A DNA stretch of 34,806 nt, taken from NCBI GenBank assembly GCA_913057925.1, contig CAJXPG010000026.1, forward strand, positions 1-34,806, read 5' to 3'. The stretch is from an uncultured Colwellia sp. (GTDB taxonomy: Bacteria > Pseudomonadota > Gammaproteobacteria > Enterobacterales > Alteromonadaceae). Within the stretch, counting starts at the first letter, position 1. Each line of letters starts with the position of its first letter. The notes beneath the pieces were generated by a model that was not told the DNA's origin, ran no database searches, and was given only the letters and a program-made list of their open reading frames with translations. Shown one piece after another: positions 1 through 34,806 of this stretch. Both the position numbers and the translations under genes were made by a program.

Positions 1-53
1 GTCATCATTGACATGAGTAACATGGTAAAACTTAAACGTCGAAGTAACTGCAT
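1..53 (-). CDS. N-terminus of an exported or membrane protein, cut by the window edge
   Basis: Reading leftward from an ATG at 53, the first 17 codons give MQLLRRLSFTMLLMSMM, which runs off the left edge. Two arginines followed by a hydrophobic methionine- and leucine-rich stretch look like the start of a signal peptide or membrane anchor. A good ribosome binding site (GAGGA, the complement of 61-65) lies 7 nt upstream of the ATG, and this is the main reason to believe the start. The gene would be divergent from the symporter at 317, with the 54-316 interval as shared control region. Too little is visible to name a family. The forward frame here is also open for 29 codons, so the strand is not certain. 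Confidence 0.4.
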   Translation of the reverse strand, partial: MQLLRRLSFTMLLMSMM

Positions 54-316
54 AAAAGCATCCTCAGTTTCTTTTTTTAATAATACTTAATAACCCATAT
101 TAACTGATAAATAACAAAAAGGTACTGCTTATTAAAAAAAAATTACATTCATTTAGTGAGTTAACTATTTTATCATCTTTGTAACGAGTTTGAATTAGCG
201 TGATAAAGAGGTTTTTAATCAAAGGAAATATTGATAACCTTAACAAGATAAATACGCCTGTAATGCATATAATAATTACAACTTCACTTAAACCTAGCAT
301 AAGTAGCATAGACACT

Positions 317-1678
317 ATGACAACAGAGCAAGTTACCCCTCATTCCCCGCATAAAACCAGTTTAACTAGCCGAATTGTTATCGGTATGGTTGCCGGTATT
401 TTAGTTGGCTCTTTTTTACAATGGTTAATGCCTAATGGCTCAGATAAAGTTATTAACCTTTACCTATTCGAACTCTCATTAAAAGGATTATTGGTTGATG
501 GCATCTTTGAAGTCGTTGGCCAAATATTTATGGCAAGCTTACGTATGCTTGTCGTTCCTTTAGTTTTTGTCTCGCTGGTTTGCGGGGTTTGTTCATTAAA
601 AGATACCAGTAAGCTCGGTCGCATCGGCGGCAAAGCCATTGGTTTGTACTTAGCGACTACCGCAATAGCGATTAGTTTCGCAATATTTATTGCTTTACTT
701 ATTGCCCCAGGTGAAGGCGTTAACATGGTGGCTAATAGTAGCTTTTCAGGGCGTGAAGCACCTTCATTAGCGCAAGTCATTATTCAAATGTTTCCTACTA
801 ACCCTTTTGCCTCATTCGCCCAAGGTAATATGTTGCAAGTCATTGTCTTCGCTTTATTGTTCGGTATAGCAATAGCTCTTTCGGGTAAATCTGGTGAACG
901 TATCGCTTTATTTTTCGAAGACTTAAGTGAAGTCGTGATGCGCTTGGTAACCATTTTAATGAATATTGCACCTTACGGTGTCTTTGCCTTGTTAGCGACT
1001 TTATTTACCAGTGTTTCATTAGATACCTTTGGCAACCTAATGAAATACTTCTTAGTCGTTTTCTTTGTACTAGTACTTCATGCATTAGTTACCTACCCAA
1101 TAATTTTAAAATTGCTAACTGGTTTAAACCCAATCGTATTTTTAAAGAAGATGCGTGATGCAGCAATTTTCGCTTTTTCAACAGCCAGCTCAAATGCCAC
1201 CATCCCAGTAACATTAGAAACGGCAACTAAAAAAATGGGGGTTAAAAACTCTATAGCCTCCTTTACTGTACCATTAGGCGCTACTATCAATATGGATGGC
1301 ACCGCAATTATGCAAGGTGTTGCTACTGTATTTATTGCCCAAGTATTCACCCAAGATCTAACACTTGCTGATTACTTGACAGTTGTATTAACCGCAACGT
1401 TAGCTTCCATAGGCACCGCAGGTGTTCCTGGCGTAGGTTTAATCATGCTTGCCATGGTTTTAGAACAAGTGGGGCTACCTGTTGAAGGTATTGCGCTTAT
1501 AATCGGTGTTGATAGATTACTTGATATGACCCGTACCGCTGTGAATGTCACAGGTGATAGTATGGTTAGCGTTGTTGTTGCTAAAAGTGAAGATCAGTTT
1601 GATGAAGAGATGTATTTAGATGCTAAAGCCGGTCAAAGCATTGAAGAAATAGACTTTAAGCACTTAAAAGATGATTAA
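317..1678 (+). CDS. Dicarboxylate/amino acid:cation symporter (DAACS family)
   Basis: A 453-residue inner-membrane secondary transporter of the glutamate/aspartate/C4-dicarboxylate symporter family (GltP/DctA type), which couples uptake to Na+ or H+. Family marks are visible: the serine-rich hairpin STASSNATIP, the cation-binding NMDGTAIMQG, the second hairpin GTAGVPGVG, and the substrate-binding helix LLDMTRTAVNVTGD, in which Asp and Arg contact the substrate. The frame is open from a GTG at 200, but the 39 residues before the ATG at 317 do not look like this family, whereas MTTEQ leading into SRIVIGMVAG does. No strong ribosome binding site precedes either start. The gene ends at a strong bidirectional terminator shared with sohB. 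The substrate (glutamate, aspartate, serine/threonine or a dicarboxylate) cannot be told from sequence alone. Confidence 0.9.
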   Translation: MTTEQVTPHSPHKTSLTSRIVIGMVAGILVGSFLQWLMPNGSDKVINLYLFELSLKGLLVDGIFEVVGQIFMASLRMLVVPLVFVSLVCGVCSLKDTSKLGRIGGKAIGLYLATTAIAISFAIFIALLIAPGEGVNMVANSSFSGREAPSLAQVIIQMFPTNPFASFAQGNMLQVIVFALLFGIAIALSGKSGERIALFFEDLSEVVMRLVTILMNIAPYGVFALLATLFTSVSLDTFGNLMKYFLVVFFVLVLHALVTYPIILKLLTGLNPIVFLKKMRDAAIFAFSTASSNATIPVTLETATKKMGVKNSIASFTVPLGATINMDGTAIMQGVATVFIAQVFTQDLTLADYLTVVLTATLASIGTAGVPGVGLIMLAMVLEQVGLPVEGIALIIGVDRLLDMTRTAVNVTGDSMVSVVVAKSEDQFDEEMYLDAKAGQSIEEIDFKHLKDD

Positions 1679-1704
1679 CAGCTAACTCATTTACAACCAT
1701 TAAT

Positions 1705-1756
1705 AAAAAAGCCTTGTTGCCAACCTTCATTAGTGAAGATGCAACAAGGCTTTTTT
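1705..1756. terminator. Bidirectional Rho-independent terminator between symporter and sohB
   Basis: A perfect 10-bp stem (GCCTTGTTGC at 1711-1720 with GCAACAAGGC at 1741-1750) is flanked by six A on the left and six T on the right. A smaller CTTCA/TGAAG stem lies inside the loop. It can stop the rightward symporter transcript and the leftward sohB transcript. Confidence 0.85.
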
Positions 1757-1765
1757 GTATCAGGC

Positions 1766-1799
1766 TTTAAGGTTTAAGGTTTAAGGTTTAAGGTTTAAG
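1766..1799. repeat. Heptamer tandem repeat TTTAAGG, about 4.9 copies
   Basis: Units begin at 1766, 1773, 1780 and 1787, and a fifth unit lacking its last base begins at 1794. All are identical. The array lies between the shared terminator and the sohB stop codon, so it is in the sohB 3' untranslated region and outside any coding sequence. It is a simple repeat likely to vary in copy number by slippage. Confidence 0.9.
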
Positions 1800-1804
1800 A
1801 AATA

Positions 1805-2860
1805 CTACCCCGGAAAAACATTATTACGTTGTAATAATTTACCTAAAAAGCTTTCAGCTGAAAGTGATGCAGCTTTTGAGAACTTTTCAGCCAAACCTTT
1901 TTTAACTTCATATTTAATCGCTACCACTTTGTGGCTTTTACTTTTACCTTGCAAGTAATCGTCACTCGTTTGAATACTATCAACTAAACCAAGTTCAAGC
2001 GCTGTAGTACCAAACCAGTGCTCGCCCGTAGCAACTTTAGCAATATCTAAGCTCGGTCGACGTTCACTAACAAAGTTTTTAAACAGCACGTGAGTTTCTT
2101 CAAGCTCTTCAATAAATTTTTCTTTACCTTTTTCAGTGTTCTCACCGAACATGGTAACAGTGCGTTTAAATTCTCCAGCGGTAAACTGTTCAAACTCAAT
2201 ATCGTGTTTTTTTAATAGCTTATTAAAGTTAGGCACTTGAGCGATTACGCCGATAGAGCCCAATATGGCAAATGGTGCACTAATAATATTGTTGGCAACA
2301 CACGCCATCATATAACCACCACTTGCCGCAACTTTATCAACTGAAACAGTCAATGGAATATTTTGCTGACGAATTCTGTCAAGCTGAGATGAAGCTAGTC
2401 CATAGCCGTGTACCATGCCGCCGCCACTTTCTAAGCGCACAAACACCTCATCTTCTGACTTAGCAACCGAAAGTATTGCACTTACTTCTTCACGTAAAGA
2501 AGCAACCTCTTTGGCATCAATGCTGCCATTAAAATCAACCACGAATACATGAGACTTATGCTCTGCAGTGTCATCATCTGATTTAGCGGCTTTTTTATCA
2601 GCCTTGGCTTTTTCTTTTTCAGCTTTTTTATCTTTTTTCTCTTTTTCCTTTAACTCTTCCTTAGATAATAAAGCATGAATGATATCTTCTTCCGTTTCAT
2701 GAAACTGCTCTGACAAATCAGTGATATCAAGCTCACCTTTTTTATGTTGCTGCTTAACAGCAGCACCAGCAATTACAACAACTATCGCGGCAACCGCAAC
2801 AACAAAGGTTACGGCTTTCGCTAAAAACAAACCGTATTCATATAAAAATTCCAAGAGCAC
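1805..2860 (-). CDS. sohB: SohB, S49-family inner-membrane serine protease
   Basis: A 351-residue protein with one N-terminal membrane segment (about residues 11-35), a very lysine- and glutamate-rich linker (about 66-95) and an S49 (SppA/protease IV type) protease domain. S49 enzymes use a Ser-Lys dyad. The serine fits ASGGYM (Ser180) and the lysine fits TAGEFKRT (Lys232). SohB is a periplasm-facing peptidase first found as a multicopy suppressor of htrA loss. In E. coli sohB lies beside yciK; here yciK is about 3 kb away with the lipase gene between them. Length and layout match the family. The gene ends at the bidirectional terminator and the heptamer array. Confidence 0.93.
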   Translation of the reverse strand: MLLEFLYEYGLFLAKAVTFVVAVAAIVVVIAGAAVKQQHKKGELDITDLSEQFHETEEDIIHALLSKEELKEKEKKDKKAEKEKAKADKKAAKSDDDTAEHKSHVFVVDFNGSIDAKEVASLREEVSAILSVAKSEDEVFVRLESGGGMVHGYGLASSQLDRIRQQNIPLTVSVDKVAASGGYMMACVANNIISAPFAILGSIGVIAQVPNFNKLLKKHDIEFEQFTAGEFKRTVTMFGENTEKGKEKFIEELEETHVLFKNFVSERRPSLDIAKVATGEHWFGTTALELGLVDSIQTSDDYLQGKSKSHKVVAIKYEVKKGLAEKFSKAASLSAESFLGKLLQRNNVFPG

Positions 2861-2963
2861 TCCTGAGGATTTATTGGTGGATTATAAGGTAATAATAATT
2901 GCGCTAATTCTACACTATTTTCCCCCCTTGAAAACATTTGAGCAAATGAGATAAATAATAGGC

Positions 2964-2990
2964 AAAAAAAAGCCCTCAAAAGAGGGCTTT
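2964..2990 (-). terminator. Rho-independent terminator of the lipase gene
   Basis: Stem AGCCCTC (2971-2977) with GAGGGCT (2982-2988) and an AAAA loop. The A-run at 2964-2971 becomes a U-run after the stem on the leftward transcript. It lies just past the lipase stop codon. Confidence 0.8.
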
Positions 2991-3012
2991 AACCAAAACG
3001 ATTATTTTGGGG

Positions 3013-5502
3013 CTACTTTACAAGATCTGTATTTGTAACCGTAATTAGCTGTCCCATTGAAGCGAAGAAACCAACAGCTTGCCCTTGCATTTCTTGTGTT
3101 GCAGCAGCTACTTTTTCTGCATCAGGTGCAACACCAGGAATAGCTGTAGGACTTAAAATAGAACCATGATGGCCAAAAGCAAACCTTACAGCACCAGAGC
3201 CTTCAGCTGTAGAACTTACACTTGGCAGCCCTAATAAAGCAATAGCACCTTCCGTGCCACCAAATGGCGTGGTAGATACTGAGTTAGGAATAACTTGATC
3301 TGATAGGTTATCACTGCCATTTCCAACTACTTCAATTAAATGAGTAGGAGTAGCTGTTGCAGCCATCATAGCAGCATAGTTAGCAGGGTCACCTGAATCA
3401 GTTACTGTTTGAGCCGCAAATGCAAATTCACTAAAGGTCGCGTTTAACCCTTCTTGTTGCTCAGGAGTTAACAATAAATAAAAGTCTCTGTAGTAGCCAA
3501 CTAATTCCTCTGTAGTAGGCGCTACAGGGCTCATATGTACTTGTGCTACATAAGCTTGGAAGTCTTCTGAAGCCGCATAAGTTAGACTAGATTTTACAAC
3601 ATCGCCAAAAGCACCAGACTCCATCAAAAAGTTAGCAACCATTACACCAGGCATAGCAAGTGTATTTGTGCTTACAGCAAATAACGGATCGACTTGTTCA
3701 TCAAGTGGACTGTTTGTCATTGCAATAAAATTCATGCCGGTAATTGCACCTAAAGAATGTCCTAAAAAGTGAACATTATTGCTATTAATTTTAATAGCAG
3801 CACCGTCTGAATCTACCCCACCTAGGAAATTTAATCCTAGACGAAGGCCCACTAAATCTGAGGTGGATTGTCTTAAGTTATCACGTGTCGTCAGCAAACT
3901 AGCTAAATTCATATAATGAGTCGAAGATACAGTTGTAGCATTTATATCATCAATACCATCTGGAACTCCGTCTGGCCCTGTAATATCAAAACCACGGCTA
4001 CCGCCTGGTAATAAACCACCTAAAGCATCAGGATCACCATGAAGTGGGTGGTTAATTGCAACGGTGGCAAAACCATATGTAGACAGAATACCGGTAATAG
4101 CTAGCATATCTTCTTTTTTCGAGGTTATACCATGCTGTAAAATAACAACTGGCCAGCCTGCTTCTGGTTTTTCTAATGGTGGTAACGGTTGTTCTAAACC
4201 AGCTCGAACTGCACTTGCGACTGCCACATCAGGTGTTGTCATTTGTACAACAACAGGCATAGTTGCATTAGCTTTCGGAACAGGACTAAATTTAGTTAAA
4301 TTTCTTTCTGCATCAAAGCCGAGCGCTCTTAACCCTGGAGCAGGTAATTCTTTGGCTGCTGAAATGGCCATACACGTACCGTCATCAATACTGACAGGCT
4401 CTGCAGGAATAGTTTCTGGAGGTAGTTCACCTGCAGCTATCTTTGCAGCTACACCCGCTAAAATGGCTCCAGAATCACATAATGACTTCCACCAATCATT
4501 TACTGGAGCCATGCCATTTTCAGCACTAGGTACACCTAAGTAATAAGGTAGTTCAATACTACCTTGCATGAAGTTTGCAGTAGAATATAGAGGGATTAAA
4601 GAATCTGGAATTTGGCCTGTAAGAATATCCGCAACAGACATTCCAGTATCTTGTATACCAATAGTTGGGATGCCTTTCATTGCATTTTCTACCATTGCTG
4701 GTACGTTATTAGCCATTAATGCTTTAGAGGTGGCTAATACATCTACAGTAGACTGAGTTGTCATGGCAAAGGTATAAATTAAGCTGTCTTTATTTGCGCC
4801 TGCTTCAACAATTGCATTTTCAAAGCTATTAACTAAACCTTGCAGCATTAACTGACTTTCAGTGACAAGCGGATGAGTAGTAATATCTTGTTTAACAGCT
4901 TCATAAGTGAGTGAACCCGCAATTGAGTTTCCACCACTATCGGCTAAATTATTAGTAAGTGCAACTACGTAACTGGTTTTACCTTTAAGTGGTTTCATTG
5001 GCACAATTGCAATGTTATTGCCTTTTGCTTGTGCAATAAAGTCTACACCAAAAGTTAATTCACCCACTACCTTACATGCTGCACCACGTGGCACTGATTC
5101 ACAACCTGCATCACCACCCATCAATGTTTCATAAATTTTAATTGATGCAGGGTTCATCACTGAGGCAGCATCTAAAGAAGTACCTGCAGGAAAGGCTAAA
5201 TCAATAACAAATGGATTAGTCGTTGACCAACCATCAAGTGCACTCATTGCAACAGTAGGGTCACTAAAATCAGTAGCGTCTTCAACTGGTAAGTTTAAAG
5301 TACCATCTAGTGAGCCAGAGAATAATAAATCATTAGGGACGGATAAAACGCCATTTGAAGGGTCAAAAACAACGCGTGCTAACGGCTTAACCGCTGAGCC
5401 ATTTTCTGCAACTTCTTTCTGGATATCTTCGATAGTTTCGCTATCACAGGCACTTAAACCAAGTGCACTAACAATAGCAAGACTGAGAGCTAGCTTTTTC
5501 AT
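3013..5502 (-). CDS. Lipoprotein lipase/phospholipase, Pla-1/cef (VolA-like) family
   Basis: An 829-residue predicted lipoprotein. The N-terminus MKKLALSLAIVSALGLSAC is a lipoprotein signal with lipobox LSAC, giving lipidated Cys19. The lipase nucleophile elbow GHSLG is clear, with Ser583 at codon 3754-3756. The family (extracellular lipases of the Pla-1/cef type, including Vibrio VolA, a surface lysophospholipase) frees fatty acids from phospholipids outside the cell. The start at 5502 is chosen because GGGGAA sits just upstream and the signal peptide begins there. The frame stays open to 5625, but that extension would bury the signal. Asp20 follows the lipidated cysteine, which in E. coli favours inner-membrane retention, whereas VolA is surface exposed. 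Upstream PsrA-like and FadR-like palindromes suggest control by fatty acids. Exact substrate is unknown. Confidence 0.9.
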   Translation of the reverse strand: MKKLALSLAIVSALGLSACDSETIEDIQKEVAENGSAVKPLARVVFDPSNGVLSVPNDLLFSGSLDGTLNLPVEDATDFSDPTVAMSALDGWSTTNPFVIDLAFPAGTSLDAASVMNPASIKIYETLMGGDAGCESVPRGAACKVVGELTFGVDFIAQAKGNNIAIVPMKPLKGKTSYVVALTNNLADSGGNSIAGSLTYEAVKQDITTHPLVTESQLMLQGLVNSFENAIVEAGANKDSLIYTFAMTTQSTVDVLATSKALMANNVPAMVENAMKGIPTIGIQDTGMSVADILTGQIPDSLIPLYSTANFMQGSIELPYYLGVPSAENGMAPVNDWWKSLCDSGAILAGVAAKIAAGELPPETIPAEPVSIDDGTCMAISAAKELPAPGLRALGFDAERNLTKFSPVPKANATMPVVVQMTTPDVAVASAVRAGLEQPLPPLEKPEAGWPVVILQHGITSKKEDMLAITGILSTYGFATVAINHPLHGDPDALGGLLPGGSRGFDITGPDGVPDGIDDINATTVSSTHYMNLASLLTTRDNLRQSTSDLVGLRLGLNFLGGVDSDGAAIKINSNNVHFLGHSLGAITGMNFIAMTNSPLDEQVDPLFAVSTNTLAMPGVMVANFLMESGAFGDVVKSSLTYAASEDFQAYVAQVHMSPVAPTTEELVGYYRDFYLLLTPEQQEGLNATFSEFAFAAQTVTDSGDPANYAAMMAATATPTHLIEVVGNGSDNLSDQVIPNSVSTTPFGGTEGAIALLGLPSVSSTAEGSGAVRFAFGHHGSILSPTAIPGVAPDAEKVAAATQEMQGQAVGFFASMGQLITVTNTDLVK

Positions 5503-5589
5503 ATATATTCCCCAATGCCTTAATTTTTTATTATGTATAATTGTTAAGTTATTTTCTTTTAGTGTTAATCCTAAACTAAAAGCAAAGTT

Positions 5590-5623
5590 CAAACTAACGT
5601 TTGAATAACTAGTTAGACCAGTC
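5590..5623 (-). promoter_or_regulatory. Paired PsrA-like and FadR-like palindromes upstream of the lipase
   Basis: CAAAC-TAAC-GTTTG at 5590-5603 is a perfect match to the published PsrA half-site pattern (G/C)AAAC-N2-4-GTTT(G/C). Three bases on, AACTAGTTAGACCAGTC at 5607-5623 resembles the FadR operator AACTGGTCNGACCAGTT with three mismatches outside the free centre base. Both lie about 90-120 bp upstream of the lipase start, in the 310-bp gap shared with yciK. PsrA and FadR are fatty-acid-responsive regulators. Which protein binds here is inference. Confidence 0.5.
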
Positions 5624-5670
5624 AAAGTTACCGCAAGATGAAGTTAGGTGCTAGTGATTTTTTACTTTTT

Positions 5671-5703
5671 TGTGCTCTTTTGTATTCTTTTGTGCTGTTT
5701 TAC
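5671..5703. repeat. Decamer repeat with T-tracts phased at 10 bp
   Basis: TGTGCTCTTT (5671), TGTATTCTTT (5681) and TGTGCTGTTT (5691) repeat with an exact 10-bp period, and a weaker fourth unit follows at 5701. The T-runs recur once per helical turn, the arrangement that bends DNA. The array sits in the divergent control region between the lipase and yciK. Confidence 0.6.
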
Positions 5704-5812
5704 TGTGGTTAGCTATTAATTTTTCATGTTAATTCACTTTTCTCTCGTCAAGGAAAATAGCAGCGAGTAGAATAGAGTAGTATTTTCTCATTCACAGTAA
5801 AAAGAACTCACT

Positions 5813-6550
5813 ATGTTTAATTATTCAATAAAAGATACCTGTTTAGAAAACAAAACTATTTTGGTTACTGGTGCCGGAGCAGGTATTGGTCGAGCTGCTG
5901 CAATAACTTACGCCAAACTTGGCGCTACGGTAATTCTTCTTGGAAAAACAGTTAGTAAGCTTGAATCCGTTTATGACGAAATAGTCGCGCTTGGCGGCGC
6001 AGAGCCTGCCATTATTCCTTTAGATTTGAAAGGGGCAACAAAACAAAACTATGTTGATATGTCTGCTACTATCGCAGGTCAATTTGGTAAACTAGATGGT
6101 GTATTGCTAAACGCTTCTATATTAGGTGAACTAACACCCTTTACCCAAATGCATGAGCAAGTATTTAATGATGTGATGAAAGTGAATGTCACTGCACAAT
6201 ACTTATTAGCACAAACATTAATTCCCACCTTACTGTTAGCGCCAAACGCCTCTTTAGTCTTTACTTCGTCAGGTGTTGGTCATAAAGGTCGTGCTTTTTG
6301 GGGGCAATATAGTATTTCAAAGTTTGCCACTGAAGGAATGATGCAAGTTATTGCTGATGAATATGAAAATACCAACTTACGTTCCAATGCTATAAACCCA
6401 GGTGCAACTCGAACTAGTATGCGGGCAACGGCCTTCCCTGCTGAAGATAAAAATACCATAGCCGAGCCTGAAGACATTATGCCGCTATATGTTTATTTAA
6501 TGTCAGACGATAGTTTACAAGTAAACGGCCAAACCTTGAACGCCCAATAA
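5813..6550 (+). CDS. yciK: YciK-family short-chain dehydrogenase/reductase
   Basis: A 245-residue classical SDR. The nucleotide-binding motif TGAGAGIG is at 19-26, the catalytic serine is in FTSSGVG (about 152-153), and the YxxxK motif is Tyr166/Lys170 in QYSISKFATEGMMQV. The last stretch and DIMPLYVYLMSDDS near the C-terminus match E. coli YciK closely. The usual NAG motif after beta-strand 4 reads NAS here. YciK is annotated as a putative oxoacyl-(acyl carrier protein) reductase, but its real substrate is not established. In E. coli it lies between btuR and sohB; here sohB is nearby and the btuR homologue (cobO) is about 27 kb away. A strong terminator follows. Confidence 0.9.
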   Translation: MFNYSIKDTCLENKTILVTGAGAGIGRAAAITYAKLGATVILLGKTVSKLESVYDEIVALGGAEPAIIPLDLKGATKQNYVDMSATIAGQFGKLDGVLLNASILGELTPFTQMHEQVFNDVMKVNVTAQYLLAQTLIPTLLLAPNASLVFTSSGVGHKGRAFWGQYSISKFATEGMMQVIADEYENTNLRSNAINPGATRTSMRATAFPAEDKNTIAEPEDIMPLYVYLMSDDSLQVNGQTLNAQ

Positions 6551-6608
6551 ATTCAAAGCTAAAAATTTACTAAAAAATAACTGAAAAGCAATTTAAAAAT
6601 AACTAAAA

Positions 6609-6641
6609 AAAAACGGCAAACTAAATAGTTTGCCGTTTTCA
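6609..6641. terminator. Bidirectional terminator between yciK and fadD
   Basis: ACGGCAAACTA (6613-6623) pairs with TAGTTTGCCGT (6626-6636), flanked by an A-run before and TTTTC after. It can end yciK rightward and fadD leftward. Confidence 0.85.
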
Positions 6642-6678
6642 TTTTTATCTTACGTTATTTTTTATCTGATGCTAAAAA

Positions 6679-8334
6679 TTAACGTAATTCTCTTCTTAAT
6701 ATCTTACCAACATTGGTTTTTGGTAACTCTTTTCTAAACTCAACCAGTTTAGGTACTTTATAGTTCGTTAAGTTATCACGACAATGTTTAACTAACGCCT
6801 CTTCTGTTAAGTCATCAGATTTGCTTACCACAAAGACTTTGACTATTTCACCAGAGACTTCATGCGGCACACCGACAGCAGCAGCTTCAAGTACACCTTC
6901 GTGCATCGCAAGCACTTCTTCAATTTCGTTCGGGTAAACATTAAAGCCAGATACAATGATCATATCTTTTTTACGATCAACAATGGTGAAGAAGCCTCTA
7001 TCATCCATTGTGGCAATATCACCAGTCGCAAACCAGCCGTCTTTTAACACTTCATCTGTCGCCTCTTGACGGTTGTAATAACCCAGCATGACTTGCGGAC
7101 CTTTAACCCACATTTCACCGGACTCGCCAATATCAGCTCTGGTACCATCTTCACGCATAATTTTAACGTCAGTAGAAGAGGCAGGCAGGCCAATACTGCC
7201 ATCATAAGCTTCTAAGTTATAAGGACTTAATGTTACTAACGGCGCACATTCAGTTAAGCCATATCCTTCAAGTAATCGCGTACCGGTAACTTGCTTCCAA
7301 CGCTCCGCAACGGGTCGCTGTACTGCCATACCGCCACCTAGTGACATTTTTAATTGACTAAAATCAAGATCACCGAAACCAGGAGTATTTAATAAACCAT
7401 TAAATAAGGTATTAACGCCCGTTATTGCGGTAAATGGATATTTTGATAACTCTTTAACAAAGTTAGGCATATCTCGCGGGTTAGTAATTAATAAGTTTGT
7501 GCCACCCAGGGTAAAAAAGGTTAAGCAGTTAGCGGTTAATGCGAAGATATGATAAAGCGGTAATGCGGTTACCACTAGCTCTTTGCCTTCTTCCATTAAT
7601 GGACTAATTGCTGCCTTAGCTTGCTGTAAATTCGCAACCATATTTCGGTGCGTTAACATAGCACCTTTAGAAACACCGGTAGTGCCTCCGGTGTATTGTA
7701 AAAAAGCTAAATCGTCGCCACAAAGCTCTACAGGGGTATATCGTTGATTTTTACCTTTAGCTAAAACTTCATTGAAACGTACCGCATGAGGCAAATTAAA
7801 AGCAGGTACCATTTTCTTAATATATTTTACTACACAGTTAACCACAGCCCCTTTAACTAAGCCTAAGCGATCACCTAAAGATGTCATAATGACATGCTCT
7901 ACCGGTGTGTTATCAATGACTTTTTCTAACGTTTGAGCAAAGTTTTCAATAATCAACATTGCTTTAGTTTCAGAATCTTTTAATTGATGCTCAAGTTCAC
8001 GGGCAGTATAAAGTGGATTAACATTTACCACGGTAAGACCTGCTAATAATGCGCCAAATAAAGCAATAGGATATTGCAAACTGTTAGGCACCATGATGGC
8101 AAATTTATCGCCTTTCTTTAATCCAAGGTCTTGCTGTAAATAAGCGGCGAAAGCGGTAGCTTGAGCAGCAAGCTCTTCATAAGAAATAGAGGCGCCCATA
8201 TTTATGAAAGCAGTTTTATCACTAAACTGAGTAGTATATTTGGAGAACATGGCCACAATGGACGGATACTTGTCAGCATCAATTTCAAATGGTACTTCAC
8301 TAGGGTAACTTTTTTCTAACCAAATTTTTTCCAC
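6679..8334 (-). CDS. fadD: Long-chain fatty acid--CoA ligase FadD
   Basis: A 551-residue ATP-dependent acyl-CoA synthetase that activates imported long-chain fatty acids for beta-oxidation. The P-loop-like motif [11 protein letters not shown] is at 214-224, followed by MLTHRNM. The downstream adenylation motifs [14 protein letters not shown] and the fatty-acyl-CoA-synthetase signature region [20 protein letters not shown] are all present, and the C-terminal lysine of [11 protein letters not shown] is kept. The start is GTG at 8334, with AGGAAGG about 6 nt upstream. As in E. coli, fadD lies near tsaB. A PsrA-like palindrome lies about 40-55 bp upstream, fitting induction by fatty acids. Confidence 0.95.
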
Positions 8335-8370
8335 AATGGCCTTCCTCAGTAGGTAAATTCGTTATTATTT

Positions 8371-8389
8371 TTTGAACAATTGTTTCAAA
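8371..8389 (-). promoter_or_regulatory. PsrA-like palindrome upstream of fadD
   Basis: TTTGAAC-AATTG-TTTCAAA is an inverted repeat whose core TGAAC-AATT-GTTTC matches the PsrA pattern (G/C)AAAC-N4-GTTT(G/C) with one half-site imperfect. It lies between fadD and the divergent end of the spacer, where an operator would be expected. No FadR-like TGGTC/GACCA palindrome is seen in this gap. Confidence 0.45.
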
Positions 8390-8450
8390 TGCAGCAACTG
8401 TTATTTTAATAACACAGTTTTAGCAAATTTTTGTGCAATACGCCACAATT

Positions 8451-9350
8451 TTAAACGCTTGTTTTAATTTTATTGTCACGATAGAAACTTTCAAGTGATA
8501 ATGAAAGTTTCTCTGGCTGCTCCATATGCACATGGTGCCCACCAGAAACTTTAATGACTTTAAGCTGTGGTAAAGATGCTGACAGCGTTGCTAAGGCTTT
8601 AGTGACAAGCGACATACCTTTATCACCATAAAACAGTTGTAATGGACACTTTATATCACTCAGTAATTGCTGTCCTTGAGCCATCGTTAGTCGATAAGGA
8701 GATATCGTCCGTAATCTAGGATCTGAGCGCCAACAATATTGTAATTTGTTATCTAAACCTTGCTTGTTACTTGCCTGATTTATTATTGACCGATTGATAA
8801 TTAACTTGGCATGCGACTCTTGTAGATCACAGACATGTAAGCGGGCTTTGACCGCAGTAGCTTCTGTAAAGCTGCGTTGATTGTTTGCGCCTTTTTGTCG
8901 ACTTAACAAGCCATCACGTAATTGCTTAGTCGCTTGCTCTGCAGGAGCAGTTATAAAGCCTAGCGAATCAATCAGTGTTAACGATTTTACTTTTTCAGGG
9001 AAAGCCGCCGCAAAGGCACTAGCAACCATAGCGCCCATAGAATGAGCGACAATATCTATTGCTGGCCAGTCATTTAATGCAAACAAACTGACTAGATCAC
9101 TAACATAATCTAAAAAATGATAATGAGCGTCAGCACTTCTATGATCAGAATGTCCGTGTCCCGGCCAATCTAAAGCAATAATACGCTGATTTTCACATAA
9201 TTTACTTTGCTGCATTAAGGGTAAGAAACTTGCAGCATTGTCTAAATAACCATGCAAGCATAACACTGGTGGTAAGTTTTCATCACCGCAAGCGAGTGCT
9301 GCTAAGGTTAAATTATTAAGTGTAAAGTTAAGCGGTGCTATTTTATCCAT
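8451..9350 (-). CDS. Alpha/beta-fold hydrolase
   Basis: A 299-residue alpha/beta hydrolase without signal peptide. The oxyanion motif is CLHGYLDNAASF (His33-Gly34), the nucleophile elbow is AHSMG (Ser104), the acid is plausibly Asp128 in LTLIDSLG or Asp243 in YGDKG, and the catalytic histidine lies in SGGHHVHME (about 272-275). The GHGHSD motif near 64 is common in MhpC-type esterases. It follows the M50 protein gene by 27 nt and precedes fadD by about 120 nt on the same strand. A short-chain esterase or thioesterase role would fit the lipid setting, but the substrate cannot be read from the sequence. Confidence 0.8.
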   Translation of the reverse strand: MDKIAPLNFTLNNLTLAALACGDENLPPVLCLHGYLDNAASFLPLMQQSKLCENQRIIALDWPGHGHSDHRSADAHYHFLDYVSDLVSLFALNDWPAIDIVAHSMGAMVASAFAAAFPEKVKSLTLIDSLGFITAPAEQATKQLRDGLLSRQKGANNQRSFTEATAVKARLHVCDLQESHAKLIINRSIINQASNKQGLDNKLQYCWRSDPRLRTISPYRLTMAQGQQLLSDIKCPLQLFYGDKGMSLVTKALATLSASLPQLKVIKVSGGHHVHMEQPEKLSLSLESFYRDNKIKTSV

Positions 9351-9377
9351 AATAGGTCAAGTGGCTAGGTTTTCTGG

Positions 9378-10058
9378 CTAAGCATAAGATTTTTGATTAT
9401 TTTTTATCAATGAATATAAAGCGACTAATGCGATTAAACACCATGAGGCAATCCACACCATTTCAGGGATCATCGTCATTGAGGCTAAAGCCGCACCATC
9501 CCCTAAATCTCTGCCGTCAAAAAGATAGGTCGGGCTAAATAAGCTGTTTAATAAAATACTCAAACCAAAAAACTTTAATAATAATTGTAAGTAGTATAGT
9601 CGTCGCATCTTTATCAAAAAGACAAACAAGACCGCTAAACAACCTATAATGATCATGGTTAATAGATCCCGTGCCCAAAAAGCAATGGATGCTAATAATA
9701 GTACAATCATAAAAACTGAAAAACCTTGAGCGATGCGCTGATGACTATTGGCAATTTTAAAAATTAACCAACCCCATAGTGTTGCGCCTGCATATCCCAA
9801 AAAGGTGATAAAAAAGCTTAAGCCTCCGCGAGTAGTACAGAGTCCTGAGCCATTAGGAAATAACTGAATACGCATAATTTCACCACCAGTTACTAATGCG
9901 GCAATACCATGGCTTATTTCATGAAAGTAAGTTTCAAGCCAATTTAAAGGGATAGAAACTATTGGAATTTGTCTAATAAAGACAGCAGCAAGTAAAAGGA
10001 AATATAACTGATATTTTTGCCAAAAACTTGCTGAAGGAGTTGCTGTGGAATTTGTCAT
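9378..10058 (-). CDS. M50-family (site-2-protease-like) membrane metallopeptidase
   Basis: A 226-residue integral membrane protein with a zinc-protease motif HEISH at 46-50 inside a hydrophobic segment (YFHEISHGIAALVTGG), followed by several further membrane spans. This fits the small M50B-like family. The ATG at 10058 is chosen because AAGG lies 6 nt upstream and it follows the tsaB stop by 8 nt; an in-frame start at 10091 would overlap tsaB. Site-2 proteases cut transmembrane segments of regulators or signal-peptide remnants, but no anti-sigma factor or other obvious target is encoded nearby. A second metal ligand (a C-terminal NPDG-like motif) is not obvious; YLFDGRDLGDG near residue 180 may fill that role. 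Confidence 0.75.
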   Translation of the reverse strand: MTNSTATPSASFWQKYQLYFLLLAAVFIRQIPIVSIPLNWLETYFHEISHGIAALVTGGEIMRIQLFPNGSGLCTTRGGLSFFITFLGYAGATLWGWLIFKIANSHQRIAQGFSVFMIVLLLASIAFWARDLLTMIIIGCLAVLFVFLIKMRRLYYLQLLLKFFGLSILLNSLFSPTYLFDGRDLGDGAALASMTMIPEMVWIASWCLIALVALYSLIKNNQKSYA

Positions 10059-10066
10059 GGCTGACC

Positions 10067-10783
10067 TTAACGACCCGGAAGCTTCTTCCAAGAAACCGTG
10101 TCTCGTACATACACAGGTTGTGCCTGTTCAGCACTGACCCCCTGCCCTTGCTCCAACAAAACTTTGCCAATATCTAACATAGCTTGTGCACTTGGAAATA
10201 AAATATCAAGTTCACCTTGGTTACTAATTAGCGATGAAAATTGTTCACTTAACTTATCAGAGTAAGCATCCCAACCAGTGCCTACGCCATAGACAGGCTT
10301 ATTAACTAGCGATGCTAAGTGCTCTGCCAAATGTTCAGGAGGTAATACCGCTTCATCACATTGTGCTTGCATAATATTATTTTCATCAAGCTGATAATAG
10401 CCGTTATACACTTCAGACATACGCGCATCAATAGTTGAGATGACTTGCTGTTCACCGTGCTTAGTAAAAGCAGTTTGCGCCATTGCTTGCAAACTAGAAA
10501 CACCAACTACTGGTAAGTTTGCAGAAAAAGCTAACCCTTGAGCAACACCTACACCAATGCGAACGCCAGTAAAACTACCAGGGCCTTGACCAAAGATAAG
10601 TCCATCAAGATCACTGAGCTCAATACCTGCTTCTTTTAATAATGCATCAACCATTGGCAATAGTCGTAAGCTATGTGACTGAGGACATAGCTCAAAGTTC
10701 GAATAAACGCTATCGTTTACCTGTAATGCTACAGAACATGCTTCCGTTGAAGCATCAAGTGCCAAATAATTCACTGTATTCAC
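10067..10783 (-). CDS. tsaB: TsaB, tRNA threonylcarbamoyladenosine (t6A) biosynthesis protein
   Basis: A 238-residue homologue of TsaB (YeaZ), the partner of TsaD and TsaE in making t6A at position 37 of ANN-decoding tRNAs. The N-terminal ASKHA-fold motif LALDASTEACSVAL and the loop GQGPGSFTGVRIG (about 65-77) are characteristic. The start is GTG: either 10783, with AAGG only about 3 nt upstream, or 10774, which would align exactly with the E. coli N-terminus. Gene order tsaB then fadD further along recalls E. coli, where only one gene separates them. The M50 gene follows directly. Confidence 0.95.
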   Translation of the reverse strand: MNTVNYLALDASTEACSVALQVNDSVYSNFELCPQSHSLRLLPMVDALLKEAGIELSDLDGLIFGQGPGSFTGVRIGVGVAQGLAFSANLPVVGVSSLQAMAQTAFTKHGEQQVISTIDARMSEVYNGYYQLDENNIMQAQCDEAVLPPEHLAEHLASLVNKPVYGVGTGWDAYSDKLSEQFSSLISNQGELDILFPSAQAMLDIGKVLLEQGQGVSAEQAQPVYVRDTVSWKKLPGR

Positions 10784-10867
10784 TTACCTTTTAATAACTT
10801 TTTAATTAAGGTCGCTTGGACATTCATATATATAATTTATCCGAATTAAGTACTTCTTGATCGCGGC

Positions 10868-10921
10868 GCGAGGACTGATGCATAGTTTTTCTATGTACCA
10901 TTTATCGAAGTAAAGCCTCGC
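10868..10921. other. Structured inverted-repeat element between fkpB and tsaB
   Basis: GCGAGG (10868-10873) pairs with CCTCGC (10916-10921). Inside is a second hairpin, CATAG (10881-10885) with CTATG (10891-10895) around a TTTTT loop. The local GC-rich patch GATCGCGGCGCGAGG stands out from its AT-rich surroundings. It does not look like a simple terminator, because there is no following T-run. It sits in the 168-bp gap between two conserved gene blocks. Confidence 0.45.
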
Positions 10922-10951
10922 AACAAAGAGCATGAAGAATTTAAACGGATA

Positions 10952-11401
10952 TTACAGGATATCTACTAAGTCGATAACAAACGTCACTGTTTGTCCTGCT
11001 AATGGGTGATTAAAATCAATGGTGACAGAGTTGCCGTTTATTTCTTTAATCATACCCGGCAGTTCACCACCTGGCTGAGTGAAGGTAATAATATTACCAA
11101 CTTTTGCCGGTACTTCAGCACTAAACTTGTCGATATCCATGTAGTGAATATTGTCAGGATTTGTCTCACCAAAAGCATCTTTTGCTTCAAGGGTGAACTC
11201 TTTTGATTCTCCCTGTTTCATGCCAATGAGCTCAGCTTCAAATGCCGGAGAAATACTGTTATCTCCCATAATTATTTTAGCAGGTTTGTTGTTTACTTTG
11301 GTACTGTCGGCGGCAGAGCCATCACTTAGTTTCATAGTGATATGCACTAGAATACTTGAGTCACTTTGAATTTGTTCTGTTGAATGAGTTGAATTAGTCA
11401 T
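10952..11401 (-). CDS. fkpB: FKBP-type peptidyl-prolyl cis-trans isomerase (FkpB/SlpA-like)
   Basis: A 149-residue SlpA/FkpB-type isomerase with the FKBP fold interrupted by an insert-in-flap chaperone domain. Recognisable parts are MKLSDGSAADST, the loop FEAELIGMKQGESKEF, and NHPLAGQTVTF near the C-terminus. It helps fold proteins in the cytoplasm. It starts 2 nt after the lspA stop, so the two are surely cotranscribed and probably coupled. In many gammaproteobacteria ispH follows fkpB; here ispH is absent and the next gene is tsaB after a structured 168-bp gap. Confidence 0.92.
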   Translation of the reverse strand: MTNSTHSTEQIQSDSSILVHITMKLSDGSAADSTKVNNKPAKIIMGDNSISPAFEAELIGMKQGESKEFTLEAKDAFGETNPDNIHYMDIDKFSAEVPAKVGNIITFTQPGGELPGMIKEINGNSVTIDFNHPLAGQTVTFVIDLVDIL

Positions 11402-11403
11402 TA

Positions 11404-11940
11404 CTAGCCTTCTACTTTTTTTGTTTTACTATTATGTTTCGCTTTATCACTCTCATCACTATCACTGTGGGTAAATGATTCAAAAATCATCAGTGCAGCA
11501 CCGATAAAGATTACCGAGTCAGCGATATTAAATGCAGCAAAATGATAACCTGCCCAGTGAAAATCAAGAAAGTCGATAACATAACCAAGCATAGCTCGGT
11601 CAATTAGGTTACCAACAGCACCACTTAAAATAAAAGCAAAAGCGATACTTAATAAACGTTGTTGCTTTGGTGTTTTTGCCATCCAAACAAGAAATACAAT
11701 GCTAGCAATACTGGCAATCGCGGTAAAAAACCAGCGCTGCCAACCACCTTGATCAGCTAAAAAGCTAAACGCGGCGCCAGGGTTGTGGACATAGGTAAGA
11801 TTAAAGAACGGAAAAACAGCCAACGTTTCACGGTATTCAAACGTACCTGCAACCCAATGCTTAGTAACCTGATCTATGATTAAAAATACCACGGTTATCC
11901 ATAACCAACGTAAACCTGTTTCAGAAAATAATTTTTTCAA
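11404..11940 (-). CDS. lspA: Lipoprotein signal peptidase II
   Basis: A 178-residue inner-membrane aspartyl protease with four membrane segments that removes signal peptides from prolipoproteins. The catalytic aspartates are visible as Asp123 in GYVIDFLDF and Asp141 in FNIADS, and the family motifs NPGAAFSF and GAVGNLIDR are also present. It lies between ileS and fkpB, the standard order. Two likely client lipoproteins are encoded in this window (the lipase at 3013-5502 and the M49-like protein at 18644-20335). The last 20 residues are charged and lysine rich, a cytoplasmic tail longer than in E. coli. Confidence 0.96.
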   Translation of the reverse strand: MKKLFSETGLRWLWITVVFLIIDQVTKHWVAGTFEYRETLAVFPFFNLTYVHNPGAAFSFLADQGGWQRWFFTAIASIASIVFLVWMAKTPKQQRLLSIAFAFILSGAVGNLIDRAMLGYVIDFLDFHWAGYHFAAFNIADSVIFIGAALMIFESFTHSDSDESDKAKHNSKTKKVEG

Positions 11941-11963
11941 TGGACCTGACTCTCATTTCGCAC

Positions 11964-12002
11964 AAAAAATTAAGCTACTAAGTAGTACACCACCTAGTAG
12001 CT
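11964..12002 (-). terminator. Weak terminator or attenuator-like hairpin between ileS and lspA
   Basis: AGCTACTA (11973-11980) pairs with TAGTAGCT (11995-12002) around a 14-nt loop. On the leftward transcript the stem is followed by UUAAUUUUUU. The GC content of the stem is low, so it may only partly reduce readthrough from ileS into lspA-fkpB. Confidence 0.35.
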
Positions 12003-12027
12003 CTAGTCGTTCAATAAGCTTGGTAAA

Positions 12028-14868
12028 TTAAGCGAATTGTCTTACTTCACCGTCACCATCAACGTTAGTGATACAACGACCACATAGTTCTGGGTGGGCT
12101 TCGCTTTCACCGATATCAGTCGTTACATGCCAACAACGATCACACTTAGTGCCCTCGGCAGGCGCTACGGTTAACCATAAACCTTCAACGTCTGTTTCAA
12201 GGGTGTTTTCAGGTGCTGTGGCAACGGTTTCAATGGTTACCTTTGAAATAATCAACACAAAGCGTAACTCTTCACCAAGCTTTTCTAGCTTAGCGGCTAA
12301 ATCAGCTGTCGCATATAAAGTTACTTGTGCTTCAAGTGCTTTACCGACAGTTTTTTCTTTACGCGCTTGCTCTAAGGCACGGTTTACTTCACTACGTACC
12401 GCTAGAAGTTCAGTCCAGTAGTCATTACCGAGTTCAACACTAGATTCATCCATTGTCGCTAAACCGTCAAACCATACACCTGTAAATACAAACTCATCAC
12501 GCTCACCTGTTACTGGCGTTGGTAATGCTTGCCAAATTTCTTGCGCAGTAAATGATAAGATTGGTGCCATCCATGCAGTCATTGCTTCTGCAATTAAATA
12601 CATAGCAGTTTGACAAGAGCGACGTGCATTGGAATCTGCTTTAGCCGTGTATTGTCTATCTTTAATGATATCTAGGTAGAAACCACCTAATTCGTTGGTA
12701 CAGAAGTTCATTAACTTGTGTACTACTACATGGAATTCATACTCATCGTAAGCCGCAATGATTTCTTCTTGTAAACGTGCTGCTTTATCAACAACCCAAC
12801 GGTCAAGTGCAACCATGTCGTCAAACGCAACAGTATGTTGTGCTGGCTCAAAACCATTTAAGTTAGATAACAAGAAGCGAGAGGTATTACGGATACGACG
12901 ATAAGCATCGGCTTGGCGCTTAAAGATCTCATCTGAAACCGTGATTTCTTGAGTGTAGTTCACTGAAGCAGTCCACAGACGTAAGATATCTGCGCCTAAG
13001 TTATTAGTGATACTTGATGGTGTTACCACATTGCCTAATGATTTAGACATTTTGTGGCCTTTAACATCAACGGTGAATCCGTGAGTAAGCACTTGCTTAT
13101 ATGGGGCTTTACCATTCATCGCAACAGATGAAATCATCGATGACATAAACCAACCACGATGTTGATCAGAGCCTTCTAAATATAAATCAGCAATGCCGTC
13201 AAATTCTTCACGAGCATTAACTACAGAGTGATGGGTTGTACCTGAGTCAAACCATACATCTAAAGTATCAGGCACTTTAATGTATTCTTTTGCATCATCA
13301 CCAATAAGTTCACTTGGCTCTAAATCAAACCATGCTTGAATGCCTGACTTCTCAACACGCTTAGCAACGTCTTCAATCAACTCAATACTTCGTGGGTGTA
13401 AAGCACCAGTGTCTTGGTGAATAAATAATGCCATAGGCACGCCCCACGTACGTTGACGTGAAATACACCAATCTGGACGACCTTCAACCATTGATTCAAT
13501 ACGACGTTGGCCCCAATCTGGGATCCATTGTGTTTGCTCAATCTCATTTAATGAATCTTGACGTAAACCTTTATTGTCCATGCTGATAAACCACTGCGGT
13601 GTTGCGCGGAAAATCAGTGGCGTTTTGTGTCTCCAACAGTGTGGGTAAGAATGCTCTAACGCATGGTGATGCATTAATGCACCATTCTCTTTTAATAACT
13701 CAACAACACTCGCGTTGGCTTTAAAAACATGCTGGCCAGCAAGTAGTGGCGTATCTTCAAGGTATACGCCATTAGCGCCTACAGGGTTAGCCACTTCAAG
13801 ATCATATAATTTACCAACGACGAAATCTTCTACACCGTGGCCAGGAGCGGTATGAACACAGCCTGTACCTGAATCAGTAGTAACATGGTCACCTAAAATA
13901 ACCGGTACAGTAAAGTCGTAGAATGGGTGCTGACATTTCACCAGCTCTAGCTCACTACCTTTACAGAAACCTAAAGCATGATATTTGTCTAAACCAAAGC
14001 GATCCATACACGCAGTAACAAGATCAGAAGCAAGAATTAATCGTTGCTTTTTACCTTCAACATCACATTGCACTAACGTATATTCAACATCAGCATGTAC
14101 TGAGATAGCGCGGTTAGCTGGAAGTGTCCACGGCGTTGTAGTCCAAATAACCATACCAATCTCACCTTCGCCTTTATGGCCTTCAGGGTGAGAGAATTTA
14201 TCAGCGACGGTTTCATCGCTGATAACAAATTTCACGTCAACGGCTGGTGATTGCTTGTCTTTATATTCAACTTCAGCTTCTGCTAAAGATGAGCCACAAT
14301 CAGTACACCAATGCACAGGTTTGAAACCTTGATGCAAGTGTCCGTTTTCAGCAATTTTACCTAATGAACGAATAATGTTGGCTTCAGTATCAAAGTCCAT
14401 GGTTAAGTAAGGCTTTTCCCAATCGGCAAAAATACCTAAGCGTTTAAAGTCTTCGCGTTGACCGTTTACTTGCTTGGCAGCATATTCACGACATTTTTGG
14501 CGAAAATCGCTAGCACTGATCTTATGACCCGGCTTGCCGACTTTTTTCTCTACCATTAATTCAATTGGCAGACCATGACAGTCCCAACCAGGAACAAATG
14601 GCGAGTTAAAATCAGACAAGGTTTTTGATTTAACTATGATGTCTTTTAAGATTTTATTTACAGCATGACCTAAATGAATATTGCCATTTGCATACGGAGG
14701 GCCGTCATGCAAAATAAATGACTTTTTACCTTTTTTAGCTTCACGGATCTTGCCATAAAGATCTTTAGCCGCCCAATCTTTGAGCATATTAGGTTCACGA
14801 TTAGCCATATTACCTTTCATTGCAAAGGATGTGGCAGGTAAATTCAAGGTCTGTTTATAATCACTCAT
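12028..14868 (-). CDS. ileS: Isoleucyl-tRNA synthetase
   Basis: A 946-residue class I aminoacyl-tRNA synthetase. The HIGH-type motif is HLGH at 65-68, the KMSKS motif is in [10 protein letters not shown], the editing domain lies between, and the C-terminal zinc-binding cysteines are in CDRCWH and CGRC. The start is placed at ATG 14868 ([13 protein letters not shown]), which matches the E. coli N-terminus (MSDYK). An ATG three codons upstream (14877) is also possible and has GGAT close by. It sits in the conserved ribF-ileS-lspA-fkpB order. Nothing suggests an unusual mupirocin-resistant form. Confidence 0.97.
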
Positions 14869-14998
14869 GTAAATCATTATCCGTTTATGTTGGCCGATAA
14901 CTGTAACGAAAAGTTATAAATATCAACCCGATTTATAACTGTTTATTAAACTATATTGTTTTCAAATCTATTTTGTAAATACACTTTAAAAGTAGGCG

Positions 14999-15919
14999 CT
15001 AGGCTAATACTTTCTTTGCTTGCTCACTGTCTTTTTGTATTTGCTGACGTAGCGCTTCTAAGTTTTCAAATTTTATCACTGGGCGAAGCTTCTTTTTAAC
15101 CACGACTTCAATACATTGTCCGTACAAGCTTTCATTAAAGTCAAAAAGGTGTACCTCAAGTTGTTGCCTGACACCATTTATGGTCGGTCTAGCGCCAATA
15201 TTAGCCACACCTTTGTACTCGCCAGTATCCGTTTTTACCATCACAGCAAAAACACCACTAAGCGGTGATACGCGTCTTTTTAGTAGTACATTGGCGGTAG
15301 GAAAGCCTAATTCTCGGCCACGTTTATCACCATGAAAAACACGACCTATGATTGAATATTCTCTACCAAGCATTTGCTGAGCATCAACTAAGTTATCTTG
15401 CTCTAGTGCTTGTCGAATTGCCGTAGAGCTTATTCGACAATCTGCCATTTTATAACTTTTAGTATCAGAGACATTAAAACCATACTTATCACCGGCTTGG
15501 CAAAGCATGTCAAAGTTACCTGCTCGATTTTTACCAAAATGAAAGTCATCACCTACAATAAGGTGCTTAATGCCGAGCTTGTTTACTAATAACTGTTCTA
15601 TAAAGTGTTGCGCGCTTTGACTAGCAAACTCTGCTGTGAAATTAACACAAATAAGACGCTGCACACCAAGTTTTGCCAGTAAACTATATTTATCACGTAA
15701 TCGACATAATCTTGCAGGGGCGGTTTCTGGAGAAAAAAGCTCTTGCGGCTGAGGCTCAAAGACCAAAACCGCAGCAACGCAGTTTAACGCGTCTGCTTTA
15801 CTTACCAGCGCCTTTATAACTTGCTGGTGCCCTAAATGCACACCATCAAAATTACCAATAGTTAATACACAACCATGATCTTTTGACTGAATATTATGTA
15901 TTCCGCGTACTAACTGCAT
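14999..15919 (-). CDS. ribF: Bifunctional riboflavin kinase/FAD synthetase
   Basis: A 306-residue enzyme that phosphorylates riboflavin to FMN and adenylates FMN to FAD. The N-terminal nucleotidyltransferase domain shows GNFDGVHLGH (HxGH at 28-31), VGDDFHFGKNRAG (about 122-134) and ISSTAIR (163-169). The C-terminal kinase domain shows GRELGFPTAN (about 201-210). It starts at the ATG at 15919, which overlaps the TAA of an upstream 49-codon ORF as TAATG. The nearest purine-rich sequence (AAGGC) is about 13 nt upstream, too far for a good ribosome binding site, so coupling to the upstream ORF is plausible. It precedes ileS by about 130 nt. Confidence 0.96.
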   Translation of the reverse strand: MQLVRGIHNIQSKDHGCVLTIGNFDGVHLGHQQVIKALVSKADALNCVAAVLVFEPQPQELFSPETAPARLCRLRDKYSLLAKLGVQRLICVNFTAEFASQSAQHFIEQLLVNKLGIKHLIVGDDFHFGKNRAGNFDMLCQAGDKYGFNVSDTKSYKMADCRISSTAIRQALEQDNLVDAQQMLGREYSIIGRVFHGDKRGRELGFPTANVLLKRRVSPLSGVFAVMVKTDTGEYKGVANIGARPTINGVRQQLEVHLFDFNESLYGQCIEVVVKKKLRPVIKFENLEALRQQIQKDSEQAKKVLA

Positions 15920-16068
15920 TAGCTGATATTTTGCCTTTTATTACTGACCAGTGCTTTAATTACTTCTTGATGACCTATGTGCGCGCCATCAAAGTTATCA
16001 AGAGTTAATACACACGCATTAGCTTGATCTTGTGATCGAATATTATGTATTCCACGTGCTAACTGCAT
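15919..16068 (-). pseudogene. Truncated tandem copy of the ribF start (49-codon ORF)
   Basis: This ORF begins MQLARGIHNIRSQDQ and continues through DNFDGAHIGHQEVIKALVS before ending at a TAA that overlaps the ribF ATG. Aligned with the RibF N-terminus it is about 74% identical (29 of 39 positions by hand), with one two-codon insertion (Ala-Asn) and Gly to Asp in the GNFDG motif; the HxGH motif is kept as HIGH. The similarity extends about 20 nt upstream of both ATGs, so the unit is a 149-nt direct tandem duplication. The copy lacks most of the FAD synthetase domain and all of the kinase domain, so it cannot be an enzyme. It may be a remnant or may act as a translated leader for ribF. Confidence 0.85.
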
Positions 16069-16161
16069 TTGCTATTCTTCTGCCCTTTATCCGACACTAA
16101 ATGTCTTAGATAAGTCACTGACGAACTCAAAATTTGATATTCGTATAAAATAAATCGACGA

Positions 16162-16190
16162 ATTATATACCAGCACGTTTTAATAATCAG
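16162..16190 (-). promoter_or_regulatory. Candidate sigma-70 promoter for the ribF operon
   Basis: On the leftward strand, CTGATT (complement of 16185-16190), a 17-bp spacer and a perfect TATAAT (complement of 16162-16167). Transcription would start near 16155, about 85 nt before the 49-codon ORF. The -35 box is only a half match. Confidence 0.45.
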
Positions 16191-16213
16191 TAGCTCTAAC
16201 ACTTTATTTACGC

Positions 16214-17815
16214 TTATTTTTCGTCTTTTATTACCTTCAAGTCACTCAAACGTACCCCTAACAGGGCAATCATGAGTACGTAACTACTCATTCCCACAAC
16301 AATACATAAAGTAAGCTGTTGAACTTGTTCAATAAACTTCATAGCCAACCAAACATCAAAGTCGCTCGACAATTGAAAAACAACGATTGCCATTACCCCA
16401 GCACTGATAACTAACTTTGCAATATAAATAAGCGTATTCGTTGGCAGCTGATACACGCCTGCAGCTTTCAAGCCTCGATAAAGTAACCATGCATTAAGAG
16501 TTGCTGAGAGGGTTGTTGCTAAAGCAAGGCCGACATAACCTAAAAAAGGCGCCAACATTAAGTTAAATGCCATATTAGCAACCATCGCCATAATACCTAT
16601 TTTAACTGGGGTTTTAGTATCTTGGCGCGCATAATAACCAGGAGCGAGCACCTTAATAAACATAAAACTTAATAAGCCAGATAAATAAGCAAACAGCGCC
16701 ATGGAAACCTGAATGACCGTTTGCTGAGTAAATTCACCGCCCATAAAAAGCACCATAATAATAGGTTGTGCTAATACCATTAAGCCCGCGAGCGCAGGCC
16801 AGCCAAAGAGTGAGATGACGCGAATCCCCCAGTCTAAAGTCGCAGCAAACTCTGCGGGGTTCTTTTTACTGTGAAGTTTTGACAATCGAGGTAATACTAC
16901 CGTAGCGATACCTATGCCGAATAAGCCAAGGGGAAATTCTAATAATCTATCGGCGAAATAAAGCCAACTAATAGAGCCTGTAATTAAAAAGCTGGCAATA
17001 AGCGTATCAAGAAGTAAGTTTATTTGCGTGACTGAAACACCAAAAAGCGCCGGTACAATCAGTTTTCGAACTTTACTAACGCCTTCACTATGCCAAGCCC
17101 ATTTAGGCTTAACCAACATGCCTGCTTTATAAAGAAAAGGAATTTGAAAAATAAACTGGATTAAACCACCTAAGAATACCCCCCACGCAAGTGCATGAGC
17201 AGGACTTTCGGTATACGGTGCGCCCCAAATTGCCATGCTAATGATGGCAACATTTAATAATACCGGCGTAAAAGCTGCGACAGCAAAGCGCCCCATAGTA
17301 TTTAACACCGCCCCTGCTAACGCAGTAAAGCTAATAAACCATAAATAAGGAAAAGTGATTTTTAGTAGGTCACTTGCCAGATCAAACTTTTCTCCGCCTG
17401 GGGCGCCGTTATACCAGTCAATAAACCAACCAAAACCAAACAATGCCACCACAACAGGCGAAGCAATCATGCCAAATAAGGTAACCCAAGTAATAATAAC
17501 GCCTAAAGTACCTGATACTTGTGCAATGAGCAGGCGAGTCTGCTGATGATGGTTTTGTTGTTCGCTAGCCGTAGCTTGCTCTTCATCTTTAACTTGGTAT
17601 TCACTTAATACTGGTACAAAAGCTTGAGCAAAAGCACCTTCGGCAAACAGTCTACGTAAAAAATTAGGGATTTTATTGGCCAGTAAAAACACATCAGACA
17701 TAGCCCCTGCGCCCATTACATTAGCGATAACCACATCACGAATTAAACCAAGCACACGTGAAATCAAGGTCATGATACTGACTATCAACCCAGATTTTAT
17801 TAACTTCTTACTCAA
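16214..17815 (-). CDS. murJ: Lipid II flippase MurJ (MviN)
   Basis: A 533-residue polytopic membrane protein of the MOP superfamily that moves lipid-linked peptidoglycan precursors across the inner membrane. Visible family features are SRVLGLIRDVVIA at the N-terminus, GAMSDVFLLANKIPNFLRRLFAEGAFAQAF (split across the first loop and helix 2), and about 14 hydrophobic segments. The start is TTG at 17815, with AAGGGGA about 5 nt upstream; the next in-frame ATG is 14 codons further on and would remove part of helix 1. It is divergent from rpsT, and ribF lies downstream, an order seen in other marine gammaproteobacteria. Confidence 0.95.
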   Translation of the reverse strand: MSKKLIKSGLIVSIMTLISRVLGLIRDVVIANVMGAGAMSDVFLLANKIPNFLRRLFAEGAFAQAFVPVLSEYQVKDEEQATASEQQNHHQQTRLLIAQVSGTLGVIITWVTLFGMIASPVVVALFGFGWFIDWYNGAPGGEKFDLASDLLKITFPYLWFISFTALAGAVLNTMGRFAVAAFTPVLLNVAIISMAIWGAPYTESPAHALAWGVFLGGLIQFIFQIPFLYKAGMLVKPKWAWHSEGVSKVRKLIVPALFGVSVTQINLLLDTLIASFLITGSISWLYFADRLLEFPLGLFGIGIATVVLPRLSKLHSKKNPAEFAATLDWGIRVISLFGWPALAGLMVLAQPIIMVLFMGGEFTQQTVIQVSMALFAYLSGLLSFMFIKVLAPGYYARQDTKTPVKIGIMAMVANMAFNLMLAPFLGYVGLALATTLSATLNAWLLYRGLKAAGVYQLPTNTLIYIAKLVISAGVMAIVVFQLSSDFDVWLAMKFIEQVQQLTLCIVVGMSSYVLMIALLGVRLSDLKVIKDEK

Positions 17816-18074
17816 AAAGATCCCCTTCAGCTAAGGTTTTTCTGGCTTTATTAAAGCACGCTAGGAAAAGCAAAAAAGCTGCAAAAACAATGTGAAAATA
17901 AATAATGTGTATTATGTGATGATTTTACCCATTTAAACAATGTATACTTGTCGCTGTTCACAACAAGTTTTATTCTACGGGCTAACTTTTAGCCGTAAAT
18001 AGCATCCAAATTCTTTTTAATTGCGCGATTATTGCTTTTCATTAGAAAAGATATTAATTAAACAATTAAAACAT

Positions 18075-18103
18075 TTGACAATCAGCTAAAAAAAAGGCAT
18101 ATT
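18075..18103 (+). promoter_or_regulatory. Candidate sigma-70 promoter for rpsT
   Basis: A perfect TTGACA (18075-18080), a 17-bp spacer and CATATT (18098-18103), giving a start near 18110 and a leader of about 40 nt. A second possible -10 (TATACT at 17943-17948) lies further upstream without a clear -35. The 335-bp gap from 17816 to 18150 otherwise holds only AT-rich sequence between the divergent murJ and rpsT genes. Confidence 0.55.
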
Positions 18104-18150
18104 TCGTCGCCTTAAATTTAAGCTTATAATCAATCTTTTAGGAGTTCACC

Positions 18151-18411
18151 TTGGCTAACTCAAAGCAAGCTAAGAAGCGCGCAGTACAATCTGAAAAGCG
18201 CCGTCAACACAATGCAAGTCGTCGCTCATTAATGCGTACTTTAGTTAAAAAAGTATTAGCAGCAATTGAAGCTGGTGACAAAGAAGTAGCAACTACAGAA
18301 TTAGCTGCCGCTACACCAATTTTAGATCGTTACGCAAGTAAAGGTCTTATTCATAAAAATAAAGCTGCTCGTTCTAAGAGCCGTTTAAATGCAGCAATCA
18401 AAGCACTTTAA
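18151..18411 (+). CDS. rpsT: 30S ribosomal protein S20
   Basis: An 86-residue, lysine- and arginine-rich primary 16S rRNA-binding protein. The N-terminus [20 protein letters not shown] and the C-terminus [13 protein letters not shown] are standard S20. The start codon is TTG, with AGGAG 6 nt upstream. A rare UUG start is also used by E. coli rpsT, where weak initiation is part of feedback control by S20, so the same may hold here. The gene stands alone, divergent from murJ, and is followed by a good terminator. Confidence 0.98.
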
Positions 18412-18451
18412 TTTTTGCTTTTAGTTGTATTACTTTTTATGAAGTAAGTGT

Positions 18452-18470
18452 TAACTAGCCTGTCTAGTTA
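18452..18470 (+). other. Hairpin in the rpsT 3' region
   Basis: TAACTAG (18452-18458) pairs perfectly with CTAGTTA (18464-18470) around a five-base loop. No T-run follows. It precedes the real terminator by 10 nt and may protect the 3' end of the rpsT message. Confidence 0.4.
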
Positions 18471-18480
18471 GCACAGTTAA

Positions 18481-18503
18481 AACCGACTTATGTCGGTTTT
18501 TTT
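18481..18503 (+). terminator. Rho-independent terminator of rpsT
   Basis: AACCGAC (18481-18487) and GTCGGTT (18492-18498) with a TTAT loop, followed by a run of T to 18503. Confidence 0.88.
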
Positions 18504-18643
18504 ATACCTAAAATTCAGTGTTTTCTTAGTTGTTAGACTAAATCGTTAACTTTACAGCCACTGCTGGGGTTTATTGCCTCACGCTCTTGCACTTACCGGC
18601 ATTTTTTCTTAGTCTCTTAGCAAATTATCTATAGAGATCGACG

Positions 18644-20335
18644 ATGAAAGCATTAAAACTAACAAAAATAGCCGCGGTTGTATTACTAAGCTGTACAGCA
18701 TTAACGGCATGCAACAATACTAGCGACAGTAAAACCTCAGGCGAAAGCGCCCAGAGCAAAAAAGTGAGCTCACCTGAATTACTATCAGGATTTGAGCAAC
18801 GTTTAAATATCTACAAAGAAGTGACTTTATCCGCTGATTTAAGTCACCTATCGGCCAACCAAAAACAAATGCTCGCCTTGCTTATTGATGCATCTAAAAT
18901 AATGGATGATTTATTTTGGCTGCAAGCTTTCCCACAAGATAAACAAAGCTTTTTAGCAAGCATTACTGATGAAAAAGTGAGACGTTTTGCCGAGATTAAC
19001 TATGGTCCATGGGATCGCTTAGATGGTGATAAAGTATTCTTAAGCCAAGCAACGACAAAAAATCATGGTGCTGAATTCTATCCGGGTGATATGAGCAAAG
19101 CTGAATTTGAGCAAAACGAATTCGCTGATAAGAAAGGCCTTTACTCTGTTGTACGCCGAGATGACCAAGGTAACTTAATGAGCGTGGCTTATTCTGAGCT
19201 ATATCATGACAAAATAACCCGCGCTGCTGCTATTTTAGATGAAGCAGCAAAGTTTGCCGATGACAAAGAGTTTGCCAACTATTTAACCATGCGTGCTCAA
19301 GCATTACGTACTGATGAGTATCAAGCTTCAGATTTCGCCTGGATGGATATGAAAAACAATCCAATTGATGTAGTCATTGGTCCTATTGAAAGTTATGAAG
19401 ATCAACTTTATGGCTACCGAGCAGCATTTGAATCATATGTACTTATTAAAGATTTAGCTTGGAGTGAAAAACTTGCCAAATATGCACAGTTTTTACCTGA
19501 GCTGCAAAAAGGTCTACCTGTTGCAAGAAAGTATAAAGCTGAAGTACCTGGCTCTGATGCTGACTTAAATGCTTATGATGTTATTTACTATGCTGGCCAC
19601 TCAAATGCGGGTAGTAAAACCATTGCTATCAACCTGCCAAACGACGAAGAAGTACAACTTAAAAAAGGTACTCGACGTTTACAACTTAAAAACGCCATGC
19701 AGGCAAAGTTTGACGCCATTATGCTGCCTATTGCCGAGACTTTAATTGTGCCTGAGCAGCGTAAAAACGTCACCTTTAATGGTTTCTTTGCTAACACCAT
19801 GTTTCATGAGGTTGCTCATGGTTTAGGCATTAAAAATACCATTAATGGTAAAGGCAATGTCCGCCAATCACTAAAAGAGCATGCTTCTGCCCTTGAAGAA
19901 GGTAAAGCGGATATTCTTGGTTTATATATGATTCGTCAGTTACTTGAAAAAGATGCGATTACTGAAGGTAAGCTTGAAGACTATTACACCACCTTTATGG
20001 CAGGCATCTTTCGTTCAATTCGTTTTGGCGCCAGCTCAGCACACGGTAAAGCCAATATGGTACGTTTTAATTACTTCCAAGAAAAAGGTGCCTTTAGTCG
20101 AAATGAGCAAGGTTTATATAGCATAGATGTCGCTAAAATGACTGCGGCTATTGATTCGTTATCTGAGCTAATTTTAACGTTACAAGGTAATGGTGACTAT
20201 CAAGGTGTTGATACACTCGTCAAAGAAAGCGGTGTTATTGGCGATACTTTAGCGGCTGACTTAGCACGTTTAGAAGCGGCAAAAATCCCTGTTGATATTG
20301 TCTTTAAACAAGGCAAACAAGTATTAGGTCTTTAG
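18644..20335 (+). CDS. M49-like (dipeptidyl-peptidase III type) zinc peptidase lipoprotein
   Basis: A 563-residue predicted lipoprotein with signal MKALKLTKIAAVVLLSCTAL and lipobox LTAC (lipidated Cys23, followed by Asn, so outer-membrane sorting is expected). The zinc motif is HEVAH (His388, Glu389, His392) in NTMFHEVAHGLG. A second motif, EEGKAD (Glu418 onward), lies 30 residues later and would supply the third ligand. Peptidase family M49 normally has the longer HExxGH motif and a second EExxAE/D motif at similar spacing in bacterial members. Here the first motif is the plain five-residue HExxH, as in the DPP III-like proteins often annotated as Zn-dependent hydrolases. It stands alone between two terminators. 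Substrate unknown; a periplasm-facing peptidase is the best guess. Confidence 0.75.
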   Translation: MKALKLTKIAAVVLLSCTALTACNNTSDSKTSGESAQSKKVSSPELLSGFEQRLNIYKEVTLSADLSHLSANQKQMLALLIDASKIMDDLFWLQAFPQDKQSFLASITDEKVRRFAEINYGPWDRLDGDKVFLSQATTKNHGAEFYPGDMSKAEFEQNEFADKKGLYSVVRRDDQGNLMSVAYSELYHDKITRAAAILDEAAKFADDKEFANYLTMRAQALRTDEYQASDFAWMDMKNNPIDVVIGPIESYEDQLYGYRAAFESYVLIKDLAWSEKLAKYAQFLPELQKGLPVARKYKAEVPGSDADLNAYDVIYYAGHSNAGSKTIAINLPNDEEVQLKKGTRRLQLKNAMQAKFDAIMLPIAETLIVPEQRKNVTFNGFFANTMFHEVAHGLGIKNTINGKGNVRQSLKEHASALEEGKADILGLYMIRQLLEKDAITEGKLEDYYTTFMAGIFRSIRFGASSAHGKANMVRFNYFQEKGAFSRNEQGLYSIDVAKMTAAIDSLSELILTLQGNGDYQGVDTLVKESGVIGDTLAADLARLEAAKIPVDIVFKQGKQVLGL

Positions 20336-20369
20336 TAAGATAAAGTACTGACAATAAAAATTAAGCATT

Positions 20370-20409
20370 AAAAAAGCGCTAGTTGAGTAATTCAACTAGC
20401 GCTTTTTTT
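20370..20409. terminator. Bidirectional terminator between the M49-like gene and the acyl-CoA dehydrogenase
   Basis: GCGCTAGTTGA (20376-20386) pairs perfectly with TCAACTAGCGC (20392-20402), flanked by an A-run before and a T-run after. It serves both convergent genes. Confidence 0.9.
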
Positions 20410-20435
20410 ATCCGTTACTGCAGTCAGATTTTATA

Positions 20436-22232
20436 TTAAAAAGAGAAGTCATCCTCAGCAAGATCCATCATTGATAGGCCACCATTTTCAACACAGGCTG
20501 CATGTCCTTTCGCACGTGGTAATATACGTTGAAAATAGAAACGCGCAGTTTTGATTTTTGCTTGATAAAAGGCATCATCATCACTACCTTCTGCAAGTTT
20601 ATCTTGTGCAACTTTAGCCATTTTCGCCCAAAAATAAGCAAGGGTTAAATAACCAGAATACATCAAGTAATCTACTGAAGCAGCGCCAATTTCATCTGGG
20701 TTAGTCATCGCTTTTTCACCGACTTTTTCCGTCATTTTCTGCCAATCGCCACCAAAACTCATAATTGGTTGGATAAACTCTTGCATTGCATCGTCTTCAG
20801 CATTCTCTAAACAGAACTTAGTGACTTCACTACCAAAGGCTTTTAGTATTTGCCCTTTAGAGCCTAAAATCTTCCTCGCTAATAAATCTAACGCTTGAAT
20901 ACCGGTAGTCCCTTCATATAGGCAACTAATTTTAGTATCACGCATCAGCTGTTCCATGCCCCACTCTTTGATAAAGCCATGACCACCAAACACCTGTACA
21001 CCGTGACTAGTACACTCTAAACCAAGCTCAGTTAGGAATGCTTTAGCAATAGGAGTTAATAGAGCAAGCTTAGTTTCCGCAGCGGCCTTTTCTTCTTCAC
21101 AAGTACCCGCATGACCAATATCAACTAATTGAGCTAAATAGGCGATTAAAGCGCGACCACCTTCAGCAATCGACTTTTGTGTGAGCAACATTCGACGAAC
21201 ATCAGGATGAACAATGATTGCATCTGCAGGCCCTTCAGGGTTCTTCACACCAGATAACGAACGCATCTGTAATCTATCTTTGGCGTATGCTAAAGCACCT
21301 TGAAAAGAGGCTTCTGCCGCTGCAACACCTTCAGAGGCAACACCTAAACGAGCAGCATTCATAAAGGTAAACATACAGTTTAAGCCACGGTTTACCTCGC
21401 CAATAAGGTAACCTTTGGCGCCATCAAAGTTTATGACACAAGTGGCATTCGCATTGATACCCATTTTATGTTCGATTGAGCCACAAGAAACAGCATTTCT
21501 ATCGCTAGTTTCACCTTCATCCGTGACATTAAACTTAGGAACAATAAAGAGTGAGATGCCTTTGCTACCTTCAGGAGAGCCTGGGATCCTTGCAATGACA
21601 ATGTGAACGATATTATCTGATAAATCATGTTCACCCGCAGAGATGAAAATCTTAGTACCCGTTAATGAGTAACTTCCGTCATCATTTAACTCAGCTTTTG
21701 TGCGTAACATGCCTAAATCGGTACCACAATGTGGCTCCGTTAAACACATGGTACCTGTCCAAGAGCCTTCAACTAATTTAGGCATAAACTGATTTTTTTG
21801 TAGCTCACTACCATGGGCTTCAATGGTTGCCAATGCACCGTGACTTAATCCTGGGTACATGGCAAAACTATGGTTTGCACTAGAGAAGAGCTCGGTAATA
21901 GCGGTATTAAGTGAATGTGGTAAACCTTGACCACCAAAGTCAATGTTTTGCGCCAACGTAGGCCAGCCACCGTCAACATATTGTTGATAAGCATCTTTAA
22001 AGCCATCAGGTGTAGTAACCTCACCATCATGCCAAGTACAACCTTGTTCATCACCACTTTGGTTAATCGGGGCAATAACTTGTTCAGTAAATTTAGCCGC
22101 TTCACTAATAATGGCATCAACCATATCTAAACTGGCATCTTCATAACCAAGCTTTTGATAATGGTTATCGCAATTAAGCAGCTCTTGCATAACAAACTTA
22201 ATATCTCTGATCGGGGCTTTATACTCTGGCAT
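20436..22232 (-). CDS. Acyl-CoA dehydrogenase with C-terminal extension (DmdC/FadE-like)
   Basis: A 598-residue FAD enzyme that makes the trans-2 double bond in the first step of beta-oxidation. The signature regions MCLTEPHCGTDLG and GGHGFIKEWGMEQLMRDTKI are clear, and the catalytic base is Glu440 in LYEGTTGIQ. The length and the start MPEYKAPIRDIKFVM match the roughly 600-residue subfamily that includes DmdC (methylmercaptopropionyl-CoA dehydrogenase) and several Pseudomonas FadE paralogues; members act on different chain lengths, so the exact substrate is unclear. The ATG at 22232 is preceded by GGAGAGA; a TTG four codons earlier is less likely. FadR-like and PsrA-like palindromes lie about 45-75 bp upstream. 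No dmd neighbours are present. Confidence 0.9.
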   Translation of the reverse strand: MPEYKAPIRDIKFVMQELLNCDNHYQKLGYEDASLDMVDAIISEAAKFTEQVIAPINQSGDEQGCTWHDGEVTTPDGFKDAYQQYVDGGWPTLAQNIDFGGQGLPHSLNTAITELFSSANHSFAMYPGLSHGALATIEAHGSELQKNQFMPKLVEGSWTGTMCLTEPHCGTDLGMLRTKAELNDDGSYSLTGTKIFISAGEHDLSDNIVHIVIARIPGSPEGSKGISLFIVPKFNVTDEGETSDRNAVSCGSIEHKMGINANATCVINFDGAKGYLIGEVNRGLNCMFTFMNAARLGVASEGVAAAEASFQGALAYAKDRLQMRSLSGVKNPEGPADAIIVHPDVRRMLLTQKSIAEGGRALIAYLAQLVDIGHAGTCEEEKAAAETKLALLTPIAKAFLTELGLECTSHGVQVFGGHGFIKEWGMEQLMRDTKISCLYEGTTGIQALDLLARKILGSKGQILKAFGSEVTKFCLENAEDDAMQEFIQPIMSFGGDWQKMTEKVGEKAMTNPDEIGAASVDYLMYSGYLTLAYFWAKMAKVAQDKLAEGSDDDAFYQAKIKTARFYFQRILPRAKGHAACVENGGLSMMDLAEDDFSF

Positions 22233-22275
22233 GACTCTCTCCAATGATTAATTTTTTAGTTTGAACAAATAAGCC

Positions 22276-22306
22276 TGAGGTCAGACCAGATTCAAACAGT
22301 TGTTTG
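22276..22306 (-). promoter_or_regulatory. Adjacent FadR-like and PsrA-like palindromes upstream of the acyl-CoA dehydrogenase
   Basis: TGAGGTCAGACCAGAT (22276-22291) matches a FadR operator of the form TCTGGTCNGACCAGAT at all but two positions, with a perfect GGTC-A-GACC centre. Immediately after it, CAAAC-AGTT-GTTTG (22293-22306) is a perfect PsrA-type palindrome. The pair lies 44-74 bp upstream of the start codon. The same combination occurs upstream of the lipase gene. Binding by these regulators is inferred from motif matches alone. Confidence 0.6.
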
Positions 22307-22462
22307 ATTAAATCATGTAATTGAGTATTTTTAAATAGAATTTGTCAATAAAACTAATATTTTTGTTTATCTTTACAGTAAAAATTAATTTTATTCTTAA
22401 CTCTTAGCTATCCAAGTCACAAGCTATCTTGTTAATATTTCGGCTTTTTCTTCAAAAAAAGT

Positions 22463-22502
22463 GTAAAAAAAAGCTTAGTGATTATTCATCACTAAGCTTT
22501 TT
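22463..22502 (-). terminator. Rho-independent terminator of the DUF3010 gene
   Basis: AAGCTTAGTGAT (22471-22482) pairs with ATCACTAAGCTT (22488-22499). The A-run on its left becomes a U-run on the leftward transcript. The remaining 22245-22462 region up to the acyl-CoA dehydrogenase holds only the paired operators and AT-rich sequence. Confidence 0.8.
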
Positions 22503-22525
22503 AAGCACAAGTATATAAAAGCGAG

Positions 22526-22951
22526 TTATAGGCTTTCTAAATGAGCAAAAACCGTTGAGAACGCCTGCTCTTGAAATTGCTTCAAGCCAGTATCACGAAA
22601 ATCAATATCAACTTGGCTTTTCGCCAATTCTTTTTTAATGAAGCTTGCTGATAACACTTCAACACTAAGATCACTGATCAGCTGAATTGCAGCTTCAAGT
22701 TTAAAACCAATTGGGCCACCGGCAAACTTACCTTTTAACGCACGACCTTTAATGAAGACATGTGTTACTTGGTAATCTTCCATTAGCTTTGCAAAAGTAA
22801 ACTGAAATTTTTGTACTTGTTCAGCATCACCGGCATTATCAAGACTTACTCTTTGAACTCGAGTATGAGGAATATCATACAAATTATTTTCTTTTGACAT
22901 GATACAAATAATTGCTTCATTGCCTTTAATTTCAACGCCACAAGCTTTCAT
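22526..22951 (-). CDS. DUF3010-family protein
   Basis: A 141-residue soluble protein recognised as a DUF3010 member from MKACGVEIKGNEAIICIM and FIKGRALKGKFAGGPIGFKLEAAIQL. The domain spans the whole protein. The alternating beta-strand start (a G-V-E-I-K-G-x-E-A pattern) resembles RNase H-like folds such as RuvC/YqgF proteins, but that is only an impression. No signal peptide or membrane segment. AGAGGT lies 5 nt before the ATG. It stands alone, with its own terminator. Function unknown; the family is widespread in marine gammaproteobacteria. Confidence 0.8.
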   Translation of the reverse strand: MKACGVEIKGNEAIICIMSKENNLYDIPHTRVQRVSLDNAGDAEQVQKFQFTFAKLMEDYQVTHVFIKGRALKGKFAGGPIGFKLEAAIQLISDLSVEVLSASFIKKELAKSQVDIDFRDTGLKQFQEQAFSTVFAHLESL

Positions 22952-23129
22952 GGAATAACCTCTATAAATTAATTAGCGTTATTATACACGTAAACTATCA
23001 ATATAAGTAAATGGACTTCCTCTAAGAAAGTAAAATACTTACTTGCTTAGGTAGAATAGCTGAATGCTGTTGGTATTAAGCAAGCTAACAGGTATCATTT
23101 ATGACAATCACGTTTACTGGATAAATTAA

Positions 23130-23855
23130 ATGAAAAAAACATGTGTCATTACCGGTGGTAGCTCAGGAATAGGCCTAAGCATTGTTAAACTTTTTATTGA
23201 AAATGACTATCAGGTCTTTAATTTAGATTTATCTCCCGGCACTGAAGGTGACTTTCGACAGTGTGATGTGACTAACCTCGAGCAAGTTAGTGAGATTATT
23301 CATGACATCGCAAGCCAGCATAATATCGATGTATTAGTATCAAATGCAGGGGTTCACTTCTCAGCAACCATTGAAAATACCAGTGAAGCAGATTTAGACA
23401 AGGTTTTTGCCATTAATGTTAAAGGTGCCTATGCGGCAATAAAATCTGTACTACCAAATATGAAAGCCAATAAGCAGGGCGCAATTATTTTAATGGCCTC
23501 TGATCAGGCATTAATTGCTAAGCAAAACTCATTCGCTTATAACTTGAGTAAAACTGCCCTCGCCTCTATCGCAAAAACTACCGCGCTTGATTATGCCGCC
23601 TTTAACATTCGCGCTAACGCAGTGTGTCCTGGCACTATTGAAACGCCACTTTACCATCAAGCCATCGATAATTACTGTCAAAAATCGGGTAGTGATAAAG
23701 CCGCGGTGCATTTAGAAGAAGAAAAACTACAGCCCTTGCAGCGCTTAGGCCAACCAGAAGAAGTTGCCGAGTTAGTGTTATTTTTAGCTTCAGATAAAGC
23801 CAAATTTATTACCGGAAGTCTGCAAGTCATTGATGGTGGTTACACCGCGCAGTAA
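23130..23855 (+). CDS. Short-chain dehydrogenase/reductase of the sugar-acid cluster
   Basis: A 241-residue classical SDR. TGGSSGIG is at 8-15, Asp33 at the end of strand 2 suggests NAD rather than NADP, NAG is at 72-74, and the catalytic residues are Ser124, Tyr137 and Lys141. The C-terminal motif ITGSLQVIDGGYTAQ is typical. Its neighbour is a COG3618 lactonase and a DgoD-like dehydratase is close by, so it probably oxidises a sugar to its lactone or a 2-keto-3-deoxy sugar acid, as in non-phosphorylative L-fucose pathways. A seven-codon ORF (23101-23124) ends 5 nt before the start and overlaps its GGAT ribosome binding site. Its stop codon is part of the first 40-bp repeat unit. Confidence 0.82.
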   Translation: MKKTCVITGGSSGIGLSIVKLFIENDYQVFNLDLSPGTEGDFRQCDVTNLEQVSEIIHDIASQHNIDVLVSNAGVHFSATIENTSEADLDKVFAINVKGAYAAIKSVLPNMKANKQGAIILMASDQALIAKQNSFAYNLSKTALASIAKTTALDYAAFNIRANAVCPGTIETPLYHQAIDNYCQKSGSDKAAVHLEEEKLQPLQRLGQPEEVAELVLFLASDKAKFITGSLQVIDGGYTAQ

Positions 23856-23969
23856 GCTATTTAAACTTGGTAAGCACACACTACTATGACAGTAAAAGCT
23901 ACTTAAACTTGGTAAGTACACCACTATGACAGTAAAAGCTATTTAAACTTGGTAAGCACACTACTATGA
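23850..23969 (+). repeat. Three 40-bp direct repeats that duplicate a gene start region
   Basis: Units start at CAGTAA in 23850, 23890 and 23930, and the same CAGTAA recurs at 23970 inside the lactonase gene. Each unit carries ATTTAAACTTGGTAAG or a close variant and ends in an ATG. The ATGs at 23886 and 23926 open six-codon ORFs, MTVKAT and MTVKAI, each closed at once by TAA. The third ATG (23966) is the lactonase start, MTVKII. The units differ by a few bases only. There are no spacers, so this is not a CRISPR array. Confidence 0.92.
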
Positions 23970-24865
23970 CAGTAAAAATTATTGACCCGCATATCCACCT
24001 ATTTTCCCGAAAGGCAGGTGATTATCACTGGCTAAAAAGTGATAACCCACCTTTTTGGTCTGATAAAAAAATAATTCAACGAGATTTTACTCCGCATGAT
24101 TTAACTTTGTCTAAAGGTATGATGTTAGAAGGCTTTGTTCATATCGAGGCCGGCTTTGATAATAACAAACCTTGGCGTGAACTTGATTACATTGAAGAGT
24201 TAGCGAGTGAAAACGCGCGAACAATTGCGGCGATAAATTTAGTAGACTCACCAGCAGACTTTAAAATAAAACTTGCAAAAGTATTGTCTTATTCAAGCCT
24301 TGTTGGTGTTAGGCATATCCTTGATGAGCAGGCGCTGAGTATTCTATCTGAGTCAAACACACAAGCAAACTTTAGCCAATTAAATGAGATAGCACATTTA
24401 ATTTTTGAATTACAGCTGCCACTAGCCGAAGAAAGCAGTAATGAAGTAATGTCCTTATTAACTAAAACTATTGCTGATAATAACCAACTACGTTTTATAA
24501 TCAACCACGCTGGTTTTCCGCCCAGAGATCCCCATGGCAAGCAGTGGAAGTTATGGCAGAAAAATATAACTGCGCTTGCCCAATACCCCAATGTTTTTAT
24601 TAAATGTTCAGGCATGGAGATGATTGACCGTCAATACTCCTTGGCGTGGTTTAGTGATGTTGCCAATTTTTGTTTGTTGAGTTTCTCACAGTACAGAACA
24701 ATGCTAGCGAGTAACTTTCCGCTATGTTTATTCAGTAAAGAAAGTTACAACGCGTATTGGCAAGATATTTTAGCGTCTAACTTTATTAAACAGCTTGATA
24801 CAAAAGAAAAAAGCGCATTGTTATACCACAATGCGCTTCGTATTTATCAACGAACAAACGAGTAA
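23966..24865 (+). CDS. COG3618 amidohydrolase, probable sugar lactonase
   Basis: A 299-residue TIM-barrel amidohydrolase of the COG3618 group, whose known members hydrolyse L-fucono-, L-rhamnono- or related lactones. Metal-binding DPHIH is at 7-11, VHIEAG follows at about 58-63, His181 lies in INHAGFPP, and PNVFIKCSG at about 208-216 matches the family. The usual C-terminal SDWP motif, with its catalytic aspartate, reads SNFP here (Asn250), as in one subset of the family. It follows the SDR by 110 nt of 40-bp repeats, from which its first four codons derive. It converges on the dehydratase gene with only 21 nt between stops and no terminator in the gap. Confidence 0.8.
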   Translation: MTVKIIDPHIHLFSRKAGDYHWLKSDNPPFWSDKKIIQRDFTPHDLTLSKGMMLEGFVHIEAGFDNNKPWRELDYIEELASENARTIAAINLVDSPADFKIKLAKVLSYSSLVGVRHILDEQALSILSESNTQANFSQLNEIAHLIFELQLPLAEESSNEVMSLLTKTIADNNQLRFIINHAGFPPRDPHGKQWKLWQKNITALAQYPNVFIKCSGMEMIDRQYSLAWFSDVANFCLLSFSQYRTMLASNFPLCLFSKESYNAYWQDILASNFIKQLDTKEKSALLYHNALRIYQRTNE

Positions 24866-24886
24866 CTTACCTAGTTACTTAGCTAG

Positions 24887-26062
24887 CTACTTAATCGTGA
24901 CGTTGGGCGATTTTTTCACTACCGCATCATTTAGCTCAATGCCGATTCCCGGCACTTCAGTTACTTGGAAGAAACCATCAACAGGTTGTGGATCTTGTAA
25001 ACATAACTCTCTGTTCCAATCTTTAATCGCATAGGTATGATGTTCATGAATTAAGAAGTTTGGAATAGCGGTTTCTAAATGCAATGAAGCGGCTGTTGCT
25101 ACTGGACCACCACAAACATGCGCCTGTACTCTGATATCGTAAACATCGGCATAATCACACACTTTCTTTGCCTCAGTAAAACCACCACATAAACCCACAT
25201 CGGGTTGTAGTACATCAATACTTTGGTCTTCAAAATAAGGTCTAACATCCCAGCGGTGATACAGTCGTTCGCCACCTGCAATAGGTACATTAACGTTATC
25301 AGATACCTTTTTGTGTACTGCAGGGTTTAAGTAATTAACTGGCTCCTCGTACATCATACAATCGACTTCTTCGACAATTTTGCCCATTTGAATCGCCGAT
25401 GCTGCGCCCATTAATGAATGCGATTCAAAAATAATATCAACATCATCACCAACGGCATTTCTTATCGCGCGTAATCTATCTCCAAATAAGCGCATTTGCG
25501 GCCTGGTAAATAGCTTAGTACGGTCAAACGATGAACTACCATCTTGGTTATAAACAATCGGGTCAACTTTAACGGCATCGTACCCTTGGGCAACCGCTTT
25601 TAATGCCGCCTCGGCATATTGCTCAGGTTCAATGAGTTTATTGATTTCGCTATCCCAGTCAAACTGTAATTGGCTGGCATAAGTACGTAACTTGTCATTT
25701 ACTTTACCGCCAAGTAATTGATAAACGGGTACACCTAACGCTTTACCTTTGATATCCCAAAGTGCTGTATCGATTGCGCTCATCGCTGAATATAAAACCG
25801 GTCCGCCACCTAAGCCCCAAAAACTTTCTCTTAACATACGTGACCATAACAGCTCAGTATTAAAAGGGTTAAAGCCAATTAATACTGCTTCACTGATTTC
25901 TTTAATCATTGCCGCAGCAGCGCTATGTCCCCAGTCGTAAGCAAGGCCTGCTTCACCAACACCACTGATACCTTCATCAGTATGAATGCGAACAAAAACA
26001 GGATTCCAAGCAGTGCGCTTAGGACAATGAATATCAAAAACTTCTATATGGGTAATTTTCAT
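24887..26062 (-). CDS. Enolase-superfamily sugar-acid dehydratase (D-galactonate dehydratase-like)
   Basis: A 391-residue mandelate racemase/muconate lactonising enzyme homologue. The N-terminal capping domain is followed by a barrel with metal ligands Glu213 (in FESHS), Glu239 (in YEEP) and Glu265 (in GGER). His215, two residues after the first ligand, and the His315/Asp288 pair (in QAHVCGG and QPDVGL) match the DgoD arrangement, so the enzyme should remove water from a sugar acid to give a 2-keto-3-deoxy acid. The strand-2 motif reads KVD (Lys165, Asp167). It lies convergent to the SDR-lactonase pair and 180 nt downstream of the class II aldolase gene on the same strand. The acid substrate is not known. 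Confidence 0.85.
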   Translation of the reverse strand: MKITHIEVFDIHCPKRTAWNPVFVRIHTDEGISGVGEAGLAYDWGHSAAAAMIKEISEAVLIGFNPFNTELLWSRMLRESFWGLGGGPVLYSAMSAIDTALWDIKGKALGVPVYQLLGGKVNDKLRTYASQLQFDWDSEINKLIEPEQYAEAALKAVAQGYDAVKVDPIVYNQDGSSSFDRTKLFTRPQMRLFGDRLRAIRNAVGDDVDIIFESHSLMGAASAIQMGKIVEEVDCMMYEEPVNYLNPAVHKKVSDNVNVPIAGGERLYHRWDVRPYFEDQSIDVLQPDVGLCGGFTEAKKVCDYADVYDIRVQAHVCGGPVATAASLHLETAIPNFLIHEHHTYAIKDWNRELCLQDPQPVDGFFQVTEVPGIGIELNDAVVKKSPNVTIK

Positions 26063-26179
26063 GTATTTCTCGGTTAAATTAATTCTTTTAAATTACTGTT
26101 AATTATTAAAGCTATTTATTCAATCAATAATTGCCTTTCTTGAAGCTATATAATTCAATTTAGCGGAAATGGCACGGAG

Positions 26180-26193
26180 TTGACGCTAGTCAA
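26180..26193 (-). promoter_or_regulatory. Operator-like palindrome upstream of the dehydratase
   Basis: TTGAC-GCTA-GTCAA is a perfect inverted repeat about 118 bp upstream of the dehydratase start, inside the 180-nt gap after the aldolase gene. It is short, so it could be chance. No local regulator gene is present. Confidence 0.25.
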
Positions 26194-26242
26194 TGAGTAC
26201 CTTTGACAAATAAATTGTGAGATATATCAAAAAGAAAAGCTA

Positions 26243-27013
26243 TTATTCCGCGAAGGTTGGATCATGGCGATATACCCTTCTTAGCATGGCTGGCCATGCT
26301 TTTTGACCACCCGTTTCGCCATCGTGAACAATATTAGCCTGTGCTTTGATGCCATCAATAATACTTTGTGGCGCATAAATAGGCTTCATGCCTGTTGCCA
26401 TCACTTGCAGCTGCACTTGGCAAGCTCGGGTTAAATCATACATATGCATAAAGGCATCTCCTATGGTTTTACCCATAGTTAAAGCCCCATGATTACGTAA
26501 CAACATGAAGTTTTTATCGCCTAAGTCATTTTGTAATCTACGTTTTTCTTCTGCATTTACCGCAAGCCCTTCATAGTCGTGGTAACTCATTGATGCCAAG
26601 GCAAACATCGAATATTGGCTAAGGGGTAATAGTCCTTCTTCAACACTGGCAACCGCAATTGTCTCATTGGTATGAACATGCAGCGCACAAATATCTTCAT
26701 GACGGGCTTCATGCACAGCACTATGAATCGTAAAACCTGCGGGATTAATCTCAAACGGGCAATCTTTATCAATAATATTACCGTCAATATCAATTTTAAC
26801 GAGATTAGATGCGGTGATTTCTTCAAAAGCAAGGCCAAAAGCATTAATTAAAATATGCTCAGTACCGGGAATTCGCGCAGAGATGTGAGTATGGATTAAA
26901 TCATCCCAACCATGCATTTGTAGTAAACGATAACATGCGGCCAAATCAACACGTATTTGCCACTCTTGTGGTGAGACTTTATCTTTTAAATTTAATTTGG
27001 GAATTTGTAGCAT
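26243..27013 (-). CDS. Class II aldolase/adducin-family protein
   Basis: A 256-residue protein with the zinc-dependent class II aldolase fold (fuculose-1-phosphate aldolase/ribulose-5-phosphate epimerase type). Metal-binding histidines are visible as His112 and His114 in ALHVHTNET and His175 in LLRNHGALTMG. The motif HTHISARIPG near 41-50 fits the substrate loop. The start is placed at ATG 27013; a GTG three codons earlier (27022) is also open and the ribosome binding site does not decide. It is on the same strand as the dehydratase. A carbon-carbon cleavage after dehydration is possible, but this subfamily is functionally mixed and could be unrelated. Confidence 0.8.
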   Translation of the reverse strand: MLQIPKLNLKDKVSPQEWQIRVDLAACYRLLQMHGWDDLIHTHISARIPGTEHILINAFGLAFEEITASNLVKIDIDGNIIDKDCPFEINPAGFTIHSAVHEARHEDICALHVHTNETIAVASVEEGLLPLSQYSMFALASMSYHDYEGLAVNAEEKRRLQNDLGDKNFMLLRNHGALTMGKTIGDAFMHMYDLTRACQVQLQVMATGMKPIYAPQSIIDGIKAQANIVHDGETGGQKAWPAMLRRVYRHDPTFAE

Positions 27014-27087
27014 AACCGTCACTCTTTATGAGGGGAACAATATTGATTAGTCAATTTTACCTGATGATCTATTGGCAATAAAGCCAT

Positions 27088-27261
27088 TTAAAACATTGCC
27101 TTGATAATAGCGGCAATGAGGATGACAAAGACTAAAATCCAAGTGATTTTGCCAAATTTACCTTGTTGTTCATCAGTCATTGGCGAGCCGAAACGTTCAC
27201 CTAAGACCACCATTAAAGCGACCGCTAAGAAGACACAAGCTAGTATGATTATTAATGTCAT
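27088..27261 (-). CDS. Small two-helix membrane protein (57 residues)
   Basis: This short ORF encodes MTLIIILACVFLAVALMVVL, then a polar loop GERFGSPMTDEQQGKFGK, then ITWILVFVILIAAIIKAMF. Two hydrophobic helices of about 18-20 residues around a charged loop make a helical hairpin in the inner membrane, with both ends probably on the same side. A weak AAGAG lies about 6 nt before the ATG. It is divergent from the ThrE-type exporter (90 nt away) and 74 nt downstream of the aldolase start region on the opposite side of that gene. The clean helix-loop-helix layout argues for a real gene. No family recognised. Confidence 0.65.
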   Translation of the reverse strand: MTLIIILACVFLAVALMVVLGERFGSPMTDEQQGKFGKITWILVFVILIAAIIKAMF

Positions 27262-27350
27262 TATTTACTCTTTTAAGTTAGTTTTTTATACCCAGTTTTG
27301 GCAAAATCGATTACCATAGCGTTTAGTGCCACTCACCGTATAATTTAGCA

Positions 27351-28577
27351 ATGCAGCCAACCGATAATTTTTACCAAAAGCGTCGTTTTATCATAAAGCT
27401 AGGTAAAGCCTTACATAAGCTAGGCTCTACTGCATATCGTTTAGAAGATAACTTATTATCAATAGCTAAATTTCTCGATATCCGTGCTTCTTTTATCATC
27501 ACTCCGACAGCTTTAACCTTTATCTTATCCGATGATGAAGATGATCAGCAATACAATCATTTGGTTCGTGTTAGCCCTGGGGATATAGATCTGGGCTCTT
27601 TAGCACGTATTGATGAGTTGGTAGATGAGTTAATCAACGGTGAACGTACCTTAGATGAAGCAATTGAGCGTCTGGCAGAAGTTAAAAATAAACCAGCACC
27701 TTATGGCAACTTTTTATCTTTCCTTGCATTTGGCGCATCAAGTGGTGCTTTTGCCATGCTTATGCACACCAGTTGGCATGATGTATTTTGGTCAACTCTA
27801 CTAGGCTGGGTCATCTTCGCCTTTGTACTTTGGTCTGAACGTTCCAAGCGTGTCACCGATCTACTTGAGCCACTTTGTGCGTTAACTGCTTCATTATTAG
27901 CTTCAGCAATTTCAGTTTTTGATCCTAGCATCAATATTCCTATGGTGATCCTCTCAACCATCATCGTCTTTATACCTGGATTATCATTAACGGTAGGTTT
28001 GTCAGAGTTAGCAGCGCGACATTTAATGTCAGGTACTGCTCGCATCATGGATAGTATTATGATGCTCTTTAAGCTTTATTTTGGCGCTGTTTTAGGAATG
28101 GCTTTAGGTAAGCTGCTGTGGGGAGATGTCACCTTTGTCGCGCCAGAAACTATGCCCGTTTGGACTTCATGGTTAGCTGTTACCACGCTGTCCGCCAGCT
28201 TGGTTATTCTTTTTAAAGTGAGGCTTAAAGATGCGCCTTGGGGCATGATTGCCGGTTATATCGCTTTTGGTGTAAGTATCTGGGCCAGCACTTATTTAGG
28301 TATTGCGCTTGGCGCTTTTGTTGGTGCGTTTGCATTAGGCTTGTATAGTAATTTTTTCTCTCGAATCATGAACTTACCTTCGAGTATCGTTCGCTTATTA
28401 GGCTTAGTTGTACTGGTACCTGGCTCCAAGGTATATATTGGTTTAAACAGCGCTGTATCAGGACAGAATATGCTTAATGTACCCGATTTAGGCTCACAAA
28501 CTTTCTTGATATTTATGTCATTGGTGGCCGGTATTATTTTCTCAAATGCAGTGTTACCTCACGGTAAAACACTCTAA
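27351..28577 (+). CDS. Threonine/serine exporter family protein (ThrE-type)
   Basis: A 408-residue fused ThrE protein. The N-terminal soluble part (about 1-115) has KLGKALHKLGSTAYRLED and the strand-rich ITPTALTFILSDDEDD, and is followed by about ten membrane segments forming the ThrE and ThrE_2 halves (FIPGLSLTVGLSELAARHLMSGTARI is spread over one such helix and loop). The Corynebacterium ThrE exports threonine and serine. In many proteobacteria the halves are separate genes (YjjP/YjjB, linked to succinate or serine export), so fusion is notable but known. A perfect TATAAT lies at 27339-27344, only 6 nt before the ATG, without a clear ribosome binding site. A terminator follows. Confidence 0.88.
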   Translation: MQPTDNFYQKRRFIIKLGKALHKLGSTAYRLEDNLLSIAKFLDIRASFIITPTALTFILSDDEDDQQYNHLVRVSPGDIDLGSLARIDELVDELINGERTLDEAIERLAEVKNKPAPYGNFLSFLAFGASSGAFAMLMHTSWHDVFWSTLLGWVIFAFVLWSERSKRVTDLLEPLCALTASLLASAISVFDPSINIPMVILSTIIVFIPGLSLTVGLSELAARHLMSGTARIMDSIMMLFKLYFGAVLGMALGKLLWGDVTFVAPETMPVWTSWLAVTTLSASLVILFKVRLKDAPWGMIAGYIAFGVSIWASTYLGIALGAFVGAFALGLYSNFFSRIMNLPSSIVRLLGLVVLVPGSKVYIGLNSAVSGQNMLNVPDLGSQTFLIFMSLVAGIIFSNAVLPHGKTL

Positions 28578-28670
28578 TCGCTTTAAAATTATAAAGTAAA
28601 CAAATAACGATTGCCGAACTACCTTCAAACTTTAGCGCGTAACAATCAGCTAAAAAAGTTAACTATCCTC

Positions 28671-28696
28671 AAAAGGAGCTTAGGCTCCTTTTTTTT
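28671..28696 (+). terminator. Rho-independent terminator after the ThrE-type gene
   Basis: AGGAGC (28674-28679) with GCTCCT (28684-28689), a TTAG loop and eight T. Confidence 0.85.
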
Positions 28697-28814
28697 CAAA
28701 AAAACTGCCGTGAATATTTACCATGAGTAATTGTGGTAACGACTTATCTTAAGTAAAAGCCATAAATGCATCTATACTAACAACAGTTAATAGTATCAAT
28801 CTTTTTGGATGCCA

Positions 28815-29696
28815 ATGGGCCATCACTTTTCACATTTAGCGAGCATTGTTTTATGTATTTTCAGTGCCTTTTGTCACGCTGAAAAAGTGACTATCTCCGT
28901 CGAAACCGATGTCTATAATATCGCACAGCAGATTATTGCCGATCGCGATATACTTGCTGTAAAAGACTTTTCGTCCCCTTCCGCGCAACGTGATGTTGTA
29001 GAGTTTATTTTAGTTCAACAAGCGCTTGCTTTAGGTGGCGCTGATCTAAACTTTTCTTTTATCCTTGGAAATTACGACGCGAGGAATATTAAACTGCTAC
29101 TCGATGGCTCACTGCTTATTAATTTTGACTCGATGTGGTTGTCACAAGTAGAAAAATACAGTGATGATGTTTATATATCAGCCCCTGTTATTAATAAAGG
29201 AGAGTACTGGGCCGGTTTATATACCGCGGTAGATAATAATAAGGCACTCGCAACTAAACAGTTGAGTGATTTAAAAAAGCTCTCGGTTATTTCAAATAAT
29301 AACTGGTACGTTGATTGGAAAACTCTTAATCAAATCAGTCCGAAAGTATTAATCCATGATGAAGAGTGGGTGTCCATGGCAAAGCTGGTGAGTTTGAAAT
29401 GGGTAGATGTCATGTTAGCGCCCTTTAACTTAAAGCAACCTTTCACCTATCAAGGTGATGATTACAAGATTGTTGCCATAGATAAGGTAAAAGTTGCATT
29501 AAACGACAGCCGGCATTTTGTCGTCTCTAAAAAGCACCCGCTTGGCAGAGAAACCTTTATTGCATTACAAAAAGGAATGGAGCAATTAAGAAAACAAGGC
29601 GCCATCAATAAAGCTTACCGAGAGTCTGGCTTTCAAAATTCACTAGTAAAAGACTGGCATGTTATTAATACAACTTTAATAAAAGCTGACAAATAA
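28815..29696 (+). CDS. Periplasmic solute-binding protein (SBP_bac_3-like), orphan
   Basis: A 293-residue protein with a signal peptide (MGHHFSHLASIVLCIFSAFCHA, split here between the hydrophobic core and the AFCHA cleavage site) and a two-lobe fold of the amino-acid-binding family 3 type (VSVETDVYNIAQ-like start, LDGSLLINFDSMWL, DVMLAPFNLKQPF). A GGA lies 5 nt before ATG 28815; an ATG two codons earlier (28809) overlaps that GGA. No ABC permease or ATPase is adjacent. Such orphan proteins in Alteromonadales often turn out to be sensory or of unknown use. It may be a chemoreceptor partner or a remnant; the ligand is unknown. Confidence 0.65.
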   Translation: MGHHFSHLASIVLCIFSAFCHAEKVTISVETDVYNIAQQIIADRDILAVKDFSSPSAQRDVVEFILVQQALALGGADLNFSFILGNYDARNIKLLLDGSLLINFDSMWLSQVEKYSDDVYISAPVINKGEYWAGLYTAVDNNKALATKQLSDLKKLSVISNNNWYVDWKTLNQISPKVLIHDEEWVSMAKLVSLKWVDVMLAPFNLKQPFTYQGDDYKIVAIDKVKVALNDSRHFVVSKKHPLGRETFIALQKGMEQLRKQGAINKAYRESGFQNSLVKDWHVINTTLIKADK

Positions 29697-29795
29697 CCGC
29701 GAAAGCATGGTATTCACAAAATTTATTACAACGAAACTAGTTACAATTTTTGAACAAATAGACTAACTACCTAATTTCAAAAGAAAACAATCTTA

Positions 29796-29824
29796 TTGAT
29801 AATTATTATCATTACGGTTATTAT
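29796..29824 (+). promoter_or_regulatory. bfd promoter
   Basis: TTGATA (29796-29801), a 17-bp spacer and TATTAT (29819-29824) each match the sigma-70 consensus at five of six positions. The predicted start near 29831 gives a leader of about 35 nt. The Fur-like site lies between and across the two boxes. Confidence 0.6.
29798..29816 (+). promoter_or_regulatory. Fur box in the bfd promoter
   Basis: GATAATTATTATCATTACG matches the 19-bp Fur consensus GATAATGATAATCATTATC at 15 positions. It fills the spacer of the bfd promoter, so Fur with iron would block RNA polymerase there. Confidence 0.75.
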
Positions 29825-29865
29825 AAGCATCATTACCAAAGAGTTGTTTTTAAGTAGAGAGAAGT

Positions 29866-30060
29866 ATGTACGTTTGTATTTGTCATGGTGTTACTGATAC
29901 ACAAATTGAAGCTGCAATAGACAATGGCGCAGAAACCATGAAGCAATTATCATCTGAACTTTGTGTTGGCTCACAATGCGGTAAGTGCTGTAAATCAACT
30001 AAGCGTGTACTAAATAATAAACTATATCAAATAGCTGAAGCTCAGCCCTGTGTCGCATAG
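29866..30060 (+). CDS. bfd: Bacterioferritin-associated ferredoxin Bfd
   Basis: A 64-residue [2Fe-2S] ferredoxin that reduces the haem of bacterioferritin so stored Fe(III) can leave as Fe(II). The cluster cysteines are Cys4, Cys6, Cys38 and Cys41, exactly as in E. coli Bfd, with extra cysteines at 33, 42 and 62. AGAGA lies 4 nt before the ATG. The Fur-type promoter means it should be made when iron is scarce. It converges on the bacterioferritin pair; 68 nt separate the stops and no terminator is obvious. Confidence 0.95.
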   Translation: MYVCICHGVTDTQIEAAIDNGAETMKQLSSELCVGSQCGKCCKSTKRVLNNKLYQIAEAQPCVA

Positions 30061-30128
30061 TTTCTAAAGCGCTTAATTATCAGCATTTTTCGTTGAACCT
30101 AAACCGCATTGCTAATCCCAAGGACAAA

Positions 30129-30596
30129 TCAACTCATCATTGATTGTAGGTAATTCTCAATACCCGCATTATCGATAATGTATTGTTGCGACTCTATCCA
30201 ATCAATTTGCTCTTCAACATTTTCAAGTAAATCTTCTGCTAAGTCTCTACTGATGTAGTCTTGCAACTTTTCACTTTCCACGATGAGGCTCTGTAAAGCT
30301 TTGCGGGAAACATATTCTAAATCCATATTCGACTGTAACATCTCTTGTGCATGTTCACCGATATGCAGTTTACCGAGATCTTGTAAGTTAGGAAGTCCTT
30401 CTAGAAACAAAATCCGCTCAATAAGATCATCGGCTTGCTTCATTTTTTCAATCGAAATTTTGTAATCTGCTTTATTTAACTTATCCAAGCCCCAATTTTT
30501 ATACATACGTGCATGTAAAAAATATTGATTGATGGCTATTAACTCAATTGCTAACGCGGCATTTAATAAAGCGATTATTTTTTTATCACCTTTCAT
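30129..30596 (-). CDS. bfr: Bacterioferritin, haem-binding subunit with degenerate ferroxidase site
   Basis: A 155-residue four-helix ferritin-like subunit, aligned by eye to E. coli Bfr without gaps. The haem-ligand Met52 is kept. Of the six ferroxidase ligands only Glu18 and Glu94 remain; position 51 is Lys, 54 is Gln, 127 is Val and 130 is Gln. It should therefore bind haem at the subunit interface but not oxidise iron by itself. It is the second gene of a two-gene operon, 11 nt after its partner, which has the opposite set of residues. The pair should co-assemble in the 24-mer, as described for BfrA/BfrB pairs in Neisseria and others. Confidence 0.93.
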   Translation of the reverse strand: MKGDKKIIALLNAALAIELIAINQYFLHARMYKNWGLDKLNKADYKISIEKMKQADDLIERILFLEGLPNLQDLGKLHIGEHAQEMLQSNMDLEYVSRKALQSLIVESEKLQDYISRDLAEDLLENVEEQIDWIESQQYIIDNAGIENYLQSMMS

Positions 30597-30607
30597 TAGA
30601 TATCCCC

Positions 30608-31093
30608 TTACCCAGGTAAATGTTGTCCCATATGCGATTGAATATAGTTTGGCAGGCCAATTTTATCGATGAGACCTAACTGTTGTTCCAGCCAATAAAC
30701 ATGATCCTCTTCAGTATCTTCCAGCAGTTTCTCAAGCATTTCTCTACTTTGATAGTCACCTTCACTTTCACATAGAGTAATTGTAGCTTTTAACGCTGCA
30801 ACAACTTCCATCTCAAGAATTAAATCATTTTTAAGCATGCTAGGAACATCATCACCAATAAGTAGATCTCGACGATCGGTTAGATTTGGTGTGCCCTCAA
30901 GAAATAAAATGCGTTTGATTAGCGCATCAGCATGGGTTATTTCTTCCTGCATCTCATGATCTAGTTGCTCATAGAGTTTATCTAAGCCCCAGTCTTGATA
31001 CATTCGAGAATGAGTAAAGTATTGATCTATTGCCGCTAACTCGTTGTGCAACAATCCATTTAAACTAGCTATAACCTTTGCGTTACCTTTCAT
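30608..31093 (-). CDS. bfr: Bacterioferritin, ferroxidase subunit lacking the haem methionine
   Basis: A 161-residue ferritin-like subunit. The ferroxidase ligands Glu18, Glu51, His54 and Glu94 are present, and Glu128/His131 correspond to E. coli Glu127/His130 after a one-residue insertion (EDTEEDHVYWLE). The haem ligand position 52 is Ile, so it should not bind haem alone. AGAGGTG lies 4 nt before the ATG. It is the first gene of the pair. The DNA upstream (31094-31337) is AT-rich and holds no Fur box that I can recognise, unlike bfd. Confidence 0.94.
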   Translation of the reverse strand: MKGNAKVIASLNGLLHNELAAIDQYFTHSRMYQDWGLDKLYEQLDHEMQEEITHADALIKRILFLEGTPNLTDRRDLLIGDDVPSMLKNDLILEMEVVAALKATITLCESEGDYQSREMLEKLLEDTEEDHVYWLEQQLGLIDKIGLPNYIQSHMGQHLPG

Positions 31094-31337
31094 CTTTCAC
31101 CTCTGATTACCTTCAAGAATTATTATTTAAAATCACTTGTTTATAGCGTAGTAGAGCGCGGGTTTTTTATCTAATTTATTGTCGAAAAAAAATATTTCTA
31201 AGTCTTTATTTTTTAAGTGAAAATAGTTCCCATTTACACTTGCGATTTATATTAAGAAACCTAGAGTAAACTTCATTGTCGCACTACCTAAATAGCGATA
31301 ATGAACCACATTCAAATAGCCATCTAAACATCTATAA

Positions 31338-31490
31338 CTTGCGGTTCAATGAAAAGCCAGTTAGAATCTCGCTATCAAGTAGTTTGAGTTAACGAAGATG
31401 GTGTAATTCCATCACTGTACCCGCAACTGTAAATGAAAATATATTTAGCTTTAGATAGATATAAATTCAAAGTCAGATAGCTAACTCTAA
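31338..31490 (+). ncRNA. Cobalamin (B12) riboswitch
   Basis: The region 31400-31430 matches the conserved aptamer core: GGTGTAATTCC, then ATCACTGTA, then CCCGCAACTGT. Upstream CGGTTCAATGAAAAG (about 31342-31356) fits the 5' part, and AGTCAGATAGC (31471-31481) fits the degenerate B12 box side. GATGG/CCATC forms the core stem. No terminator hairpin with a T-run lies between the aptamer and the btuD ATG at 31537. A small CGTG/CACG hairpin (31512-31528) lies just before it, so translational control is likelier than attenuation. Adenosylcobalamin should repress the operon. Confidence 0.88.
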
Positions 31491-31536
31491 CCACTATACT
31501 CATTCAATTACCGTGCGGGAAAACACGAGTTTAACT

Positions 31537-32367
31537 ATGTCAGCATTACTCAAGATCTCTCAGCTTAGCTGGCAGGTACAAACCAAAGCTATTCTTAAAG
31601 ATATTAACTTTACGGTTAATAAAGGCGAAGTGCTAGGCATTATCGGCCCTAATGGCGCGGGTAAAACTAGTTTACTTCGTTGTTTGACTAATCAAGCAAA
31701 CATGCTAAATCAAACAAACGTTAGCGGTAGCGTCCAGCTCAAAAATACCCATTTAACCCAATATAGCGCTAAAGAGTTGGCACAGCACTTTGCGTTAGTG
31801 ATGCAAAAAAATGACAGCATTTTTGCGCTTTCTGTACTCGATGTAATGAAAATGGGATTATTGCCGCACAAGTCACTTTTTTCTATCGATAGTGACCATG
31901 ATAGAGCGCAAATTGCATTAGCACTTGAAAAAGTAGGTTTAATTCACCTAGTTAATACAGCTTTCAATTTATTATCTGGTGGTGAACAACAACGAGTGTT
32001 AATTGCTAGAGCACTCGTGCAAGCCAGTCAAATATTGGTGCTTGATGAACCCACCAACCATTTGGATGTTTATTACCAACATCAAGTATTACAACTGGTA
32101 AATAAATTAAATATCACGGTAATCATGACTGTGCATGATCTTAATTTAGCTAGTTTATATTGCCAACGTTTGTTACTACTCAATAAAGGTGAGTTGATTT
32201 TAGATGGCACGCCAAAAGCCGTACTAAACTCAGAAACATTAAGCCAAGTATTCGGCTTACCTTGTCAGCAAAGTACGGATGAAATTACTGGCGCAACGCA
32301 AGTATCCTTTTACTTAAAGGATAGTCATCAGCAAGGAAGTCAATCTTTGGAGTCTGACAATGAGTAA
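31537..32367 (+). CDS. btuD: Vitamin B12 ABC transporter ATP-binding protein BtuD
   Basis: A 276-residue ABC ATPase of the FecE/BtuD/HmuV group. Walker A is GPNGAGKT (37-44), the signature is LSGGEQQ (146-152), Walker B is ILVLDEP (166-172) and the switch histidine is His200. The ATG at 31537 is chosen because it follows GAG by 7 nt; a GTG at 31513 is in frame but lies inside the small hairpin after the riboswitch. It overlaps btuC by 8 bp. The riboswitch and the adenosyltransferase gene point to cobalamin rather than iron-siderophore transport. Confidence 0.88.
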   Translation: MSALLKISQLSWQVQTKAILKDINFTVNKGEVLGIIGPNGAGKTSLLRCLTNQANMLNQTNVSGSVQLKNTHLTQYSAKELAQHFALVMQKNDSIFALSVLDVMKMGLLPHKSLFSIDSDHDRAQIALALEKVGLIHLVNTAFNLLSGGEQQRVLIARALVQASQILVLDEPTNHLDVYYQHQVLQLVNKLNITVIMTVHDLNLASLYCQRLLLLNKGELILDGTPKAVLNSETLSQVFGLPCQQSTDEITGATQVSFYLKDSHQQGSQSLESDNE

Positions 32368-33346
32368 AGCTTTTACCCTTTGGGGCGCTTTAACTTTAAT
32401 GCTGATTTTATCTGTTATTAGTGCCATTACGTTTGGCCCTGCAGATATAAAAAGTTCAGAGCTGATAACGTGTTTAATAAGTAGTTGTCAAAGCCAGGTT
32501 ACCAATGTTGTTATTTGGCAGGTACGAATTCCAAGAGTACTCGTGGCCTTAGTTGCCGGAATGGGATTAGCCATTGCCGGGGCTATTTTACAAAATACTA
32601 CCCGTAACCCACTCGCAGACCCTTACCTTTTTGGTATTGTCTCAGGTGCAGGTTTAGGGGCAACCATTGCTAATATATCTTTAGCGGACAACCTTAGCAT
32701 TGCCCTACCCTTGGCTGCTTTTCTTGGCGCACTGTTTTCAGTTATTATTGTGGTCTTTATCGCTAAAGTTTTACAGCGAATGGAGCAACTGCTACTTGCC
32801 GGAGTTGCCGTCTCGTTTATGCTCGCAGCAGTCACTCAGTTCATTTTATACTTTGGTGAGCCCTTTGCCACAAACCGCGTTATATTTTGGCTTATGGGCA
32901 GTTTAGCTCGTGTTGAAATGAGCAACTTTTATGTTATCGCCAGCATTTTACTGATAGCAATTTTCACGGTTATCGCTTTTCATCGACAAATAGACGCATT
33001 ACTACTAGGGGATGAAAGCGCCGCTAGCCTAGGGGTAGATGTTGATAAGTTGCGTTTATTGATGCTCGGGATTTGCGCGGCGCTAACCGCAACCATAGTT
33101 GCTTATTGCGGTGGTATTGGCTTTGTTGGTTTGATGATCCCTCATATCGTCAGACAACTTATCGGTGTGACTACCTTAAAGCTTATTATTGGCAGCGCGC
33201 TTATCGGCGCGATATTCCTTATTTGGGTCGATGTCATTGCCCGATCATCACTGCCCCACGCTGAAATTCCAATTGGCATAATCACTTCTGCTTTAGGCAG
33301 TATTTTCTTCTTATTTATCATGTATCGCTCACGCGCGATGAATTAA
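32360..33346 (+). CDS. btuC: Vitamin B12 ABC transporter permease BtuC
   Basis: A 328-residue FecCD/BtuC-family permease with about ten membrane segments. The family motifs RIPRVLVALVAGMGLAIAG, NPLADPYLFGIVSGAG and GGIGFVGLMIPHIVR are present, the last near the loop that contacts the ATPase. Its start overlaps the btuD end by 8 bp, so translation is probably coupled. It is followed after 26 nt by cobO. Assignment to cobalamin is from the riboswitch and neighbours; on sequence alone a siderophore permease would be possible. Confidence 0.88.
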   Translation: MSKAFTLWGALTLMLILSVISAITFGPADIKSSELITCLISSCQSQVTNVVIWQVRIPRVLVALVAGMGLAIAGAILQNTTRNPLADPYLFGIVSGAGLGATIANISLADNLSIALPLAAFLGALFSVIIVVFIAKVLQRMEQLLLAGVAVSFMLAAVTQFILYFGEPFATNRVIFWLMGSLARVEMSNFYVIASILLIAIFTVIAFHRQIDALLLGDESAASLGVDVDKLRLLMLGICAALTATIVAYCGGIGFVGLMIPHIVRQLIGVTTLKLIIGSALIGAIFLIWVDVIARSSLPHAEIPIGIITSALGSIFFLFIMYRSRAMN

Positions 33347-33372
33347 TAAATTAACACGATAGAGGTAATAAC

Positions 33373-33990
33373 ATGACTGATAGCAACCACACTAACAGCG
33401 ATAAAACGGATAAGCACAAGCAGAGAATGCAAAAGCTCAAAGATAAAGTGGATTCTCGCATTGATAGCGCAACGGACGAGCGTGGTTTACTTATTGTCAT
33501 CACGGGTAATGGCAAAGGTAAAAGCACCTCAGGCTTTGGCACGGTAGCACGAGCCGTTGGTCACGGTTTGAATGCTGCTGTTGCTCAGTTTATTAAAGGT
33601 ACTTGGGCCTGTGGTGAACGACAATTACTCGAAAATGCTGGGGTAAAGTTTAGTGTCATGGGCACAGGCTTTACTTGGAATACTCAAGATAAAGAAAAAG
33701 ATATCGCGGCCGCCAAAAAAGTCTGGCAAAAGTGTAAGACATTACTTAGCGATAACAGTCTTGATTTAGTTTTACTCGATGAGATGACTTACATGCTGTC
33801 GTATAAATACCTTGATTTAGATGATGTGATTGAAACCTTAAATAATCGTCCTAAACATCAACATGTCATTATTACTGGCCGTGCTTGTCATCGCTCAATT
33901 ATCGAAATAGCTGATACCGTGAGTGAAGTGCAATCAATAAAGCATGCTTTTGATAACGGTATTAAAGCGCAAAAAGGCATCGACTGGTAA
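33373..33990 (+). CDS. cobO: Cob(I)alamin adenosyltransferase CobO/BtuR
   Basis: A 205-residue CobA/CobO-type corrinoid adenosyltransferase that adds the 5'-deoxyadenosyl group of ATP to cob(I)alamin. The P-loop GNGKGKST is at 45-52. Other family stretches are VAQFIKGTWACGERQLL, LLDEMTYMLSYKYLD and HVIITGRACHRSIIE. The charged, lysine-rich N-terminus (1-40) covers the corrinoid in related structures. It lies between btuC and btuF, so the incoming vitamin would be converted to coenzyme by the same operon. GAGGT lies about 6 nt before the ATG. In E. coli the homologous gene btuR sits beside yciK instead. Confidence 0.94.
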   Translation: MTDSNHTNSDKTDKHKQRMQKLKDKVDSRIDSATDERGLLIVITGNGKGKSTSGFGTVARAVGHGLNAAVAQFIKGTWACGERQLLENAGVKFSVMGTGFTWNTQDKEKDIAAAKKVWQKCKTLLSDNSLDLVLLDEMTYMLSYKYLDLDDVIETLNNRPKHQHVIITGRACHRSIIEIADTVSEVQSIKHAFDNGIKAQKGIDW

Positions 33991-34057
33991 CAGCAGTTTA
34001 TTGATGACTTACCAGTTTTAGCCAGTAAAACACTGTGACAACTTTACTTTAACGAAA

Positions 34058-34806
34058 ATGAAAAAAATAATGAAACTAATATCCCTCTCTCTCGCTTTAC
34101 TACTGATGTCAGCGCAAGCTTTTGCCGATAAAGAGCTAAGTAACAGTGGAGCCAAGCCATCGATAATTGCCCTTGCGCCTCATATAGTTGAGATGCTGTT
34201 TGATGTTGGTGCAGGAGAGCAAATAATTGGTACCACTGCCCATGCTGACTATCCTGAGCAAGCGAAAAAAATCCCAAGAATAGGTAATTATGTCCGCTTG
34301 CAAATTGAAAGAGTGATTGAACTACAGCCGGATTTAATTATTGCTTGGAAAAGTGGTAACCCGAGTGATGACTTAGCACGGCTAAAGCAGCTTGGTTTTA
34401 CTATTGTTTACTCCCAACCTAATAGCTTTAAAGATATCGCTAAAGAAATGAGACAGTTTGCTCGGTTAACTGGCCATACTCAGCAAGGTGAACAAGTCGC
34501 CGAAAAATTTGAAAAAGAGCTAGCTCAAATCACCAAGTTATATGAAAACAAAACAGAAATAACAGGCTTTTACGAGCTTTGGTCACGACCATTAACCACG
34601 GTAGCAAAAGACAGCTGGCCACAGCAGTTCCTTAATATTTGCAAAGTAAACAACCCATTCGAACATGTTCTGACGCCTTACCCGCAAATTAGCGTTGAAC
34701 AAGTATTGCCTGCTTCAGTACAGCTAATTATCCAACCGCTATCAATAAACCAAAAAGAGCGTGAAGGCTTTAACTGGCAAGACTGGCCAATAATTCCAGC
34801 AGTAGC
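34058..34806 (+). CDS. btuF: Cobalamin-binding periplasmic protein BtuF, cut by window end
   Basis: The frame is open from ATG 34058 to the right edge (249 codons visible). A signal peptide MKKIMKLISLSLALLLMSA precedes AFADKEL. The body is a helical-backbone type III binding protein: IIALAPHIVEMLFDVGAGEQ, GTTAHADYPEQAKKIPRIGN, and LQPDLIIAWKSGNP are characteristic of BtuF. It would pass cobalamin to BtuCD. A second ATG at 34070 is also possible; neither has a strong ribosome binding site. The gap after cobO is 67 nt. The C-terminal lobe is partly missing because the window ends. Confidence 0.88.
   Translation, partial: MKKIMKLISLSLALLLMSAQAFADKELSNSGAKPSIIALAPHIVEMLFDVGAGEQIIGTTAHADYPEQAKKIPRIGNYVRLQIERVIELQPDLIIAWKSGNPSDDLARLKQLGFTIVYSQPNSFKDIAKEMRQFARLTGHTQQGEQVAEKFEKELAQITKLYENKTEITGFYELWSRPLTTVAKDSWPQQFLNICKVNNPFEHVLTPYPQISVEQVLPASVQLIIQPLSINQKEREGFNWQDWPIIPAV

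Follow-up and report, generated by a model that had tools for sequence, protein, structure and literature searches.

The start of ribF is repeated in a 34,806-nucleotide stretch of DNA from an uncultured Colwellia sp. (the window), where a short open reading frame (ORF) encoding a second, diverged RibF N-terminus lies directly upstream of the intact gene. We consider it probable that this arrangement arose by partial tandem duplication at a locus where start copies recur, and that the upstream ORF is a by-product of little effect.

The duplicated ribF start

On the minus strand, from 16090 to 15804, two copies lie head to tail, each combining the last part of the ribF leader with about 40 codons. 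The direct repeat falls into two parts, 15941-16025 against 15798-15882 (76% identity, spacing 143) and 16025-16090 against 15876-15941 (83% identity, spacing 149). The 6-base difference in spacing is due to a two-codon insertion in the upstream copy. The local score of the upstream copy was 121, while the maximum in 100 base shuffles was 27; here, as in the genus and tail comparisons below, shuffling preserved the base counts and nothing else. The features of the locus are the following.

14999..15919, minus strand: ribF, bifunctional riboflavin kinase / FAD synthetase, full length, 306 codons (ORF, Pfam)
15804..15941, minus strand: downstream repeat copy, leader and first codons of the real ribF (repeat alignment, shuffle score)
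15919..16068, minus strand: 49-codon upstream ORF, diverged RibF N-terminus with a two-codon insertion, TAA overlapping the ribF ATG (ORF, Pfam, protein search)
15920..15941, minus strand: leader of the real ribF with AAGG at -18, doubling as the last codons of the upstream ORF (relatives' leaders)
15941..15945, minus strand: probable join, AGTAA (brief identity, in relatives, of the leader with ribF codons 40-42)
15947..16090, minus strand: upstream repeat copy, 22 nt of leader and ribF start (repeat alignment, shuffle score)
16069..16090, minus strand: leader belonging to the upstream copy (repeat and leader comparison)
16100..16144, minus strand: two hairpin-like segments of the 5' untranslated region, not duplicated, common to clade A relatives
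16162..16169, minus strand: TATATAAT, promoter -10-like, single (not duplicated) in the window (upstream of ribF in 39/39 genus loci)
16214..17815, minus strand: gene upstream of ribF, which we take to be murJ-like from its protein (ORF)

The tandem duplication named in the original prediction is therefore real, and the 49-codon ORF does end on ribF as TAATG. The duplicated leader portion, put at about 20 nt, measured about 22 nt. The predicted identity of 29 in 39 residues became 30 in 40 on recount (10 amino-acid differences in the 40 aligned codons), and both the HxGH, present as HIGH, and the two-codon insertion were as described. Pfam FAD_syn matched the 49-codon ORF (E 2.1e-08, 34.6 bits, cut-off 27), and a protein search of the same genome found 71% identity over residues 1-42 and no third place besides these two.

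Partial tandem (5'-end) gene duplication is a known kind of bacterial rearrangement. The ribF locus resembles it in the head-to-tail leader and gene start, the intact gene downstream and the later divergence or deletion, and perhaps in a short match at the join. It differs in recurring, within a single genus, at one gene of the essential type, with indications of gene conversion and leader replacement. Such a duplication would have put the end of the leader and about 42 codons directly upstream of ribF on the lineage of this species, with joining probably at the AGTAA match, which was deduced entirely from the relatives' sequences. Our literature search, with most subscription papers outside its scope, returned nothing on a copied ribF start.

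An assembly chimera of two strains would also place two starts side by side, and the genome is a 260-contig draft, 93% complete. However, the copies have diverged by roughly a fifth, with just some 5 bases in common at the join, and similar copies are found in five other genomes. Moreover, the copy has lost invariant RibF residues and so is not the working allele of another strain. We regard a chimera as extremely improbable.

Start copies across the genus

The gene was found in 39 of 39 genus genomes examined, and the upstream sequence was read in each. A copy of the ribF start between promoter and gene scored above every shuffle in six of them, two weakly. The window (121), L029 (123), L026 (94) and L025 (58) carry the clear copies, and L030 (34, shuffle maximum 29) and L037 (33, maximum 27) the weak ones. 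The other 33 loci have no recognisable copy, nor do those of other genera, where none of 40 loci, chosen by us from the listed part of 395 genomes, exceeded its own shuffles (L077 and L104 were shortened by contig ends). An earlier scan with 20 shuffles had L005, L006, L012, L019 and L040 exceeding the shuffle maximum by 1-4 points; with 100 shuffles and a shorter stretch the first four fell under it. L040 reached 29 against a maximum of 26; its matching segment, at -423 to -390, sits within the upstream gene and was not counted. Remnants in L038-L040 were likewise left out: the promoter distance fits in L039 and L040 (185 and 184), but the sequences did not rise above shuffles against ribF.

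Two controls were used. The start of ileS in the same genus gave no copies, with 30 of 30 loci scoring at most 22 (Fisher values 0.032 and 0.012, relatedness being ignored). A scan of 540 gene starts, drawn from four genus genomes (40 stretches of 20 kb) plus the window, gave three scores of at least 32. All three belong to the window, namely ribF, a neighbouring paralogue pair and a second repeat of a gene start, at 23854-23977. The second repeat consists of three copies of a 40-base unit with the leader and ATG ACA GTA AAA of the gene at 23966-24865; its two upstream units are tiny ORFs, MTVKAT and MTVKAI. That gene is present in 35/39 genus genomes, and a motif look-up in 6 of them found the window's own locus alone. 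The window also holds TTTAAGG repeated 4.9 times with no mismatch (1766-1799) and two similar adjoining genes on the minus strand at 30129-31093, presumably bacterioferritin-like.

We built a 39-row species tree from ribF minus its start together with the 3' portion of the gene upstream. The window falls in clade A (20 species, support 100/99), probably as sister to the other 19 species (88/60), and the other five carriers all belong to clade B (15 species, 99/98). From this phylogeny, at least two origins of the copies are probable. We considered whether the window and clade B copies go back to one event, as both have DQ followed by an insertion; since the insertion length (two codons against one), the extent and the leaders differ, we treat them as separate, short of proof. 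The distance from TATATAAT to the ribF start in clade B is 184-191 in L025, L026, L030, L039 and L040, 164 in L037, 215 in L038, 308 in L029 and 56-88 in the other seven species; in four outgroup species it is 64-67.

The copies of L025, L026 and L029 have a common tail (scores 101-135) and thus descend from one copy. L035 is nested among these three species (96/86, 100/99) and has no copy. Its ribF leader agrees with the leader of the L026 copy at 38 of 40 bases, but with that of L026's own ribF at 13 of 40 (for L025 and L031 the ungapped leader comparison gave close values, 20 against 17 of 40). The leader match indicates that in L035 the copied start apparently became the ribF start when the intervening stretch was lost. 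In both the copy and the ribF of L026, codon 7 is ATT and codon 12 is TCA, variants that the other 14 clade B ribFs listed all lack, and in L029 both have GCA at codon 12. Such species-specific variants next to an old common tail suggest gene conversion in these two species, the alternative being a fresh local duplication. By eye, L029 appears to hold a third, decayed copy.

Together, these patterns are consistent with a recurrent cycle at ribF of this genus, in which start copies would arise, exchange sequence with the real start and get deleted.

Ribosome site and stop-start overlap

We then considered whether the upstream ORF is a selected translated leader, whose ribosomes end at the TAA and restart on the overlapping ATG, thereby setting the RibF level. 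The overlap itself speaks for it, as does the upstream ORF's own leader, which carries AAGG and AGAAG. A precedent comes from E. coli, where the stop of the iraD leader ORF reaches over the start codon of the gene that follows and RNA structure is reported to hide the downstream ribosome site (PMC5574718). At ribF the stop of the upstream ORF overlaps the downstream start in the same way. The abstract of that study does not present the iraD leader as copied from iraD, whereas the ribF upstream ORF is a copy of the ribF start. Reinitiation at overlapping cistrons was likewise reported for an M13 geneV-geneVII reporter, a tested coupled pair (PMC2268962); a restart after a nearby stop is thus physically possible, and at ribF it is a prediction from sequence.

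The distant AAGGC of the real ribF start, pointed out in the original prediction, is not a defect: AAGG at -18 is also present in 5/5 copy-free clade A relatives tested (L003, L005, L006, L008 and L010), so that ribF has kept its leader and its own ribosome site. The predicted cost of opening the ribF start is 8.7 kcal/mol, compared with 8.5-9.3 in five copy-free relatives, and it drops slightly, to 7.2 kcal/mol, with the upstream ORF held open (predictions on sequences cut at an assumed transcript start). By these predictions the ribF site is as accessible as that of copy-free relatives, unlike the hidden iraD site (PMC5574718). The small drop with the upstream ORF open favours a translated leader; the kept, unhidden site argues against it.

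The TAATG overlap comes with the ancestral leader. The two bases before the ribF ATG are TA in 16/19 clade A relatives and TG in 3/19, so one leader frame ends on the start codon in each of them, and in at least L006, L008 and L013, all copy-free, short ORFs also end there. The overlap was therefore inherited from the leader, and the length of the duplication merely put the upstream ORF into the frame that ends on the ribF start. Nor does the arrangement appear conserved among relatives with the ORF: the stop ends at +1, -6, -44, -44 and -15 relative to the ribF start in the five carriers with an open copy. The copied start codon is gone in L030, and the whole copy in L035. The comparison of the ribF-upstream gap in relatives, suggested as a check, did recover further copies, but with variable stop-start geometry and one loss. 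The case for coupling is weak, and a selected translated leader seems to us quite unlikely, even counting the open, constrained frame described below.

We also inspected the rest of the region upstream of ribF. A scan for consensus promoters and terminators reported none, and an Rfam search of 14800-16500 gave no family match at E up to 1. The fold of 310 nt comprising leader and start had a z of -1.75, equalled by 7/100 shuffles, so there is no strong predicted structure. The untranslated region hairpins correspond to columns 26-49 and 62-81 of a 10-sequence alignment, with changes on both sides in 1/30 predicted pairs. L014 and L004/L007 have extra sequence starting GTACCAATCCATATAAG between TATATAAT and the ribF start, which by eye resembles a small mobile repeat.

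Possible selection on the copied frame

The original prediction saw an open frame in diverged DNA as the reason to look further. This argument is weak, since 0.38-0.40 of neutral simulations with the same 18 changes stayed open. The kind of change speaks against plain debris. Against a reconstructed ancestor, the 40 codons of the copy have 10 synonymous and 8 replacement changes, and those of ribF 5 and 2. Open neutral simulations had 13.0-14.1 replacements expected, and P(<=8) ranged from 0 in the sample to 0.007 (with a consensus built from 18 ribF starts).

When 21 ribF starts and the copy were fitted with a codon model along the species tree, joining the copy to its own ribF gave an omega of 0.19. 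The p value is 0.019 for a difference from 1 and 0.12 for a difference from the 0.07 of ribF. The best attachment was near L005, 7 log units better (lnL -873.45 against -880.5), with an omega of 0.24 (p 0.008 against 1; p 0.019 against the ribF value). The pairwise omega of copy and ribF was 0.11, which includes constraint on ribF itself. The low omega and the few replacements indicate that the copy was constrained for a large part of its past. It has not been preserved as a RibF start, since I21, G22 and V27, invariant in 79/79 RibFs, are all altered. The GNFDGxH motif is not intact in the copy, which has D at a glycine invariant in 79/79 RibFs. The proposed comparison of synonymous and replacement change supports constraint. 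As for the two readings offered originally, debris or translated leader, each is partly opposed: pure debris by the few replacements and the lower opening cost with the ORF held open, the leader by the site, the overlap and the geometry.

Pairwise synonymous/replacement codon differences among the clade B copies are 6/9, 5/5 and 5/9, with no clear sign of selection at the codon level. The synonymous difference over the first 42 ribF codons is 0.38-0.67, lower than the 0.53-0.94 of six later stretches (window and 12 relatives).

Synonymous-biased changes with no present function would be expected if the copy had once been part of a full-length gene. That gene could have been a complete tandem ribF, trimmed since, or a diverged allele of which recombination brought in a piece. 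The 10 to 8 ratio fits this, and so does the synonymous difference between the copy and its own ribF, 14/26 sites, which equals the depth seen from one genus species to another (pairwise comparison of 12 species). The likelihood placement near L005 fits as well. However, the L005 ribF start has zero branch length in the 5' DNA tree (23 of the 39 ribF starts plus the copy), so the placement may reflect no more than closeness of the copy to the ancestral state; that tree pairs the copy with its own ribF, with weak support (34/76). A donor search by sliding identity along the two flanking genes gave no signal, and the window's untranslated region is nearest to that of L008, not L005 (15 regions, longer ones dropped). 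A whole second ribF was seen in none of the genus genomes. We therefore find a full-length past unlikely.

The synonymous bias may stem from a longer-gene past, exchange with ribF or weak leader selection. An open frame in five of six carriers is more than careless decay would lead one to expect. One could speculate that ribF in this genus repeatedly builds its own leader ORF from start copies, translated and weakly selected, with recombination exchanging the translation leader; we hold this to be distinctly improbable.

The constrained copy, the L005 placement, the five open frames and the 7.2 kcal/mol with the ORF open all count against a by-product, which nevertheless remains our preferred explanation. 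After a partial tandem duplication of little effect, the one promoter upstream would drive a transcript with the short ORF first and ribF behind it. Its own leader and start make it probable that the short ORF is translated. Most likely, ribF still starts on its inherited ribosome site, and ribosomes ending at the overlapping stop would aid it at most slightly.

Upstream ORFs whose stop overlaps the next start are often taken as regulators; here, one would have arisen as a by-product of duplication. The ribF locus suggests that a start copy can stay open for long, swap sequence with its gene, vanish and leave an altered leader behind, and it offers a testable case for leader change in needed genes.
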